This document shows, one piece after another, positions 1 to 64,000 of a stretch of DNA of 64,000 nt. The position numbers and the translations under genes were made by a program. Position 1 is the stretch's first letter. Every line of letters starts with the position of its first letter. The DNA is taken from assembly GCA_017470425.1 (NCBI GenBank), contig JAFUYT010000017.1, forward strand, positions 1 to 64,000, read 5' to 3'. Under the pieces are notes generated by a model, which had not been told where the DNA came from, did no database searches, and saw only the letters and a program-made list of their open reading frames with translations. This stretch comes from Bacteroidaceae bacterium. GTDB taxonomy: Bacteria; Bacteroidota; Bacteroidia; Bacteroidales; Bacteroidaceae.

Positions 1-118
1 CTCCACCCATTACAAGTCCGCAACTTTCCATAACCTTCTGCCGTGCTTCTTCTCTGTTTTCGGCTTCCACCGTGAAAACTCCCGTGAACACAAAACGGGT
101 TGGTACTTGATATTTCAT
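1..118 (-). CDS. Partial CDS: N-terminus of small accessory protein, function unknown
   Basis: An ATG at 118 on the minus strand opens a frame that stays open for 39 codons to the window edge and begins MKYQVPTRFVF. The visible part reads like one beta-rich domain followed by a charged helix (VEAENREEARQK). It is the last of a co-directional minus-strand run of small genes (2150 down to 1), so it is probably cotranscribed with them. I do not recognise the family. Small genes of this kind are common in Bacteroidales conjugative elements. The C-terminus lies outside the window. Confidence 0.6.
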   Translation of the reverse strand, partial: MKYQVPTRFVFTGVFTVEAENREEARQKVMESCGLVMGG

Positions 119-174
119 CTTCTTTTTTGTTGTTAGTGGTGGGAATGGCTATGCACTCCCACCTTGGTTAATAC

Positions 175-411
175 TTATGCGTGATAGAAGTCTGCCTCCA
201 CTACTTCTGAGGCCAGTCCGCCAATGTCGGGATAATGGCTGAAATATGGCTCATTGATGCCTGCCCATTCAACATAATAGCCGCCTTTGCAGTTGGTGTC
301 AATGAATGACTGAACAAGTTCCGTGTCCATATCATTCAGCCCGCTGAAATCTCCGTTCTCAATCGCTGCTATCGCCCATGTGGGGATGGTGAATCTGTCA
401 ATGTACTGCAT
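175..411 (-). CDS. Small acidic hypothetical protein, mobile-element type
   Basis: A 78-residue acidic protein with no signal peptide and no membrane segment. It opens with an aromatic, Pro-rich stretch (FTIPTWAIAAIENGDFSGL), then an acidic helix and a C-terminal Gly/Tyr-rich part. This layout resembles small DUF6926-like proteins often found on Bacteroidales mobile elements. The assignment is from memory of the family and is weak. It lies between the partial gene at 1-118 and the 84-residue protein at 431-685, all on the minus strand with short gaps, which suggests one transcript. No function can be given. Confidence 0.6.
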   Translation of the reverse strand: MQYIDRFTIPTWAIAAIENGDFSGLNDMDTELVQSFIDTNCKGGYYVEWAGINEPYFSHYPDIGGLASEVVEADFYHA

Positions 412-430
412 AATGTTCTCTGATTAGGGG

Positions 431-685
431 TTAAAACTCAACTATCATCAGTCTGTTCTCCATTACCTGCTCATTGTAGGGGCATACCTGCTTTACCCAC
501 AGGTGTCCCTTGCCAAAGCCCCATGTTAGGTGTTTCTGATAAAGGCTTTTGAATGGGGTGAAGTCGAGCGCTACCTCCAACTCCCTACGGGTCTTGGCAA
601 GCATAAGGAGATTCATGAACTTGATGATAACTGCTGCGGTGTCGTTGTCCCACTCGCAAATAGTGCTCTCTAATGTTACTTTCAT
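431..685 (-). CDS. Hypothetical 84-residue protein
   Basis: A minus-strand frame of 84 codons beginning MKVTLESTICEW. It is a soluble protein with a predicted central helix (AAVIIKFMNLLMLAKTRRELE) and a Trp/Gly-rich C-terminal half. It starts 36 bases after the RadC-like gene ends and belongs to the same run. No family was recognised. The position in the accessory operon and an uninterrupted frame are the only support. Confidence 0.5.
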   Translation of the reverse strand: MKVTLESTICEWDNDTAAVIIKFMNLLMLAKTRRELEVALDFTPFKSLYQKHLTWGFGKGHLWVKQVCPYNEQVMENRLMIVEF

Positions 686-721
686 AATGATGATGTGTTT
701 GAATGTGAATATTGTTGATGA

Positions 722-1423
722 TTATAGTTTACCCTCTTCTCTATACGACATGTATGCTCCGTCACATACGATAACATGGTCAAGGAGAAAAATGCGCATC
801 AGTTGGCAGGCATCCTTGATGGCTTTCGTGAGTTGGTCGTCTTGTCTGCTGGGGTGCGTGTTTCCGCTGGGGTGGTCGTGGGCTAATGCTATGATGGTGG
901 CATTGCAGAGTACCGCTTCACGCATAATGATACGGATGTCAACAGCGGTTTCAGTCAGTCCACCTCGGCTAATTGGCATTGCCTTAATGAGTTTGTAGGA
1001 CTGGTTGAGGTACATCACCCAAAACTCCTCCACTTCGAGGTCTGCCATACATGGGTGCATATACTCATAGATAGCCGTTGCAGTCGAGAGGGTAGGCTTC
1101 AATCCTACTGCGGCTTTCTGCCTACGCTTGCCCAACTCGATTGCGGCTTGTATCTTGCAGGCGGTGAACGTACCAACTCCCTCAACGTCGGTCAACTCAT
1201 CGAAACGTGCCTTGCCCAATGTGTTGAGGTTATGGTCGAACCTCTTCAGCATGTGCTGCGCTACGTCAATGGCTGAATACTGCTGCGTACCGCTGCCTAT
1301 CAGAATACTGATTAGTTCGGAGTCGGATAGGCTCTCTACACCCATATCCTGTAGTTTGTCACTTGGTCTGTCTGTCGGTGCCCAGTTCTTGATACTGAGT
1401 CGAATGCTTGTTGCTGTGTTCAT
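722..1423 (-). CDS. RadC-like JAB/MPN-domain protein
   Basis: A 233-residue protein with the two-part layout of the RadC family. The N-terminal helical part (residues about 20-100) holds SDSELISILIGSG and a helix-hairpin-helix-like VEGVGTFTACKIQAA. The C-terminal JAB/MPN domain has the metal-site motif H182-x-H184-x10-D195 in HDHPSG...SRQDD, matching the canonical HNHPSG...SxxD. Despite its name the family is not firmly tied to DNA repair. RadC-like genes are frequent on Bacteroidota mobile elements, where they sit near transfer genes. It follows the phosphoribosyltransferase gene by 2 bases, so the two are translationally close. The start at 1423 is the first ATG of the frame and gives full family length. 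Confidence 0.88.
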   Translation of the reverse strand: MNTATSIRLSIKNWAPTDRPSDKLQDMGVESLSDSELISILIGSGTQQYSAIDVAQHMLKRFDHNLNTLGKARFDELTDVEGVGTFTACKIQAAIELGKRRQKAAVGLKPTLSTATAIYEYMHPCMADLEVEEFWVMYLNQSYKLIKAMPISRGGLTETAVDIRIIMREAVLCNATIIALAHDHPSGNTHPSRQDDQLTKAIKDACQLMRIFLLDHVIVCDGAYMSYREEGKL

Positions 1424-1425
1424 AA

Positions 1426-1959
1426 TCAGTTGTATTGATAATTTGATGTTCTACGATAACTTTTTGTCTTGGCGAGAAAGAGCGTCATTCTTACGTCTGC
1501 ACCTGCCTTTTGCATCTGCTCAATGAATGCGTTGGCGGTGGCACAAGTCGTACAGATGTCGTCAATCAGCAGGACACGCTTGCCGTTGAAGTAGTCGGTG
1601 TCTATCTGCACGTTGCTATCCTGGTCGTGCTTCTTGCTGATATGCACTTTCTCACGCTTGCCTACGACTTGGATATGCTCGAAGCCATTGATAGCCTTGC
1701 ACTTTGCGCAAACTGAGGCGGAGAAACGCTTGTATCTGCGCTTGTTGGTCTGTTCACAACTGGCAGGGATGCAAACGATGATGGTGTCGGTCAAGTCCAT
1801 CGGTGCGAGTGTCCTTGCCACAAGGTCGGCAGCCCACTTGGTGGCATAGCGTCTGCCCTGCTTGAAGTCGAGCAAGTGGCGCATGTCCTCCTGTGTGTCG
1901 AAGTCTGCCTTGCGCATATAGCGTTGCGGGGTGTACTGCATAATGGCGTATTTGAGCAT
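1426..1959 (-). CDS. ComF-like phosphoribosyltransferase-domain protein
   Basis: The C-terminal half carries the PRPP-loop signature of type I phosphoribosyltransferases, VLLIDDICTTCATANAF, where two acidic residues precede the loop. The usual Gly in the TTG of the loop is Cys here. A preceding VCIPAS stretch matches the substrate-side strand of ComF-type proteins. I place the start at the ATG at 1959, giving 177 residues, not at 2085. An upstream small gene occupies 1974-2150 on the same strand and ends 14 bases before this ATG. ComF-like proteins are linked to DNA uptake. On Bacteroidota mobile elements similar genes travel beside RadC-like genes, as here. The actual substrate is unknown. 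Confidence 0.78.
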   Translation of the reverse strand: MLKYAIMQYTPQRYMRKADFDTQEDMRHLLDFKQGRRYATKWAADLVARTLAPMDLTDTIIVCIPASCEQTNKRRYKRFSASVCAKCKAINGFEHIQVVGKREKVHISKKHDQDSNVQIDTDYFNGKRVLLIDDICTTCATANAFIEQMQKAGADVRMTLFLAKTKSYRRTSNYQYN

Positions 1960-1973
1960 ATCAGTATGGGGTG

Positions 1974-2150
1974 TTAGAGGATGATACGTGTGAGGTATAG
2001 CATCGTCCAGAAAGCGGCTCTGACAAGCCATAGGACGAGGTTCACTACTGCCCTGAAGCAATACCACAGGATGCGGACTGCCCACAGGAGGATGCGGTAT
2101 GAGACGAAGCAGATAACCGCTGTTGTTGTCAATGTGATGTTGTATGCCAT
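1974..2150 (-). CDS. Small (58-residue) membrane protein
   Basis: Translating the minus strand from the ATG at 2150 gives 58 residues ending at a TAA at 1974-1976. It begins MAYNITLTTTAVICF and is almost wholly hydrophobic, with aromatic and scattered Arg residues (ILLWAVRILWYCFRAV) and one or two membrane-spanning segments. It ends 14 bases before the phosphoribosyltransferase start, which is what decides that start. I see no other gene that could use this stretch. Small membrane genes at the head of such operons are typical of conjugative elements. No specific function can be assigned. Confidence 0.6.
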   Translation of the reverse strand: MAYNITLTTTAVICFVSYRILLWAVRILWYCFRAVVNLVLWLVRAAFWTMLYLTRIIL

Positions 2151-2841
2151 AATCTTTAATTTTTATTTGTGGATCCAGGAGCTGTGAAGTGAAGTTCCTA
2201 ATGAACTAATTCCGTTTCCTCGAATCCACCGTTTTTTTTCAGCGTCTTCCTATCGCCGTTTGTTCGTTCCTGCGGCCCCCTGAAAGGTAGCAGAATTGGA
2301 TTCGCAAAGTTTTTTCGGTGAAATACTACCCCCTTGCGGGTGTGGAGATTTCGCCGAAACCCCTTGGGGCATGAAACTTTGCCATTCCAATTTGCGTTTT
2401 ACCTTTGCCGCTGGAACGATCAAACATCAGGCGACAGGAAGACAAAATGCGGTGGTTCGGGAAACGGATTACGCGCCATTGCCCCCCCCTCTTTCGTGTT
2501 CGTGGCAGCGAACCATACAAAGGGCTGATTAGGTCATCGGCAGACGATTGATAGAGTTGATTGGGGACGCTTCGCCATTGGCGACTTGTGTATGAGGTTT
2601 TTGAGTGATTGTTTTCGCAAAAGCCTACCAAAAACAAAGCGGAGGGGGTTAGAGGAATCTGGCAGTCCTGCCTACAAGGTTCATCCTTGCAAGAAAGACC
2701 GTCAGTTTCCTCCCCTCCACTAACAGTCGTGCGTGTTTGTCTGCTTATCAGTGGCTTGGCACCGATTAGTGGAGAAACTTGCACGACGACAGACAATGTG
2801 CTTTTGCGACGGTCGGATGTGCTTTTCTAGTATGTGTGACT

Positions 2842-3030
2842 TTGCGAATGCCTACCAACAGAAAAGGGGACAGCCACAGATAAGTGTGCAGCGTCGGCAG
2901 AATCGAACTTGTTCATTCTGACGGTGGTACTCTTAGATGCGGTTATTCCCCAGACAGCCCGAAGATGTCATTTGCTCGTCGGATGAGTGCTTCGGGCGGC
3001 GACACTCGCATTCGCAACTGAACATTGGGC
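2842..3030 (+). repeat. Direct repeat copy A (about 190 bp)
   Basis: This copy begins ttgcgaatgcctacca and ends near cattcgcaac. It matches copy B at 3353-3541 along its whole length, with scattered substitutions and small indels. Shared blocks include gaagatgtcat, tgctcgtcggatga and cattcgcaac. Confidence 0.75.
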
Positions 3031-3352
3031 TGGTCAAGTCATCTTCCAAGCCATTGGCCTTGAAATGACAATCACGATGCAATGGGCTTACGCTCCCTTG
3101 TAAATCAGGAAAGTCCGCCTCTTCGGATGGAGGATAGGAATGTGTTGGCTGACTCCCTGCAAACATCGTCGCAATCACGGATTGCATCAATGTTTGTACG
3201 GAGCCTGCCGACTTGTTCCCCTTCATCCATGACAGCCGTATGTGACCGTCTTTTGCATAGCGAAGACTTTCGCCATCCGAAAGACGGCCTTATACGGCGA
3301 AGTCTAACCACTTTCCTGACCTGACCTTAGAGCTGTCCAAGCCAGCGTGGCC

Positions 3353-3541
3353 TTGCGAATGCCTACCAAAAGAAAGGGGAACAATGCCGATGAAGTGTGC
3401 ATCGTCGGCTGTAGAATCGTATTCTATCAGTCGGTGGCACTCTGCATCAGCATTATTCCCCCAGATAGTCGGAAGATGTCATCTGCTCGTCGGATGACTG
3501 CTTCTGACGGCGACAATCGCATTCGCAACCAAATTATGGGC
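3353..3541 (+). repeat. Direct repeat copy B (about 190 bp)
   Basis: Second copy of the repeat at 2842-3030, in the same orientation, about 510 bp away. The divergence pattern is spread evenly, as in an old duplication, and neither copy keeps a shared open frame. Confidence 0.75.
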
Positions 3542-3626
3542 AATCTTAGCCAAAGTCTCAAAAGTTAAAAAGTGCGGTCAATATATAATTTTTAGGCTTT
3601 TGTATTGTCAGTTTGAATATATTTTT

Positions 3627-3636
3627 GTACCTTTGT
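3627..3636 (+). promoter_or_regulatory. Orphan promoter / CTnDOT-type attachment-like site
   Basis: gtacctttgt contains a perfect -7 box TACCTTTG with AT-rich upstream DNA, but only a 7-codon frame (ATG at 3643) follows on the plus strand. It also differs by one base from GTAnnTTTGC, the core of attachment sites used by CTnDOT-family integrases. It lies where accessory genes on the left give way to the toxin-antitoxin array. Confidence 0.4.
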
Positions 3637-3801
3637 AGCGCAAATGAGGTCGATAAAGAGTTATTGATATTCACGCAAATCGCGGAGAATTTTGAACTTC
3701 TGTAAGTAACTAATTCGTAACCTCTCCTTTTTATTGGCTTTTGACGCTATTGAAAGTCAAATAGTTATAAAAAACATATGGTTTACCTGCGTTAAGGGTA
3801 G

Positions 3802-3832
3802 AAAAAAGCTCTCCGGCGGTGGCGGAGAGGCT
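3802..3832 (-). terminator. Rho-independent terminator of the ATPase-STAS operon
   Basis: Read on the minus strand, a stem agcctctccgcc / ggcggtggcggag-type hairpin (agcctctcc pairing with ggagagct) is followed by six T. It lies 170 bases beyond the STAS-like gene. Near-identical hairpins follow two of the MNT-HEPN modules (5915-5947 and 6771-6801). Confidence 0.75.
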
Positions 3833-3848
3833 GAAGATATGGACAGAA

Positions 3849-3882
3849 ACAAGAATCTAAGCGGACGCTTCTGTCTGTATGT
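3849..3882 (-). repeat. 34-bp intergenic repeat R1
   Basis: One of four copies (also 4985-5018, 5965-5998, 6818-6851) of a 34-bp sequence beginning acaagaatcta on the plus strand. The centre is the dyad aagcg-ga-cgctt. It sits between the last gene of a module and its terminator hairpin. Confidence 0.85.
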
Positions 3883-4000
3883 CTATTTGTCGTTTATGCC
3901 ATAGGCAACACTTTGGTTAATGGTTAATGGTTCTTGAAGTATCAAGCGAGCAAGCGCGAGTGAAGAGTTAAGGGTTGTACGCCTAGGCGGCGTTGAAGAA

Positions 4001-4297
4001 TTATGCGACAGCTAAGGCTTCCATTCTGCGTTTTAGGGCCAAGGCTATGTTTTTACGAGCAAAGTCGTTGAGGCCACTGAAGGTGGTGCGTTGTTTCAGT
4101 TCGTCAAGAGATATTGAGAGAAGCATCTTGGCGATGCACTCATCAGCGAAGGAGTTGGAGACGACATCTACGCCCTCGAAATCAAGGCGCACTTTCTCGT
4201 CGCCTTGTATGAGTGGCCAGAGCTGCTCGCGCACTTTCTCGCCTAACTGACGCGTGCCGAGATACTCACCGAAGTCTCTAAATCGGAATGTAATCAT
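4001..4297 (-). CDS. STAS-like DUF4325 protein
   Basis: A 98-residue soluble protein. The core RLDFEGVDVVSNSFADE (residues about 37-54) is the signature of the DUF4325 STAS-like family, where a Ser in the SNSFADE turn corresponds to the phosphorylated Ser of anti-sigma-factor antagonists such as SpoIIAA. The upstream partner, 16 bases away, is a histidine-kinase-type ATPase. By analogy with SpoIIAA/SpoIIAB, the ATPase could phosphorylate or bind this protein. That role is inferred. The pair is found widely as an accessory two-gene unit of unknown purpose. The operon ends at the terminator at 3802-3832. Confidence 0.8.
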   Translation of the reverse strand: MITFRFRDFGEYLGTRQLGEKVREQLWPLIQGDEKVRLDFEGVDVVSNSFADECIAKMLLSISLDELKQRTTFSGLNDFARKNIALALKRRMEALAVA

Positions 4298-4313
4298 AGC
4301 GTACTATATTTAA

Positions 4314-4967
4314 TCACCACAACTCGTCTAGGTCGGACGTGTCGATGAATGTTTCATTAAATTCAGCTTCAGCATCTGTTCGGTTCTCAAGGATGCTGTT
4401 GGGATCTATTTCCCTATCTGTGTGAAGTTCGAAGTAGATGATGGTGCCTTGCCACAGTGGCGCGTCAAGGACTTCTTCTTTCTCTCCGTCAGTCCGCAAG
4501 AGGTGCCGGCCTGAATGCACCTCCATCTCTACGCCTGCATTCTTGATGAGGCAAGAGGTTGAATAGAGACCAAATCCCATGCCTTTACCATCGGTTACCT
4601 TATTCCTCAAGCATTGTCGAATGGCCTCTGCCTCTGTGATATTTTTATAGGCTTCGTTCTCCGAAAGGGACTCGCGAATGCCCATACCATCATCGGCAAC
4701 CAAAAGCTTAATGCAGGAGCGTGAAGGTTCGTGGTGCAATAGAACCGTACCAGTCTTCTTGCCGGAATGAGTCAGCACATTGTCCAAAATCTCATAGAAA
4801 CAGTAACTGAGCAGCTGCAGCACGCCTAATTCTATGTCAGGCGAATTCTTCAGCGTCTTGACTATATCAACATAGACAACATAGATGTTCTCATTGTCGA
4901 ACACCTCGATGGTCGGCAATGAGGAACAATCCTTGAAATATTTTTGAAGTAAATTGTCTATATTCAT
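4314..4967 (-). CDS. GHKL-type ATPase paired with STAS-like protein
   Basis: A 217-residue soluble protein with a histidine-kinase-like ATPase fold. The N box is EILDNVLTHS (residues about 59-68), the G1 box is VADDGMGI (about 92-99), and the G2 box is GKGMGFGLYS (about 127-136). It has no sensor, phosphoacceptor helix or membrane segment, so it is not a standard sensor kinase. It is closer in layout to anti-sigma-factor kinases. An acidic C-terminal tail (FIDTSDLDELW) follows. No -7 box is obvious ahead of the ATG at 4967, and repeat R2 lies just upstream without a terminator, so it may be read through from the MNT-HEPN module at 5835-5112. Confidence 0.82.
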   Translation of the reverse strand: MNIDNLLQKYFKDCSSLPTIEVFDNENIYVVYVDIVKTLKNSPDIELGVLQLLSYCFYEILDNVLTHSGKKTGTVLLHHEPSRSCIKLLVADDGMGIRESLSENEAYKNITEAEAIRQCLRNKVTDGKGMGFGLYSTSCLIKNAGVEMEVHSGRHLLRTDGEKEEVLDAPLWQGTIIYFELHTDREIDPNSILENRTDAEAEFNETFIDTSDLDELW

Positions 4968-4984
4968 TTGATGTGTCTATTAAT

Positions 4985-5018
4985 ACAAGAATCTAAGCGG
5001 ACGCTTCTGTCTGTATGT
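4985..5018 (-). repeat. 34-bp intergenic repeat R2, lacking the terminator hairpin
   Basis: Identical to R1 over 34 bp. Unlike R1, R3 and R4 it is not followed on the minus strand by the terminator hairpin; the ATPase start lies 17 bases on. The flanking tttattgcataaac stretch also recurs beside R4. Confidence 0.85.
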
Positions 5019-5111
5019 GATTTATTGGTTTATTGCATAAACAGTTTAAGGGGTTTAAGAAGTTTAATGTTTAAAGGAAATGCCTGACTGGCTTATCGAC
5101 AAAAGAAAGAA

Positions 5112-5522
5112 CTACTTTGTACTCTTCTCGGAGATATAGTCCTTTATCTTTTCTATAAGCTGGCGAGTCGGGATAATTAAATTTTCGACATCATTCTGGT
5201 CAATATCGATCGAGCAGTTATAGTCTCCATCTTCACGCAGCTGCTGAAGCTGAGAATAAAGCTTTCCGTCGGCAATAGTAAAGACTCCTGTTTTGACATA
5301 GAAAAGACTAAACTTATGTACTGCTCCACGATGTGTCCCAACCTCGTGTTTATCTGTGATGAGCAGAGCGCAAACGGCATGGAACAAAGCATAGTATAGA
5401 CGGTTGGCAGCCAAACTCCACAGACTATTCTGAAGTAGGACTTCCAACTCGGCAAACATCTTTGTCACTTTTTCGAGTTGTAGAGTGACAAGCACGTATC
5501 GTTCTTCTTCTCTAAGACTCAT
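5112..5522 (-). CDS. HEPN-domain protein (toxin partner of MNT)
   Basis: A 136-residue all-helical protein of the HEPN superfamily (UPF0332-like subgroup). The diagnostic helix is AANRLYYALFHAVCALL (residues about 37-53), with a later REDGDYNCSI turn in place of the RxxxxH RNase motif of HepT. It overlaps the end of the nucleotidyltransferase gene by 11 bases, the usual arrangement of MNT-HEPN pairs. Because the classic RNase motif is not evident, it may be a non-toxic or differently acting HEPN. Next to it is the second 34-bp repeat. Confidence 0.82.
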   Translation of the reverse strand: MSLREEERYVLVTLQLEKVTKMFAELEVLLQNSLWSLAANRLYYALFHAVCALLITDKHEVGTHRGAVHKFSLFYVKTGVFTIADGKLYSQLQQLREDGDYNCSIDIDQNDVENLIIPTRQLIEKIKDYISEKSTK

Positions 5523-5835
5523 ATAGCAGTTGTTTATCTTCTTCTACATTATAATAGAACATGGTGTGAGGGCCATTATACCACATACTTTTTGTGAAAC
5601 TGCGTGCACTGATGTCCTCGCCTATGTTCCAGCCTAACTCAATAAACGGGAAACAGTAATTGTCAAAATCACCCGCTTCACGATGGGGCTTATTCAGAAG
5701 AATAAGCAGATCCCAGTCAGAATCCTTGTGAGCATCGCCGCGTGCGCGTGAACCATAAAGTAATAGAGAGGCTCCTTTAGGAAGGGTCTCTTTGGCAACA
5801 TTACGGATGTCATCTAGAACCTGTTTCTGGGTCAT
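5512..5835 (-). CDS. Minimal nucleotidyltransferase (MNT), antitoxin-type
   Basis: The pol-beta-type nucleotidyltransferase signature is clear in YGSRARGDAHKDSDWDLLIL: the GS turn, followed by D-x-D in SDWDLL that binds Mg2+. MNT proteins of this size neutralise HEPN toxins by adding AMP units to them (known for MntA/HepT); this pair is of the looser UPF0332 type. The start is fixed at the ATG at 5835. The in-frame TTG further up (5856) lies inside the -7 box TACCTTTG (minus strand, 5854-5861) and cannot be in the transcript. Length is 107 residues. Confidence 0.85.
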   Translation of the reverse strand: MTQKQVLDDIRNVAKETLPKGASLLLYGSRARGDAHKDSDWDLLILLNKPHREAGDFDNYCFPFIELGWNIGEDISARSFTKSMWYNGPHTMFYYNVEEDKQLLYES

Positions 5836-5914
5836 AAATAAGTTTCTGTGCCACAAAGGTAGCGATGTTTTATGTACCCTCCAAAAGAATTGTCATTTAT
5901 TTGACTTTTAGCCA

Positions 5915-5947
5915 CAAAAAAGCCTCTCCAAAGGTGGCGGAGAGGCT
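5915..5947 (-). terminator. Terminator of the first HepT/MNT module
   Basis: On the minus strand, agcctctccgccacctttggagaggct forms a 9-bp stem followed by a T run. It is shared in sequence with the hairpins at 3802-3832 and 6771-6801. Confidence 0.75.
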
Positions 5948-5964
5948 GTATTTATAAGGCAGAA

Positions 5965-5998
5965 ACAAGAATCTAAGCGGACGCTTCTGCCTGTATGT
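5965..5998 (-). repeat. 34-bp intergenic repeat R3
   Basis: Third copy of the 34-bp repeat, with one mismatch to R1 and R2. It sits between the HepT stop at 6020 and the terminator at 5915-5947. Confidence 0.85.
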
Positions 5999-6019
5999 CG
6001 ATATGTCGTTTAGTGTAAT

Positions 6020-6361
6020 TTATAAGTTCAATTTTGTTTGTTCCCACTCGTCCCAATTGGTTTCGGTGAGATAACGAACCACTTGTTCGCGGAGTTCTGG
6101 TATATTGTTCTTGACCACATCCCAAACTACGATATCATCAATCTGGAAATACTCATGAACAATGTAATTTCTCATCCCTTTTACCATCTTCCATGGCGTG
6201 TTTGGATGATTCTGTTGAAAGGCCTGTGTGAGCATATTGGCAGCTTCTCCAATAATCTCTATATTCTTCACGACTGCATAATACATCATATCATCAGACA
6301 CTAAATCTTCATAAGACTTATCTGATGTGTATCGAAGGATGCGATCAATTGCAGTCTTCAT
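6020..6361 (-). CDS. hepT: HepT-type HEPN RNase toxin (DUF86)
   Basis: A 113-residue helical protein with the HepT active motif R-x4-H-x-Y in RNYIVHEY (residues about 83-90), which forms the RNase site in the HEPN dimer, and the family stretch KNIEIIGEAANML. It lies 23 bases after the MNT antitoxin gene on the same strand. The frame upstream of the ATG at 6361 contains no alternative start before a stop, so the start is secure even though the N-terminal helix is slightly short for the family. It is predicted to cleave RNA unless modified by the partner MNT. The active-site residues are intact. Confidence 0.88.
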   Translation of the reverse strand: MKTAIDRILRYTSDKSYEDLVSDDMMYYAVVKNIEIIGEAANMLTQAFQQNHPNTPWKMVKGMRNYIVHEYFQIDDIVVWDVVKNNIPELREQVVRYLTETNWDEWEQTKLNL

Positions 6362-6384
6362 GTGCTCTAATTCGCTCGCGATCT

Positions 6385-6681
6385 TTAAGCGGTTCTCTCA
6401 TATATTAGCTTCTTATCATGTTCGGCGCTCTCACGGGCAAATGGAGCTAATGTTCGATCGGACACAAGATCTACATCACGCCCCAATAAAACTCTTAAAT
6501 CCTCGAACATTCCGAAAAAGCGCAAACCAATAGGTTGACTATAATCTAAGGCAACAAGGATATCCACATCGCTGTCGGGCCGTTCCTCGCCACGTGAGTA
6601 GGAGCCAAAGAGCCAAGCCTTCAGGACGGGTTGTGTCTTGAAGTACTCTGCTATTTTCTGGGTCATTGCTTCAGTACTCAT
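6385..6681 (-). CDS. mntA: MntA-type nucleotidyltransferase antitoxin
   Basis: A 98-residue minimal nucleotidyltransferase. The signature FGSYSRGEERPDSDVDILV includes the GS loop and the D-x-D metal pair, with a third acidic position in GRDVDLV. This is the layout of MntA, which AMPylates the tyrosine of the HepT motif and so blocks the toxin. It is the first gene of its module. The -7 box TATCTTTG on the minus strand (6708-6715) leaves a 27-base leader. Its promoter region is copied exactly in the next module at 7631-7660. Confidence 0.88.
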   Translation of the reverse strand: MSTEAMTQKIAEYFKTQPVLKAWLFGSYSRGEERPDSDVDILVALDYSQPIGLRFFGMFEDLRVLLGRDVDLVSDRTLAPFARESAEHDKKLIYERTA

Positions 6682-6700
6682 AGGCGTTATTCATCGGTTT

Positions 6701-6730
6701 CTCGCTACAAAGATACGTATGTTTGGGGAT
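6701..6730 (-). promoter_or_regulatory. Promoter repeat of MNT-HepT module 2
   Basis: A 30-bp block starting ctcgctacaaag on the plus strand contains, on the minus strand, the -7 box TATCTTTG (6708-6715). The identical 30 bp occurs at 7631-7660 ahead of module 3. Confidence 0.8.
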
Positions 6731-6770
6731 TTGGCAAAGGGAAAGAGGCATTTATTTTGCGTAAGGGTAG

Positions 6771-6801
6771 AAAAAAGCTCTCCAGTGGTGGCGGAGAGGC
6801 T
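6771..6801 (-). terminator. Terminator of MNT-HepT module 3
   Basis: Hairpin with agcctctcc and ggagagct arms plus a T run on the minus strand. The adjoining ggtagaaaaaagctctcc stretch is the same as at 3797-3814, so terminator and flank were copied together. Confidence 0.75.
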
Positions 6802-6817
6802 GAAGATATGGGCGGGG

Positions 6818-6851
6818 ACAAGAATCTAAGCGGACACTTGTGTCTGTATGT
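6818..6851 (-). repeat. 34-bp intergenic repeat R4
   Basis: Fourth copy of the 34-bp repeat, with two substitutions that fall in the central dyad (cggacact in place of cggacgct). Confidence 0.8.
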
Positions 6852-6916
6852 CGTTGTTACTGGTTTTATTGCATAAACGGTTTAAGAGTTGATGGATTAA
6901 ATGTTGACACACCAAA

Positions 6917-7284
6917 CTATTCTGTGAACAATTGCTTCTTGAAATAATCGATGGCTTGCTTCAGAGGTGCTAAGTCATTCTTGATAATACTGAATACAGC
7001 ATCGGGGTCAACCTCGAAATAGTGATGGGCAATGATATCTCTAACTCCCATGACACCTTTCCAGTCAATGGACGGATAGGCCGGAAGAAGTTGTTTCTCT
7101 GTCAGTTTATCCAAAGTCTTACACTCTCTCCAAGGGCAATCAGTACCATGCAAGCAGCATCAAGTTTCTCCATACCAGATGGAGATTTGAGATAATCATC
7201 AACGCAATGAATATTCACGGAGCGCTCCTCTAACCGAGAAATAGCCAGATAAATATTTTATAGGGTCTCATAGACCATCTGCAT
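6917..7284 (-). pseudogene. HepT-type toxin gene broken by a stop codon and a frameshift
   Basis: Read from the ATG at 7284 (minus strand), the frame gives MQMVYETL and then a TAA at 7258-7260. Past it the same frame continues as typical HepT sequence (SGMEKLDAACMVLIALGES) to about 7120. There the homology jumps frame by one base, consistent with loss of one A in a short A run, and continues as KTLDKL...WKGVMGVRDIIAHHYF to 6917. The RNase motif R-x4-H-x-Y (RDIIAHHY) is still present in the 3' part. The antitoxin gene just upstream is intact. A 78-codon frame from 7153 could be read but would lack the N-terminal half of the domain. Confidence 0.85.
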
Positions 7285-7288
7285 CTGT

Positions 7289-7582
7289 TCAGTAGATTCT
7301 AACAGCATACTGCTGTATTTGTTGCTTAAAAACAGGATTCATGTGTTCTCTCATGCGCACTACGTCAACGTCGCAACCCAATAGCTCTTCAAGATACGCT
7401 TTGATTCCAGCTTGTTTAAACAGATTGGGCACCATCTCAACACAGACATCTACATCGCTACCCTCATGTTGTAAGCCTTTGGCAAGAGAACCGAAAAGCA
7501 TCATGGAATGAACGCCATAGTGCTCACCAAGATATTGGCGAGTGGAACGCAACTTTTCTATGGTCTGGATCTTGTCTAACAT
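7289..7582 (-). CDS. MNT antitoxin of the broken HepT module
   Basis: A 97-residue minimal nucleotidyltransferase with MLFGSLAKGLQHEGSDVDV, containing the GS loop and D-x-D pair, and a later CDVDVV acidic strand. It ends 4 bases before the start of the degraded toxin gene, so the two were translationally coupled. The promoter is the copied block at 7631-7660. The antitoxin frame is intact although the toxin is dead, which is the order of loss expected for a toxin-antitoxin pair. Confidence 0.86.
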   Translation of the reverse strand: MLDKIQTIEKLRSTRQYLGEHYGVHSMMLFGSLAKGLQHEGSDVDVCVEMVPNLFKQAGIKAYLEELLGCDVDVVRMREHMNPVFKQQIQQYAVRIY

Positions 7583-7630
7583 AGAATGCCTGTTATATAG
7601 AAGTCATAGACATCGTGCATAGGTTGCAAT

Positions 7631-7660
7631 CTCGCTACAAAGATACGTATGTTTGGGGAT
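7631..7660 (-). promoter_or_regulatory. Promoter repeat of MNT-HepT module 3
   Basis: The same 30 bp as 6701-6730, with the minus-strand -7 box TATCTTTG at 7638-7645, 56 bases ahead of the antitoxin ATG. Confidence 0.8.
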
Positions 7661-7711
7661 TCAGCAAAAGAAAAGGGATGATAATTTGCTTCAGGGCCAC
7701 AAAATCTTTGG

Positions 7712-8608
7712 TCAGGCGGGGATGAAGGTGGTGTGTGGTATTGTTTCGGGATGCTGTATGAGGTCTATGAGGATGTTTTCGCGCTCGCCATTGGCGATGA
7801 TGACGCGGATGCCAGAGGCCTGGATCTTGCTGGCGGTGGTGTATTTGGAGGTCATCCCGCCGCGGCCGTGAGCGCTCTTGCTGGGTTGGATGTACGTGGA
7901 GAGGTCGGTGCCGGGGGCTACGCTGCGGATGAGCTCGGACTGCGGATTGTCGGGGTGACCGGTAAAGATGCCGTCGATGTTGGAGAGGAGGATGAGGGTG
8001 TCGGCACCAATCATCTGTGCAATGAGACCGCTGAGCTCGTCGTTATCGGTGAACATCAGCTCCGTGACGCTGACGGTGTCGTTCTCATTGACGATGGGCA
8101 GCACGCCGTTCTCCAGCATCACCCGCATACAGGCACGCTGGTTCTCGAACTGCTCGCCCGGCTCGAAGTTCTCCTTCATCGTGAGCACTTGTCCCACGTG
8201 GATGTGGAACTCGCGGAAGAGGTCGTAGTAGAGGCCTATGAGCTTCACCTGTCCGAGGGCCGAGAAGAGCTGACGCTGTTCCACAGAGTCCAGCTCGTGC
8301 TCCACCTTCAGCTCATTGCGGCCGCAGGCCACGGCACCGCTGGAGACAAGGATCACCTCGTGGCCCTGCTGCCGCAGCCAGGCCACTTGATCCACGAGGG
8401 CAGACATGCGTGTCACGTCAAGCTTTCCGTCGGGGCGGGTCAGGACGTTGGAGCCGATTTTGATGACGAGACGGGATCCTCCAGCAGCAGACCCTCCCCC
8501 CTGCCCCTCCCTTGTAGGGTGGGGAGTAGTTTGTATTTGACTCGTTGGATTCTCTTTCATGTTGCCATATACGTGATTTAATGCGGTATCTTTTTCGTTT
8601 GTTCCCAA
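7712..8608 (-). CDS. proB: Glutamate 5-kinase
   Basis: Phosphorylates glutamate with ATP in the first step of proline synthesis. Amino-acid-kinase motifs are in order: VIKIGSNVL (about 48-56), LVSSGAVACG, the acidic NENDTVSV and TDNDELSGL, then GRGGMTSKYTTA near the C-terminus. At 298 residues it lacks the C-terminal PUA domain of the E. coli enzyme. The first 46 residues are not part of the kinase fold. Residues about 20-45 (NPTSQIQ...GQGGGSAAGGS) are encoded by a family 1 palindromic element, and the kinase proper starts right after it. The start is uncertain (ATG at 8608 or 8560). It follows proC by 26 bases and is the last gene of the run that starts at argD. Confidence 0.93.
   Translation of the reverse strand: MGTNEKDTALNHVYGNMKENPTSQIQTTPHPTREGQGGGSAAGGSRLVIKIGSNVLTRPDGKLDVTRMSALVDQVAWLRQQGHEVILVSSGAVACGRNELKVEHELDSVEQRQLFSALGQVKLIGLYYDLFREFHIHVGQVLTMKENFEPGEQFENQRACMRVMLENGVLPIVNENDTVSVTELMFTDNDELSGLIAQMIGADTLILLSNIDGIFTGHPDNPQSELIRSVAPGTDLSTYIQPSKSAHGRGGMTSKYTTASKIQASGIRVIIANGERENILIDLIQHPETIPHTTFIPA
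8491..8527 (-). repeat. Family 1 palindromic element inside proB
   Basis: GC-rich element (core ccctcccttgtaggg) translated in frame near the proB N-terminus. It is a near-perfect inverted copy of the element at 8624-8661. Confidence 0.85.
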
Positions 8609-8623
8609 ATCTTGAAAGGTAAT

Positions 8624-8661
8624 AACTCCCCGCCCTACAAGGGAGGGGCAGGGGGGAGGGT
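8624..8661 (+). repeat. Family 1 palindromic element at the proC 3' end
   Basis: Inverted partner of 8491-8527. The proC stop codon (8635-8637) and its last residues (TLPPAPPL) lie within it, so the element supplies the protein's C-terminus. Confidence 0.85.
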
Positions 8662-9417
8662 CTTTACCAGCCCCTGTATCACCGCATTCGTGAAGCCGGC
8701 TTCTTCCATCGCGTTGAGGCCACGGATGGTGAGGCCGCCGGGGGTGGTGACTTTGTCGATTTCGGCTTCGGCGTGGGCACCGTCATGGTTCAGCAGGGCG
8801 GCTGCGCCGCGGATCGTCTGGGCCACGATGGCTTGCGCCTCCGACGCGCGGAAGCCGAGCTGTACGCCACCCTCGGTGGCGGCACGGACATAGCGCAGCG
8901 CATAGGCGATGCCGCAGGAGGCGAGCGCCGTGCCGGCGGCGAGGTGAGCCTCGTCGGTGACCATCGTCTGTCCCATCGTGTCGAACAGCGCTTTCACCTG
9001 TTGTGTCGTCTCTTCGGTGGCGCGTACGGGCACGAGGAACGTCATGGATGCCCCCAGGGCAATCGCCGTGTTCGGGATGGCCGTGAGGATCTGTGAACCC
9101 TCGCCCGCCCACTGGCAGAGCTGTTCGCCCTTGGTGGCGGCGGCGACGGAGACGATGGTCTTCCTGCTGCAATCGACGTTGCTGACCAACTCGCCCAGGA
9201 CATTCTCAACGAGCCACGGCTTCACGGCGATGATGACGAGGTCGGCGGTGGCAGCCGCCACGCAGTTGTCTGTGGTCACGCTGGCACCCAGTTGCGCGAA
9301 GTGCTCCAGTTTACCTTCCGAACGGTTGCTGACGCTCACGGTGTGTCCGCCTGCCTGCAGAAGGGCTTCGGCGATGGCGCCGCCCATATTGCCGGCGCCG
9401 ATGATAGCTATCTTCAT
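8635..9417 (-). CDS. proC: Pyrroline-5-carboxylate reductase
   Basis: Reduces pyrroline-5-carboxylate to proline with NAD(P)H. The Rossmann motif IGAGNMGGAIAEALL opens the protein. VIIAVKPW and the C-terminal family signature DKVTTPGGLTIRGL (about 228-241) are present. Length is 260 residues, close to the family norm, but the final residues TLPPAPPL come from a family 1 repeat. The same thing happens to argD (TLPTPSL). The start overlaps the stop of the acyl-CoA synthetase gene by 4 bases, so it is translationally coupled. Confidence 0.95.
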   Translation of the reverse strand: MKIAIIGAGNMGGAIAEALLQAGGHTVSVSNRSEGKLEHFAQLGASVTTDNCVAAATADLVIIAVKPWLVENVLGELVSNVDCSRKTIVSVAAATKGEQLCQWAGEGSQILTAIPNTAIALGASMTFLVPVRATEETTQQVKALFDTMGQTMVTDEAHLAAGTALASCGIAYALRYVRAATEGGVQLGFRASEAQAIVAQTIRGAAALLNHDGAHAEAEIDKVTTPGGLTIRGLNAMEEAGFTNAVIQGLVKTLPPAPPL

Positions 9418-11204
9418 TTCTTATTATCTTTATTTCGGATCTCCACCCTGCGAATCTTTCCGCTGATGGTCTTGGGCAGTTCATCGACGAACTCGATGAT
9501 GCGGGGGTATTTGTAGGGCGCTGTCTCGCGCTTGACGTGCTGCTGCAGTTCCTTGATGAGCTCGTCGCCGGCTTTCTCCTTCCATTCCTTACCCAGTACG
9601 ACGGTGGCTTTCACGACCATACCCCGGATGTCGTCGGGGACGCCGGTGATGGCACATTCCACGACGGCGGGATGCGTCATCAGTGCGCTCTCCACCTCGA
9701 AGGGGCCGATGCGGTAGCCGCTGGACTTGATGACATCGTCGGTGCGGCCCTCAAACCAGTAGTAGCCGTCCTCGTCGCGCCACGCCACGTCGCCCGTGTG
9801 GTAGATGCCGTCGTGCCATGCTTGGCGTGTCAGTTCCGGGTCGCGGTAGTATTCCTTGAAGAGGCCGAGGGGACGGGTTACAGCCCCCCGTGGCCCCCCG
9901 GCGGGGGGCGTTACATCGCCGCTTTGTTTATCCCCCACCGGGGGATTATAGGGGGCTCTTATTACGATTTCCCCCTTTTCACCGTCCTCGCAGGGCGTGC
10001 CGTCGGGTTTCAGGAGGTCGATCTGATACTGGCCGTTGGGCTTGCCCATGCTTCCCGGTTTGGGCTCCATCCAGGGGAACGTGCCGAGGGTCATGGTGGT
10101 CTCTGTCTGCCCGAAGCCCTCCATGAGGCGGATGCCCGTCTGCTCGTAGAACTTCTGATAGACGGCGGGGTTCAGCGCCTCGCCGGCGGTGCAGCAGTAG
10201 CGCAGGGCGCTGAGGTCGTACTGCGTGAGGTCTTCGCGGATCATGAAGCGGTAGATGGTGGGCGGCGCGCAGAAACTCGTGACGTGGTACTTCTCCATCT
10301 GGCGCAGCAGGCGGTCGGCATTGAACTGCTCGTGGTCATAGACGAAGACGGTGGCACCGGCGAACCATTGTCCGTAGAACTTACCCCATACGGCTTTGCC
10401 CCAGCCCGTGTCGGCGACGGTCAGGTGCAGGGAGTCCTCGGAGAGGTTATGCCAGAAGACGCCTGTCGTCAGGTGTCCCATGGCGTAGAGGAAGTCGTGA
10501 GCTACCATTTTCGGCTCGCCCGACGTGCCGCTGGTGAAGTACATCAGCATCGTGTCGTCGTTGGAGTGGAAGCCCGCCCCCTTCCCCTCCCTGGGGAGGG
10601 GCGACAAATTCGACGGCATGGGAGCAGAGCCACCCAGACAAGAGGGTATCTCCTTCGACGTCAGCCATAAGAAGCCATCCTCTGAATGACCTGTCTGGTC
10701 TCCCCCTTCTCCTATTTCCACCACTAACTTCAATGTCGGGCTCTCGGGCAGCGCCTCGCGGATCTGGCCTGTAACGTAAGGGTCATCTACGCAGATGATG
10801 GCTTTCACGCTCGCGCGTGTGTTCCTATATATAATGTCATGTTTCGTGAGCATGTGCGTGGCGGGGATGACCACAGCGGCGAGCTTGTGCAGGGCCAGCA
10901 TGGTGATCCACCACTCGTAGCGGCGCTTGAGGATCAGCATCACGGGGTCTCCCTTGCCGATGCCGAGACTCTGGAGATAGGCGGCGGCCTGGTCGCTCTC
11001 CTGCTTCAGCTGCCCGAAGGTGGCGCGGCGCTCCACGCCTTCGTCGTTGGTCCAGAGCAGTGCCAGCTTATCGGGCGCCTCCTCGGCCCATGCGTCCATC
11101 ACGTCGTAGGCGAAGTTGAAGTGCTCGGGGATGATGAACTCCAGATGTTCGTTGAAGTCCTCTGTCGATGTGAATTGTGTTTGCTTGAGAAATCGTTCTA
11201 TCAT
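9414..11204 (-). CDS. AMP-forming acyl-CoA synthetase carrying two in-frame repeat insertions
   Basis: An adenylate-forming enzyme that activates a carboxylic acid with ATP and joins it to CoA. Core motifs are YFTSGTSGEPKMVAHD (ATP loop), YHTGDVAWRDEDGYYWFEGR, DDVIKSSGYRIGP, and the C-terminal PKTISGKIRR with the catalytic Lys. It resembles the medium-chain / acetyl-CoA synthetase group; the substrate is not evident. Length is 596 residues, longer than usual because of two insertions: a family 1 element at about residue 201-211 (LSPLPREGKGAGF), and a family 2 element at about 416-441 (NPPVGDK...TPPAGGPRG). Both lie in loops between conserved motifs. Order on the strand is XRE-cupin, this gene, proC. 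Confidence 0.9.
   Translation of the reverse strand: MIERFLKQTQFTSTEDFNEHLEFIIPEHFNFAYDVMDAWAEEAPDKLALLWTNDEGVERRATFGQLKQESDQAAAYLQSLGIGKGDPVMLILKRRYEWWITMLALHKLAAVVIPATHMLTKHDIIYRNTRASVKAIICVDDPYVTGQIREALPESPTLKLVVEIGEGGDQTGHSEDGFLWLTSKEIPSCLGGSAPMPSNLSPLPREGKGAGFHSNDDTMLMYFTSGTSGEPKMVAHDFLYAMGHLTTGVFWHNLSEDSLHLTVADTGWGKAVWGKFYGQWFAGATVFVYDHEQFNADRLLRQMEKYHVTSFCAPPTIYRFMIREDLTQYDLSALRYCCTAGEALNPAVYQKFYEQTGIRLMEGFGQTETTMTLGTFPWMEPKPGSMGKPNGQYQIDLLKPDGTPCEDGEKGEIVIRAPYNPPVGDKQSGDVTPPAGGPRGAVTRPLGLFKEYYRDPELTRQAWHDGIYHTGDVAWRDEDGYYWFEGRTDDVIKSSGYRIGPFEVESALMTHPAVVECAITGVPDDIRGMVVKATVVLGKEWKEKAGDELIKELQQHVKRETAPYKYPRIIEFVDELPKTISGKIRRVEIRNKDNKK
9881..9957 (-). repeat. Family 2 composite element inside acyl-CoA synthetase
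   Basis: Two GC palindromes, ggccccccggcggggggc-like and tcccccaccgggggat, with a short spacer. The same two-part layout occurs in GH51 (37098-37250) and GH78 (61321-61392). Confidence 0.8.
10571..10602 (-). repeat. Family 1 palindromic element inside acyl-CoA synthetase
   Basis: Core cccctccctggggagggg, translated in frame as PLPREGKGAGF just before the ATP-loop motif. Confidence 0.8.
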
Positions 11205-11210
11205 AATGAG

Positions 11211-11246
11211 AGCCCACCCCTAACCCCTCCCTGAGGAGGGGCACTC
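11211..11246. repeat. Family 1 palindromic element upstream of acyl-CoA synthetase
   Basis: agcccaccc...ggggcactct element in the 79-bp gap between the XRE-cupin gene and the synthetase start, 7 bases ahead of the ATG. Confidence 0.8.
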
Positions 11247-11283
11247 TTTGTGGATCCGGAGTATGTTCGCATGCTTCAGAAAA

Positions 11284-11904
11284 TTAAAAAATGATGGCGA
11301 AGAATTTGACGTTGTGGTTGTTCAGTGCGCGCATCCCGTGGGGCTGTGTGGCGTCGAAGTAGATGCTGTCGCCCTCGTTGAGTACCAGGGTTTTCTGCCC
11401 GATGGTCAGCTCCATCGTTCCCTCGAGCACCATGTTGAACTCCTGTCCGGGGTGTGAGTTGCTCTCGCGGGGGGTGTCCTCGGGCTTCGGTTCCACGGTG
11501 ACGATGAAGGGATCCGCCTTGCGGCCGCGGAAGCCGCTGGCCAGGCTCTCGTAGTTGTAAGCCTTGCGGCGCTCCACGTGCAGACCCTGTCCCTTGCGGG
11601 TGAGGAAGTAGGAACTCATGTGGGGCTCCTCACCGAAGAGCAGCACGTTCAGCTCGACGCCATATTCCTTGGCAATCTTCTGGAGATTGGCCACGGAGAG
11701 CTCGCCCTCGCCGCTCTCCATCTGGAGGTAGTGCTCGAGGGTGATGCCGCAGAGGTCTGCCACCTCCTGTGCTTCGATGTCCAGCACATCGCGCAAGCCG
11801 CGCAGGCGCTCGCCGATTTGTATGAGGGCAGAGGCGGACTCGGACTCTCCCCCTGCCCTCCCTGTCAGGGAGGGAGCAGAATGTATTTGACTGGTTGGAT
11901 TCAT
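11284..11904 (-). CDS. XRE-cupin transcription regulator
   Basis: A 206-residue protein with an N-terminal Cro/C1-type helix-turn-helix (about residues 31-85: LRGLRDVLDIEAQEVADLCG, then ITLEHYLQMESGE) and a C-terminal cupin barrel (about 130-206, with GQEFNMVLEGTMEL and GDSIYFDATQPHGMRAL). Such proteins sense small molecules and commonly control neighbouring metabolic genes. Here it sits directly ahead of the acyl-CoA synthetase, which may be its target. The first 25 residues (MNPTSQIHSAPSLTGRAGGE) derive from a family 1 element and its flank. The native start was probably nearer the helix-turn-helix. Confidence 0.9.
   Translation of the reverse strand: MNPTSQIHSAPSLTGRAGGESESASALIQIGERLRGLRDVLDIEAQEVADLCGITLEHYLQMESGEGELSVANLQKIAKEYGVELNVLLFGEEPHMSSYFLTRKGQGLHVERRKAYNYESLASGFRGRKADPFIVTVEPKPEDTPRESNSHPGQEFNMVLEGTMELTIGQKTLVLNEGDSIYFDATQPHGMRALNNHNVKFFAIIF
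11844..11878 (-). repeat. Family 1 palindromic element at the XRE-cupin 5' end
   Basis: Core ccctccctgtcagggaggg. Inverted partner of 11961-11995. Its flank gtatttgactsgttggatt also follows the proB copy. Confidence 0.85.
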
Positions 11905-11960
11905 AAGAATATTCTATTATAAAAATGATCAATCTCAATGACTATTCGTGAGAGGTAATT

Positions 11961-11995
11961 GCTCCCTCCCTTATAGGGAGGGCGTGGGGAGAGTC
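11961..11995 (+). repeat. Family 1 palindromic element at the argD 3' end
   Basis: Core ccctcccttatagggaggg. It contains the argD stop codon and last residues. With 11844-11878 it forms an inverted pair around the intergenic region, as at proC/proB. Confidence 0.85.
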
Positions 11996-13113
11996 TTCCT
12001 CAATCTTTCCACAAATTCTTCAGCCTCTTCCATGCTCAGACAGAGCGGCGGCAGCAGGCGCAGCACATTGGTGCCGGCACAGCCGGTGAAGACGTGCTTG
12101 TCGAAGAGGAGGCGCTGGCGCACTTCCTTGTACGGCTCGTTGAGCTCGATGCCTATCATCAGGCCACGGCCACGGATCTCTTTTATCCTTTCGTTGCCTA
12201 AATTCTTGATTTCCGAGAGCAGGAACTCTCCTATCTTCCTCGCGTTCTCTATCAGTCCTTCGCCCTCGATGACATCCAGCACGGCCAACGCTGCCGCGCA
12301 GGCCAGGTGGTTGCCGCCGAAGGTGGTGCCGAGCTGGCCATAGACGGCTTCGAACTTCGGAGAGATGAGGACGGCGCCCATCGGGAAGCCGTTGGCGATG
12401 CCCTTGGCCACGGTGATGATGTCGGGGGCCACCTCCAGCCACTGGTGGGCGAAGAACTTGCCCGAACGACCGTAGCCGCACTGGATCTCGTCGCAGATGA
12501 GCACGGTGCCCGTCTCGTCGCAGGCCTGGCGCAGGCCCTGCATGAACTCGGCGGTGGCCAGCTGGATGCCGCCCACACCCTGGATGCACTCGATGATGCA
12601 GGCTGCTACATCGCCCTTCGCCAGCTCCGCTTTCCAGGCTTCCAGATCGTTGAGGGGCAGGAAGGTCGTGTGGCCGTTGGCATTGATGGGTGCGATGATC
12701 TTCGGGTTGTTCGTGACCTCCACAGCAAGGCTCGTGCGGCCGTGAAAGGCCTTCTGTGCGGACAGCACACGTGTGCGCCCTGTGTGGAACGATGCCAGCT
12801 TCAGGGCGTTCTCGTTGGCCTCGGCGCCGCTGTTGATGAGGAACAGACGGTAGTCCTCGTAGCCGCAGGCCTTGCCTAAGCGCCCGGCGAGCTGCTGCTG
12901 CAAGGTGTTCACCACGGAGTTGCTGTAGAAACCGAGCTGGCCGACCTGGCGGCTGATGGCTTCTATGTAGTGCGGGTGGGCGTGGCCGATGCTGATGACA
13001 GCGTGGCCGCCATAGAGATCCAGATACTCGGTGCCCTTGTCGTCCCATACGTGGCAACCTTTACCGCGCACGATGTTGACAGGGAATAAGGGATAGACGT
13101 CGAAGAGGGTCAT
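11971..13113 (-). CDS. argD: Acetyl/succinyl-ornithine aminotransferase
   Basis: A PLP-dependent class III aminotransferase that makes the N-acylornithine of arginine synthesis. The PLP-binding Lys237 lies in TVAKGIANGFPMG. The cofactor-contacting LICDEIQCGYGRSGKFF and NSGAEANENALK are present. Length is 380 residues. In Bacteroides fragilis the pathway runs through succinylated intermediates, so the true substrate may be N-succinylornithine; the sequence does not decide. The last residues TLPTPSL are encoded by a family 1 element. A minus-strand -7 box lies at 13190-13197, so argD heads its own transcript (argD to proB). Confidence 0.94.
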   Translation of the reverse strand: MTLFDVYPLFPVNIVRGKGCHVWDDKGTEYLDLYGGHAVISIGHAHPHYIEAISRQVGQLGFYSNSVVNTLQQQLAGRLGKACGYEDYRLFLINSGAEANENALKLASFHTGRTRVLSAQKAFHGRTSLAVEVTNNPKIIAPINANGHTTFLPLNDLEAWKAELAKGDVAACIIECIQGVGGIQLATAEFMQGLRQACDETGTVLICDEIQCGYGRSGKFFAHQWLEVAPDIITVAKGIANGFPMGAVLISPKFEAVYGQLGTTFGGNHLACAAALAVLDVIEGEGLIENARKIGEFLLSEIKNLGNERIKEIRGRGLMIGIELNEPYKEVRQRLLFDKHVFTGCAGTNVLRLLPPLCLSMEEAEEFVERLRKTLPTPSL

Positions 13114-13189
13114 TATGAGTTACTATTTGACGATTTACTATTTACGATTATGATTCGTTGGGTGTTTCATTGTTCGTGTGAAAACGCTG

Positions 13190-13197
13190 CAAAGGTA
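13190..13197 (-). promoter_or_regulatory. -7 box of the argD-proB transcript
   Basis: TACCTTTG on the minus strand, 77 bases ahead of the argD ATG. The leader has two near-copies of actattt-acgatt just before the gene. Confidence 0.65.
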
Positions 13198-13262
13198 CAG
13201 CAAATATCTGAGATGACGTTGCTTAATGTCAGTAAATCCTATGAAACGGAAGATTTTTGCTA

Positions 13263-14063
13263 TCAGAAGACGATGTTGCAGGTCAGTCCTGCGGCATGAC
13301 CCTCGATTTCGTAGAAGGGTGCTGCCACGATGATCGGTGCGTCGCCGCTCTTGCCGTGCTTGCCTGCGATGTCGGATTCCGCGGGCGTGTCATCAATCTT
13401 AAACCATCGTTTCCAGACGGGTAGCATCCAGTAACCGGCATTGGCGCAGAGGATGCCGACGCCGGCACCCGCCAGCACATCGCCCACCCAGTGCCGTTTG
13501 TTATAGACGCGCATGAAGGCCACGCCCGTCGCCACGGCGTAGGCCGCACTACCGTAGCCCCAGCCATATTCGATGCGCATCAGCTCCGCGCCTGTGAAGG
13601 CGGTGGCGGTGTGCCCCGAGAAGAAAGAGTTGCGCGCCTCGGAGTCGGGGCGTTGTTCGCGGACGGTGTATTTCACGGTGTTGGTGACGGCCGCCATAAA
13701 AGCGTGAGCCGTCGCCGAGGCGATGACGCGGTCACGGAAGTTATGTCTGCTCTTGACGCCCGGGATGAAGCCTAAGAACGGGTGCACGGCCGTAGGGGCA
13801 TATTGCAGGTACTCATCGGCAGAGGTCTTGTGGTAGTTGGGATTCATGTCGTAGCGAGCGCGTTTTTCGAGCCAATCCACCGGGCTTTTGTCGCATAATC
13901 CCCACGCCCCGGCAGTGATGAGCACGGCGGGTGCAATGAGCTGCGTCGGCTGGAAATAGGGATTCTTGCGCCCGCTCTGTGGGGTGACGCTCGTGGAGTC
14001 CTCCTGCGCGTGGAGCGGTAGGAGACCGATGCAGAGGCCGATGGTCAATAGGAGCTGTTTCAT
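13263..14063 (-). CDS. PAP2-family phosphatase, exported
   Basis: A lipid-phosphate-phosphatase-type protein. All three PAP2 motifs are present: K-x6-RP in KYTVREQRP, the central SGH in SFFSGHTATAF, and R-x5-H-x3-D in RVYNKRHWVGDV. A signal peptide (MKQLLLTIGLCIGLLPLHAQ) precedes a Gln/Pro-rich stretch, so the active site faces the periplasm. Length is 266 residues. It probably dephosphorylates a lipid carrier, lipid A or a phospholipid. The start overlaps the upstream outer-membrane gene's stop by 4 bases. The three genes 17470-13263 form an envelope cassette inside the arginine cluster. Confidence 0.88.
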   Translation of the reverse strand: MKQLLLTIGLCIGLLPLHAQEDSTSVTPQSGRKNPYFQPTQLIAPAVLITAGAWGLCDKSPVDWLEKRARYDMNPNYHKTSADEYLQYAPTAVHPFLGFIPGVKSRHNFRDRVIASATAHAFMAAVTNTVKYTVREQRPDSEARNSFFSGHTATAFTGAELMRIEYGWGYGSAAYAVATGVAFMRVYNKRHWVGDVLAGAGVGILCANAGYWMLPVWKRWFKIDDTPAESDIAGKHGKSGDAPIIVAAPFYEIEGHAAGLTCNIVF

Positions 14064-16510
14064 AACTCAATCTTCAAGGTTCCGATGATACCGCGAGGGA
14101 TGGTCAGTGTCATTGCCGGGCCGCGGCGGTCCAGGCCGCGCACCCCCTGCGGGAAAGAATATTCGGTAAGGACATTTCCGAAGTCGTAGGCATTGTAGCA
14201 TAGCAGGCTGAGGCTCATGGGGTGCCCTTTCACCGCCCATTGTGCACGGGCATGGAGGTCGATATTGAAGAGGGCACTCTCGCGGCAGCCGAAGTCGCCG
14301 TCGGTGGGGTTGATGCCGCGCGAGCATGTCGGGCGGATGCCGACCAGCATATTCCCGTCGGCATCGGTGGCTGTGGCTGTGTTGAAGCTGACGATGGGCT
14401 GACCATCGGTCCAGCGTCCTGTGATGCCGAACTGGAAGTGCTTGTTCACGTTGTAGACCAGGTAGATACGGCACATATAGGCTTTGTCCTGATCCAGACG
14501 CCCCACGCCGGGGTAGCGGGCCGTGGCGTTGCTGACGGTATTCTGCGTGTTGGGGTTTGCTGTGGACTCAGAGAGCGCATCGATGTTGTTGGTCGAGGGT
14601 CCGATGCCGAGTGCTGAGAGCCCCGTGCCCATCATCGACTGCCAGGAGAGGCTGAAGAGGAAACGCTCGCCGCGATAGGTGTAGCGTGTTGTCTGAGTCA
14701 TGAAGTAGGGCGTGTTCGTGAGCCAGCTGGTCCCCATCAACTCCGTGGGCTGGTAGTCAACGATATAGTCGCGCCGGCCGGGGTACATGAAAAAGTAGCC
14801 GTCGGGGGCGGTGTAGCCATTGGCATCGTAGCCGTCGGCAAAGCGGGTCATCCACGTGTGGTAGTACTTCTTAAAGCTCTGCAGCAAGGCAATCTCATGG
14901 CGCCCGAAGCGCAGGTGGATGGGGATGCTGAGGGTGGCGTAGGATGGTTGCCACAGGCCGCTGGCGTAGCGGTGGCTATTGCCGCCCGTCGTGGTGAACA
15001 ACTGGTCGGTACCGCTGTAGTAAATGTCGGCGTTCATGTAGTCGCGGCTCATGTAGCGGACGTCCTCGATGTTGTAGCTCACGCGGTCGTGGCTCAGCAC
15101 GAAGCCGAGTTGCAGCCACCGCGTGGGGCGGTAGTCGAGGCTCGCCGCGGCCTTGGCGTTGGGTGTCACCTTCGTGCGGTCGCGCAGCACCATGCCGTCC
15201 AGCGTGAGATAGAGATGTCCGCGCACGCTGAGCTTCGGTGTCAGCTGGTAGAAAGCCTCCACGCCCACCTGGTTCTCCAGCAGTCCTGCGGCAAAGGCGT
15301 GGCTGCTCCAGTCGTAGCGATAGAGTGGAGTGGGAGAGGGCTGAAGCATGTGTTGCATGTACAGCTCGTTGGAGAAGGCGGTTGCCTCGGGGGTGAAGTA
15401 GAGGAGGGAATTGTAGCCGTCGGCCTTCAGCTGCAGCCATGACCGCAAGGGCTTGCTGTAGGTGAGCGCCCAGGACAGCTCATGTGTCCTGCCGTCGGCC
15501 AGCCACGGCTCCAGGGACTCGCCGTCCTGATCCACGAGGTTGCGACGGAACTCCCGTTCTTTGTGGCGCGTGACATTTGTGGCCCACGTCAGTCCTGTTG
15601 TCAAGGCTCCCTTCTTGGCATAGAGCGAGGCACTGTAGGTGTTCAGCCGCGCGACCTCGTTGGGGTTGTAGTAGAACTCCGCCCCATAGCTGTCTGTGCC
15701 CGAGAAGTTGACAAAATAGCCCATTTTATCGAGGTAATGCCCCGATGGCAGCTGGCCGTCCATCTGCACTTTGTAATATGTTCCCGTATAGAACGGATAG
15801 CCAGCCACAAGACCGTTGTAGCCGAAGTTGGGGAGGGCTTGTTGTCCGGCACTGGCATACAGATGCTGACGGTAGCCGCGACCGTCGGCGTCGCGTAGCG
15901 TGTAGGCTACGTCCATCGTGCCCTGTCCCCGCACGTACTGTCGGTTCTTGATGGCTTCGCGGTCGTAGGCTTCCTCGGTGCCCGTGGCGTGGAAGAGGTG
16001 GATGATGTCCTCCGTGCCCCATGAGATGCCGCCCAGGTTGCCACGGTTCCACGACACCTGCGCATAGTCACGTGCCAGCGTGTCCAGCTCAAATTCGAGT
16101 GTGGAGCTGTTGGGGGTGATGCGCAGGTGGTAGTTCTCCATGTTGGGCACATAGCTGGTGGAGCCTGGCGTGAAGCGGTTGTCAATGCGGAAGCCATCCA
16201 AATAATAGCGATTCCATCGGTATGAATTGCCATCGACACTGAACATCAGCTGCCCCGCCTCGTCCCATTGTCCGACATGTAAGCCTTGGTAGATGGTGTG
16301 GTCGCTGAGTGCATCAAGCCAATGCACCAGATGGCCCTGATGATAGAAGTCCCGGAAGAAGTCGGCGCGAACGGAATCGGCATCGACTTGGGCATGTAGG
16401 GGTAGGGTGAACAGTAAAAGAACTGATCCAGCCCTTACCCTCCCTATGAGGGAGGGAGTGGTCACCTTTGCAAGTAGATGCCAAATGCTATGGATGAGTC
16501 CTTTTTTCAC
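14060..16510 (-). CDS. Large outer-membrane beta-barrel protein (TonB-receptor-like)
   Basis: An 816-residue exported protein. After the signal peptide, residues about 45-200 look like a degenerate plug region (YYLDGFRIDNRFTPG). The rest is a run of alternating strands rich in Tyr, Trp and Gly, typical of a 22-strand barrel, with TPKLSVRGHLYLT- and WLQLGFVLSHDRV-type hairpins. The TonB box and the N-terminal carboxypeptidase-like domain of SusC proteins are not visible. The N-terminus is odd: a family 1 element (VTTPSLIGRVRAG, residues about 17-28) sits in the signal peptide between a Lys-rich start and the hydrophobic core LLLFTLPLHAQ. It is coupled to the PAP2 gene downstream and to another outer-membrane gene 3 bases upstream. 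Confidence 0.8.
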   Translation of the reverse strand: MKKGLIHSIWHLLAKVTTPSLIGRVRAGSVLLLFTLPLHAQVDADSVRADFFRDFYHQGHLVHWLDALSDHTIYQGLHVGQWDEAGQLMFSVDGNSYRWNRYYLDGFRIDNRFTPGSTSYVPNMENYHLRITPNSSTLEFELDTLARDYAQVSWNRGNLGGISWGTEDIIHLFHATGTEEAYDREAIKNRQYVRGQGTMDVAYTLRDADGRGYRQHLYASAGQQALPNFGYNGLVAGYPFYTGTYYKVQMDGQLPSGHYLDKMGYFVNFSGTDSYGAEFYYNPNEVARLNTYSASLYAKKGALTTGLTWATNVTRHKEREFRRNLVDQDGESLEPWLADGRTHELSWALTYSKPLRSWLQLKADGYNSLLYFTPEATAFSNELYMQHMLQPSPTPLYRYDWSSHAFAAGLLENQVGVEAFYQLTPKLSVRGHLYLTLDGMVLRDRTKVTPNAKAAASLDYRPTRWLQLGFVLSHDRVSYNIEDVRYMSRDYMNADIYYSGTDQLFTTTGGNSHRYASGLWQPSYATLSIPIHLRFGRHEIALLQSFKKYYHTWMTRFADGYDANGYTAPDGYFFMYPGRRDYIVDYQPTELMGTSWLTNTPYFMTQTTRYTYRGERFLFSLSWQSMMGTGLSALGIGPSTNNIDALSESTANPNTQNTVSNATARYPGVGRLDQDKAYMCRIYLVYNVNKHFQFGITGRWTDGQPIVSFNTATATDADGNMLVGIRPTCSRGINPTDGDFGCRESALFNIDLHARAQWAVKGHPMSLSLLCYNAYDFGNVLTEYSFPQGVRGLDRRGPAMTLTIPRGIIGTLKIEL
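16430..16462 (-). repeat. Family 1 palindromic element inside a signal peptide
   Basis: Core ccctccctatgagggaggg, translated in frame between the n-region and h-region of the signal peptide of the 816-residue outer-membrane protein. Confidence 0.8.
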
Positions 16511-16513
16511 TCT

Positions 16514-17470
16514 TCACTTTTCCTTTTTCATTTTCAAGATGTCCCACCGATAAGCCACGCCCAGGCGTACCTGGTGATAGGTGTAGTCGCGCAGGCCGTA
16601 CTGATAAGCTGCTACGATGTCAAACTGTCGGACATGGGCGATGAAATCCGTGCGGAGCACGACCGGCCGGTCATGGGCTGCGTCGCCGCCGTGGCTGGCG
16701 TTGTGCTCCCATCCGGTGTAGCCCGCAAAGGTCTCGGCGAGCGTAAAGAAGCGGTTCTCCCATTTCGCTGTCACGCCGAACTGCACGGCATCGTTCTGGC
16801 GTCCGTTGTCGGTCTGCCAGCAGAGGAAACCCGTGGAGAGGACGGCGCGCAGGCTGTGAGCCCACCGGGTGTTGTGCCCTACCTTCCATGACTTTCCCAC
16901 GGACGTATCGAAGAAATAGCCGGGGCTGTCGTAGTAGCGGGCATGGAAGTACTCGCCGCCGGAGGCGGTCTTCAGCGCGGCACGCACCACCCAGTCTGGT
17001 CTCCAGCGCTTCTCCTTCAGGAGTTGGATGTCCGCGCTGATATATACGTCGCCGCTGAGATGTCCCTTGCGCGCCTCCTCCCGATGCTCCTCGGGGATGC
17101 GGCAGGTGGCGATGTTCTCATCGCTGTTTTTGTACCATTCCATCGCGGGCATCCACAGGGAGAGGTTGGCACGGTCGGTCCATAGCGGGATGTTCACCTT
17201 CAGCGCGATGTCGCCTGTGCGGTCGCCGCGGTAGCCGGCGAAGTAGTCGCCCGCAAGCTCCACGCGCAGGTCATGTTGCACGCGGCCGTCCAGCATCTCT
17301 GGCACAGGGAATGCATTCGGCCCGAAGTAGTATGGAGATATCAGCGTCGCATCACCGAGTGACGCCTCATAGAGGGGCGTCTGCGCAGACGCACTCCCCC
17401 ACTGCATGGTGAGGGCTATGGTCAGCAATAGTGTACTGCGGATATGGGACTTATGAACTCTCAGATCCAT
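16514..17470 (-). CDS. Outer-membrane beta-barrel protein
   Basis: A 318-residue exported protein: signal peptide ending SASAQ at about residue 30, then amphipathic strands with aromatic girdles and Asp/Arg-rich loops, ending in a strand-like RLGVAYRWDILKM. No family motif was recognised. It is the first gene of a three-gene cassette (this gene, the 816-residue barrel, PAP2) with gaps of 3 bases or overlaps, so the three proteins probably work together in the cell envelope. A gene-free, AT-rich repeat separates it from argC. Confidence 0.7.
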   Translation of the reverse strand: MDLRVHKSHIRSTLLLTIALTMQWGSASAQTPLYEASLGDATLISPYYFGPNAFPVPEMLDGRVQHDLRVELAGDYFAGYRGDRTGDIALKVNIPLWTDRANLSLWMPAMEWYKNSDENIATCRIPEEHREEARKGHLSGDVYISADIQLLKEKRWRPDWVVRAALKTASGGEYFHARYYDSPGYFFDTSVGKSWKVGHNTRWAHSLRAVLSTGFLCWQTDNGRQNDAVQFGVTAKWENRFFTLAETFAGYTGWEHNASHGGDAAHDRPVVLRTDFIAHVRQFDIVAAYQYGLRDYTYHQVRLGVAYRWDILKMKKEK

Positions 17471-17490
17471 GAAGAATATTCTATCTATGA

Positions 17491-17575
17491 TAAGATGCCT
17501 AATCTTATGGCCTTAAGATTACTAATCTTATCGCTGTAAGATGCCTAATCTTATGCGCCTAAGATTACTAATCTT
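17491..17575. repeat. Two tandem 46-bp units of AT-rich palindromes
   Basis: Units start at 17491 and 17537. Each holds aagatgcctaatctt and aagattactaatctt, both inverted repeats around aagat/atctt. They separate argC from the outer-membrane cassette. Confidence 0.8.
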
Positions 17576-17599
17576 CCAACAGCAGGATGCCTTGCTTTG

Positions 17600-18571
17600 T
17601 CAGAAGGCACTGGGCTTCAGGTTGAGGCCGGCGTGCTCGTCGATGCCGAACATGAGGTTCATGTTCTGCACGGCCTGACCGCTGGCACCCTTCAGGAGGT
17701 TGTCGATGATGGAGGTGATGAGTAGCTTGTTCTCGAATTTCTCCACGTGTACGAGCGCCTTGTTGGTGTTGACGACCTGCTTCAGGTCAAGGTCCCGATC
17801 CACGTAGTGCGTGAAGGCGGTCGTCTCGTAGAACTGCTTGTACATCTTCACGATATCCTCCTCGGGCAAGGCTGGGTCGATGCGCACCACCTCTGTGCAG
17901 AAGATGCCGCGTGCGAAGTCGCCACGATAGGGAATGAAATCCACGGATGACTCGAAGCCGGGCTGCAGCTGTGCCAGCGACTGCCGGATCTCGGCCAGGT
18001 GCTGGTGGCGGAAAGGCTTGTAGATGCTCAGGTTGTTATTGCGCCACGAGAAGTGTGTCGTGCTGCCAGGCTTCACGCCGGCACCCGTGGAGCCTGTGAT
18101 GGCGTTCACGCTGATGTCCTCGTGCAACAGCCAGTTGGCAGCCAGCGGCAGCAAGCCTAACTGGATGGCTGTGGCGAAGCATCCGGGATTGGCGATGTGG
18201 CGTGCGTGCACGATATTCTCGCGGTTGAGCTCCGGCAGGCCATAGACGTAGTCGTGGCTGCCGGCGATGCGGAAGTCCTGTGCCAGGTCGATGATGCGCA
18301 CGTTCTGCGGCACGGGATGCTCCGCCAGGAACTCGGCGCTCTTGCCGTGGCCCATGCACAGGAACAGTACATCGACGCTCTTCAGCGCCATGCGGCTGGT
18401 GAACTTCAACTCCGTCTCGCCCAGCAGCCCCTCGTGAACGTCGGTGATGAGGTTCTTGGCGTTGCTGGTGCTGTGGACGAAGGCAATCTCTGCCTCGGGG
18501 TGGTGCAGCAACAGGCGGATGAGCTCACCCGCCGTGTAGCCGGCACCACCGATGATTCCAACTTTAATCAT
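17600..18571 (-). CDS. argC: N-acetyl-gamma-glutamyl-phosphate reductase
   Basis: NADPH-dependent reduction of the acylglutamyl phosphate in arginine synthesis. The N-terminal Rossmann motif is VGIIGGAGYTAGEL. The active-site Cys131 is in ANPGCFATA. The C-terminal HLAEI and SFIPYRG-like (VDFIPYRGDFARG) catalytic region is also present. Length of 323 residues fits the family. The start overlaps the argG stop by 4 bases, which implies translational coupling in the argR-GNAT-argG-argC operon. Confidence 0.96.
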   Translation of the reverse strand: MIKVGIIGGAGYTAGELIRLLLHHPEAEIAFVHSTSNAKNLITDVHEGLLGETELKFTSRMALKSVDVLFLCMGHGKSAEFLAEHPVPQNVRIIDLAQDFRIAGSHDYVYGLPELNRENIVHARHIANPGCFATAIQLGLLPLAANWLLHEDISVNAITGSTGAGVKPGSTTHFSWRNNNLSIYKPFRHQHLAEIRQSLAQLQPGFESSVDFIPYRGDFARGIFCTEVVRIDPALPEEDIVKMYKQFYETTAFTHYVDRDLDLKQVVNTNKALVHVEKFENKLLITSIIDNLLKGASGQAVQNMNLMFGIDEHAGLNLKPSAF

Positions 18572-19833
18572 CTCTGTTCGTCCTTGTGGATTCCGTAATA
18601 TACGCGCAGTGGCGTAGAGAGCACTTTGATGAAGCCCTTGGCCTCGTCGGCGGTCCAGCCATTCTGTGTCTCGCCATATTCTCCGAGCTTGGACTTGGTC
18701 AGGTCGTTGACGGAATCAACGCCGACAGTCTCAAAGCCGAAGGGGCGGAGCTTGAGGATGGCGGTGCCGGTGACGTTGCGCTGCGTGGAGGTCAGGAATG
18801 CCTCCAGGTCGGGCATCACGGGCTCCAGATACTGGCTCTCATGCAGGAACATACCGTACCAGTTGCCGAGCTGGTCCTTCCAGTACTGCTGCCACTTGGA
18901 GAGGGTAGATTTCTCTAAAAGGCGGTGTGCCTCGATGATGAGCTTCGGAGCGGCGGCCTCGAAGCCTACACGGCCCTTGATGCCCACGATGGTGTCGCCC
19001 ACGTTGGCGTCGCGACCGATGGCGTAGCTGGCACCGATCTCCTCGATCTTCTGGATCGCCTTGATGCGGTCGTCGAAGTGTTCGCCGTTGACACCCACGA
19101 TCTCGCCCTCCTTGAATTCAATCTTCAGCAGGCTCTCCGGCTCCTTGGCCGTCACGTGCTTCAGGTACGCCTCCTCGGGCAGTCCCTGTGTAGCGTCGAG
19201 CAGCTCGCCGCCGCAGATGCTGGTGCCCCAGATGCCCACGTTGTAGGAATACTTCAGCTTGGCGAAGTCTGCCGCGAAGCCGTGGGCGTTCAGGTAATCG
19301 ACCTCTTCTTTGCGCGTCAGCTTCTTGTCGCGGGTCAGCGTGATAATCTCCACGCCCGGGGCCATGACGAGGAAGGTCATGTCGAAACGAATCTGGTCGT
19401 TGCCGGCACCCGTAGAGCCGTGGGCGATGGCATCCGCGCCGATCTCGTTGGCATAGCGTGCGATGGCGATGGCCTGGAAGATGCGCTCACTGCTCACCGA
19501 GATGGGGTAGCAGTTGTTACGCAGCACGTTGCCGAAGATCATGTACTTCAGCGACTTGGCATAGTATTCCTGCGTCACGTCGAGCGCCACATATTTCGTG
19601 GCCCCCAGCTTGTAGGCGTTCTCTTCATTGGTCTTCAGCTGTTCGGCGCTGAAGCCGCCGGTGTTGGCACATGCTGCGTGCACTTCATAACCCAGTTCTT
19701 TGGCGAGATACATCACGGTGTAGCTCGTGTCCAGGCCACCGCTGAAGGCGACCACTACACGCTTGCGGTGCAGCCCACCCCCAGCCCCTCCCTGGGGAGG
19801 GGTGCTTGTTACTGTTTGTTTGTTTGTTTCCAT
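18568..19833 (-). CDS. argG: Argininosuccinate synthase with repeat-derived N-terminus
   Basis: Joins citrulline and aspartate with ATP. The ATP pyrophosphatase motif VVVAFSGGLDTSYTV starts at about residue 26, preceded by residues that are not part of the family: METNKQTVTSTPPQGGAGGG, of which the second half is a family 1 element. Downstream signatures include AHGSTGAGNDQIRF and the citrulline-site region. Length is 421 residues, longer than the norm by roughly this extension. The start overlaps the end of the acyltransferase-DUF559 gene by 25 bases. The inserted repeat has therefore changed both the end of one protein and the start of the next. Confidence 0.95.
   Translation of the reverse strand: METNKQTVTSTPPQGGAGGGLHRKRVVVAFSGGLDTSYTVMYLAKELGYEVHAACANTGGFSAEQLKTNEENAYKLGATKYVALDVTQEYYAKSLKYMIFGNVLRNNCYPISVSSERIFQAIAIARYANEIGADAIAHGSTGAGNDQIRFDMTFLVMAPGVEIITLTRDKKLTRKEEVDYLNAHGFAADFAKLKYSYNVGIWGTSICGGELLDATQGLPEEAYLKHVTAKEPESLLKIEFKEGEIVGVNGEHFDDRIKAIQKIEEIGASYAIGRDANVGDTIVGIKGRVGFEAAAPKLIIEAHRLLEKSTLSKWQQYWKDQLGNWYGMFLHESQYLEPVMPDLEAFLTSTQRNVTGTAILKLRPFGFETVGVDSVNDLTKSKLGEYGETQNGWTADEAKGFIKVLSTPLRVYYGIHKDEQR
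19772..19807 (+). repeat. Right inverted repeat of the DUF559 segment (family 1)
   Basis: 36 bp, agcccaccc...ggggtgctt, lying in the argG N-terminus. Its reverse complement matches 20208-20244 with one mismatch over 30 bp. Confidence 0.88.
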
Positions 19834-20861
19834 ATTGATTGTTGTATTTGAGATATTACGTTGTCTGTGTCAGCGATGACTTGGTCGTTTGTGAAGCGTA
19901 ACACTTTGAAACCTTTCGCTTCGAGATACTGGGTCCTTTCCTCGTCGCTCGCCTGTTGGTCTGGTAATTGATGATACCCCCCATCAATCTCAATGAGAAG
20001 CTTAATCGCCGGTGCAGAGAAGTCAGCGATGAAAAGACCTATGATATGTTGTCGCCTGAACGAAACACCCAACTGCTTCCCTTTCAGATATTGCCATATG
20101 ATGCGTTCTGCATCCGTCGGATTCTTCCTATTCTTCTCGGCAAAATCCTTCAGGACATCATAGACAGAACAGTCTGCAGTCTCGTATGCTTTCCTTATCC
20201 TCCTCTCAGCACTCCCCTCCCCAGGGAGGGGTTGGGGGTGGGCTGTCCTGTCATTTTCTAACCGCCTGATCCTATCTATCACCTCCTGTGGAATCTTGGC
20301 CGGCAGGTGCTCCTCGGGGTCGAAGAGCATGGCGGTGCAGATGCAGAACTTACGGTTGCGCTCGCGCAGCACGTTGATGTTCACACAGCCCTCACATCCC
20401 TTCCAGAACGCCTCGTCGTCCGTCAAGTCATCGAACGTCACGGGGAGGTAGCCCAGCTGGGTGTTCATCTTCATGACCGCCTTGCCGCTGGTGAGCGAGA
20501 AAATCTTGGCGTGGGGCCAGCGTGTGCGTGCCAGCGAGAAGGTCATGTCCTTGATGCGCTTGGCGATGCCGAGACCGCGGAAGTCCGGGTGTACGATGAG
20601 ACCGGAGGTCGTCACATATTGTTTGTTACCCCATGTCTCGATGTAGCTGAAGCCTGCAAAGCGAGGCTCCGAACCGTCGGCCTGCGGCGCCAGGGCAATG
20701 ACCGCCTTGGCCTCGCGCATCTTCGTGAAAACATACTCGTGTGTACGCTTGGCGATACCCGTACCGCGCACCTTCGCCGCGTCCTCGATGGTCTTCAGGA
20801 TAGTATCGACATATTTCTCGTGGGACTCGTCGGCCACCATCACTTGTATTTCCTGTTCCAT
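19809..20861 (-). CDS. Arginine-cluster GNAT acyltransferase fused to a DUF559 endonuclease domain
   Basis: Residues 1-205 form a GNAT acyltransferase with the acyl-CoA loop VHPDFRGLGIAKRI. In this position it is expected to make N-acylglutamate, the first arginine intermediate. Residues about 206-218 (HPQPLPGEGS) are a translated family 1 element. Residues about 219-345 form a DUF559 domain, a Vsr/PD-(D/E)XK-type nuclease fold: NPTDAERIIWQYLKG, VSFRRQHIIGLFIADF, and the acidic core LLIEIDGGYH. The frame has no break at the junction and no separate start for DUF559, so one 350-residue fusion is predicted. Relatives in other Bacteroidota have the acyltransferase alone, as far as I recall. It overlaps argG by 25 bases. 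Confidence 0.88.
   Translation of the reverse strand: MEQEIQVMVADESHEKYVDTILKTIEDAAKVRGTGIAKRTHEYVFTKMREAKAVIALAPQADGSEPRFAGFSYIETWGNKQYVTTSGLIVHPDFRGLGIAKRIKDMTFSLARTRWPHAKIFSLTSGKAVMKMNTQLGYLPVTFDDLTDDEAFWKGCEGCVNINVLRERNRKFCICTAMLFDPEEHLPAKIPQEVIDRIRRLENDRTAHPQPLPGEGSAERRIRKAYETADCSVYDVLKDFAEKNRKNPTDAERIIWQYLKGKQLGVSFRRQHIIGLFIADFSAPAIKLLIEIDGGYHQLPDQQASDEERTQYLEAKGFKVLRFTNDQVIADTDNVISQIQQSIWKQTNKQ
20208..20244 (-). repeat. Left inverted repeat of the DUF559 segment (family 1)
   Basis: 37 bp, agcactccc...ggtgggct, in frame between the acyltransferase and DUF559 parts. Inverted copy of 19772-19807; together they bracket 400 bp that encode DUF559. Confidence 0.88.
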
Positions 20862-20920
20862 GATTATATTTTTTGTTTCTTATTCTCATCATCCCCCACG
20901 GGGATTACGGGTGCTCTCCC

Positions 20921-21385
20921 CTAAATCTCTGCAATCGCTGCCATCACCGCCTTGCGGTCTGCGCCCTCTTCGAGTACGACGAGGACGGTGTCGTCGCCTG
21001 CGATGGTGCCCAGGACATCCTTCACCTGTGCGTGGTCGATGTCGTAGGCCACGTGTGCTGCATGTCCCGGCGGGGTCTGGATCACGCCGAGGTTCCCGCT
21101 GAACTTGATGGCGAGCACGCCCAGGCGGTTGATCTGTTGCACCGTCATGCGTGTGTCGCTGACGCGTTGGTAGCGGCGTTGCTCCGGCAGTAGGTACGTG
21201 TAGTTGCCCTGCTCGTTGCGCCCTTTGACGATGCGCAACTGCCGCAGGTCACGCGAGAGCGTCGCCTGCGTGGAGGGGAAGCCGGCTTTCTCCAGTTCTC
21301 TCAGAAGGTCTTCCTGTTTGGCCAGCTCTTGGCTGGACACGATCATCTTGATGACCTCCAACCGTGTGTTCTTGTCTTGTCTCAT
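20921..21385 (-). CDS. argR: Arginine repressor
   Basis: A 154-residue ArgR/AhrC-type regulator. The N-terminal winged helix-turn-helix includes [17 protein letters not shown] (about 38-54). The C-terminal oligomerisation and arginine-binding domain ends with [15 protein letters not shown], where the Asp pair binds arginine. First gene of the argR-GNAT-argG-argC operon. A candidate ARG box overlaps its own promoter (21419-21432), so it is probably autoregulated. Confidence 0.95.
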
Positions 21386-21410
21386 GTGATGAGGTTGCTT
21401 TTATCGGCTG

Positions 21411-21432
21411 CAAAGGTATGAATATTTTTTCA
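21411..21432 (-). promoter_or_regulatory. argR promoter with candidate ARG box
   Basis: On the minus strand, -7 box TACCTTTG (21411-21418) is directly preceded by TGAAAAAATATTCA (21419-21432), which fits the TGAAT-n4-ATTCA half-site spacing of ARG boxes (TGAA-n6-TTCA). A repressor bound there would block RNA polymerase. Confidence 0.6.
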
Positions 21433-21498
21433 GATATGCGTGCATCTTATGCCATTTTATTTGCATAAACGCTGCATTTCTTATGAATAGCGCACCTT

Positions 21499-21538
21499 CT
21501 TGTGCGGTAATATGCACAAAAAGGTGCGCTTCTGTGAA
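21499..21538. other. Large intergenic hairpin between argR and the AraC gene
   Basis: gcgcaccttcttgtgc pairs with gcacaaaaaggtgcgc around an 8-base loop, with one mismatch. It has no T run, so it may be a factor-dependent terminator or RNA-stabilising stem for the AraC transcript coming from the right. Confidence 0.55.
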
Positions 21539-21579
21539 TCTTGCGCGTGGCGCCATGCAGACGGGTGCGTTGCCGACGG

Positions 21580-22449
21580 TCAGACTGTTGCTCTCGCCTT
21601 CTTGCGGTATTCCTTCGGGCTGACGCCGACATATTGCTTGAAGTACTTCCCGAAGAAGCTCTGCGAGGGAAAGTTGTACTCCATTGCAATCTCCTTGATG
21701 CTCAAGTCGGTGGATGTCAGTACCTGACGTACGGAGCTGATGACCATCTGCACAATCCACTGCAAGGCGGAGTGGCCGCTCTTCTCCTTGATGACGCTGG
21801 AGAAATAGCGGGGTGACAGGCATTGTTCGGCTGCGTAGAAAGACACCTCGCGCTCCCGCTTGTAGTTGCGGAAGAGCGAGACGAGGAATGTCTGGAAGAT
21901 GCGGTCGCGGTTGTCGTGGACTTGTGGCTGCAACGATTGGTTGCAGGCGTAGTCCAGCAGCAACTCATGGAACAGGCTCTCGGCGAGGCTCAGGGTCAGG
22001 CGCTGCAGGATGTGGAAGGTGCCGCTCTCGGGCGTGTAGAGGCTAAGCTGCCGCTGCCGCTCCTGCACCAGGTTGGCCAGGTTCTCCAGGCTCCGTTGTT
22101 GCTCGTTCTGGAGGGAGATGCACGGGTTCTCGCGCATCCTCAGGATGTTGCCGCCGTCGATGAGCTGCTCCAGCATCGGCAGCACAAAGTCGATCTCGCA
22201 CTTCACCGCGATGCCGTTCAGGTCCGTGGAGTGGTTGAGGACGCAGACGAAGGTGGAGGGCATGTAGAAATAGACGTCGCCAGCCTTGATATGGAAGGTC
22301 TTGTCGTTGAGGCTCACGTCGCCACTCCCGTGCTGGCAGAGGAAGAAACCGCAGACGTTGGCCATTGCTATCCGGTTCTCTTGCTTCTCGACGGCCTTGG
22401 CAGCGTCTTCGACGGTGATGTATTCAAAAGGTAAATGATGGTTGTCCAT
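21580..22449 (-). CDS. AraC-family transcription regulator
   Basis: A 289-residue protein with an N-terminal cupin-like sensor domain (about 20-150, SLNDKTFHIKAGDVYFYMP) and a C-terminal double helix-turn-helix (about 195-285). The second helix-turn-helix carries the family signature DLSIKEIAMEYNFPSQSFFGKYFKQYVG...PKEYR. The ligand is unknown. It starts 17 bases after the DUF4236 gene ends and is probably cotranscribed with it from the promoter at 23081-23088. Confidence 0.92.
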   Translation of the reverse strand: MDNHHLPFEYITVEDAAKAVEKQENRIAMANVCGFFLCQHGSGDVSLNDKTFHIKAGDVYFYMPSTFVCVLNHSTDLNGIAVKCEIDFVLPMLEQLIDGGNILRMRENPCISLQNEQQRSLENLANLVQERQRQLSLYTPESGTFHILQRLTLSLAESLFHELLLDYACNQSLQPQVHDNRDRIFQTFLVSLFRNYKREREVSFYAAEQCLSPRYFSSVIKEKSGHSALQWIVQMVISSVRQVLTSTDLSIKEIAMEYNFPSQSFFGKYFKQYVGVSPKEYRKKARATV

Positions 22450-22465
22450 AGGGTATGAGGGTTAA

Positions 22466-23008
22466 CTAACCGTTGGTCGTCTGTGGCAGGATGCCGCTGA
22501 GGTCGATGGCACCTGAGCGTACAAGGTAGAGGATGAGCAGGACGAGGAGCGCCAGCACCACCAGCATCCCCAGGCATCCGAAGAAGGCGCAGCCCCATGA
22601 GCAGCCGCCCTGTTCCTGCAGGCTGTTAAGTGGGCCGCCGGAGGTCGTGGCTTCGGGCTGTGTGGCTTGTCCTTCTTCCACCTCGTTGAGGGCATCATCG
22701 AGGGAGAGCTCCGTGGTCGTACCTTTCTTGCCTTTCTTCGCGGCGCCCTTCGCGGTGCCTTTCTTGGCCGCCTTGGCGGCAGCAGCACCACCGATGCCGA
22801 GCCAGCTGAGCAGGTTCAGCTTCTTCCATGTGATGAGCCGCTTGCTGTAGCCGACACCCTGCCCGAGGCTGACGTTGACGCTGACGCCGGTGCTGCCCAC
22901 GTTCAGCGTCTTGCCCTTCGGGCCTATGGTGAGGCTGACGCCGCTCTTGCCGACATTGGCTTTCAGCCAGGGGAGAATAGTGATGCGTTTGTTGAATCGT
23001 ACGCCCAT
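22466..23008 (-). CDS. DUF4236-domain membrane protein
   Basis: A 180-residue protein when started at the ATG at 23008, the first residue of the domain (MGVRFNKRITILPWLKANV). The longer frame to 23122 would only add residues encoded by tandem repeats in the leader and lies over the promoter. Residues 1-60 form the DUF4236 domain (GKSGVSLTIGPKGKTLNVG). Then come a Lys/Ala-rich linker (AAKAAKKGTAKGAAKKG), an acidic stretch and a C-terminal membrane helix (LGMLVVLALLVLLILYLV). The domain's function is unknown. Confidence 0.82.
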   Translation of the reverse strand: MGVRFNKRITILPWLKANVGKSGVSLTIGPKGKTLNVGSTGVSVNVSLGQGVGYSKRLITWKKLNLLSWLGIGGAAAAKAAKKGTAKGAAKKGKKGTTTELSLDDALNEVEEGQATQPEATTSGGPLNSLQEQGGCSWGCAFFGCLGMLVVLALLVLLILYLVRSGAIDLSGILPQTTNG

Positions 23009-23010
23009 GT

Positions 23011-23058
23011 GATAGTTGAGGGTTGATAGTTGAGAGTTGATAGTTGAAAGTTGAGAGG
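23011..23058. repeat. Family 3 tandem repeat in the DUF4236 gene leader
   Basis: Four or more units of about 10-14 bp built on gatagttgaga / gaaagttgaga. The same unit is translated in frame in GH51 (35421-35464) and GH2 (51213-51240). Confidence 0.8.
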
Positions 23059-23080
23059 CCTTTTTCGGGAAAAGATGGTG

Positions 23081-23088
23081 CAAAGATA
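23081..23088 (-). promoter_or_regulatory. -7 box for the DUF4236-AraC transcript
   Basis: TATCTTTG on the minus strand. Its position downstream of the longer frame's start shows that the DUF4236 protein must begin at 23008. Confidence 0.6.
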
Positions 23089-23124
23089 GGGAAAATGATG
23101 GAAAAACAAGCAGAAAATGCAAAA

Positions 23125-23158
23125 ACTTTCATCTTTCAACTCTAAACTCTCAACTTTT
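23125..23158. repeat. Family 3 tandem repeat ahead of the riboswitch promoter
   Basis: Units of ctttcaactct / aaactctcaac, in opposite orientation to 23011-23058. They run into the -7 box TACCTTTG (23162-23169) of the thiamine operon. Confidence 0.65.
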
Positions 23159-23175
23159 ACGTACCTTTGCGCCCG

Positions 23176-23262
23176 AATTATCAAGGGGTGCCCGCCATCG
23201 TGACGGGCTGAGATCAAACCCTCCTCACCTGATGCGGACCATACCGACGTAGGGATGATAAG
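23176..23262 (+). ncRNA. TPP (thiamine pyrophosphate) riboswitch
   Basis: The THI-box core is clear: aggggtgcc, ggctgagat, acctgatgcgga and cgtaggga in order and with normal spacing. The closing stem P1 is ttatca (23177-23182) with tgataa (23256-23261). A -7 box TACCTTTG precedes it at 23162-23169. It lies 64 bases ahead of a TonB receptor and PnuT, the known thiamine uptake pair in Bacteroidota, so TPP binding should switch off uptake. Downstream, gcacccct (23287-23294) can pair with the aptamer's own 5' aggggtgc, a plausible switching pair. Confidence 0.95.
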
Positions 23263-23325
23263 CGGAATCTTTGAGCAGGTACGCCTGCACCCCTTTATTG
23301 TTAAACCTTCTAATAATAAAGGAAC

Positions 23326-25800
23326 ATGAACATCCAATCAGACCATGTGCTATTGCACAAAGTAACAACGCGAATGGGCTTCATGGCCTTCGTGGGGCTT
23401 CTGGGCGCCGCCTCTCCTGTGATGGCGCAAGACGCTGCTGTGGAGGATTCTCTGCGACTGGAGCACATGCAGGAAGTTGTCGTCAGCGCCGTGCGCACTC
23501 AGAAGAACGCGCCCTTTGCCGTCGCCAACATCAAGAAAGACGAGTTGCAGGAGCACTCCCGGACGGGGCGTGAGCTGCCCTTCCTGCTGGCGCGCACGCC
23601 GGGCGTGATTGCCTGGGGCGAGAACGGCCTCGGCACCGGCACCACCTATATGCGCATCCGCGGTGCCGGTGACTCCCGTATCAACGTGACGCTCGACGGC
23701 GTAGCGCTGAACTCTCCCGAAGACCAGTGTGTGTTCTGGGCCAACATGAACAGCTATGCCTCCCTGCTCGGTAGCGTGCAGGTGCAGCGCGGCGTGGGCA
23801 CCAGCACCAACGGCGACGGCGCCTTCGGCGGCACCATCGCCATGTCCTCGGCGGCTCCCTTCCTGACACCGCGTGGCGAGGTGAACTTCTCCTATGGCTC
23901 CTACAACACGATGAACTACGGCGGCCAGTTCTCCACCGGTCTTCTCTGGGACAAGCTCGTCATCGACGGCGCCTGGCACCAGACGCAGACCGACGGCTTC
24001 CTCCACGGCACCGACGGCCGCTCCGGCAGCTACTATGGCGGCATCACATTCATGCCCAACGACCGTCTGACCATCCGCTACAAGAACATCGGCAACTACG
24101 AGCACACCGGGCAGGCCTGGAATGGCGTCACCGCCGGCGACAACAACCTCTCCATCATGGACGGTACCTATGGCGAGGCGACCAGCATCCACACGTATAA
24201 GGATATGTACGACCGCGGCCTCGGGAAATTCAACTCGCTCTACGAGGCGATGGTGCACTCCGACCCGGACGACTCCTATAGCCCCTTCGCCACCGATGCC
24301 GCAGGCAACTACATCACCGAGCGCTATCGCATGGCCGACGGCAGTTTCTGGGCTCGCACGACTGATAATTTCAAGCAGAACCACAACCTGCTCTCCGCCG
24401 CATGGGACATCAATGAGCACTGGAGCACCACCGCCACACTGCACTACACCTACGGCTACGGCTACTACGAGGAGTTCCGGCCGCAGAACAAACTGAAGAA
24501 GTTCGGACTCGCCAACTTCAAGGCGCCCTCCGGCACCACCGTCAAGAAAGCCGACTTCATCCGTCAGAAGGGCCTCAAGCAGCACACCTTCGGCCTCGTT
24601 GGTAACGCCAACTACAAGGACGACCACTGGGACATCATCACCGGTCTCTCCCTGCAGCGCTTCCAGGGCAACCACTTCGGTTATCTCACCTACACCTCCG
24701 ATGCTGAACTCTCGGCAGCCCTCCTCGGCACGTCCGGCAGCTACACCTACTACGACAGCGACGCCACGAAGGACGATCACAGCGTCTTCGTCAAGGCCGC
24801 CTACCACCTCGACCCCGAGTGGGACATCTTCGGCGATGTGCAGTACCGCCACGTGGGCTACCGCACCGATGGCTACAACGACAAGTTCATCGAGGAGGAC
24901 GACGGCACCATCTCGAAGCACTACCTCGATATCGACAAGCACTATCATTTCCTGAACCCCAAGGCGGGCGTCACCTGGCACCGCGACGGCCACACCGCCT
25001 ACTTCTCCGAGGCCATCAGCCACCGCGAGCCGGAACGCAACAACTTCACGGACAACGGCTACAAGCCCTCGCCCAAGGCCGAGTGGGTCTTCGACTTCGA
25101 GGCTGGCTATAACTTCGTAGGTTCTCGCGTGCACGCGGGCGCGAACCTATATTATATGCACTACACCAATCAGTTCGTGCAGACAGGCGAGGAGAGTGAC
25201 ATAGGCGAGAAGCTGACCACCAACATCCCAGAGAGCTTCCGCACCGGCGTGGAGCTGACAGCCGGGTGGGACATCACCCCCTGGCTCTCCATCGAGGGCA
25301 ACGCCGCCCTCAGCGCCAACCGCATCCTGAACTTCGACGAGCAGGCCAGCGTGGATTGGGAGGACAGTTTCCGCACCATCCACTATGACAACTCGACGCT
25401 GGCCTTCTCGCCGTCGGTTATCCTCAACGGCTTCCTCGACTTCCACTGGCGCGGTCTGAAGGCGACGTGGCACACCAACTACGTCAGCCGCCAGTATCTC
25501 GATAACACCGGATGTGAGGATCGTTCGCTGCCTGCCTTCAGCACCTCCAACTTGAACCTCTCCTACACCCTCAGCCCCGCTACGCTGCGCCGCAGCGGCC
25601 AGCGCATTCTGGGGATGCGCGAGATCATCCTCGGCGCCAGCCTCTCGAACCTCTTCAATGCCTGCTATGCCTCCAGCGGATGGGTGTATAGCACCATCGT
25701 GGAGGGCTACGACCATCCCAACGACAACCGCTACTATCAGATTGGTTTCATCCCCGCTGCCGGCTTCACGGCAATGGGCAACGTGACGCTGAGATTCTAA
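23326..25800 (+). CDS. TonB-dependent receptor for thiamine uptake
   Basis: An 824-residue outer-membrane receptor. Signal peptide to about residue 34 (ASPVMAQ), then a plug domain (about 50-165: VVVSAVRTQKNAPF, TYMRIRGAGDSRINVTLDG, with the RG-AG-D plug signature), then a 22-strand barrel ending in the aromatic strand MGNVTLRF. There is no SusC-type N-terminal domain, as expected for vitamin receptors. The TPP riboswitch upstream and PnuT immediately downstream (stop and start adjacent) identify the substrate as thiamine or a phosphate ester. The start at 23326 follows an aaagga ribosome-binding-like sequence. The family is called OMR1 in comparative-genomics work on thiamine regulation. Confidence 0.92.
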   Translation: MNIQSDHVLLHKVTTRMGFMAFVGLLGAASPVMAQDAAVEDSLRLEHMQEVVVSAVRTQKNAPFAVANIKKDELQEHSRTGRELPFLLARTPGVIAWGENGLGTGTTYMRIRGAGDSRINVTLDGVALNSPEDQCVFWANMNSYASLLGSVQVQRGVGTSTNGDGAFGGTIAMSSAAPFLTPRGEVNFSYGSYNTMNYGGQFSTGLLWDKLVIDGAWHQTQTDGFLHGTDGRSGSYYGGITFMPNDRLTIRYKNIGNYEHTGQAWNGVTAGDNNLSIMDGTYGEATSIHTYKDMYDRGLGKFNSLYEAMVHSDPDDSYSPFATDAAGNYITERYRMADGSFWARTTDNFKQNHNLLSAAWDINEHWSTTATLHYTYGYGYYEEFRPQNKLKKFGLANFKAPSGTTVKKADFIRQKGLKQHTFGLVGNANYKDDHWDIITGLSLQRFQGNHFGYLTYTSDAELSAALLGTSGSYTYYDSDATKDDHSVFVKAAYHLDPEWDIFGDVQYRHVGYRTDGYNDKFIEEDDGTISKHYLDIDKHYHFLNPKAGVTWHRDGHTAYFSEAISHREPERNNFTDNGYKPSPKAEWVFDFEAGYNFVGSRVHAGANLYYMHYTNQFVQTGEESDIGEKLTTNIPESFRTGVELTAGWDITPWLSIEGNAALSANRILNFDEQASVDWEDSFRTIHYDNSTLAFSPSVILNGFLDFHWRGLKATWHTNYVSRQYLDNTGCEDRSLPAFSTSNLNLSYTLSPATLRRSGQRILGMREIILGASLSNLFNACYASSGWVYSTIVEGYDHPNDNRYYQIGFIPAAGFTAMGNVTLRF

Positions 25801-26421
25801 ATGAACTGGTTAGATCTCACGACGGCGTGCTTGGGCCTCGCCTACATCCTGTTGGAGTATCGTGCTTCAATATGGATGTGGGCGGTGGGCGCCGTGATGC
25901 AGCTGCTCGGCATCGTGCTCTACTACCAGAAAGGGCTGTATGCCGACTGCGGCATGGAATTCTATTATCTTGCCATGACCGCCTACGGTTGGTGGCGCTG
26001 GAGCCGTGCCTCCTCCAACTCCCCGTCCTCTCAAGCGGATGCCAACGGAAACGAAGCTCTCCCCCCCACGGGGGGAGTTGGAGAGGTACCCTCCCACATC
26101 CCTCCTCGCCTGGCTCTGCGTTGGTCGCTCATCTTCGCGGTGCTGTGGGCTGTGATCTGGTGGCTGCTGTCATCGTTCACCGACTCCACCGTCCCCGTGG
26201 CCGACGCTTTCACGACCGCCCTCTCGCTCGTCGGCATCTGGGCGCTGGCGCATAAGTTCTTGGAGCAGTGGTTCGTCTGGATTGCCGTTGATGTAGTTAC
26301 CTGCTGGCTCTATTTCCAGAAGGGCATCCCCTTCAAGGCTTCGCTCTACGGCCTCTATGTCATCATCGCCGTCGCCGGCTATCAAAAGTGGCGACGGGCG
26401 ATGGCGGAGGCGGTGAAATGA
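25801..26421 (+). CDS. pnuT: PnuT thiamine transporter (PnuC family)
   Basis: A 206-residue inner-membrane protein of the PnuC family, with about seven hydrophobic segments and the C-terminal family signature ending YGLYVIIAVAGYQKWRR. It begins with the base after the receptor's stop codon, so it is in the same riboswitch-controlled transcript. PnuT takes up thiamine for trapping by a cytoplasmic kinase. An inserted stretch of about 35 residues (about 80-115), hydrophilic and Pro-rich (EALPPTGGVGEVPS), contains a family 1 palindrome and sits in a loop between membrane segments. Confidence 0.9.
   Translation: MNWLDLTTACLGLAYILLEYRASIWMWAVGAVMQLLGIVLYYQKGLYADCGMEFYYLAMTAYGWWRWSRASSNSPSSQADANGNEALPPTGGVGEVPSHIPPRLALRWSLIFAVLWAVIWWLLSSFTDSTVPVADAFTTALSLVGIWALAHKFLEQWFVWIAVDVVTCWLYFQKGIPFKASLYGLYVIIAVAGYQKWRRAMAEAVK
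26055..26087 (+). repeat. Family 1-like palindrome inside pnuT
   Basis: gctctccccccc...gggggagttggagaggt, translated in frame in the loop after the third membrane segment. Confidence 0.75.
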
Positions 26422-26507
26422 CGGTGTGGCCGTCGCCGTCGCATCAACAAATACCGCGAAAAGCTCAAAAATCTGTCGATATTTTTGATGCTTTGGAATT
26501 AAGTTCC

Positions 26508-26515
26508 TACCTTTG
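26508..26515 (+). promoter_or_regulatory. -7 box of the M6 protease gene
   Basis: TACCTTTG 43 bases ahead of the protease ATG at 26558, followed by gcgccc at the likely transcription start. Confidence 0.65.
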
Positions 26516-26557
26516 CGCCCCATTTTCGGAACAGACTAACTACACAATATTTAATAG

Positions 26558-28732
26558 ATGAAGAAACTGATTCTTGCCGTTGCGCTCATGGCTGTGACCC
26601 TGACAGCAATGGCAATTCCCGCCAAGCGCGGACTCTGGAGAACCATCACGCTGGCCGACGGCACTGAGGTGCGCGCTGAGCTCGTGGGTGATGAACATGG
26701 ACACTGGCTGCGTGCCGCTGATGGCAAGTGCTATGTCAAGAATGGCAATCAATTCGAAGTGGCCAGTGAAGAGATGCTCCAGGCTCGCCGCGAGACGCGC
26801 CTGCAGACCAAGCAGATGGCGCGCAAAGTGATCTACTCCTCGACCAGCGACGGTCTTGGCAAGAAAGGCACCATGAGCCGTGGTGCTGTCCCCAGCATTG
26901 GCGAATACACCATCCCTGTGGTCATGGTGCAGTTCTCCGACCTGAAATTCAAGAGCACCACGACCGTCGAAAAGATGATGCGTTTCTACAACGAGGAAGG
27001 CTACCACGACGAATCGACCGCCGTGGGCTCCGTACGCGACTACTTTGTGGCGCAGAGCGGCGGGCAGTTCGTGCCCAACTTCGAGGTCGTGGGCATTGTC
27101 ACCCTTAGCAAGTCCTATTCGTACTACGGTAAGAATGACAGCCAAGGCAACGACCAGAATTTGGATGAGCTACCTGGGGATGCGATTGCGGCAGCCGTCA
27201 GTCAGCTCGGCACGGACTTCTCCAAGTTCGTCGTGCCTGCGGGTGATTCCTATCATAAGAAGGGGGTGCCCCTCCTGGCTATGCTCTACGCTGGACGTGG
27301 AGAGGCTACGGAAGCGTCGGGCGGCGACAACTACCTCTGGCCCTGCGAGTGGGATGCTGAGGAAGATCCAGTAGGATATGGCACCTACCAAGGCGTCCGT
27401 TTCAACAGTTTCTTTATCGGCAATGAACTCAACACGGGCGGCTCCCGTCTGATGGGTATGAGCGTTTTCTGCCATGAGTTTGGTCATGCCCTGGGTTTGC
27501 CCGACTTCTATGTGACAGACTATTCCTATAGCGGTGACGACCCCTTCGGCTTCTGGTCTATCATGGATACGGGCGCATACGTGGATGACTATTGTTTTAA
27601 ACCGTCTGGCTACACGGCTTACGAGAAGAGCTATATGGGATGGCTGGAACTGAAGGAAATCGGTTCTGCGGATGCGGTGACGCTACAGTCGCCGCTCGGT
27701 ACCGCCGAGGGCTCCGCAGTCATCGTTCGTAACAGTAGCACCGAGACTTTCATCTTGGAGAACCGTCAGCCCAGTACGTGGTATCCCGCAGCCTTCGGCT
27801 CCGGCGTACTCGTCACTCGCTTCGCCTACAGTAAGAACCAATGGACTTACAATACCTTGAACAACACCCAGTCCAAGAAGCGCGCCTGCGTCCTCACCGC
27901 CAACGGTGCTCAGCTGTATATGAGCTACAGTACTTCAACCTCAGCCAGCTCCAACCACCTCTACGGCAACGGCAGCCGCAGCAGCATCGCATCCCTCAAG
28001 ACGTACAGCGGCAGCACCAAGGAAATCGGCATCAAGAAGATCACCAAGAACAGCAACGGCACCATCACGCTGACGCTGAACGAGACGCCTGACCCGGATC
28101 CCGATCCTGATCCCGACCCAGATCCTGACCCTGCTCCGGAGGACGGCATCTACTTCTACGAGAGCTTCGACAAGTGTACGGGCACGGGGGGTAACGATGG
28201 AGTCTGGAGCGGCATTAGTGGTGGCTCCAAGTTATCCGCAGAGATAACAGATAAGGCTGGATGGTCCCAGACCAACGCCTATGCGGCCAGCCAGTGTGCC
28301 CGCTTCGGTACGGCTCGTGCCAATGGCACCGCTACGACACCCGCTTTCGACCTGGACGGAAAAGCCCTGCTGACCTTCCGTGCTGGCGCATGGGACTACA
28401 ACAGCGATGGCGGCAATCTCAATCTTTCCGTGACGAACGGCACCGTCAGCCCCTCCACCTTCACCGTGACGAAAGGTGCATTCAATGAGTTCACCGCTGA
28501 GGTGACGGCGTCGGGAAGCATCCAGATCACCTTCTCGTCGGCGAAGGGGCGCTTCTTCCTTGATGAGATCAAGGTACAGGATATACCTACGGCAGTGGAG
28601 GACATCACTGTCAGCACCCCGGCTTCCACCGGCCGCATCTACACTCTTGATGGCCGCTACGTAGGCAGTGACACCCGTTTGCTCTCCCGTGGTCTCTACA
28701 TCATCGATGGCAAGAAGGTCGTTGTCAAGTAA
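26558..28732 (+). CDS. Secreted M6-family metalloprotease with sorting tail
   Basis: A 724-residue exported protease. Signal peptide to about residue 20; propeptide-like region to about 120; M6 (immune-inhibitor-A-like) catalytic domain about 120-420. The zinc motif is HEFGHALGLPD, with H306, E307 and H310 and the downstream D. FWSIMDTGAYV supplies the Met turn. A seven-fold Asp-Pro linker (about 510-527) leads to a beta-sandwich domain (about 530-680) and then the sorting tail (TLDGRYVG...SRGLYIIDGKKVVVK). It probably digests extracellular proteins; the substrate is unknown. It is monocistronic: own promoter, and a strong terminator at 28745-28797. Confidence 0.92.
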   Translation: MKKLILAVALMAVTLTAMAIPAKRGLWRTITLADGTEVRAELVGDEHGHWLRAADGKCYVKNGNQFEVASEEMLQARRETRLQTKQMARKVIYSSTSDGLGKKGTMSRGAVPSIGEYTIPVVMVQFSDLKFKSTTTVEKMMRFYNEEGYHDESTAVGSVRDYFVAQSGGQFVPNFEVVGIVTLSKSYSYYGKNDSQGNDQNLDELPGDAIAAAVSQLGTDFSKFVVPAGDSYHKKGVPLLAMLYAGRGEATEASGGDNYLWPCEWDAEEDPVGYGTYQGVRFNSFFIGNELNTGGSRLMGMSVFCHEFGHALGLPDFYVTDYSYSGDDPFGFWSIMDTGAYVDDYCFKPSGYTAYEKSYMGWLELKEIGSADAVTLQSPLGTAEGSAVIVRNSSTETFILENRQPSTWYPAAFGSGVLVTRFAYSKNQWTYNTLNNTQSKKRACVLTANGAQLYMSYSTSTSASSNHLYGNGSRSSIASLKTYSGSTKEIGIKKITKNSNGTITLTLNETPDPDPDPDPDPDPDPAPEDGIYFYESFDKCTGTGGNDGVWSGISGGSKLSAEITDKAGWSQTNAYAASQCARFGTARANGTATTPAFDLDGKALLTFRAGAWDYNSDGGNLNLSVTNGTVSPSTFTVTKGAFNEFTAEVTASGSIQITFSSAKGRFFLDEIKVQDIPTAVEDITVSTPASTGRIYTLDGRYVGSDTRLLSRGLYIIDGKKVVVK

Positions 28733-28744
28733 ACGACCTTCCTG

Positions 28745-28797
28745 CCACTTAAAAAAGCATCCCCTCACGACGGTGAGGGGATGCTTTTTTTAAGTGG
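28745..28797. terminator. Bidirectional terminator between the M6 gene and tRNA-Phe
   Basis: gcatcccctcac / gtgaggggatgc hairpin with A and T runs on its flanks. The symmetry extends to ccactt / aagtgg, so it can end both the protease transcript and the opposing tRNA transcript. Confidence 0.9.
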
Positions 28798-28867
28798 TGT
28801 CACCAGGAATCGAACCGGGGACACAAGGATTTTCAGTCCTTTGCTCTACCAACTGAGCTATGACACC
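28795..28867 (-). tRNA. tRNA-Phe (anticodon GAA)
   Basis: 73 nt on the minus strand. The acceptor stem is ggtgtca/tgacacc. The anticodon loop ctgaaaa gives GAA. The T arm ggttcgattcc is present. A -7 box TACCTTTG lies upstream near 28911. The CCA end is not encoded after the discriminator A. Confidence 0.95.
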
Positions 28868-28904
28868 AACATGTTCTTTTGTGCTTATCTTTCGATTTGC
28901 GGGT

Positions 28905-29017
28905 GCAAAGGTAGTCCTTTTCTGTGATTCCTGCAAGATTTTGCGCGAAAATCTTCATGAGATAGCGAAAAAAACAGCAAATCCTTCTGTGAATACCAAA
29001 AAAGTTGTACCTTTGCA
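28905..29017. promoter_or_regulatory. Divergent promoters of tRNA-Phe and tRNA-Pro
   Basis: A minus-strand TACCTTTG near 28911 and a plus-strand TACCTTTG near 29010 are both followed by gcacccgcaaa, so the first transcribed bases are the same on the two sides. Confidence 0.65.
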
Positions 29018-29068
29018 CCCGCAAACGAGACCTGTGCTCTTGATGGGCGGTTAGGTTCGTCTTGCTTT

Positions 29069-29141
29069 CGGAAAGTAGCGCAGTTGGTAGCGCACTACGT
29101 TCGGGACGTAGGGGTCGGGCGTTCGAGTCGCCTCTTTCCGA
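29069..29141 (+). tRNA. tRNA-Pro (anticodon CGG)
   Basis: 73 nt. The acceptor stem is cggaaag/ctttccg. The D arm is gcgcagttggtagcgc. The anticodon stem is ctacg/cgtag with loop ttcggga giving CGG. The T arm contains gttcgagtc. A hairpin terminator follows directly. Confidence 0.93.
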
Positions 29142-29144
29142 CAG

Positions 29145-29182
29145 ACTGTAGTCCTGTTCCATCGGAGCAGGACTGCAGTTTT
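29145..29182 (+). terminator. Terminator of tRNA-Pro
   Basis: actgtagtcctg pairs with caggactgcagt around a short loop, followed by TTTT. Confidence 0.8.
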
Positions 29183-29240
29183 GATATAGGGTGAATCCGC
29201 GACCTGTGAATCCCCATTTTGACCGATTCACGTTTTGATA

Positions 29241-29288
29241 TGACCGATTCGTGCATGGCGCGTGTGAAAGAGAAGAGCTACCTTTGCC
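29241..29288 (+). promoter_or_regulatory. Promoter block A shared with the gene at 54216
   Basis: tgaccgattcg at 29241 lies exactly 38 bases before the -7 box TACCTTTG (29279-29286), with cgcgtgtg and gagaagag between them. The same words at the same spacing occur at 54134-54179. An extra gaccgattc lies at 29221. Confidence 0.7.
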
Positions 29289-29322
29289 CCCGAAATACTT
29301 GCTAACTCTTTAACTACTCAAG

Positions 29323-32300
29323 ATGAAACGAATCAGTATTCTGTTTGCGCTCGCCCTGTTGGCATGGCTGTCGGGGACGAGTGTCATGGCGCAGGCCGAT
29401 GAGCATCTGCGTGTCCATCTCGACTTCGCCAACGCCAACGGCAAATATGTCTCCGACACGGAGACAGGTTCCGGGGTCCGTGCACAACTCGTGAACGCCG
29501 CTGCCTTTGAGCAGATGGGGGACTACGGCATCGTGAACTTAGGGAACGGGGCCGGCTATGTCAATCTGACCGCTACGACGGGGCGCATCGTGCGCCAATT
29601 GGAGGACTTCACGCTGTCGTTGTACTACCGCGTGAATGAATCGGCTTCGCTGTCTGGCGCAGGGTATTTCCTGTGGATCTTTTCGCAGGTGGCGGCGAAT
29701 ACAGAGACCTCCGGCCCCTATATCGGCTACCGCTTGAATGCCCAGAAGGTATGCGCCTCGGTAGGAGGGTGGGGGAGCGAGATGGGTCCTGAGGTGGGTG
29801 CTGCCAGTGAGCAAGGACGCTGGGTCCACTTCCTCTATCGCCAGCGTGGCACCCTCGGTCAGGTCTTCTTGAACGGTCGTCTGGTCCTCTCCAACGGTGC
29901 CATGCCTGTCTTGAAGGAGACTTTCAAGAGTAATCCTGCGTATTGCTGGCTGGGACGTGCCGCCTTTGATGGTGACAGCTATCTGAGGCAGACGCTCCTC
30001 TATGACTTCCGACTCTACGACGAGGCCATCACGAACGCTGAGGTGACACAACTTGCCGCAGTCGCCGACCGCCTGGAGGAGACCTATCGCTATGGCACGC
30101 CAGGTGACTTCACGGCCTTGGCCGAGCGGCTGGGGGAGGCGCGCTTGTTCCTGGCCTCGGCTGGCACGGACTATGCCGACGGTGCCTTGGGTGAGCTGCG
30201 TGACGAGGTGAACCTCAGCGTTATCGAGATCGAGCGTGGCCGCGCCTCACAGACCTTGATCGACCAACGCCTGCAGCGCCTGACCAGCGCCCTTGAGGCG
30301 GCACAGGCTACGGCGGGCTTCGCGCTGCTGCCTACGCGCACATTCACGCCCGAGGGACACGGCTTCCGCCACCCCGGCGGCATGGTGACCGACGAGGATT
30401 TCGCCCGCATCCGCCAGGCACTGGCCGACGGTGACACGCGCATCCAGCGCGCCTATCAGATCCTGTGCGACAATGGCTATTCGCACAGCGATGTCCTCAC
30501 GTGGCCTGTCTATGAGATCATCCGTGGCGGCAGTACGGGACAGAATTATATGAACGCCGCCCGTGGCGCTGCGATGGCCTACCAGAATGCTCTCCGTTGG
30601 AAGATCAGTGGCGACGATGCTCATGCTCGCAACGTGGTCACGATCCTGATGAACTGGGCCCGAAATAATAAATATGTGGGTGGCGACACCAATAAGAGCC
30701 TCGCTGCCGGCCTCTACGGTTACGGCTTTGCACAGGCCGCTGAGATTGTCCGTGACTTCGACGGGTGGAGTTCCGATGAATTCGAGGAATTTAAGCGCTA
30801 CATGCTCACGACATGGTACCCTGTGGCGCTCGACTTCTTGCGGCGTCGCCACGATACGTGGTTGAACTTCCGCTATGCCAACCTCGGCGAACGCCCGGGA
30901 CATTATTGGTCGAACTGGGGCTTGTGCAATGCCCTCTGCCTGATGTCCATCGGCATCCTCTGCGACGATGTCCATATCTACAACCAGGGCGTGTCATTCT
31001 ATAAGTACGACCATGTCGGCACCTTCAACCCCGACCGCACGAAACTCACACAAATCCTCAATGACGGCTGCGATGAGTTCATCGGCAATCTCGTGCCCGT
31101 CATGATGCCGGATGCGCGTGGTCCCTTCGGCTACCTCGGACAGATGCAGGAGAGCGGTCGCGACCAGGGTCATGCCCTCATGGCGCTGGGCTTGGCTGTC
31201 GATATCTGCCAGACAGGGCTCTCGCAGGGCGACGACCTGTACGCCTACATGGACGACCGCATTGCAGCGGGTGCTGAGTTCGTGGCGGCCTCGAACTTCG
31301 GTGGCGTGGATGCTGCCACGTTGCCGTGGAAGAACTATAACTATGCCGACTGTCGTGGCACGATGGGTGCGGCTTGGCTCATGACGGGCGTCAACACCAG
31401 CGGCTCGGGTGAGTGGCGTCCTTACTGGGACCGCCTCATCGGATACTACGAAGGCCTTCGTGGCGTGAAGATGCAGTATTCCGAGGCCGCCAGCAACCTT
31501 ATCTGCCCCGATGGCGGTGGTGGCAACTATAGCCAAAACAGCGGTGGATTCGACCATTTAGGCTTCTCGACGCTGACTCATTGGCGACCCATGATCGATG
31601 CCGCCGATGCCATCACACCGCTCTCCGGCGACATCATCTACAAGGGTGAGACGCTGAAGAACCAGACCAACCTCGGCGGACTGAAATATACGTATCGCGT
31701 GGAGCCTACGCGTGCCATCCCCGCCGACGGCGCCGACATTACCCTTGTGCCGCAGCTGCCTGAGGGCGTGGAGGACACCGGGCTCTGGCAGTGGGAGACG
31801 GGCGAGACCACGCGGCAGATTACCGTCCATGCCGACCGGAGCTACGTCTATCGAGTCCGCTACACCGCCGCCAACGGTCGCACCAGCGAGCAGAGCTTCG
31901 CCATCGCAGTGGCTGGCGATGCCGTTCCCGACTACACCGTTCCCGAGATCACCGTTGATGGCACCATCTACAGCGCCACCGAGCAGACCGTGCTCTATGG
32001 TCAGAGTGTCATCCTCTATCTGAGCAACTCATCCGGCTGGACCGACGACTACCGTTGGAGTAACGGTGTCACGGGCAGCAGCATCCTCGTCGTTCCCAAC
32101 CTCACCGAGGATCGTGTCTATACTTGTCAGTACGTGAACCAGGGCGGCTATGTCAACGAGTGCCGCTTTACGTTGCACGTCATCGCGGCACGCCCCTTTA
32201 TGAATGTGGGCGGCGCACAGATTGATGGAACAGAGGCACTTGTCTTCGCGGGCACCGAGGTGACTCTTGGCTTGACCCTGCCGCCCACCGCTCTCCCCGA

Positions 32301-33645
32301 GGAGGTGACCTGGCAGGATGGCAGCCACGGCCGCTTCATCACCGTCACTGTGCCCGTCGGTTTGCCCGACGGCTCCTCCCTCACCTACACCGCCACCTAC
32401 CACGGCGAGACCTATGAGTTCCATGTCATCGTCAAAGCCGCTTCCTATGGCTATTACGACCTCCTCTCCACGGCGAACGGCTATACCCATATCGATAGCG
32501 AGGCAGCGCTGGTTGAGGCGATGGCGGCGGGTTCCTATTTCGTCATTGCTTCCGACGATGCCGACCTCCTTCTGGGACTGCGCGACGGCGCCCCGATGAA
32601 CGGCAACCGGGCCCTCTTCTACGAGACACCCGCTGACCCCGTGGCGCACCTGAATACGGTGTTTACCCTGGAGGCTTTCGACGGAGGCTATTGTATGCGT
32701 AATATCGATTTCGACGGTCTCCTCCTGCAGACGGAGTGGGACGCTCCCCACAACTGGCGCACCCACGACCAGCCCTATGGCATCAGCTGGGCACGCTTCC
32801 TGCTGCAGAACACAGGCGGTGCCTGGACCATCGAGAACGGCACCTATACCGGCAACTGGCTCGGTCTGTGGACACCCGCCAACGGCTACGTCGCCGGTGA
32901 GGAACTCGCCTGCAATAAGCAGGGCGATGAAATCGGCCATTTTCAGCTCTTCGCCATCTCTCAGGAACGCTTCCATCAGGATTATGTCCGTGCACTCATC
33001 AGCGCTGGCGGTGAGGGCTCCATCGACCTCAGTGCGCTCATCTTCAATCCCGACTTCGCAGGCAACGGCTGGCCGGGCTGGACGGTGACCGGGAGCTGGG
33101 GCAACCAGCGCTTCAACGGTGCTGCCGAGGTGTGGCATAGCACGGGCTTCGAGATGTTCCAGACGCTGAAGGGCCTTCCGGCAGGCCGCTATACCGTCAC
33201 CTGCCAGCTCGTCAACGGTGAAGGAAGGAACACGGGCTACCTCTATGCCACGGCCGCCGGGAAAACCACGAAGGACGTGGTCACCCAGAGCTGTGCCGGC
33301 AGCGACTTCGATGCCGAGCGCGACCGCATGGCCGCCGATGCAGCCTACGGCCTTCTGAGCGTCGATGCCTTCGTGGGTGAGGATGGCGAGCTCCGCTTCG
33401 GCCTGAAGGAGACGACCTCGGGCACTACCTGGCTCGTCTGGGATCACTTCACGCTGACCTATCATGACCCTGCCACCGACGGTATCGGTGAAATTTGGAA
33501 TGGACAGTTGACAATTGAGAATGGGGCTGGTGCGGTGTATGATCTCAGCGGCCGTCGGCTCTTCTCCTCTACTGCCGAAGGGCGGCCGAGGACGCTCCCC
33601 AGAGGGATTTACATCGTGAATGGTCAAAAAGTGCTCGTGAAGTAA
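29323..33645 (+). CDS. Secreted alginate-lyase-like (PL38-type) multidomain protein
   Basis: A 1440-residue exported protein. In order: signal peptide (to about 25); LamG/concanavalin-like domain (about 28-245, DFTLSLYYRVNE, GRWVHFLYRQRGTLGQVFLNG); helical linker; an alginate-lyase-type alpha/alpha toroid (about 340-760: GFRHPGGMVTDEDFARIRQ, YLGQMQESGRDQGHALMALG with the conserved Arg-Asp-His, and DHLGFSTLTHWRP); Ig-like beta domains (about 790-1040); two further beta domains; and the sorting tail from about 1405 (AVYDLSGRR...LPRGIYIVNGQKVLVK). It probably cleaves a uronic-acid polysaccharide; glucuronan or alginate are the known substrates of related lyases. A family 3 unit (WNGQLTIENGAG) sits just before the tail. 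It starts the CAZyme stretch. Confidence 0.82.
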   Translation: MKRISILFALALLAWLSGTSVMAQADEHLRVHLDFANANGKYVSDTETGSGVRAQLVNAAAFEQMGDYGIVNLGNGAGYVNLTATTGRIVRQLEDFTLSLYYRVNESASLSGAGYFLWIFSQVAANTETSGPYIGYRLNAQKVCASVGGWGSEMGPEVGAASEQGRWVHFLYRQRGTLGQVFLNGRLVLSNGAMPVLKETFKSNPAYCWLGRAAFDGDSYLRQTLLYDFRLYDEAITNAEVTQLAAVADRLEETYRYGTPGDFTALAERLGEARLFLASAGTDYADGALGELRDEVNLSVIEIERGRASQTLIDQRLQRLTSALEAAQATAGFALLPTRTFTPEGHGFRHPGGMVTDEDFARIRQALADGDTRIQRAYQILCDNGYSHSDVLTWPVYEIIRGGSTGQNYMNAARGAAMAYQNALRWKISGDDAHARNVVTILMNWARNNKYVGGDTNKSLAAGLYGYGFAQAAEIVRDFDGWSSDEFEEFKRYMLTTWYPVALDFLRRRHDTWLNFRYANLGERPGHYWSNWGLCNALCLMSIGILCDDVHIYNQGVSFYKYDHVGTFNPDRTKLTQILNDGCDEFIGNLVPVMMPDARGPFGYLGQMQESGRDQGHALMALGLAVDICQTGLSQGDDLYAYMDDRIAAGAEFVAASNFGGVDAATLPWKNYNYADCRGTMGAAWLMTGVNTSGSGEWRPYWDRLIGYYEGLRGVKMQYSEAASNLICPDGGGGNYSQNSGGFDHLGFSTLTHWRPMIDAADAITPLSGDIIYKGETLKNQTNLGGLKYTYRVEPTRAIPADGADITLVPQLPEGVEDTGLWQWETGETTRQITVHADRSYVYRVRYTAANGRTSEQSFAIAVAGDAVPDYTVPEITVDGTIYSATEQTVLYGQSVILYLSNSSGWTDDYRWSNGVTGSSILVVPNLTEDRVYTCQYVNQGGYVNECRFTLHVIAARPFMNVGGAQIDGTEALVFAGTEVTLGLTLPPTALPEEVTWQDGSHGRFITVTVPVGLPDGSSLTYTATYHGETYEFHVIVKAASYGYYDLLSTANGYTHIDSEAALVEAMAAGSYFVIASDDADLLLGLRDGAPMNGNRALFYETPADPVAHLNTVFTLEAFDGGYCMRNIDFDGLLLQTEWDAPHNWRTHDQPYGISWARFLLQNTGGAWTIENGTYTGNWLGLWTPANGYVAGEELACNKQGDEIGHFQLFAISQERFHQDYVRALISAGGEGSIDLSALIFNPDFAGNGWPGWTVTGSWGNQRFNGAAEVWHSTGFEMFQTLKGLPAGRYTVTCQLVNGEGRNTGYLYATAAGKTTKDVVTQSCAGSDFDAERDRMAADAAYGLLSVDAFVGEDGELRFGLKETTSGTTWLVWDHFTLTYHDPATDGIGEIWNGQLTIENGAGAVYDLSGRRLFSSTAEGRPRTLPRGIYIVNGQKVLVK
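33494..33527 (+). repeat. Family 3 unit before the sorting tail of the lyase-like protein
   Basis: tggaatggacagttgacaa-type sequence, resembling the ends of the 59-bp element in GH2 and GH78. Translated in frame. Confidence 0.55.
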
Positions 33646-33666
33646 TGTGAGTTGTGCAGAAATGCT

Positions 33667-33674
33667 TATCTTTG
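33667..33674 (+). promoter_or_regulatory. -7 box of the GH51 gene
   Basis: TATCTTTG 28 bases ahead of the ATG at 33702. It rules out the upstream in-frame ATG at 33654, which would lie before the promoter. Confidence 0.7.
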
Positions 33675-33701
33675 CCGCACGAACTAACGAATGAGACGAT
33701 C

Positions 33702-36700
33702 ATGCCTTATCTTATGACCCTTTCCAAGCGGGCAACAGTCCTCGGCGGACTGCTGCTCGCTGTGTGTTTGATGACAGCCCAGGAGACAGCTATCACCTTC
33801 TCCACCGCCCGGCGCGGTCCCGTCATCGGGCCGCTGCACTATGGCATCTTCTACGAGGAGATTAACCATGCGGGCGACGGTGGCCTCTATGCCGAGCTCA
33901 TCCGCAATGGCTCGATGGAGGAGAATGGCAGTAACCCTGACTACTGGTGGCCGGTAGGTACGGCCTCGTTCAGCATCTCCTCGCAGAACCTCCTTAACGG
34001 AGCCCAGAAGCACGCCATGCACCTCAACCTCGCCAAGGCGGGCGACGGCACCCGCAACATCGGCTACTGGGGCATCAACATCGTCCGTGGGCAGAAATAC
34101 CGTGCCTCGTTCTGGCTGCGTGGTGCCGACGGCTGGACGGGCGACGTCACGCTGACGCTGGAGAGCTACGAGGGCGACGACCTGGGCCACGCCACCGTAC
34201 ACGTGGCCGACGGCTCGACATGGCAGAAATATACCGCCGAGATCACGGCCACGGGCAGCTACCAGCTCGGGTGGTTCGCCATCCGCGGCTCGCGTGCGGG
34301 TACTATTTATATCGATTGCGTGAGCCTGATGCCGCCGACGTTCAAGGACCGCGAGAACGGTATGCGGCGCGACCTGGCCGAGAAGCTGGCGGCGCTGCAC
34401 CCGCGCTTCATGCGCTTCCCGGGTGGCTGCTACATCGAGGGTGGCAACCGCTACCAGTGGCGCCACACCGTGGGCCCCGTGGAGGAGCGCTTAGGGCTCT
34501 ACAACAGCCACTGGGGCTACCCCGTCTCCAATGGCATGGGCTTCCATGAGTTCCTGCAGCTGGCCGAGGACCTGGGCGCAGAGCCGCTCTTCGTGGTCAA
34601 CGTGGGCCTCGGCCACGGATGGTACCAGGACTACCAGCACATCGAGGGCTTCATCCAGGAGGCGCTGGACGCGCTGGAGTATGCCAACGGCGACGCTTCC
34701 ACCTTCTGGGGTGCCAAGCGTGTGGCGGCCGGTCACCCCGAGCCCTTCCACCTGCGTATGCTTGAGATAGGCAACGAGAACTACAACTTCCATGCCTCGA
34801 ACAACAGCGACCAGAGCGACCACTACGCCGAGCGCTTCCATCAGTTCCGCACGGCCATCGAGGCACGCTGGCCGGAGGTCGTCTGCATCGGCAACGTGGA
34901 GAGCTGGGGCACCGACGACCCGACGTGGCGCAACCAGTATGCCGTCGATGTCGTTGATGAGCACTACTACCGCTCGCCCGACTGGTTTGCCGCCAACTAC
35001 TACAAGTACGACAACGCCAGCCGCACCAGCCACAAGATCTACAACGGCGAGTACGCCGTGACCTCGGACTTCGGCACCAACGGCACCCTGAAGGCCGCCC
35101 TGGGCGAAGCCATCTACATGGCAGGCATGGAGCGCAACGCCGACGTCTGCGTCATGGCCAGCTATGCCCCCATCTTCATGAACGAGAACGAGGCGCAGTG
35201 GCGGCCCGACATGATCCACTACAACGCCCACTCCTCCTTCGGAACGCCCAGCTACTGGGCACAGCAGATGATGGCCTCCAACGTGGGGCACCAGAACATC
35301 ACCTGGACCGAGACGGGCAACAGCGTAGGGCTCGACGGCGCACGCTTAGGCTTAGGCTCGTGGAACACCGATGTCACCTATTCAAACGTCCGCGTGACCA
35401 CCGCCGACGACACAGAAGTGTTCAACTCTCAACTTTCAACTGCCAACTCTCAACTTTCAACTTACACCTCCCCCGCCACGACCACCGGCACGGCCCATGT
35501 GCTTGACGTCTGCACCGACGACTGCACCATCGAGCTTGACGCCGTGAAGAACTCGGGCGACGAGGGCTTCCTCATCACCTTCGCATACGGCGATGCCAAC
35601 AACTACGTCTGGTGGAACCTCGGCGGATGGAACAACACGCGGCACGGCGTGGAGCAGGCCGTGAACGGCAGCAAGACGACCCTCGCCACCGCTGACGGCA
35701 CCATCCAGACGGGCCAGACCTACCACATCAAGATCGTGCGCAGCGGCCGCACCGCCAAGCTCTATCTCGATGACACGCTCATCCACACCGTCACCCTCTC
35801 CAACGCCACCGGCCAGCGCCTCTACCTCTGCGCCGCCCTCAACGAGGCCGAGGATGCCGCCATCGTGAAGGTCATCAACTACAGCGGCGAGGCCGTGCCC
35901 ACCACCTTCACCTTCGCCGATGCCACCATCAGCGGTGCTGCCGAGGTGCGTGTGATGAGCAACCCCGACAACTACGCCGAGAACTCGATGGAGAACCCCA
36001 TGAACGTGGCCCCGGCGACAGCGTCCGTCGGTTTTGCCGACGGAGCCACCCCCTCCCTCACCTACGACGTCCCCGCCTACTCCCTCTCCGTCCTCACCAT
36101 CCCCCTCTCCAGCGTCAGCCCTGAAGCCCGCCTCCAGCCCGATGGCGACCTGCCCACGCCCGCCGTCAGCTACGACTTCGAAAGCGGCGATGACATCTTT
36201 GAAATGGCCGACGGCAACCATACCTTCTATACGGGCGGCGACGACAAGGGCTATCTCGACCTCGGCAACGAAGCCGCACAGGCCATTGGCACCCTCCTGA
36301 ACGGCGAGGCCTACAGCCTCAGCCTGAACATCCTGGCCAACGGCGGCGGACACCTCAACCAGTTCTGCTGGGCATGGAACGTCAACAACGGCACCACGAA
36401 CTACGCCGGCCTCATCAACCAGGCCAACAACCTCAACTGGTACTTCGAGCGTGTGGCCTCCGGCACCACGAAGGTCAGCTCCCACGCCGGCCTCAGCCAG
36501 CGCACGTGGCACAACGTCACCGTCGTGGCCTCCGAGGGCACGGCCAGCATCTACATCGACGGCGAGCTGCGTGGCAGCAAGACCCTCACGGGCGGCAGCC
36601 TCCGCCTCAACGCGAACACGAAGGCATGGCTCGGACGCAGCCCTTTTGCGGCTGACGCGCGCATGACGGACGTCTTCTTTGATGACTTCACCGTCTATGA

Positions 36701-37652
36701 CTGCGCCCTCACGCCCGCACAGGTGCTCGCTCTCACGCAGGCTGCCACCGCCAAAAGCGCTGACTGTCCCGCCCTGCACCCCGTACCCGATACCGCCCCC
36801 AACGCCGACGCCCTCACCCTCATCGGCGACGGCACAGAGGTCGATATCACAGCCCTCCTCACGAATCCCGACTTTGCCGACGGCAGCAAGGGCTGGGAGG
36901 GCACGCCCTTCAGCGCCGCGCCCGGCACCGTGGCCGAGCATTACAGCCAGCTCTTCGACACCTATCAGGTGTTGCACAACATGCCCGCCGGCAGCTATCG
37001 CCTCTCGTGGCAGGGCTTCTACCGCAACGGTAACATCGCCAATGCCTACCTCCGCCATACTCTCGGCACCGAGGAGGTGGCAGAGGTGTATGCGGTGGCC
37101 CCCTATGATGAGGCCCCCTATAATCCCCCGGTGGGGGATGAAGCCCCCTATAATCCCCCGGTGGGGGATGAAGCCCCCTATGATCCCCCGGTGGGGGATG
37201 TTAATAACGGCAGAGAACCAACGCCCCCCGCCGGGGGGCCATGGGGGGACCCCCTCCTCTCCCTCTACGACGCCTCTGCACCCTACACCTATTCGCCCTA
37301 CACCTACCCCGACAACGTCCAGACGGCCAGCGATGCCTTCGAGGCCGGGCACTATGGGCAGCAGCTCACCTTCACCCTCTCAGAGAGCGCCGATGTCCGC
37401 ATCGGCCTCCGCCATTTCACGCCTACCGTCTATGACTGGGCCTGCGTTGATCACTTCCGCCTCACCTACATCCGTGACCTCGACGGCATAGGACCCACCC
37501 CCGCCCCCTCCCGTGAAGGGAGGGGAGAGGCTGGCGCGGTGTATGACCTCAGTGGTCGGCAGATCACCCCCTCCTCCCCTCGAAAAGGGCGGAAGGAATC
37601 TCTTCCGAAAGGCATCTATCTCATCGGAGGCCAGAAGGTGGCCGTAAGATAA
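33702..37652 (+). CDS. Secreted GH51 alpha-L-arabinofuranosidase, multidomain
   Basis: 1316 residues from the ATG at 33702. After the signal peptide (ending CLMTAQ) come a strand-rich N-terminal domain with a CBM4-like module, then the GH51 barrel. The acid/base is E359 in LEIGNENYNF. The nucleophile is E450 in YNGEYAVTS. RFPGGCYIEGGNRYQW is the usual arabinofuranosidase signature. A LamG-like domain (about 820-1020) and a further carbohydrate-binding-like domain (about 1045-1255) follow. The sorting tail starts AVYDLSGRQ. It removes arabinose from arabinan or arabinoxylan. Three repeat families are inserted in frame: family 3 at 35421-35464, family 2 at 37098-37250, family 1 at 37493-37531. 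Confidence 0.9.
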   Translation: MPYLMTLSKRATVLGGLLLAVCLMTAQETAITFSTARRGPVIGPLHYGIFYEEINHAGDGGLYAELIRNGSMEENGSNPDYWWPVGTASFSISSQNLLNGAQKHAMHLNLAKAGDGTRNIGYWGINIVRGQKYRASFWLRGADGWTGDVTLTLESYEGDDLGHATVHVADGSTWQKYTAEITATGSYQLGWFAIRGSRAGTIYIDCVSLMPPTFKDRENGMRRDLAEKLAALHPRFMRFPGGCYIEGGNRYQWRHTVGPVEERLGLYNSHWGYPVSNGMGFHEFLQLAEDLGAEPLFVVNVGLGHGWYQDYQHIEGFIQEALDALEYANGDASTFWGAKRVAAGHPEPFHLRMLEIGNENYNFHASNNSDQSDHYAERFHQFRTAIEARWPEVVCIGNVESWGTDDPTWRNQYAVDVVDEHYYRSPDWFAANYYKYDNASRTSHKIYNGEYAVTSDFGTNGTLKAALGEAIYMAGMERNADVCVMASYAPIFMNENEAQWRPDMIHYNAHSSFGTPSYWAQQMMASNVGHQNITWTETGNSVGLDGARLGLGSWNTDVTYSNVRVTTADDTEVFNSQLSTANSQLSTYTSPATTTGTAHVLDVCTDDCTIELDAVKNSGDEGFLITFAYGDANNYVWWNLGGWNNTRHGVEQAVNGSKTTLATADGTIQTGQTYHIKIVRSGRTAKLYLDDTLIHTVTLSNATGQRLYLCAALNEAEDAAIVKVINYSGEAVPTTFTFADATISGAAEVRVMSNPDNYAENSMENPMNVAPATASVGFADGATPSLTYDVPAYSLSVLTIPLSSVSPEARLQPDGDLPTPAVSYDFESGDDIFEMADGNHTFYTGGDDKGYLDLGNEAAQAIGTLLNGEAYSLSLNILANGGGHLNQFCWAWNVNNGTTNYAGLINQANNLNWYFERVASGTTKVSSHAGLSQRTWHNVTVVASEGTASIYIDGELRGSKTLTGGSLRLNANTKAWLGRSPFAADARMTDVFFDDFTVYDCALTPAQVLALTQAATAKSADCPALHPVPDTAPNADALTLIGDGTEVDITALLTNPDFADGSKGWEGTPFSAAPGTVAEHYSQLFDTYQVLHNMPAGSYRLSWQGFYRNGNIANAYLRHTLGTEEVAEVYAVAPYDEAPYNPPVGDEAPYNPPVGDEAPYDPPVGDVNNGREPTPPAGGPWGDPLLSLYDASAPYTYSPYTYPDNVQTASDAFEAGHYGQQLTFTLSESADVRIGLRHFTPTVYDWACVDHFRLTYIRDLDGIGPTPAPSREGRGEAGAVYDLSGRQITPSSPRKGRKESLPKGIYLIGGQKVAVR
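35421..35464 (+). repeat. Family 3 tandem repeat inside GH51
   Basis: Four units of tcaactctcaacttt type, translated as NSQLSTANSQLST in a loop after the catalytic barrel. Confidence 0.8.
37098..37250 (+). repeat. Family 2 element with three tandem 30-bp units inside GH51
   Basis: Three exact or near-exact 30-bp units (37111-37200), each with taatcccccggtggggga, followed after a spacer by cgccccccgccggggggcc. They are translated as repeated APYNPPVGDE. Confidence 0.9.
37493..37531 (+). repeat. Family 1 palindromic element before the GH51 sorting tail
   Basis: Core ccctcccgtgaagggaggg, translated as PTPAPSREGRGEAG directly before AVYDLSGR. Confidence 0.8.
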
Positions 37653-37698
37653 AAAAAGACCGATTCCATCGAACCAAACCGCGAAATACCTGAACCCT

Positions 37699-40600
37699 AT
37701 GAGAACCTACCTGCGAACCCTCGCGCTGTCACTGGCGTGGTTGCTGATGAACGTGGCAACCGTCGCCCAGACCTGGACCGCCTCTGCCCCTGCGTCCGGC
37801 ACCTTCTATCTTTATAATGTCGGCAACGACGGCTTCCTGCGTGGCGCGAATGACTGGAGCACGCGCGCCTCCCTCACCCGTCAGGGCGGCATCCCTGTGA
37901 CGCTGTCAGCGGGCACGGGTGACGGCGTCTATTACCTCTCCACCTCCCCGACCTACAACGGCCTCTTCCTGGGCTACGACGGCTACGTCGATGTCGCCAA
38001 GAGCGGGAAGTACACCGCCTGGCGCTTCATCGCCGTGGAGGGTGAGGAGAACACCTTCCTCCTGCAGGCCACGGCCAACAACCAGTATCTCGTGGGCAAC
38101 GACAGCGACCCCACCAAGACCACGGTGACCGCGACGGAACCCGCCACGGCGCTGGGCTACTGGCGGCTGGCATCGCGCGAGGCGCTGCTGGCGGCCTTCG
38201 GCGAGGCCACGCAGGAGTCGCCCGTGGATGCCACCTTCCTCGTCCTCGACCCTTACTTCGGGCGCGTCACCAATGCGGCCGGTCTCTGGAAGGGAACAGC
38301 CTTTACCACCCATAATGGCTATGCTTCCGGAGCCTCGCAGAACTACTGCGTGGAGATGTGGAACACGACCTTTGACAGCTATCAGGAGCTGACGGGACTG
38401 CCCAACGGTGTCTATCGCATGACCGTGCAAGGCTTCTACCGCATGGGCGGCGGAGCCAACGACGCCGCCGCTGCTGCCGCAGCGCGCACGGCTGGCACCG
38501 AGGCGCTGAACGCCAAATACTACCTCAATGCCGTCGAGGCGTCGCTGATGTCCATCTTCGACTCGGAGCTGATGAAAGCCAGCAACTCGGAGTACAACAC
38601 TTCTGCGGCTGTCAGCGTCGGCGGCGTGAACTACTATGTCCCCAATAACCTGTCACGCGCAGCCCGGGCCATGATGCTCGGCGAGTACGTCAACGCACCC
38701 CTGCAGGCAGTGGTCACCGACGGTACGCTGCGCATTGGCGTGCGTAAGAGCGTGGCGAGCAGTCAGGACTGGGCCGCGTGGGACAACATCACGCTGACCT
38801 ACTGTGGCATCGACCTCAGTGCCCTTGTGGAGAGCTATGAGACGCAGCTCGCCGCTGCCAAGGCGCTGCAACCGCAGCTGATGTACGCGGGAATACGCGA
38901 GGCACTCGCGCAGGCCATCGCGGCAGCCGAGACCGACGTGAACACGGGCAGCCAGGCATGGCTCGAGGCCGCCCTCAGCGCCCTCGCCACTGCCATCAGT
39001 CAGGCGCAGGCCAGCATCGACCTTTATCAGACGGCCATCCCCGAGGCCATCGTTGTCGCACAGGGACAATCTACGAGCGAGACGGTGAAGAGCGCATTAC
39101 AGACGAAGTACGAGGAAGGCGCCTACGCCGATGTGGCCGCTGTCTATGCCATCTATCAGAGCCTTGAGGCGGCTGCCCTCGGGACGGCTCCCGGCACTGA
39201 CTACACCTCCCTGATCATCAACGCGGGCTTCGAGCTGGGCAACACCGTGGGGTGGAGCTTCGAGCACGCGGGTTCCGACATGGGGGCCTTCTCCACCACC
39301 AACGACACCTACCTCTACTCCGGCACCGAAGGGGCTTACCTCTTCAACACCTGGACGAAGGGCATCAGCACCCTCGACCTCTACCAGACCGTCAGCGGTC
39401 TGCCTGCCGGCTACTACACCCTCTCGGCCGTCGTGGCCAGCTTCGGCGACGGTGCCCCCATCACGATGACGGCCAACGGCAGCCGCGCCAGTGTCTATCC
39501 CACCAATGCCGCCGATGTCGATGGCGAGAAGAAGGTGGGCTACCTGCTGACCGTCGAGGAGGCCTTCGTGGGCAGCGGCGTCCTCCACTTCAAGGTCCAG
39601 AACACCGGCAAGGGGCAGACGCTCTTGAAGGCCGATGCCTTCAAGCTGACCTTTGTGCGGGCCTACGAGCCGCTTGACAACTACCGTGGCCTCGAGCTGG
39701 AGGTCTCGCTGGAGAACGACGAAGTGGCTCTCTATCTGGCGAATACCACCTACACGACCGACGATGTCACCGTCATGGGTGACTACGAGACGGATCCGCT
39801 CTTGCGCTATGACCGCCCTGCCGTCGTTGCCATCCCCGTCCCGGCACAGGAGACGGAGGCCACGCTCTCCGTCAGCACCACCGATGACTTCGCGGCCTCC
39901 ACGCAGTTGACCGTGGCTCCGGGCACTGTGCTCTACGACCTCCCGAACCTCCTTCCCCAGCAGACCTATTATTATAAGGTGGTGGCCGACGAGGCTGTCA
40001 TCGCCGACGGCACCATCCACACGGGTGGCCGCCTGCGCATGATCAAAGCCGATGGAATCGCCAATTTTCGCGATCTTGGTGGTTGGGAGACTGCCGACGG
40101 CAATCGCCTCCGCTACGGCAAGATCTACCGTGGCTCGGAGCTCCGTGCCGGGAAGTTCTATACCGCGTCGGACCGCGACCTCGCCATGCTGAAGGCAGAC
40201 CTCGGCATCGGTGCCGAAGTGGATTTGCGCGAGGATATTGACTTCTTGAACGGCACGATGGGTGCCTCCGCCATCGACGACGCTACCTATTACTATGCCA
40301 ACCTCAACCGTTGGGGCGAGGATGCCCTCAACCTCGACGCGGCCAAGTTCAAGAGCGCCTTCGACCTCGTGCTGGCTGCCCTCCGCGCCGACAAGGCCGC
40401 CTACTTCCACTGCATCTACGGCGCCGACCGCACCGGCTGCTTCGCCTTCCTGCTCGAAGGGCTGCTCGGCCTGCCCGTGGATCAGCTCTACAAGGACTAC
40501 GAACTGACGTCGTTCTCCAGCGCGGGTCTCCGCACGAAAGACGGCATCGACCATAAGATACAGTACATCAGCGCGCTGCAGGGCACCACGCTACAGGAGA

Positions 40601-41850
40601 AGTTCTTCAACTACTGGCGCGGTGCCGTGGGTGTCCCTGCTGAGGAACTCCTCGACTTCATCCGCATCATGGTCGATGGTGAGAGTGCCATCACGTCGGC
40701 GGAGCTCGCCGACCTGCCCGCAGCGGCCGTGGCCGACGGCGACTACTACCTCTACCTGCCCGTGCAGCAGTGCTTCCTCGGCCGTGGCGCTGAGTATGGC
40801 ACTCGCGGCGTTGCCGACAGCTACGGCGTGCCCGCCACCGTGAGGACCAGCGGCGCCGGTGTCGCCACCGTCTGTTTCCTCGACAACCGCCTCTACCTCG
40901 GCAGCGACGGCTATGCCGACAAGGCACCGTACTACAACACCACATCGTGGTTCATCGAACCCGTCGCCGAGGGCTACGTCCTGCGTTCCCACAATGGTGC
41001 CTATCTGAAGATGTACGACGATGCGCGCGTTCGCGTGGATGCCGCCGATGTCTCGGAGGCTACGCCGGTCACCTTCCTGACGCTGGAACAGCAGAAGGCG
41101 CTCCTCGGGGAATCACGCCAGGCGAACCTCGCCCTCGCCGACGGCTACCACGACACCGATGAGGTCATCGCCATCAAGAGCGCTACGGCAGGCAGCACCA
41201 CCGACTGGGTGCTGACCGCCACGACGGGCTCCACCTACAACACCGGCACCTACGGCGGCGAGCTCTACCAGACGGCGGGCACGGTCAGCCAGACCGTCAG
41301 CGTCCCCCATGCCGGCCTCTACCGACTCACGCTCAACGCCCTCTACCGTCAGGGCTCCAACGCCGACTGCAGCGCCCTCGGTGCCCAGGGCTATGAGCTC
41401 TCCAATGCCTATGTAAGCCTGCGCTCAGCCTCGGATGCAGAGGCCGATGCCTACACGGCGCAAATCCCCTCGTGGTACTCCGATGCTGCCGCTGCCGACA
41501 ACCCCAACACCACAGACCAGGCCAAGGCGCTCATGGATGCAGGCAAGTATGCCGTCGAACTCTATGCCTACATCGACGAGAGCTGTCAGGCGACTATCAC
41601 TATCCACGTCCCGAACTACATCGCCTACGGCTGGTGCCTCTTCAATAACTTCCGTCTCACGGCCCTTTCCGACACCGACGATGCCATCGGCAGCATCCGT
41701 GAGGACACCGCCCTCGGTCAGGATGCAGCCTACGACCTCGCCGGGCGGAAGCTCGCAGACCGCCCCTCGTCCGTCAGCAACTTGCCTCATGGCGTTTACA
41801 TCCTGAATGGCCGCAAGGTCCTCGTAGGCAACAGATCGTTCAGCCGATGA
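37699..41850 (+). CDS. Secreted tyrosine-phosphatase-like multidomain protein
   Basis: A 1383-residue exported protein. In order: signal peptide (to about 24); a RICIN/beta-trefoil-like or fascin-like domain (about 30-170); a carbohydrate-binding-like beta domain (about 175-375); a helical Ala/Gln-rich linker (about 375-490); a second beta domain (about 500-660); an Ig-like domain (about 670-785); then a tyrosine-phosphatase domain (about 790-1000). The phosphatase signature is the C-x5-R loop with C905 in HCIYGADRTG, and the N-terminal IANFRDLGGW and IYRGSEL typical of the Y_phosphatase3 family. More beta domains and a sorting tail (AAYDLAGRKLA...GVYILNGRKVLV) follow. The tail carries seven extra residues, GNRSFSR. 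It lies 46 bases after GH51 with no clear promoter. A substrate outside the cell is not known. Confidence 0.85.
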   Translation: MRTYLRTLALSLAWLLMNVATVAQTWTASAPASGTFYLYNVGNDGFLRGANDWSTRASLTRQGGIPVTLSAGTGDGVYYLSTSPTYNGLFLGYDGYVDVAKSGKYTAWRFIAVEGEENTFLLQATANNQYLVGNDSDPTKTTVTATEPATALGYWRLASREALLAAFGEATQESPVDATFLVLDPYFGRVTNAAGLWKGTAFTTHNGYASGASQNYCVEMWNTTFDSYQELTGLPNGVYRMTVQGFYRMGGGANDAAAAAAARTAGTEALNAKYYLNAVEASLMSIFDSELMKASNSEYNTSAAVSVGGVNYYVPNNLSRAARAMMLGEYVNAPLQAVVTDGTLRIGVRKSVASSQDWAAWDNITLTYCGIDLSALVESYETQLAAAKALQPQLMYAGIREALAQAIAAAETDVNTGSQAWLEAALSALATAISQAQASIDLYQTAIPEAIVVAQGQSTSETVKSALQTKYEEGAYADVAAVYAIYQSLEAAALGTAPGTDYTSLIINAGFELGNTVGWSFEHAGSDMGAFSTTNDTYLYSGTEGAYLFNTWTKGISTLDLYQTVSGLPAGYYTLSAVVASFGDGAPITMTANGSRASVYPTNAADVDGEKKVGYLLTVEEAFVGSGVLHFKVQNTGKGQTLLKADAFKLTFVRAYEPLDNYRGLELEVSLENDEVALYLANTTYTTDDVTVMGDYETDPLLRYDRPAVVAIPVPAQETEATLSVSTTDDFAASTQLTVAPGTVLYDLPNLLPQQTYYYKVVADEAVIADGTIHTGGRLRMIKADGIANFRDLGGWETADGNRLRYGKIYRGSELRAGKFYTASDRDLAMLKADLGIGAEVDLREDIDFLNGTMGASAIDDATYYYANLNRWGEDALNLDAAKFKSAFDLVLAALRADKAAYFHCIYGADRTGCFAFLLEGLLGLPVDQLYKDYELTSFSSAGLRTKDGIDHKIQYISALQGTTLQEKFFNYWRGAVGVPAEELLDFIRIMVDGESAITSAELADLPAAAVADGDYYLYLPVQQCFLGRGAEYGTRGVADSYGVPATVRTSGAGVATVCFLDNRLYLGSDGYADKAPYYNTTSWFIEPVAEGYVLRSHNGAYLKMYDDARVRVDAADVSEATPVTFLTLEQQKALLGESRQANLALADGYHDTDEVIAIKSATAGSTTDWVLTATTGSTYNTGTYGGELYQTAGTVSQTVSVPHAGLYRLTLNALYRQGSNADCSALGAQGYELSNAYVSLRSASDAEADAYTAQIPSWYSDAAAADNPNTTDQAKALMDAGKYAVELYAYIDESCQATITIHVPNYIAYGWCLFNNFRLTALSDTDDAIGSIREDTALGQDAAYDLAGRKLADRPSSVSNLPHGVYILNGRKVLVGNRSFSR

Positions 41851-41882
41851 CTTAAAACAGAAAAGGATACATTCTTATGGCT

Positions 41883-41924
41883 TTTATCACGCGTGAGAAA
41901 AACCTTTCTCACGCGTGATAAAAA
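41883..41924. terminator. Bidirectional terminator after the phosphatase-like gene
   Basis: A near-perfect palindrome, tatcacgcgtgagaaa pairing with tttctcacgcgtgata, with A/T runs on both sides. A weaker stem gttttctc/gagaaaac follows. Confidence 0.85.
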
Positions 41925-42402
41925 GTTTTCTCATTGGTGAGAAAAACTGCTTCATGTAGTTTAACGCGTCCCCGCTGCGCCGTGAAGGCTTTGCTTGCTG
42001 CGGTAGTGCGGCGCGGTGAGGTGTGGTGTGCGGCACGGTGAGGTGAGGTGTGCGGCGCGAAAAAGTAGATCCTTTCCCGTGTATTTCCCCTTTTTTAGGC
42101 AATATCCTACACCTTTTCAGGCATCCTACACCATATTCTACACTCTTGTAACCGACTGTTTATAAGTGGATAAGATAGTATGGGTGTAGGTATGTATATT
42201 ATTTCCCCCAAAAAAACTTTCTCTCGCGCGCGTGAAAGGAGTCATGCGGACACGACTCTCCTGAACGGCCGCCCTGTCCCTGCCGTTCCCTCTCTCAAAA
42301 GGGGTAAATGTGGACTCTTTTCGAAGTTTTTCTGTTTTGGAGAACGGAGTTACAAATATTATTTGTACTTTTGCGCATACATTGTGGCTTAGTTAGAAAT
42401 AT
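41925..42402. other. Intergenic region ahead of the restriction locus
   Basis: No convincing gene. It holds a G/T-rich stretch with repeated ggtgaggtgtg words (about 42005-42060), two tcctacacc words, a ctctcgcgcgcgtga motif near 42225, and at its end a -7-like box TACTTTTG (about 42367-42374), the likely promoter of hsdM, 29 bases before the ATG. Confidence 0.5.
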
Positions 42403-43932
42403 ATGGCAAGTAATCAGAATTCTTCGACCGTCACCGGCGACATGAAGAGCCGGATCGATAAGATATGGGATACGCTGTGGGCAGGAGGCATCACGGTGCC
42501 TGTGACCATCCTGGAACAGCTGACGTATCTGTTCTTCATCAAGCTGCTGGACGACAAACAGCGCCATGAAGAGAGCAACGCCACGGAGTTCGGCTATGAG
42601 CTGGAGAATCCGCTGTACAAGAAGGGTGAGAAGTGGCTGAACCCGGAGACGAAGCAGGAGGTGGCCTACGAAGACCTGCGCTGGTCGGTGTTCAAGGGCT
42701 TCTCCGCCCAGAACATGCTCCACCACGTGCGCAACAATGTGTTCGTGTTCATCAAGAACATCGGCAAGGAGAGCGGTTCCGCTTACAGCCGCTACATGCA
42801 GGACGCCGTCTTCAGCATTCCCAAGGCCGATGTGCTCCAATCGGTGGTCGATGACATAGACCTCCTGGATATGGAGGATGCCGACACCATGGGCGATGTC
42901 TATGAATATATGCTGGCGCGCATGTCGGAGAAGGGGCAGAACGGCCAGTTCCGCACGCCCCGCCACATCATCCGCATGATGATCACGATGGCAGAGCCCA
43001 AGATAGACGACATCGTATGTGACCCCGCCATGGGCAGCGCAGGATTCATCATGGAGGCAGCGCGCCAGGTCTATGACCAGAACCACGCCACCATCCAGAC
43101 CAACGAGGATGTGCGCCGCCGCTATTACTCCACGATGTTCAACGGCTTCGACACCGACCAGACGATGCTGCGCATCGGTGCCATGAACATGCTCCTGCAT
43201 GGCATCCCCTCGCCGAATATCCGCTATCAGGACTCGCTGTCTGAGGACAACACCGACCAGAGCCGCTACACGCTTTGTGTGGCCAACCCGCCGTTCTCGG
43301 GCAAGGTGCTGAAGAGCACCATCAGCAAGAGCCTGCTGGCCACCTGCAACACGAATGCCACGGAGCTGCTGTTCCTCGCCCTCTTTGTCCGCTCCCTGAA
43401 GGTGGGAGGACGGTGTTTCTCCATTGTTCCCGACGGCGTGCTCTTCGGCAACGACAATGCCCACATGGCCATCCGCCGCGAACTCATCGACCACCAGTGT
43501 CTGCGCGCCGTCATCTCCATGCCCGCAGGGGTCTTCCAGCCCTACAGCGGGGTCTCCACGGCCATTCTGATTTTCACCCGGACGGATGCAGGCGGCACTG
43601 GCGATGTCTGGTTCTATGAGATGCACGCCGACGGCTTCACGCTGAACGCCAAGCGCACACCCACTGCCGACGATGACATCCCCGACCTGCTCCACCGCTG
43701 GCAGCACCTCGAGGCCGAGCGCACCCGCACCCGCCGTGACCAGAGTTTCTTTGTGCCCGCAGAAGAGATTCGCCAGAACGACTACGACCTCACCTTTAAT
43801 AAATATAAAGAGGTGGTGCGCGAGAAGGTTGTATATGACGCCCCCCAGGATGTCTTCGCCCGCATCGAGGCCCTGGAGGCGCAGTTCGCAGCCCGCCAGC
43901 AGGAGTTCAAGGAGAGGTACTTGACTCGATAG
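42403..43932 (+). CDS. hsdM: Type I restriction-modification DNA methyltransferase subunit
   Basis: A 509-residue N6-adenine methyltransferase that works with HsdS. The N-terminal helical HsdM_N domain (about 10-150) begins IDKIWDTLWAGG. The AdoMet-binding motif I is in CDPAMGSAGFIMEAA (about residue 206). The catalytic motif is VANPPFSG (about residue 293). The C-terminus is an amphipathic helix. It heads the hsdM-[DUF4062]-hsdS-hsdR locus. Its stop codon sits inside a tandem ataga-repeat that continues downstream. Confidence 0.96.
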   Translation: MASNQNSSTVTGDMKSRIDKIWDTLWAGGITVPVTILEQLTYLFFIKLLDDKQRHEESNATEFGYELENPLYKKGEKWLNPETKQEVAYEDLRWSVFKGFSAQNMLHHVRNNVFVFIKNIGKESGSAYSRYMQDAVFSIPKADVLQSVVDDIDLLDMEDADTMGDVYEYMLARMSEKGQNGQFRTPRHIIRMMITMAEPKIDDIVCDPAMGSAGFIMEAARQVYDQNHATIQTNEDVRRRYYSTMFNGFDTDQTMLRIGAMNMLLHGIPSPNIRYQDSLSEDNTDQSRYTLCVANPPFSGKVLKSTISKSLLATCNTNATELLFLALFVRSLKVGGRCFSIVPDGVLFGNDNAHMAIRRELIDHQCLRAVISMPAGVFQPYSGVSTAILIFTRTDAGGTGDVWFYEMHADGFTLNAKRTPTADDDIPDLLHRWQHLEAERTRTRRDQSFFVPAEEIRQNDYDLTFNKYKEVVREKVVYDAPQDVFARIEALEAQFAARQQEFKERYLTR

Positions 43933-44008
43933 AAGCGATAGAAGCAATAGAAGCAATAGCGACTATAGAATCTATAGAAACTATAGAAACGATAGAAACG
44001 ATAGAAAA
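43927..44008 (+). repeat. Tandem atagaa-type repeat after hsdM
   Basis: About nine units of 9 bp (atagaagcg, atagaagca, atagaaacg and similar). The hsdM stop codon is formed in the first unit. Confidence 0.85.
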
Positions 44009-44152
44009 CTAAAAAGAACTGAAACCTAAAAGAATAAAAGACAATGGCAAAAGATAGCACGAAACCATTCAAGAGCATCTTCAGGCAGGTGCCGAAGTGG
44101 CAGGACCTATGGTTCTCGAAAGGTTGAAAATGGAGAAGAAGGAGGAAGAGTA

Positions 44153-44191
44153 ATGGATAGAACGGAGTGGGAAAATAAGAAATATCTGTAA
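44153..44191 (+). pseudogene. Truncated copy of the hsdS 5' end
   Basis: Reads MDRTEWENKKYL and stops. The first 29 bases match the start of hsdS at 45755 with two substitutions (MDRTKWEYKK). It shows where hsdS once followed hsdM before the gene at 44195 came in, or that the 5' end was duplicated. A 27-codon frame (44044-44127) lies just upstream and is not supported as a gene. Confidence 0.8.
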
Positions 44192-44194
44192 ACT

Positions 44195-45667
44195 ATGGCA
44201 GAGATTAGAATATTCATCAGCAGTGTACAGGCAGAGTTTGCCAGCGAGCGTAAACAGCTGTGCAACTATATCCGGCAGGACGCCTTATTGGGGCGGTTCT
44301 TCATTCCTTTTATCTTTGAGGAACTTCCTGCCATCAACACCTCGGCGCAAGAGGCCTATCTCACAGAGGCTGGCCAGTGCGACATCTACGTCGGGCTGTT
44401 TGGCGAGCGATATGGTTATGAAGACGGAGCGGGTGTCTCGCCTACAGAGCGCGAATATGACGTGGCCACCCAGCAGCACAAACACCGACTTATTTATCTG
44501 AAGAACGTACCCTCCCGTCATCCCAAGGAAGAGCGCTTCATTCATAAAGTGGAACAGGATGTGGTGCGCAAATCCTTTGATGCATACGACGACCTGCGCA
44601 CAGCGGTCTATACTTCGCTGGTACGCTATCTGGAAGAAAAAGAATATCTCCGACTGCTGTCGTTCGATGCAACATTCCATCGTGCGGCCACGCTCGACGA
44701 CATTGACCCCTCGAAAGTGGAGTTGTTTGTCAATCTGGCCCGAGACCGCCGTAACTTCCCCATTCCTTTCAGCGCAGGCATTCCCAAGATTCTGACACAC
44801 CTGAACCTGATGGCCGAAGACGGAAGACTGACGAACTCAGCCTTGTTGCTCTTTGCCAAAGACCCGCAGAAGTTCTTCATAACGTCGGAGGTGAAGTGCG
44901 CTCAGTTCTATGGCACGAAGGTGGAAAAGCCCATACCCTTCTATCAGGTGTTCCACGGTAGCATCTTTGAACTGGTTGACCAGGCTGTGGGGTTCGTGAT
45001 GGGGCATATCAATGCAAAAGTGGGCGACCGCTCTAAATCAGCGTCGGTCGATGTTGACTACGAGTTTCCAGTAAAGGCTGTGACAGAGGCTATTGTGAAC
45101 GCTGTCACACATCGCGACTATACCAGCAATGCCAGTGTGCAGGTGATGTTGTTCCGGGATCGCTTAGAAATCCTGAATCCAGGAACGCTGCCATACGGTA
45201 TGACTGTTCCTCTGCTGTCACAACTCCATTCGTCAATACCCACCAATCCTGTGTTAGCTCATCCTGTCTATTTGGCGGGCTATATTGAACGTATGGGAAC
45301 TGGAACCACGGACATTATAGAGCAATGTGAAGCAAAGGGACTGCCGACCCCAACTTTCAGGCAGAACAGTTTCTTCCAAGTAACGCTCTATCGTAAACTA
45401 CAAGACAATGGATTGGAGCAAAGGAATCAGGAAGAAGTTAAGCTTACTGAGGAAACAACGGCGATAGAGCTAAATGCCAAGCAAAGACTGGTAATTGTCT
45501 ATTGTAGATTGCCTAGAACGAGCCGACAGATATTGAAACATATCGGTGTAAGTTATCATTCTACTAACATAAAGAAATATATTAACGATTTGATAGATGC
45601 CAAATTGTTAAAAGTGGTGAATGGAAGTAGCAAGAACAACAGAGATGTAATGTATGTAAAGTGTTAA
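44195..45667 (+). CDS. DUF4062 plus GHKL-ATPase-type protein inside the RM locus
   Basis: A 490-residue protein. The N-terminal DUF4062 domain (about 3-85) is seen in IRIFISSVQAEFASERKQL and CDIYVGLFGERYGYED. The middle part is not recognised. Residues about 280-400 match the HATPase_c_4 layout of Schlafen/AlbA-associated regulators (EAIVNAVTHRDY, EILNPGTLPYGMT, ERMGTGTTDII). The C-terminus is a winged helix (TSRQILKHIGVSYHSTNIKKYIND). Proteins of this build are often embedded in type I restriction loci and defence islands; whether they regulate or add a defence function is not settled. It starts 3 bases after the truncated hsdS copy and is more AT-rich than hsdM. Confidence 0.82.
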   Translation: MAEIRIFISSVQAEFASERKQLCNYIRQDALLGRFFIPFIFEELPAINTSAQEAYLTEAGQCDIYVGLFGERYGYEDGAGVSPTEREYDVATQQHKHRLIYLKNVPSRHPKEERFIHKVEQDVVRKSFDAYDDLRTAVYTSLVRYLEEKEYLRLLSFDATFHRAATLDDIDPSKVELFVNLARDRRNFPIPFSAGIPKILTHLNLMAEDGRLTNSALLLFAKDPQKFFITSEVKCAQFYGTKVEKPIPFYQVFHGSIFELVDQAVGFVMGHINAKVGDRSKSASVDVDYEFPVKAVTEAIVNAVTHRDYTSNASVQVMLFRDRLEILNPGTLPYGMTVPLLSQLHSSIPTNPVLAHPVYLAGYIERMGTGTTDIIEQCEAKGLPTPTFRQNSFFQVTLYRKLQDNGLEQRNQEEVKLTEETTAIELNAKQRLVIVYCRLPRTSRQILKHIGVSYHSTNIKKYINDLIDAKLLKVVNGSSKNNRDVMYVKC

Positions 45668-45694
45668 TTAAAAGCAGCTTGTAATATCTAAATT

Positions 45695-45740
45695 GTCAGA
45701 GATAGTGTCAGAGATAGTGTCAGAGACAGTGTCAGAGATC
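45695..45740 (+). repeat. 12-bp tandem repeat between the DUF4062 gene and hsdS
   Basis: Nearly four units of gtcagagatagt. In one frame they read as repeated SEIV, but the DUF4062 gene stops at 45667, so they are not translated as part of it. Confidence 0.85.
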
Positions 45741-45754
45741 TAACGTTGAAGAAT

Positions 45755-46900
45755 ATGGATAGAACGAAGTGGGAATATAAGAAGCTGGGAGAGGTTTGCG
45801 AGAAGTTGACCGATGGCAGTCACAATCCTCCAAAGGGGATTGAGTACAGCGATTACCATATGATAAGTTCTCAGAACATCTTCAATGACAGAATAGAGCT
45901 TACCGATTTCAGGTGTCTGTCAAAGGAAGACTTTGAGGCGGAAGACAAGAGGACTGCTCTGAAGAAAGGGGATTTGCTACTAACCATTGTTGGAGCTATA
46001 GGAAGGTGTTATGTGCTGGACGGCACCGAAGGCCATATCACACTCCAGAGAAGCGTCGCTGCAATTACCCCCAAAGAGAACATCCTTTCTCGTTTCCTTA
46101 TGTATTACTTCATTGGGAACAATTCCAAGTTGAATGAAGAAGCTCATGGAGTCGCTCAGAAGGGTATCTATTTGAAGCAATTAGGCAATCTGATTGTCCC
46201 GATTCCGCCCATGTCCGACCAGCAACACATCGTTGCCGAGTTAGATTGCTTGAACGAAATGATTGCTCTGAAGCAAGAGCAGTTGAAGGAGTTCGACAAG
46301 CTGGCGCAGGCTATCTTCTATGAGATGTTTGGAGATGATTATGATTTTGAGAAGGTTAAGTTGGGTGATGTAGTTGAAGTGGCGTCAGGATTGGTAGACC
46401 CCAAGAGCGAACCATATTGCTTTCAGTTACATGTAAGCCCGGCAAACATTGTCAGTGGCACAAATGAAATCGTTAATTGTGTACAAGCAAAAGATGAGGG
46501 GCTAATAAGTGATAAATACCCATTTAAGTCTGGAATGGTGTTGTATTCAAAAATACGTCCTAACTTAAATAAAGTTGCCATGGCAAACTTCGACGGAATT
46601 TGTAGTGCAGATATGTATCCTCTTAATGTGTTGCCCAAGGCAAATAACATATATATTATGAAACTATTGTCGTCGAAGCATTTCTTAGAATATGCAATAA
46701 AGAATTCTGGACGTGCTCGTATGCCCAAGCTTAATAGAGAAACATTGTTCGCCTATGTTTTTAAACTCCCCCCTCTCCCCCTCCAGCAGCAATTTGCCGA
46801 GAAGATTTCTGCCATTGAGGCACAGAAGGAGCTGGTGAGGCAGAGCATTGCAGAGACACAGACGCTGCTGGATTATACGATGGATAAGTATTTCGGATAA
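45755..46900 (+). CDS. hsdS: Type I restriction-modification specificity subunit
   Basis: A 381-residue protein from the ATG at 45755; an in-frame TTG nine bases upstream is a less likely start, because the truncated copy at 44153 begins at the same ATG. Two target-recognition domains (about 5-165 and 200-345) are each followed by a conserved helical spacer: SDQQHIVAELDCLNEMIALK with EFDKLAQAIFYEMFGD, and LQQQFAEKISAIEAQKELV with TLLDYTMDKYFG. The domain pair sets the bipartite DNA target. The second recognition domain is markedly AT-rich, typical of recombined specificity modules. Confidence 0.93.
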   Translation: MDRTKWEYKKLGEVCEKLTDGSHNPPKGIEYSDYHMISSQNIFNDRIELTDFRCLSKEDFEAEDKRTALKKGDLLLTIVGAIGRCYVLDGTEGHITLQRSVAAITPKENILSRFLMYYFIGNNSKLNEEAHGVAQKGIYLKQLGNLIVPIPPMSDQQHIVAELDCLNEMIALKQEQLKEFDKLAQAIFYEMFGDDYDFEKVKLGDVVEVASGLVDPKSEPYCFQLHVSPANIVSGTNEIVNCVQAKDEGLISDKYPFKSGMVLYSKIRPNLNKVAMANFDGICSADMYPLNVLPKANNIYIMKLLSSKHFLEYAIKNSGRARMPKLNRETLFAYVFKLPPLPLQQQFAEKISAIEAQKELVRQSIAETQTLLDYTMDKYFG

Positions 46901-46918
46901 AGTAATAAGATAAGGACT

Positions 46919-49900
46919 ATGCATAAGAACTTCGACTACCTCAAGGAACTGCCGCTGTTCACGACGCTGTACCAGCGTTGTGATGAGGCAGAGGTGTTCT
47001 GCAAGGCCGATCCGGACAAGGCGGCGATGGCGTGCAGGAGGGCACTGGAGTGGACCATCGAGCTGATATACAGGGTTCAGCACTGGGAGGTGTCGCCCAG
47101 GGCGAACCTCTTCGAGAAGGTGCAAGATGCCCGCTTCGCGGAGTTCATCCATTCACGCGACCTGATGCGGAAGCTCCACTTCGTGCGCAGTGTGGGCAAT
47201 CGTGCTGCCCACCAGGGAGGGGTGTCGAGGCGCGACTGTGAGTATGCCGTGCTGGACATCTACTATTTCGTGGGCGATGTGCTGAAGCTGCTGGGCTACA
47301 TAGACCGCTACCCGTCCTTTGATCCTACGCTGCTGCCGGAAAGGGGCACACGGGTGATGACCGTCACGACCAATGAGGCCGCTGCCACCCGCCAACAGAC
47401 AGAAGCCGCAGAGGAGGCGAAGCCCATCCAGACACCGACGGCCGAGGTGCTGGTGGCACATAACCCAGAGAACCTGAGCGAGGCAGAGACCCGCAAGATC
47501 TATATCGACGAGATGCTGCGCGAGGCGGGTTGGGAGATCTCCGAGGCCGCAGGCGTCATCGTGAGCGGCAAGGCGTGCATAGAAATAGAGGTGCAGGGGA
47601 TGCCCGATACCCCATCGGGCAGGGGATATGCCGACTATGTGCTGTTCGACACCGACGGGATGCCGCTGGCCGTTGTGGAAGCCAAGAGGACGACCGTTGA
47701 CCCTGTGGCGGGAAAGACCCAGGCAGAGCTCTATGCCCAGTGCTTAGAGGCCCGGTTCGGCGTGAAGCCTGTGGTCTATTATACCAATGGCTATGAAACC
47801 CATGTCATCGACGGCCTGGGCTATCCGGCCAGAACCATCTACGGTTTCCACACCCGCCAGGACCTGCAGAAACTCATCCAGAAGCGAGGTCGGCAGGATA
47901 TTGTCGATATGCTGGCTAAGGAGGAAATCGTGGATAGGCCGTATCAGACCCGAGCCGTGAAGAGCATCTGCGAGCACTTCAACACGAAGCATCGCAGGGG
48001 CTTGCTCGTGATGGCAACAGGGACGGGCAAGACGCGTGTGGCCATCGCCCTGATAGAGGTGCTGCTGAGGAACAACTGGGTCAGGAACGTGCTGTTCCTG
48101 GCCGACCGCACCGACCTGGTGGATCAGGCCTTCGGTAAGTTCAACACCTACCTGCCCGACGAGACGAAGTGCAATCTCTGTGACCCGCGACAGACAAGGA
48201 ATCTGGATGCCCGCCTGCTGTTCTCGACCTATCAGACGATGATCAACTTCATCGACGCAGAGGAGAAGACCTTCAGCGTGGGACGCTTCGACCTGATTAT
48301 CATCGATGAGGCCCACCGCTCCGTCTTCGGCAAGTTTCGTGCCATCTTCGATTACTTCGACTCGCTGCTGGTGGGGCTGACGGCTACACCCCGAGAAGAG
48401 ATTGACCGCAGCACCTACCGTCTGCTGGAACTGGAGGACGGCGAGCCCAATGATTTCTATGAATATGGGGAAGCCGTCAGAGACGGACACCTGGTGAACT
48501 TCGAGGCCTACCGCTATGACTCGGACATCCTGCGCAATGGCATCCGATACCGCGAACGCTCTGAGGACGAGCAGCGGCAGCTGGACACCATCTTCGAGAG
48601 TGAAGGCGAAGGGGAACGCGACATCGAGAGCAACGAGATATTCCGATATGTCTATAACACCGACACGATAGACAAGGTGCTGCAGGAACTGATGGAGAAG
48701 GGCCTGCGCGTGGACAGCGGCGAAAACATCGGCAAGACCATCATCTTTGCCTACAACCACAGGCACGCCGTGAAGATTGCAGAACGGTTCGCTGTGCTCT
48801 ATCCGCAACTGGGACCCGACTACTGCGAGGTGATTGACTATCAGGCCACACAGCGGAAACACCTTCTGGGCGAGTTCGAGAAGGTGGACCACGAGCCGCG
48901 TGTGGCTGTGAGCGTGGATATGCTGGACACCGGCATTGATGTGCCGGAGGTGTTGAACCTGGTGTTCTTCAAGCCCGTACACTCCAAGATCAAGTTCGAG
49001 CAGATGAAGGGGCGTGGAACGCGCCTGTGCAAGAACCTGCTGGGAGCAGGCAGGGATAAGGAGAAATTCCTGATCTTTGACTTCTGCAATAACTTCGACT
49101 ACTTCGATGAGCATCCGCAGGGAGCTACGGCGACCCGGACAAGGTCGCTGACGGAGCGCATCTTCTGTCAGAAATCGGAATTGGCCTTCCTCTTGCAGAG
49201 AGTGGCCCGCACAGATTTCGAGCGGCAACTGCACGGCGAGTTGAAGAATGAGTTGTGGAAACAGGTAGGAGGCCTGGGCTTTGAGCGCATCTTGGTCCGT
49301 AAGCATGGCGAAGAAATCGACCCGTTCCGCGCGGAGCAGTATTGGGAGCATCTGAGGGAGGCTGATGTGGCTGTGTTGCAGACGACGATTGCACCCTTGT
49401 TGGTGGCTTCTGGCGACGAAATGGCGATGATGCTGGATGCGCTGATGTATGCTTGCGAGATTGCACGTCTGCAGAGAATCTCATCTCCGACAGCTGTGAC
49501 GGAAAAGATCAAGCAGCTATGTCAGATTCTGAGAACCAAGAAGGGCAACATACCTCAGGTAAGGGAGCAGATGGCTACGATTGAAGAGGTGATTCCGGAA
49601 CACTTCTGGACAGGAGCTACGCTGGAAGACCTGGAACGAGTGCGCAAGGTGCTGAGAGAGCTGGCGCGCTTTGCCATTGACGTACAGGACAACGCCACCT
49701 TCGACGTGGACATTGAAGATATGATAGACAATCCGCGGATAGATACGCCACAGGCCACCAACATCACTTACAAGCAGCGCGTGTTTGACTATCTGGCAGA
49801 ACATCGCGACGACGAGGTGTTCCGGAAGATATTCAATATGAAACAGCTGACCATACAGGATGTGCATGAGTTGGAACGCATCCTATGGGAAGAGCTGGGC

Positions 49901-50290
49901 ACTAAGGAGCAGTATGAGGACTATTGCCAGCGGGAACGCAAGATCTACGGGGGAAATGTGGCGGCACTGATACGTTCTCTGTGCGGCATTGACCGCACGA
50001 AAGCACATCAACTGTTCTATGAGTTCCTGCGCTCTGAGAACCTGTCATCGCTGCAGGAAGAATATCTCAACAGCATCATCAACTATGTCTGCATGAATGG
50101 TGACATGGAACGCAGGACATTAGGACAGGATCCCTATCGGAGCTTCAACTGGCAACTGGCTTTCGGAGACAACAGGGCCAAGGTGGGCAATTATGTCGAT
50201 CATCTGCACTTCCTTATAAAAGGCGTGGAATCCTATTCGCAGGCAGAAGAAGCCTCTCCTGATTACCTCATGGCTGCGGAAAATCTGTAA
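46919..50290 (+). CDS. hsdR: Type I restriction endonuclease subunit
   Basis: An 1123-residue motor/nuclease. The N-terminal DUF4145 domain (about 20-125) is seen in KADPDKAAMACRRALEWTI. The PD-(D/E)XK nuclease core is in YADYVLFDTDGMPLAVVEAK (about 237-256). Walker A is in MATGTGKTRVA (about 363-373). The DEAH box is in LIIIDEAHRS (about 459-468). SFII motif VI is in QMKGRGTRLCKN, and an EcoEI-type C-terminal domain runs from about 900 to the end. It forms the R2M2S complex with HsdM and HsdS and cuts unmodified DNA away from the recognition site. It follows hsdS by 18 bases. Confidence 0.96.
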   Translation: MHKNFDYLKELPLFTTLYQRCDEAEVFCKADPDKAAMACRRALEWTIELIYRVQHWEVSPRANLFEKVQDARFAEFIHSRDLMRKLHFVRSVGNRAAHQGGVSRRDCEYAVLDIYYFVGDVLKLLGYIDRYPSFDPTLLPERGTRVMTVTTNEAAATRQQTEAAEEAKPIQTPTAEVLVAHNPENLSEAETRKIYIDEMLREAGWEISEAAGVIVSGKACIEIEVQGMPDTPSGRGYADYVLFDTDGMPLAVVEAKRTTVDPVAGKTQAELYAQCLEARFGVKPVVYYTNGYETHVIDGLGYPARTIYGFHTRQDLQKLIQKRGRQDIVDMLAKEEIVDRPYQTRAVKSICEHFNTKHRRGLLVMATGTGKTRVAIALIEVLLRNNWVRNVLFLADRTDLVDQAFGKFNTYLPDETKCNLCDPRQTRNLDARLLFSTYQTMINFIDAEEKTFSVGRFDLIIIDEAHRSVFGKFRAIFDYFDSLLVGLTATPREEIDRSTYRLLELEDGEPNDFYEYGEAVRDGHLVNFEAYRYDSDILRNGIRYRERSEDEQRQLDTIFESEGEGERDIESNEIFRYVYNTDTIDKVLQELMEKGLRVDSGENIGKTIIFAYNHRHAVKIAERFAVLYPQLGPDYCEVIDYQATQRKHLLGEFEKVDHEPRVAVSVDMLDTGIDVPEVLNLVFFKPVHSKIKFEQMKGRGTRLCKNLLGAGRDKEKFLIFDFCNNFDYFDEHPQGATATRTRSLTERIFCQKSELAFLLQRVARTDFERQLHGELKNELWKQVGGLGFERILVRKHGEEIDPFRAEQYWEHLREADVAVLQTTIAPLLVASGDEMAMMLDALMYACEIARLQRISSPTAVTEKIKQLCQILRTKKGNIPQVREQMATIEEVIPEHFWTGATLEDLERVRKVLRELARFAIDVQDNATFDVDIEDMIDNPRIDTPQATNITYKQRVFDYLAEHRDDEVFRKIFNMKQLTIQDVHELERILWEELGTKEQYEDYCQRERKIYGGNVAALIRSLCGIDRTKAHQLFYEFLRSENLSSLQEEYLNSIINYVCMNGDMERRTLGQDPYRSFNWQLAFGDNRAKVGNYVDHLHFLIKGVESYSQAEEASPDYLMAAENL

Positions 50291-50371
50291 TATTCATCAA
50301 TCCAGACGTCAATCTTCAAAAAATGATATGTAAAACTAATTCTGTGTACCTACTTATCAGAAAAAAATATA

Positions 50372-50379
50372 TATCTTTG
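50372..50379 (+). promoter_or_regulatory. -7 box of the GH2 gene
   Basis: TATCTTTG followed by gcagccg, 32 bases before the ATG. It separates the CAZyme stretch from the restriction locus. Confidence 0.7.
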
Positions 50380-50411
50380 CAGCCGAAATAAGTAACAAAC
50401 AGATATTCCGA

Positions 50412-53400
50412 ATGATGAACACGACGAAACTATGGATGGCTGTGCTGGGTGTGTGCTGCGCCCTCACAGCTTCTGCACAGCGTAAGCAATGCATGGATGC
50501 CGACTGGCGTTTCTGTCTGGGCGATGGCAGCGCCGCCATCGCCGACCCCTCCGTGGCTGACAGCTGGCGCTCGCTCGACCTGCCCCACGACTGGAGCGTG
50601 GAGACCGAAGCGGCAGCACAGGCCGGCGGCCGCGTCATCGGGCCGTTCTCCACGAACAGCATCGGCAAATACCAGACGGGCCACACCGTGGGCGGCGAAG
50701 GATGGTACATGAGGAAATTGAAAATTGAAAATGGACGGTTGAAAATGGACAATGGACAATTCTCCATTTACTTCGAGGGTGCCTACAACCAGTCGTGGCT
50801 CTATGTCAACGGCACGCTCTGCCACGAGAACGTCTATGGCTACACCAGCTTCCGCGCTGATGTGACGGAACTGCTGCACGAGGGCGAGAACACGATCCTC
50901 GTGCGCGTCCTCAACGAGGGCAACAACACCCGCTGGTACGCTGGCAGCGGCATCTACCGCCATGTCTGGCTCATCACCACGCCGAGCTTGCACGCCGACG
51001 ATTGGGAGACGGTTGTTAAAGTGGACAATGGACTGGCGGATGGGGAAATCTCTGTCGAGACGCGCGTCTATAACGAGGGCAGCGAGGCGGCTGATGCCAT
51101 TGTGAGCGTCGATATTATCGACGCACAGGGGACGACGGTGGCGACGCAACAGACGACGGTCGCCGTGCCAGCCAAAAACTCTCCGCTCGGCTCTGCCGCT
51201 TCGCGCAGTGAAGAACTTTCAACTTTCAACTTTCAACTCCCCTCCCTCCACCCCTGGAGTCCCGATACACCTTATTTATATACGGCGCGCATTAGCGTGA
51301 AGGATGCCGACGGGCAGACCCTCGACACCTTCACCAAGCGCTTCGGCGTGCGCACCCTCTCCTTCTCGGCTACCGAGGGTTTCCTCTTGAACGGCGTACC
51401 TACGCTGCTGCGCGGCGGCTGTGTCCACCACGACAACGGCCTCCTCGGCGCTGCCGCCTTCGACAAGGCGGAGCGCCGCAAGCTGGAGCTGCTGAAGGCA
51501 CAAGGCTTCAACGCCGTGCGCTGCAGCCACAACCTGCCCTCGGAGAACTTCCTCGACGTCTGCGACGAGCTTGGCCTGATGGTCATCGACGAGTGCTTCG
51601 ACCAGTGGCTGCGCAAGAAGAACAACGACGACTACCACCGCTACTTCGCCGACCACAGCACCGAGGACATTGCCACGATGGTGCGGCGCGACCGCAACCA
51701 CCCCAGCATCATTATGTGGAGCATTGGCAACGAGATCCCCGGCCGCATAGAGCCCGCCGGCATGGAGGTTGCCGCCCGTCTGCGGGCCACCGTCCGGGAA
51801 CTCGACACGACGCGCCCCATCACGGCCGCTATCTGCGGCTGGGACGAGGGCGCCGCCTGGAACTCCGCCGCACAGAACTGGGATGAGCAGGACGCGAAAG
51901 CCTTCCAGAGCCTCGACGTCGGCGGCTACAACTATCTCTATGACAAGTATGAGCACGACCACCAGACCCACCCCGACCGCGTGATGTGCGGCCTGGAGAG
52001 CTACCCCAAGCAGGCCTCCGAGAACTGGACGCTTGTGGAGCAGAAGCCCTACGTCATCGGCGACTTCGTGTGGACGGCGATGGACTACCTCGGCGAGGCT
52101 GGCATCGGTGCCGCCTACGCCGACCATGCCCCCACGATGTTCCAGGACTGGCCCTGGTTCAATGGCTACTGCGGCGACCTCGACCTCATCGGGCAGAAGA
52201 AACCGCAGAGCTACTACCGCGACGTCGTCTGGCGGCAGGCACCCATCACGATGGCTGTGCAGCCCACCGCCTCGCAGAACAATGCCTGGGGCTGGCAGCT
52301 CGAGGAGCAGCACTGGACGTGGCCCGGTCGCGAGGGGCAGAACGTTTCTGTCAACGTCTATAGCCGTGCGCCGCGGGTGCGCCTCTACCTGAACGACACG
52401 CCCCTTGGCGACAAGGCGCCCGGCACCACCTTCTGGGCGGGCTTCACCGTTCCCTATCAGCCCGGCACGCTGCGCGCCGTCAACCTCGATGCCGACGGCA
52501 CTGAGCGGGTAGGGGAGGAGTTCGTGCTCCGCACCACAGGCCCTGCCGTCGGCGTGCGCTGCGTCTATGAGGATCCCGCCCTCTCGGCTGCGCTGAACGA
52601 CCTGGCCTACGTCACGCTGGAGCTCGTCGATGCCGAGGGCAACGTCGTCACCAGCGACTGCACCACGCAAATCAGCATCCGCAACATAGGCGCTGGCGAG
52701 CTCATCGCCTGCGGCACCGCCTCGCCCAACGACATGAAGAGCTTCCGCTCCACCACGCCCACCGTCTTCCGCGGCCGCGCCCTCGCCATCCTCCGCTCCA
52801 ACGGCGTGGCTGGTGAGGTGAAGCTGCAGGCCGACATCGTGGAGCAGGAGCAGCCTTTCACCTCCCACTTCTTCCGCAACGCCGACTTCGGCGCCGAGAG
52901 CCTCGACGGCTGGACCGTCAGCTCGACGCAGTACATCAAGTACAACGCCACGTCGTGGCACGGCACGGAGCTGGACGGCTTCCTGGAGAGCTACACGGGA
53001 TGGGGCTCGGCCACGACGTTGGCCGGACAGAGCATCTCGCAGAGCACACGGGTGCTGCCCGCCGGACAATACACCTTCGCCTTTGACTACAACGCCACTT
53101 TCCGGCAGGGCAGTCAGCGCTACCAGACGGAGGGCACCCTCGCGGGTGTCACCGTCTCGGCAGGCGGCGAGCAGATAGCTCTTGAACATATCAGCGGCGA
53201 CCACGCGCAGCACGCAACAATCACCTTCACCCTCGCCGAGCCCGCGGCCGTCAGCTTCCTCGTGGCCTTTGCCGCCGACACCAATGCCGACTGGTTCGCA
53301 CTGGACAACCTGACGGTGGAGTATGCCGGCGACTATGATTTCGACACCCGTTACATCGACAAGACGGCTTCCGTGCCGGCCTTCGACGGCGCGGCATGGC

Positions 53401-54017
53401 CCAGGATGGAGGGCAATGCCAGCGGCGGTTATACCGAGGCGAAGCTGGGTTCCGCGCTCTACAACAGCACGGGTCTCGCCTACTGGTCGCCCACGCCCCC
53501 GACGAACAGCGACTTCTTTCGCCAGGACATCACCGGCCTGCCCGAAGGGCGCTACGGCATTGCCGCCTTCTGCGCCGCCAACCGCTGGAGCAGCAGTGAC
53601 AACGACCGCAGCCATCAGGCTGGGGCCTTTTTTTTCGCCCGCGGCGGCAGTGGCACCATAGCTGAGACGGAAGTCTCTGCAGCCACCTATGCCCTCCACT
53701 CTCTCGTCATCGACCTGAAAGCTGGCGAGACCCTGACCCTCGGTATGCGTGCCGGTGCTGCCAATGGCAACAACTGGTGCTACCTCGCCGACATCACCCT
53801 TGTGCAGCTGTCAGCTCCCAACCCCGACGCCGATGGTATCCATGATATTGGACAATGGACCGCTCGGCCGAAGGACGCTTCAACGCTTCGAAGAATGGAC
53901 AATGAGGCTGGTGCGTGGTATGACCTGAGCGGGCGTGCCATCGCCGCCCCACGTCCTTACGGTGGCCCTTATATCAAGGCAGGCGGCAGCCAAGCCAGTA
54001 AGTTCATCGTCAAATGA
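50412..54017 (+). CDS. Secreted GH2 beta-galactosidase-like enzyme, multidomain
   Basis: A 1201-residue exported protein. Signal peptide to about 22 (CALTASAQ), then the GH2 N-terminal sugar-binding domain (SLDLPHDWSVE, GEGWYMRKL, FEGAYNQSWLYVNG), the Ig-like domain, and the catalytic barrel. The acid/base is E441 in IMWSIGNEIPG. The probable nucleophile is the Glu of CGLESYPKQ. C-terminal Ig-like and two carbohydrate-binding-like domains (about 815-975 and 985-1140) follow, and the tail GAWYDLSGRA...YIKAGGSQASKFIVK, an unusually altered form of the sorting tail. Three family 3 insertions are translated within it, at 50714-50766, 51213-51240 and 53848-53906. Confidence 0.9.
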   Translation: MMNTTKLWMAVLGVCCALTASAQRKQCMDADWRFCLGDGSAAIADPSVADSWRSLDLPHDWSVETEAAAQAGGRVIGPFSTNSIGKYQTGHTVGGEGWYMRKLKIENGRLKMDNGQFSIYFEGAYNQSWLYVNGTLCHENVYGYTSFRADVTELLHEGENTILVRVLNEGNNTRWYAGSGIYRHVWLITTPSLHADDWETVVKVDNGLADGEISVETRVYNEGSEAADAIVSVDIIDAQGTTVATQQTTVAVPAKNSPLGSAASRSEELSTFNFQLPSLHPWSPDTPYLYTARISVKDADGQTLDTFTKRFGVRTLSFSATEGFLLNGVPTLLRGGCVHHDNGLLGAAAFDKAERRKLELLKAQGFNAVRCSHNLPSENFLDVCDELGLMVIDECFDQWLRKKNNDDYHRYFADHSTEDIATMVRRDRNHPSIIMWSIGNEIPGRIEPAGMEVAARLRATVRELDTTRPITAAICGWDEGAAWNSAAQNWDEQDAKAFQSLDVGGYNYLYDKYEHDHQTHPDRVMCGLESYPKQASENWTLVEQKPYVIGDFVWTAMDYLGEAGIGAAYADHAPTMFQDWPWFNGYCGDLDLIGQKKPQSYYRDVVWRQAPITMAVQPTASQNNAWGWQLEEQHWTWPGREGQNVSVNVYSRAPRVRLYLNDTPLGDKAPGTTFWAGFTVPYQPGTLRAVNLDADGTERVGEEFVLRTTGPAVGVRCVYEDPALSAALNDLAYVTLELVDAEGNVVTSDCTTQISIRNIGAGELIACGTASPNDMKSFRSTTPTVFRGRALAILRSNGVAGEVKLQADIVEQEQPFTSHFFRNADFGAESLDGWTVSSTQYIKYNATSWHGTELDGFLESYTGWGSATTLAGQSISQSTRVLPAGQYTFAFDYNATFRQGSQRYQTEGTLAGVTVSAGGEQIALEHISGDHAQHATITFTLAEPAAVSFLVAFAADTNADWFALDNLTVEYAGDYDFDTRYIDKTASVPAFDGAAWPRMEGNASGGYTEAKLGSALYNSTGLAYWSPTPPTNSDFFRQDITGLPEGRYGIAAFCAANRWSSSDNDRSHQAGAFFFARGGSGTIAETEVSAATYALHSLVIDLKAGETLTLGMRAGAANGNNWCYLADITLVQLSAPNPDADGIHDIGQWTARPKDASTLRRMDNEAGAWYDLSGRAIAAPRPYGGPYIKAGGSQASKFIVK
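50714..50766 (+). repeat. Family 3 repeat inside the GH2 N-terminal domain
   Basis: Tandem attgaaaat / atggacaat units, translated as KLKIENGRLKMDNGQFS directly after the conserved GEGWYMR. Confidence 0.75.
51213..51240 (+). repeat. Family 3 tandem repeat inside the GH2 middle domain
   Basis: Units of aactttc, translated as ELSTFNFQLPS in a loop of the Ig-like domain. Confidence 0.7.
53848..53906 (+). repeat. 59-bp family 3 element before the GH2 sorting tail
   Basis: Begins ttggacaatgg and ends gaatggacaatgag. Aligns without gaps to 59782-59840 (minus strand) with 49 of 59 positions identical, but it is read in another frame there. Confidence 0.88.
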
Positions 54018-54089
54018 GCAGACAACCCTGTCGGTGCCTGCGGTGAAGCACTGGGACGAGAGAGACGCATTTGTTTCATTCCAGCGTCG

Positions 54090-54123
54090 CAAATCGGTCA
54101 AGATCCTCATCTTGGCCGATTTG
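54090..54123. other. Inverted repeat between GH2 and the next gene
   Basis: caaatcggtcaagat pairs with atcttggccgatttg around 4 bases, one G-T position. No T run follows. It contains the ccgatt word also found in the promoter block at 54133-54180. Confidence 0.7.
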
Positions 54124-54132
54124 TGTTTCGGG

Positions 54133-54180
54133 ATGACCGATTCGTTTACGCCGCGTGTGTAGGAGAAGAGTTACCTTTGC
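54133..54180 (+). promoter_or_regulatory. Promoter block B shared with the gene at 29323
   Basis: tgaccgattcg at 54134 is 38 bases before the -7 box TACCTTTG (54172-54179), with cgcgtgtg and gagaagag between, exactly as in block A. The start of the following gene must therefore be at 54216. Confidence 0.7.
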
Positions 54181-54215
54181 CGCAAATTCGCAAAACTAAC
54201 TCAACTCACACATCA

Positions 54216-56210
54216 ATGAAACAAAAACTACTTTTCCTCTTGTTTGCTGTGCTCGGATGTTGCATGGCACAGGCTACTCCTATTCCTTCTGCCTACTATT
54301 CGGCAGTTGGAGCGGGCAGTTTCTATCTCTACGACATCACTGCTGAGACATTCCTCTCGCATAGCAACAACTTTCCTGCAACGGCCTCAACGCCTGACGC
54401 AAGCTGTCTGATGGTGGTAAGCAGTAATGGCGATGGCACCTATGCCATCAAATACGATAATGCCAACTACCTGAAGATGGGCACTTACAACAATATCTAT
54501 ATCTGGGCCGATGGTGGTGACAGTGATACGAAGTGGATCTTTACCACTGTGGCTGATGCTGTCAATACATACATCGTGTCAACCAGCGAATATGCAGATC
54601 ACTTTAGTACAAAGACATGGTATCTGATCAGCGGGAATGCAACGGACGTGGAAGCCAATGCACATCAATATGCGTTGATCACCGCAGCGAATTATGCTGA
54701 GTATGTTGCCCGTCAGGCCGCGGAAGCTGCGTTCTCCAAGGCCGTTAGCCAGGCGAACACTATCAAGGAGCAGACCTCAGCCTACACAGACCCCGGAACA
54801 GCGGTGGAAACTTTAGAAGGAGCTGTCTCTGCGGCGCAGACGGCTGTGGCCAGTGCTGCGGATGCAGCTGCTGTGAACACGCAGGCAGCTGCTGTGTTGG
54901 CTGCTGTCAAGACATTCATCGGTGCTGTGAACATCAACAGCGGCCAGCATCTTGACCTGACCTGTCTCATCGCGAATGCCTCGTTTGATGAGGGACGTGA
55001 TGGATGGACTTCCAATCCGGCAATCAACAACGTGAGCCACGGTGTGGCGGAGTTCTTCGGGAAATATGCCTTCGACATCAATCAGGTGCTTACCGATATG
55101 CCACGTGGCAACTATGAGCTGACGGTGGAGGCTTTCCAGTGGGTGTCAATGGGTACAAATGACGAAGATTATGCTTATTACAAGTCCGGTAACTATCCCG
55201 TAACGGCCAATATCTACATCAACGGCGGTGCCACTACCATTAAGAACGTAATGGAGGCCTCGTCGCCAACCGCATACGGAACGGTGGGGGTGGACGATTT
55301 CAAGGATGAGGATGGTGGACACCATCCGAAGAACATGGCCACTAGCGCGCGCTACTTCGCCGATGAAATCTATAAAAATACGGTGCAAGCACAGGTGGAG
55401 GGTGACCTGACATTCGGCTTCCGTGGTCCGGCTGCCAGCCATAACAATTGGACTATCTTCGATGACTTCCGACTGTATTACTATGGTACAAGTGCCGTAG
55501 ATATTACCCTCGATGAGGGTAGCGCTACTTTCTCAGTCCTTTCGGACTACGATGCTGCTAACGTCACTTTAGAGCGCACGTTTAATGAAGGATGGAATGG
55601 TATAGTGCTCCCCTTCACGACCACAGTGGATAACCTTAAGACGAAGTTAGGAGCCACGGAGGTGAAGACATTCAGTAGCATCGCATACGATGCAGAGTCG
55701 GGCACGGTGACACTGAACTTCGCCGATGCCAGCGATGACCTGCTGGCAGGCGTTCCCTGCATAGTGAAGATTGCAGCTGGCAGTACTACCTGCAGTGCCA
55801 CCTTTGAGGCTGTTCCTCTCAAGACAGACATCACAGAACAGGTGGTGACAGCAGCGGAGAACGCCCGCATCAGCTATGCCTTCACTGGAACCTACAACAA
55901 GGTAACCAAGAGCGACATGAACCTCTACTTCCTGTCAGGCGACAAGCTCAATCATGTCAGTACGGAACAAAGCATCACCATGAAGCCCTATCGCGCGTGG
56001 TTCAAGAACCGCTCAACGGAAGAGGTGGAGGTGAAAGTGGCTTTGAACTTGGATGACATGGCTACAGGTGTCCAGTCTGTCTGTGCGGAGCCTGTCGTTG
56101 CGGGTGATGTTTATGACCTAAGTGGTCGCAGCTACGGTGCAACCACATCTTCCTCCAAGCTTCCCAAGGGCATATATATTCGTGGAGGAAAGAAAATCGT
56201 GGTGAAGTAA
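54216..56210 (+). CDS. Secreted hypothetical protein with sorting tail
   Basis: 664 residues from the ATG at 54216; the frame runs further up, but that part overlaps the promoter. Signal peptide MKQKLLFLLFAVLGCCMAQA. An N-terminal domain (about 25-155) has YLYDITAETFLSH and YALITAANYAEY, closely like the domain at about residues 545-690 of GH30. A helical Ala-rich segment (about 160-240) and a carbohydrate-binding-like domain (about 245-425) follow, then a beta domain (about 430-610), then the tail DVYDLSGRSYG...LPKGIYIRGGKKIVVK. It has no catalytic motif that I recognise. It probably binds glycans or serves as a surface adhesin. Its promoter matches that of the lyase-like gene. Confidence 0.8.
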   Translation: MKQKLLFLLFAVLGCCMAQATPIPSAYYSAVGAGSFYLYDITAETFLSHSNNFPATASTPDASCLMVVSSNGDGTYAIKYDNANYLKMGTYNNIYIWADGGDSDTKWIFTTVADAVNTYIVSTSEYADHFSTKTWYLISGNATDVEANAHQYALITAANYAEYVARQAAEAAFSKAVSQANTIKEQTSAYTDPGTAVETLEGAVSAAQTAVASAADAAAVNTQAAAVLAAVKTFIGAVNINSGQHLDLTCLIANASFDEGRDGWTSNPAINNVSHGVAEFFGKYAFDINQVLTDMPRGNYELTVEAFQWVSMGTNDEDYAYYKSGNYPVTANIYINGGATTIKNVMEASSPTAYGTVGVDDFKDEDGGHHPKNMATSARYFADEIYKNTVQAQVEGDLTFGFRGPAASHNNWTIFDDFRLYYYGTSAVDITLDEGSATFSVLSDYDAANVTLERTFNEGWNGIVLPFTTTVDNLKTKLGATEVKTFSSIAYDAESGTVTLNFADASDDLLAGVPCIVKIAAGSTTCSATFEAVPLKTDITEQVVTAAENARISYAFTGTYNKVTKSDMNLYFLSGDKLNHVSTEQSITMKPYRAWFKNRSTEEVEVKVALNLDDMATGVQSVCAEPVVAGDVYDLSGRSYGATTSSSKLPKGIYIRGGKKIVVK

Positions 56211-56246
56211 TCAGAAGTAGTAATCAACAGGCTAAAGTATTATCAC

Positions 56247-56426
56247 ATGAAAAAGATTTATAAATCCCCTCAGACTTATTGCTATGTGGTTATGGTGCAA
56301 TCCTTGTTGGCCGCAAGTCAGCCTGGAGCTGCGCGAGGCACGAATCTCGATGGCGTAGAGACGCAAGAATGGAATGGCAGCGATGCTGCCACCAAGGGCT
56401 CTGGCTGGGACAATGTCTGGGACTGA
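56247..56426 (+). CDS. 59-residue small peptide of the CAZyme locus
   Basis: ATG at 56247 to TGA at 56424-56426, beginning MKKIYKSPQTYCYVVMVQSLL. The layout, a short basic start, a weakly hydrophobic stretch, LLAASQPG, then a polar tail ending in Trp/Asp (WDNVWD), is that of small peptides often found beside secreted-protein genes in Prevotella. It is recalled as a pattern, not a named family. It follows the 664-residue protein by 36 bases and ends before a hairpin terminator, so it is probably cotranscribed. Function is unknown. Confidence 0.6.
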   Translation: MKKIYKSPQTYCYVVMVQSLLAASQPGAARGTNLDGVETQEWNGSDAATKGSGWDNVWD

Positions 56427-56467
56427 GAATATATTGTAGAATCGTTTTGACGAGTTTGTTAGTTAGT

Positions 56468-56508
56468 GAAAGGTCGCCTTCACAAGCGTGTGGAGGCGGC
56501 CTTATTCA
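56468..56508 (+). terminator. Terminator after the 59-residue peptide gene
   Basis: ggtcgcc...cacaagcgtgtg...ggcggcc stem-loop followed by a short T-containing stretch. Confidence 0.65.
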
Positions 56509-56548
56509 AAAAAACGTCTTCGAAGCTCGTTCGAAAGAAGAAAATAAC

Positions 56549-56556
56549 TATCTTTG
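56549..56556 (+). promoter_or_regulatory. -7 box of the GH30 gene
   Basis: TATCTTTG about 20-27 bases ahead of the ATG at 56576. It excludes the 99 extra codons that the open frame carries upstream. Confidence 0.7.
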
Positions 56557-56575
56557 CACACACACAATCAAATAT

Positions 56576-59266
56576 ATGAAGAAACTGATGTTAAGGAAAA
56601 CTTCTCTTGTATGCCTGGGGCTGTTCCTGGGTATGGGGCACGCAATGGCTCAACAGGTGGCCATCGGTTTCCGTTCTACCGACGGCAACTACTGGAAGAT
56701 GCAGACTGAGACGCTTGTAGAGACCACGGAAGCAGCGGATGTCACGATTCGTAGTGACCAGCCGGCACAGACCTTCAAAGGGTGGGGCACCTGCTTCAAT
56801 GAACTCGACTACGAGGCATGGAACCTGCTCTCGGAGGCCGACCGCACGCTGTTCATTAAGCGTGCCTTCAACCCGGACGGTGACCTGCGCCTGACCGTGG
56901 GGCGCATCCCCGTGGGTGCCTCGGACTATGCCTGCGACTGGTATTCCTGCGATGAGACACCCGGTAACACCGAGGACTTCGCGATGGAGCACTTCACCAT
57001 CGAGCGCGACCTACAGCGCATCATCCCCAGCATCCGCCTGGCACAGGCCGAGCAGCCCGCGATGACGTTCTGGGCATCGCCCTGGAGCCCGCCGCAGTGG
57101 ATGAAGAAGAACAAGCACTATGCGCAGGCCATCACCAGCACCAATGGCAACACCGAGGCCTTTCCGCCCTTGCAGCGCGACCAGTTCGTGGAGGACGAAC
57201 GCTACTACCACGCCTACTGCCTCTACTTCGACCGCTTCATCCAGGCCTACGCCGAGCAAGGCATCCCCATCACGGGGCTGGCTTATCAGAACGAGGCCTA
57301 TTCCAACACGCCTTATCCGGGCTGCTCGTGGCTGTCTGCCACGACGGGCAAGTTCCTGGCCGAGTACCTCGGGCCGTACATGGCCGAGCACCAGCCCGAC
57401 GTGACCCTCATCGCTGGCACCTTCAACACCAACCGATGGGATGTATTCCAGACTATCCTCTCGACTCCCGGCATCGACCGCTATGTGCGGCAGGTGGGCT
57501 TCCAGTGGGAAGGTCGCCAGCAGGTGGCCGCCGTGCGCTCGACATGGCCGCAGTATGAGTTGGTGCAGACCGAGAGCGAATGTGGGGGTGGCACCTTCGA
57601 CTGGGGAGCAGCCGTGCACACCTTCGAGCTCTGCAACCACTACCTTTCCAACGGCATCACGACCTACACCTACTGGAACGCCATCCTCAAGGACGGCGGC
57701 TACAGCACGTGGGGCTGGCGGCAGAATGCCCTCGTGCAGGTGAACAGCGCAGCTCGCACGGCTTACTACACGCCCGAGTACTACGCTTACAAACACTACA
57801 CCCACCTGATTCCTGTGGGCTCGAAGATCCTGCAGTGCGACCCGTCGCGCCTGCTCGTGTCGGCCCTCCGGCCCGATGGCAGTGTGGTTGTCGTCATCGG
57901 CAACGACAGCGGTAGCGACAGGGAGCTCAGCATAGACATCGACGGCCAGCTCCTGCACGCCACGCTACCCGCCAATTCCTTCTCCACCTACCTCTGCGGC
58001 GCGGAGGGCACCGTGGCCGATGTCCTGCGGCAGGAAGCCAGCGGGCTCTGCCATATCGAGCGTGACTTCCTCACTGAAGAGCAGTATGCCCAGCTCTCCG
58101 ACGCCGTCGATGCGGGCGGCTATGATGCACTCCTCAGCGCGCTCCAGGGCGTGCTGACCGGCCACGGCACGCCGACCTTCACGCCTTCGGCTGAGCTCTA
58201 CCAGCCCGTGGCCGCAGGAAGCTACTTCCTCTATGACATCACGGCCGGTAAGTTCCTGGGGCAGGTCGCGGCCGGCGCAGAGGCGAATCAGCCCCGTCTC
58301 GCCTCCGCTCCCGAGCGCATCGCCCTCAAACAAACTGCAAAGGGCTACACGCTCCGCTTCGAGAACCGCCCCACAGCCAGCGGTTATCTGAAGCTGGGTG
58401 TCTATAACGGTCAGTACGCATGGGCCGACGGCGCTGCCACCTCCACCTACTGGACGCTCGCGGCAGACGACACGCACACGTTCACCCTCACGGCAGAGGC
58501 CGGCCACTACACGCTGGGCAGCGGCGAGCAGCTCAGCGGGGCGTGGTATCTGGCAGGGACGAACGTGAGTAACCGTGCTGACGAGGCCCACCGCTATGCG
58601 CTCATCAGTATCGCAGATTATATCCGCGAGACACAGAATGCCACACCGGCCCTTCTGGGAGCAGCCACGGGCAGCGATGTCACCTCCGGCTGGCTGCGCG
58701 AGAAGAACAGCGCCAGCGGCTATGCTGAACAGCAGCCGGCCATCAGCTCCTTCTTCTACGGGGGCTACGGCATCAGCCACTGGGCTGCCAGCCCGCAGAC
58801 CAACGCGCGCATCATCTATCAGCAGGTAAGCGGTCTGCCTGCAGGCACTTACACGCTGACCGTCTTCGCCGCCGCCACCTTGTGGAACAACAACAATGGG
58901 GGTGACAACCGCGAGGGCATCAGCCTCTTCATGGGCGACGGTGCCGCCACTGCGGCCACTCCCGTCACCACGGCGCAGTATGCGCCCTACACCCTCACCT
59001 TTGACCTCAGCGAGGGGAATACTTTGCAGCTCGGCCTGCGCGCTGAAGCCGTCAACGGCAATAACTGGGCGTTCCTGGCCGATGTCCGTTTGGCCTATCA
59101 GGCTCCCTCCCAGCCCGACGCTATCCACGCGATGAATCCGGGCACCGTGGAGGACGGGTCATGCTATGACTTGAGCGGTCGCCAGTGGGCGGACAGTCTG
59201 ACAAGTCACAACGTCCGCCACAAAGGTATTCTCATCAGGGGCGGTCAGAAGTTTGCCGTGCGATGA
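56576..59266 (+). CDS. Secreted GH30 beta-glycosidase, multidomain
   Basis: 896 residues from the ATG at 56576. Signal peptide ends GHAMAQ at about residue 22. GH30 catalytic barrel follows: TFKGWGTCFNELDYEAW, then acid/base E240 in LAYQNEAYSN and nucleophile E333 in VQTESECGGG. The side beta domain runs to about 490. A second domain (about 545-690, SYFLYDITAGKFLGQV) is similar to the N-terminal domain of the protein at 54216. A carbohydrate-binding-like domain (about 700-850) and the tail SCYDLSGRQWAD...HKGILIRGGQKFAVR complete it. GH30 enzymes cut beta-glucans, beta-xylans or related chains; the subfamily cannot be fixed by eye. Confidence 0.9.
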   Translation: MKKLMLRKTSLVCLGLFLGMGHAMAQQVAIGFRSTDGNYWKMQTETLVETTEAADVTIRSDQPAQTFKGWGTCFNELDYEAWNLLSEADRTLFIKRAFNPDGDLRLTVGRIPVGASDYACDWYSCDETPGNTEDFAMEHFTIERDLQRIIPSIRLAQAEQPAMTFWASPWSPPQWMKKNKHYAQAITSTNGNTEAFPPLQRDQFVEDERYYHAYCLYFDRFIQAYAEQGIPITGLAYQNEAYSNTPYPGCSWLSATTGKFLAEYLGPYMAEHQPDVTLIAGTFNTNRWDVFQTILSTPGIDRYVRQVGFQWEGRQQVAAVRSTWPQYELVQTESECGGGTFDWGAAVHTFELCNHYLSNGITTYTYWNAILKDGGYSTWGWRQNALVQVNSAARTAYYTPEYYAYKHYTHLIPVGSKILQCDPSRLLVSALRPDGSVVVVIGNDSGSDRELSIDIDGQLLHATLPANSFSTYLCGAEGTVADVLRQEASGLCHIERDFLTEEQYAQLSDAVDAGGYDALLSALQGVLTGHGTPTFTPSAELYQPVAAGSYFLYDITAGKFLGQVAAGAEANQPRLASAPERIALKQTAKGYTLRFENRPTASGYLKLGVYNGQYAWADGAATSTYWTLAADDTHTFTLTAEAGHYTLGSGEQLSGAWYLAGTNVSNRADEAHRYALISIADYIRETQNATPALLGAATGSDVTSGWLREKNSASGYAEQQPAISSFFYGGYGISHWAASPQTNARIIYQQVSGLPAGTYTLTVFAAATLWNNNNGGDNREGISLFMGDGAATAATPVTTAQYAPYTLTFDLSEGNTLQLGLRAEAVNGNNWAFLADVRLAYQAPSQPDAIHAMNPGTVEDGSCYDLSGRQWADSLTSHNVRHKGILIRGGQKFAVR

Positions 59267-59275
59267 AAGAGCATT

Positions 59276-59305
59276 GAAAGGCCTCCTGCTGAAGGAGGCC
59301 TTTTC
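59276..59305. terminator. Bidirectional terminator between GH30 and GH78
   Basis: aaaggcctcctgc/tgaaggaggcctttt hairpin with A and T runs on its two sides, between convergent genes. Confidence 0.85.
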
Positions 59306-59312
59306 GTATCGT

Positions 59313-62300
59313 TTAGCGTTTGGCGAACTTCTTGCCGCCCGCGATGTAGATTCCTTTTTGGAGGTTCCGTGCGGAGTGCGCAGAGAGGAAGGAATCTACA
59401 GAGGAACTGATCCTCTGTCCGCTGAGGGCGTACAGCGCGCCTGACCCGGGTAGCCCGATTGCCTCACCGGCAGCCGTGATGCCGTCGCCCTCGCCGAGGG
59501 TGAAGCTGTAGTCGCCTGAGCCGACGATGACCTGTGTCTCCGTGGTGCCGTAGGTGACGCTGACGATGCCGCGCGTGCCAGCGCTGATGGCCGTGCCGTC
59601 CTCCTTCAGCACCATCCCGTCCGTGGCGGGCAGGATGAGGGTGGCTTCGGTGCCTGCGGGAACGGAGAACTGGAAGCGGTAGCCGCCGGTCGTCCGCTGC
59701 CAGGCCGAGCGGATACGGCCGTAGATGCACTCGGTGGCGATGTCGCAGTTGTTCAGGTCCGCGGGAATGTATGGAGCAATTCTTATTGTCCATTCTTCGG
59801 AGTTTCGAGGCGTCCTTTCGCCGAGCGGTTCATTGTCCATTATCCAACTGATTCCGCCGAGCTGTGTGTAGAACCATTCCTCGATGTGGTCCATCATGCA
59901 GTGGTTCTGCGAGAAAGCGCCCACGTCCCAGTACTCGGGCGTAGTGGTATAGCCTTGGCGCACCCAGTAGCCGTAGCTGGGACAGTCGGTCTGGTTGGCC
60001 ATTTGCCAGACGATGTCGTTGTAGCCGTAGCGGGCCAGCGACATGAAGATGCACTTCAGGGCAATCTCGCCCGACTTCACCTTGTAGCCGTCGTTCTTCA
60101 CGGCCTCGGCCAGCACGGCCGCCACCTCCGCCTCGTCGCCCTCGGGCACCAGCCCGTAGTAGAGCGGCTGTGCCTGCTCGCTCTGTCGGCCGCCGCCACC
60201 GCTGACGCTGGTATAGACGTGGGTCTCGGCGTTGTAGTACTTCGCGTTGAACGCTGTGCGTACGTTGGCCGCGAGGGTGGTGTAGGCCGTGGCGTCGGCA
60301 TCGTGGCCGAGAGCCGTGGCCATCTCTGCCATCGCGCGCAGGATATAATAATAGGTACAGGTCTCGGTGAAGCCCGTCGGCACGAGTGGCGACACGCCCG
60401 CCGTCTCCTGGCCCCAGTCGCTGAGGACGCTGAACGAGTCGTTGATGATGTAGCCTGTGGTGTTGTCGGTATAGTGTTGGACGAGGCGGCACATCTGGGC
60501 GTAGTACTTCGTCATGAGCGACGCGTCGCCGTAGTACTTCCAGCCCCGATAGGGCACGAGGATGGCCGCGCCGCCCCAGTTGACATCGTCGCCATAGACG
60601 TTCATGTAGTAGGGCGCTACGGAGGGCACGTGGCCGTCGGCCTGCTGGGCATCGAAGCAGTCGAGGACTACTTTATTGTAGAACGACTGCATGTCGAAGT
60701 TCGCGTTCAGCGAGACATACATCTCGTTGGGCACGTCTAACCACCCGAGCTTCTCGCGGTGGGGACAGTCGGTGATGCTGTTGTAGAGCTGCGAGGCGAT
60801 GGCGTCGCGGCAGATGACGTGGATGTCGTTGATGAGGGCGTTGGAGGTCTCGACGGTTCCGATGTTGTCCATCGCCGAGCGGATGCGCAGGGCGGTGAAC
60901 TGCTCGGGCTGCGGTTCCTCGTCGAGGCCGATGATCTGCAGGTAACGGAAACCGTGGTACATGAACTCGGGTCCCCACTCCTCTTCGTCGCTGCCCGCGA
61001 AAGTGTATGTCTCGTAGGTGTCGGAGGGGCCTGTATAATAGTTCTCCATATACACCGAGCCGTCGGCGTTCAGGCTCTCGCCGCAGCGCAGGGTGATGGT
61101 CTGTCCTGCCTTGCCCCGCAGGCGGAAGCGGTACTGCCCGGCGAAGTTGCGGCCGAAGTCCACCATCCGCAGTGTGTAGCCCCCGCTCTGGATGGTCTTC
61201 ACGCTGACCGCCTGCCATTCCTCCACGACCTTCAGTGGCTCATACATGCGGCTGCGCAGTGTGCCGAAGCCGCTCACACCCGAGTGCGGGCTGGTGAACT
61301 TGGGCGACGTGAGGAGGGAGAGGCCCCCCGTGGCCCCCCAGTGGGGGGCATTGGTTGGCTGTTCATCCCCCGCCGGGGGATTATAGGGGGCTGCATCATA
61401 GTCCTCCCCACCCCACCAGTTGCTGCCCAGCGTGGGCGAGGGTGCTGTCTGCCAGGTGGCATCGGTCACGATGCGCTCGCTGGTGCCATCGGTGTACTCG
61501 ATGAGCAGTTCGGCCAGCAGACCTGTGTCGCCGTTGTTGCGCACCTCCCCCTTCGAGAAACGGTCGGTCAGGTATTCGATGTTATAGATGCCGCCCGCTA
61601 CCTGCGCGAGGATGGTATTCGTACCCGTGCGCACGAGGTCAGTCACGTCGTAGGTGGAGTAGAGGATGGTCTTCTCATACTCGCTCTCGCCAGGCTCCAG
61701 CACGGCATCTGTCACGGGGCTGCCGTTGAGCTTCATCGTGAACACGCCGAGGGCCGAGGCATAGATGCGGGCGCGGGCAATGGTCTTGCCGTCGGCGACC
61801 GCGAACTGTTTGCCGAAGTAAGGAACATGGTAGCGTTCGGCCGCTTTCGTGTAGGCTGCGGCGTAGGTGCGGCCGTCCGTCGAGGTCTGCACGGTGAAGG
61901 CCGCGGGGAAATTGGCCGCGATGTTGGCGGCCATGCCCACGGCGTGGTCGTTCTGTCGGGGGTAGAGCATGATCTTCGTCACCTCCTTGGCTGTGCCCAG
62001 GTCGGCGGTGATGGTGACGGGCGTGGCCACGTTCTGCTGCGTCGTCCATCCGTTGCGGCTGTCGGTGCCGCTCTTCAGACCGTCGTTGATGTAGCTGAGC
62101 GACCATCCGTAGCCCTGTAGCTCCCAGGTGTCAGCGCTCTTGCCGGCAGAGAAAGTGGCCGAGCGCGCTACGTTCTCGTTGCCGGCGTAGATCTCCACTT
62201 CTGCCAGCTGGGCGAACGAGTAGCCTGCGTCCGTCGAGGCGCGCAGTCCCAGCTCGGTGATGTTCAGCCGGAGGTAGCGGCACGTGATGGGTTCATTGAA

Positions 62301-62777
62301 CTCTATCACCAGCGGGTCGAGCGTCTGGTGGGCGATGCCCTCAGCGTGGATCCATTGTGCCGTCCACTCCGATGGCGAGAGAAAGGCCGTCTCGAACGTC
62401 GAGGTGGTGGCGGCGGTCTGGCCGAGGTTGTCGGTCACGGTGAGTGTCCACGTGTAGGCGGTGCAGCTCTGCAGGGATGTGCCACCGTAGGCGATGCCCG
62501 TCTGTGCGGACGAAGCGACGGTGCCCGAAGACCACATCTGTGTGCCGTCAGCCCTGACCACGGTGATGGCGTAGCTCGTCTGGCGACAGCCGCGTTCGCT
62601 GCTATTCAGCCTCCAGCTGAATGTAGGCGTCGGTGTGTCGATTCCCAAGGGAGCGGTGAGTGATTCCACCCGCAGGTTTGTCAGCGAGAGGGAGGCCGTG
62701 GCGCGGAGGGCGAAGCCCACGAGGAGCACCGCCGTCAGCAGCACTCTTGTCAGTGAGAAGTTCGTAGAAAATTTCAT
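59313..62777 (-). CDS. Secreted GH78 alpha-L-rhamnosidase, multidomain
   Basis: 1154 residues from the ATG at 62777; the longer start at 62813 overlaps the -7 box. Signal peptide to about 30 (ALRATA). The N-terminal Ig-like domain and rhamnosidase N domain (LRVESLTAPLGIDTPTPTFSW) carry an inserted carbohydrate-binding-like module (about 140-260). The catalytic alpha/alpha barrel has the family signature DCPHREKLGWLDVP and WGQETAG further on. A beta C-domain and the tail ALYALSGQR...LQKGIYIAGGKKFAKR follow. It removes rhamnose from pectin or other glycans. Family 2 (61321-61392) and the 59-bp family 3 element (59782-59840) are inserted in frame. Confidence 0.9.
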   Translation of the reverse strand: MKFSTNFSLTRVLLTAVLLVGFALRATASLSLTNLRVESLTAPLGIDTPTPTFSWRLNSSERGCRQTSYAITVVRADGTQMWSSGTVASSAQTGIAYGGTSLQSCTAYTWTLTVTDNLGQTAATTSTFETAFLSPSEWTAQWIHAEGIAHQTLDPLVIEFNEPITCRYLRLNITELGLRASTDAGYSFAQLAEVEIYAGNENVARSATFSAGKSADTWELQGYGWSLSYINDGLKSGTDSRNGWTTQQNVATPVTITADLGTAKEVTKIMLYPRQNDHAVGMAANIAANFPAAFTVQTSTDGRTYAAAYTKAAERYHVPYFGKQFAVADGKTIARARIYASALGVFTMKLNGSPVTDAVLEPGESEYEKTILYSTYDVTDLVRTGTNTILAQVAGGIYNIEYLTDRFSKGEVRNNGDTGLLAELLIEYTDGTSERIVTDATWQTAPSPTLGSNWWGGEDYDAAPYNPPAGDEQPTNAPHWGATGGLSLLTSPKFTSPHSGVSGFGTLRSRMYEPLKVVEEWQAVSVKTIQSGGYTLRMVDFGRNFAGQYRFRLRGKAGQTITLRCGESLNADGSVYMENYYTGPSDTYETYTFAGSDEEEWGPEFMYHGFRYLQIIGLDEEPQPEQFTALRIRSAMDNIGTVETSNALINDIHVICRDAIASQLYNSITDCPHREKLGWLDVPNEMYVSLNANFDMQSFYNKVVLDCFDAQQADGHVPSVAPYYMNVYGDDVNWGGAAILVPYRGWKYYGDASLMTKYYAQMCRLVQHYTDNTTGYIINDSFSVLSDWGQETAGVSPLVPTGFTETCTYYYILRAMAEMATALGHDADATAYTTLAANVRTAFNAKYYNAETHVYTSVSGGGGRQSEQAQPLYYGLVPEGDEAEVAAVLAEAVKNDGYKVKSGEIALKCIFMSLARYGYNDIVWQMANQTDCPSYGYWVRQGYTTTPEYWDVGAFSQNHCMMDHIEEWFYTQLGGISWIMDNEPLGERTPRNSEEWTIRIAPYIPADLNNCDIATECIYGRIRSAWQRTTGGYRFQFSVPAGTEATLILPATDGMVLKEDGTAISAGTRGIVSVTYGTTETQVIVGSGDYSFTLGEGDGITAAGEAIGLPGSGALYALSGQRISSSVDSFLSAHSARNLQKGIYIAGGKKFAKR
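59782..59840 (-). repeat. 59-bp family 3 element inside GH78
   Basis: Read on the coding strand it begins atggacaatga and ends gaatggacaataag. It lies in the catalytic barrel after the motif ISW and is read in a frame different from the GH2 copy. Confidence 0.88.
61321..61392 (-). repeat. Family 2 composite element inside GH78
   Basis: ggccccccagtggggggc and tcccccgccgggggat palindromes with a spacer, translated as AAPYNPPAGDEQPTNAPHW. Confidence 0.85.
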
Positions 62778-62811
62778 AGCATGATGAGTTGTTTGGATGA
62801 TTTCGTGTTGC

Positions 62812-62819
62812 AAAGGTAG
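62812..62819 (-). promoter_or_regulatory. -7 box of the GH78 gene
   Basis: TACCTTTG on the minus strand, 35 bases ahead of the ATG at 62777. Confidence 0.65.
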
Positions 62820-62957
62820 CGTATGCGATGCGAAATGGGGTTCAAAGGTCGTTCAAAAGGGTGAAAAATGGGCTCAAAGGGCCGTCGGCACCATTTTTGA
62901 ACGCTCTTTGAACCAGAAAAGAACCCTCAGCGAACCTGCGAACCTCATTTTTTTGTT

Positions 62958-62965
62958 ATCTTTGC
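62958..62965 (+). promoter_or_regulatory. -7 box of the regulator gene
   Basis: TATCTTTG followed by cagcgc, about 22 bases ahead of the ATG at 62987. It is divergent from the GH78 promoter, with about 140 bp shared. Confidence 0.65.
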
Positions 62966-62986
62966 AGCGCAATCACTCACAACGCT

Positions 62987-64000
62987 ATGAGACGTACCTC
63001 TCTCCTCCTGCTCCTGCTGACGCTGTTGCACAGTCTCGCGACTGCCGCCACGGACACCCTTGTGACGCGCCTTCTCTCCTCCACCCACGGCGACCTGCCC
63101 TGCGACGAGACTGCCGTGACGCTGCAAGACCGCGACGGCTTCATCTGGATCGGCACGCGCCTCGGCCTATACCGCTATGACGGCTATGCGCTCCAGTCCT
63201 ACCGCAACGACATCGACCACCCGCATCGCTTCACCTCGTGCGACATCAAACAGCTGGCCGAGGACCGCGACGGTGTACTCTGGATAGGCACCTTCCGGGG
63301 CGTGAACAGACTGGATAAGCGCACGGGCGAGGTGCTGCGCTTCAACGACGGTGACAGCGTGCCCTCGGGCTACACCTGGCAACTGGTCTGCGACCGCGAC
63401 GGCATCGTCCGCGCCCGCTCCGACCGCGGGTGGTATGCCTACACTGACGGCCGCTGGCAGCGCACGTCTGAGCCCACCGTGCCGCTCGCGCCTAATGGCA
63501 GCGCCGTGCAGCGCGACCGCGACGGTGCCACGTGGCGTTGTCTGCCCTTCGGTGGCGTGGAACTATCGATGCCGCGCCGCTCGCCGTTCGCGAACGACCG
63601 CCTGCGCGACACGACCGACGCCATTCGTGCCCTGACCGTCGATGCCTCGGGCACGCTATGGGTGGGCACTCAGCGGGGCGATGTCCTGCGCCGCGATGCC
63701 GCGACGGGCGACCTCGTCGCTACCCGCTTCCGCACGATGGCAGGCGAGGACATCAGGCAGCCGCTGCAGGTGAACGCCCTCTGTGCGTTGCCAGACGGTC
63801 GTCTGATGGTGGGCACTGAGCGCCACGGCCTCTACGCCTGTGCGGCCGACGGTACCGTCCTTATGCACTATGACCGCGCGACGCCGTGGCTGTGCGACAA
63901 TTGCATCTATAGTCTGTTGGCCACACCCGACGGCCGCCTGCTCATCGGCACGTGGGCGGGTCTCTCGGTGATGGAGCCCGGTGGGAGCGGCAGCTATATC
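62987..64000 (+). CDS. Partial CDS: propeller sensor domain of a hybrid two-component-type regulator
   Basis: The frame starts at the ATG at 62987 (MRRTSLLLLLLTLLHSL, a signal peptide) and is open to the window end, 338 codons. It consists of repeated two-component regulator propeller (Reg_prop) units: DRDGFIWIGTRLGLYRYDG, EDRDGVLWIGTFRGVNRLD, DASGTLWVGTQRGDVLRRD, and GRLLIGTWAGLSVM. This is the periplasmic sensor of hybrid two-component systems that detect glycan fragments and switch on polysaccharide-use genes. The kinase and DNA-binding parts would lie beyond the window. It is divergent from GH78, a likely target. Confidence 0.88.
   Translation, partial: MRRTSLLLLLLTLLHSLATAATDTLVTRLLSSTHGDLPCDETAVTLQDRDGFIWIGTRLGLYRYDGYALQSYRNDIDHPHRFTSCDIKQLAEDRDGVLWIGTFRGVNRLDKRTGEVLRFNDGDSVPSGYTWQLVCDRDGIVRARSDRGWYAYTDGRWQRTSEPTVPLAPNGSAVQRDRDGATWRCLPFGGVELSMPRRSPFANDRLRDTTDAIRALTVDASGTLWVGTQRGDVLRRDAATGDLVATRFRTMAGEDIRQPLQVNALCALPDGRLMVGTERHGLYACAADGTVLMHYDRATPWLCDNCIYSLLATPDGRLLIGTWAGLSVMEPGGSGSYI

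Follow-up and report, generated by a model that had tools for sequence, protein, structure and literature searches.

A DUF559 nuclease gene framed by inverted palindromes in a Bacteroidaceae genome: a probable REP-like mobile element with an unusual enzyme

The DUF559 nuclease gene found between an arginine-cluster acyltransferase gene and argG in a Bacteroidaceae bacterium is probably part of an autonomous, REP-type mobile element of about 500 bp that carries a PD-(D/E)XK nuclease instead of an HUH transposase. It is organised as RAYTs are, but has a different enzyme, different ends and a translated mode of insertion. The stretch analysed (the window) comprises 64,000 nucleotides of contig JAFUYT010000017.1 (GCA_017470425.1). 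In it, two inverted arms of 32 nt each, matching at 31 positions and lying 411 nt apart, enclose the nuclease segment, and the whole unit is 475 bp from arm to arm. The relevant features are as follows.

20259..20861, minus strand: acyltransferase (arginine cluster), forming the 5' portion of the fusion frame 19809-20861 (open frame; homologs)
20214..20245, no strand: inverted palindromic arm bounding the element on its 5' side (gene sense), at the acyltransferase/DUF559 junction; translated
19833..20153, minus strand: DUF559 nuclease domain (PF04480, E = 3.7e-31)
19771..19802, no strand: inverted palindromic arm bounding the element on its 3' side (gene sense), at the ArgG N-terminus; translated
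18568..19833, minus strand: argG, with its start codon and an N-terminal extension within the element
18568..18571, no strand: argG/argC junction (ATGA overlap), no element in the window
11856..11982, no strand: gene-less inverted palindrome pair (><), with the architecture of the element ends
10584..10601, no strand: solo palindrome, same variant as in the arms of the element
11224..11241, no strand: solo palindrome
9893..9909, no strand: solo palindrome
16440..16458, no strand: solo palindrome within a long open frame (14063-16513, minus strand)
37505..37525, no strand: solo palindrome within a long open frame (33651-37649, plus strand)

The acyltransferase and DUF559 parts form a single open frame of 350 aa (ORF list and Pfam), and translation runs through both arms, the one at 20214-20245 being crossed by the open frame 19812-20879. 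Pfam matches of the fused protein are DUF559 and a sub-threshold MTES_1575, with no splicing domain among them and nothing else; the acyltransferase part gave no match at E 0.001, its name being based on gene position and on the first-pass annotation. That annotation had proposed a nuclease segment with inverted repeats at this place, which is confirmed here, and it had correctly assigned one repeat to the junction and the other to the argG N-terminus, with left and right swapped in plus-strand coordinates. In most relatives that were read, ArgG starts a few residues upstream of VVVAFSGG.

Residues 1-201 of the acyltransferase were matched in 37 of the 41 genus genomes searched, and 30 acyltransferase-argG junctions from these loci were read by eye. 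The segment is present in two of them, the window genome and G015 (L151). A single palindrome stands at two junctions (L146 and L160) and an inverted pair without a gene at one (L153); neither element nor palindromes were seen at the remaining loci of the 30 read. The precision of the host ends at this site is limited, as the last codons of the acyltransferase differ among relatives. At the argG/argC junction, which is without an element in the window, a DUF559 element is present in several relatives. By these comparisons the unit is patchily distributed, with empty sites in relatives.

The elements are commonly open to translation, either by fusing in frame or by providing a new start codon for the gene downstream. 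In 53 of 95 two-ended elements, a start codon lies close to the DUF559 stop and opens a frame that continues over the 3' arm and into the following gene (the commonest form of this restart being an ATGA overlap). In 16 the DUF559 frame itself continues across the 3' arm, and in 20 the reading frame extends through the 5' arm to the gene upstream; on the opposite strand, the control gives 11 of 95. The idea that the unit borrows the translation start of its host gene therefore stands in part: host translation is used, but the element often provides the start codon of the downstream gene. Pfam places the domain in frame within LeuRS, ValRS, RecG (where it separates DEAD from Helicase_C) and a nucleotide-sugar epimerase. 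It is terminal in guanylate kinase, iPGM and IspG, and a cyanobacterial Eco57I-type methylase also contains it; MetH is a putative further host. About 36 of the matches listed for Bacteroidota genomes have an open frame of at least 800 aa (counted by eye). No splicing (Hint) domain was found in eight fused proteins (Pfam, E <= 1e-5), which showed host and DUF559-type matches only and are predicted to retain the insert.

All five DUF559 genes found in the window genome, including the copy described above, have inverted arms that are 87-97% complementary, and each element has its own stem and loop variant, matched between its two arms. Neither a DUF559 gene without repeats in this genome nor a repeat-less fusion in all relatives was encountered. 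For a wider comparison, flanks of 400 bp on each side of the gene were aligned, with a match score of at least 30 as the threshold. It was reached at 24 of 34 loci in a first set (the window genome and relatives), in which loci from other families of the order contributed 3 of 9, and at 18 of 20 in a second. DUF559 is matched in 222 of 395 Bacteroidota genomes, some of them weakly. From the 541 loci that matched in a scan of public genomes, the best 80, those nearest one query, were taken; 78, all from Bacteroidota, were testable (two were lost at contig edges, and L113 and L127 are the same element). Of these 78, 59 reached the threshold, compared with 2 of 412 intervals shifted within the same loci; among 2000 pairs that combined flanks of different loci, 12.4% did so. 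The resemblance between the arms of one element thus exceeds what family likeness gives. Among 30 further Bacteroidota loci, 16 reached a score of 30 and 23 a score of 25. Loci below the threshold accordingly number 19 of the 78 among the best 80 of 541, 14 of these 30, and 13 of 28 in other phyla.

The 134 loci reduce to 123 unique ones, and the sets used for comparing ends, translation and target duplication hold only end-aligned elements (99, 95 and 65 of the 123, respectively). Since arm identities in the set of 99 are inflated by selection for end alignment, reliance was placed instead on elements that share a site across species. Here the match between the arms of one element beats the cross-species match in 147 of 180 comparisons and equals it in 13, the pairs being non-independent; the first site cluster joined argG-5' (L004, L019) with argG-argC in this comparison, and the two were split for the tree. 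Taken together, these alignments show that the ends belong to the gene, and the proposal that nuclease gene and inverted repeats form one unit is supported by both the five copies in the genome and the wider locus comparisons. Template switching between inverted repeats could also yield arm matching.

The same kind of repeat is often present at DUF559 genes in other genomes, including those of other phyla. A plasmid collection held 40 records with a match (some of them chromosomes filed as plasmids), and the 28 examined come from Cyanobacteriota, Deinococcota, Actinomycetota and Alpha-, Beta- and Gammaproteobacteria. A tailed palindrome lies within 300 bp of DUF559 at 25 of the 28 loci, on both sides in 12; palindrome density is 3.27 per kb near the gene vs 0.34 per kb far from it, hairpins number 88 vs 9 in the reversed sequences, and 15 loci reach the flank threshold. 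The loci without a tailed palindrome are those of Pseudomonas aeruginosa, Streptomyces and Shinella. In the Shinella flank, a palindrome missed by the filter was seen by eye. The strict pattern CCCTCTCC..GGAGAGGG occurs in three of five named records (32, 36 and 7 times) and is absent from the other two, S. meliloti pSymB and a Deinococcus plasmid, where the palindromes beside DUF559 differ in stem or loop length. In some groups the hairpins are outside and the tails inside. In Azospirillum brasilense, 11 gene-less pairs were listed with spans of 106-117 bp, nine of them of 117 bp, and the places examined align as similar units with unrelated flanks and the hairpins outermost.

A profile built from the relatives matches an endonuclease-like protein (PDB 3hrl) with E 1.6e-29 over 95 positions. 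Residues D43, E54, D56 and H60 are invariant in 27 DUF559 sequences and are probably catalytic. The dN/dS ratio of the domain has a median of 0.075 over 29 pairs, a rough figure as many dS values are high; purifying selection on the domain is strong, and the conserved acidic and histidine residues are retained. A tree was built from 145 DUF559 domains (105 columns, bootstrap unsettled), host-gene labels being assigned in part by sequence motif; in it the domains cluster by site, with 27 changes for 21 groups vs a shuffled mean of 64.6. Many copies were accordingly inherited in place, and many elements look vertically inherited at fixed sites. One LeuRS copy (L024) groups with five RecG copies (100/84), and nearly related nucleases occupy unrelated sites. 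L091, an odd argG-argC copy in the tree, also has a different end type. In five genomes chosen for high DUF559 counts, comparison of 26 of the 40 matches listed revealed no recent copy; the best within-genome pair among these 26 is 78% identical, hence no recent jump is seen, and the elements within one genome are divergent.

A different history for the same gene is that of a free-standing EDxHD homing endonuclease, which would cut the empty allele and be copied by homologous repair, the palindromes being secondary, as linkers or landing spots. This is unlikely, though it is the best placed of the alternatives. EDxHD enzymes are Vsr-like, and the profile also matches a mobile-intron protein (PDB 3r3p, E 6.2e-9), which we take to be I-Bth0305I. 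A DUF559 gene is assigned to the EDxHD family in PMC9403480. Insertions in several species coincide in position within LeuRS and at the argG-argC junction, each site needing a minimum of two label changes on the tree (either two gains or one gain and one loss), those in ValRS share a matching TTRP(D/E)T position, and the clustering by site is likewise as homing would have it. So is the result that no target-site duplication of 3-9 bp rises above chance in 65 elements, for which the edges were taken from the alignment of the inverted repeats, where an edge error could hide a duplication; the same result disfavours a DDE-type mechanism and sets the elements apart from DDE insertion sequences and MITEs. 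Homing leaves unexplained, however, why most copies have matched palindromic ends, why over 100 palindromes are dispersed and why the gene is present at dozens of unrelated sites. In addition, among 36 viral contigs with a related nuclease (29-50% identical to the query), tailed palindromes are absent from 35, the single positive piece resembling a bacterial ValRS gene (TTRPETIFGD, by eye); three of the 36 reach the flank threshold.

The dispersed palindromes are abundant. The window holds seven of the strict pattern vs 0.01 expected, and the window genome (G000, 72% complete) holds 158 vs none for the backwards control. Chance as the origin of the repeats was ruled out by the shifted controls, the backwards control and the window expectation. 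At locus L239, there is no counterpart of the solo palindrome 9893..9909 at the matching place, and the place matching the pair 11856..11982 is without a palindrome. Of 40 close palindrome pairs that lie outside elements, 31 are oriented ><, like element ends, and hairpins are identical in five of these 31 vs 0.27 expected with shuffled partners. A gene-less pair in G018 (L240), within open sequence, is missing from three relatives. Such gene-less inverted pairs look like empty elements, and similar palindromes are present genome-wide as solos and as gene-less inverted pairs. The suggestion that the scattered palindromes share the architecture of the element ends is borne out by these genome-wide counts and close pairs. 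Among 24 genomes of the order outside the genus, the strict palindrome was found in two while nine have a DUF559 match, and the strict pattern is therefore particular to the genus. The order-level loci and genome G027 bear on the breadth of the pattern and not on the unit within the genus.

The numbers of these palindromes also bear on the view that another enzyme, RAYT-like or not, moves them and that DUF559 is a passenger or a trapped repair or defence gene, which is rated slightly lower than homing. In 37 genus genomes, with weak matches and fragments left out by hand, the number of strict palindromes tracks that of DUF559 genes (rho 0.62, p 5e-5, uncorrected for kinship) and not that of Y1_Tnp genes (rho 0.01). 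No Y1_Tnp match was found in the palindrome-rich genomes G000, G015, G016, G018, G019 and G029. For the window genome as assembled, a RAYT as mover was rejected, there being no match to PF01797 (Y1_Tnp, RAYT-type). As a counter-point, G018, G026 and G027 (77-84% complete) are rich in palindromes (123, 35 and 35) and DUF559 was not found in them; one of the three, G027, matches Y1_Tnp strongly. The passenger view is further favoured by PMC12907096, in which the authors link the Caulobacter DUF559 protein VsrA to mismatch repair; that paper also describes a Caulobacter DUF559 protein as Vsr-like and as responsible for an SOS response. The CGTC-tagged REPs (dRS3, RPE-4/6), which form inverted pairs also within genes, have no assigned transposase according to PMC3733652. 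Against it, all five genes in the genome and most loci tested, from several phyla, adjoin such palindromes, and the two ends co-vary within an element. Finally, that there is no mobility at all, with old operon or fusion genes, regulatory hairpins (RNA or DNA) and arms kept alike by quasi-palindrome correction, would fit the persistence of sites, the low dN/dS and the lack of recent copies in the 26 matches compared, but is highly improbable given the patchy distribution with empty sites, the close relatives in different genes, the 158 dispersed palindromes and the gene-less Azospirillum pairs, which resemble one another in unrelated surroundings.

In the preferred reading, that of an autonomous REP-type element, the nuclease would itself be the mover. 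It would bind the hairpin ends, as a cruciform or a single strand, and/or cut the target; the break would then be repaired by copying either the element or a gene-less palindrome pair, and those copies that preserve host translation would survive. The broader version of this reading, in which a Vsr-like nuclease mobilises itself and short palindromes via hairpin ends, inserts as a translationally transparent cassette (both ends open to translation, with an ATGA restart for the following gene) even within essential enzymes, and represents a new class of autonomous bacterial mobile element, has roughly even chances of being correct.

Like RAYT/REP/REPIN systems, which have flanking palindromes, gene-less solos and pairs and few persistent gene copies, the present system has one nuclease gene between inverted copies of a dispersed palindrome, many gene-less palindromes (solos and inverted pairs) and few persistent copies of the gene. 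It differs in that the enzyme is DUF559 (PD-(D/E)XK, with Vsr/EDxHD relatives) and not an HUH Y1_Tnp, in that the ends vary strongly between elements, and in that many elements are translated through, some of them inside essential genes. The window arms have no GTAG at their outer foot; AGTAG is found on the inner side in some relatives. With CGTC REPs the system shares short tailed palindromes in inverted pairs, intragenic ones included, but the tail is C-rich here (AGACCC / GCCTC...), the stems are C/T-rich, and the window arms, having no CGTC tag, fall outside the CGTC-REP class as defined by the tag and CCA tail; the palindromes being of another sequence type, the link is a lead and not a result. 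The EDxHD homing endonuclease I-Bth0305I has a homologous catalytic domain and insertion at conserved gene positions in common with the elements, which differ in their palindromic ends and dispersed gene-less copies and in that no intron or intein is seen. Inteins likewise place a nuclease domain in frame inside housekeeping proteins, but have a splicing domain, not matched by Pfam in the fused proteins here, and the present insert is predicted to remain. To our knowledge, Rickettsia palindromic elements carry no gene of their own, unlike the present element. Their in-frame insertion in protein genes (in part PMC3733652) is a likeness of feature, not of ancestry. No description of palindromic ends of DUF559 genes was found in the open-licence PMC literature, a body of text outside which preprints and most subscription journals lie.

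Bacterial genomes commonly contain short palindromic repeats. For some families of them no mobilising enzyme is known, as stated for the CGTC REPs in PMC3733652. If the broader reading given here is true, DUF559 would be the dedicated enzyme for a large, phylum-crossing group of REP-like repeats that are without one. DUF559, a family of unknown function, gains a testable role with defined ends, target and cargo. The case for a new class would be strong if an end-specific activity proved true. The elements also show how a selfish gene can enter LeuRS, ValRS or RecG without cell death, and such entry would account for unusual inserted domains and extended N-termini among annotated proteins. The element may thus be the missing mobile partner of the short palindromes scattered through many bacterial genomes.

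The DUF559 core sequence and the ends of the element are identical between two genomes of the genus (L051 in G020 and L052 in G005), which may reflect transfer, a contig in common or a binning error. At another locus, L001, a tandem duplication of the outer part of one arm (nt 1342–1406) adjoins a DUF559 element. Three genomes of the genus, G018, G026 and G027, gave no DUF559 match despite harboring 35–123 palindromes of the strict type each; the gene may have been lost from them or fall in an assembly gap, or these palindromes may have a different mover. A ValRS gene bearing the element seems to lie at the end of a supposedly viral contig from IMG/VR (L290), which is therefore probably host DNA.

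In E. coli K-12 MG1655, ycjD is a DUF559 gene, and the locus in question (L179) lies between ycjD and fabI. A C-rich tailed palindrome is found 3' of ycjD, on a single side as far as the palindrome filter shows, and the gene together with its palindrome is possibly a degenerate element. The Azospirillum brasilense record W03 has units of about 117 bp (L277–L289) that are alike, have hairpins at their ends and occupy unrelated sites. Their tails lie inside, reversing the Prevotella arrangement, in which tails are outside and hairpins inside. In plasmids of Pseudanabaena and Synechocystis (L186 and L184), DUF559 with palindromes is found within or adjoining DNA methyltransferase genes, which are of the Eco57I type according to Pfam and are annotated as BREX PglX.
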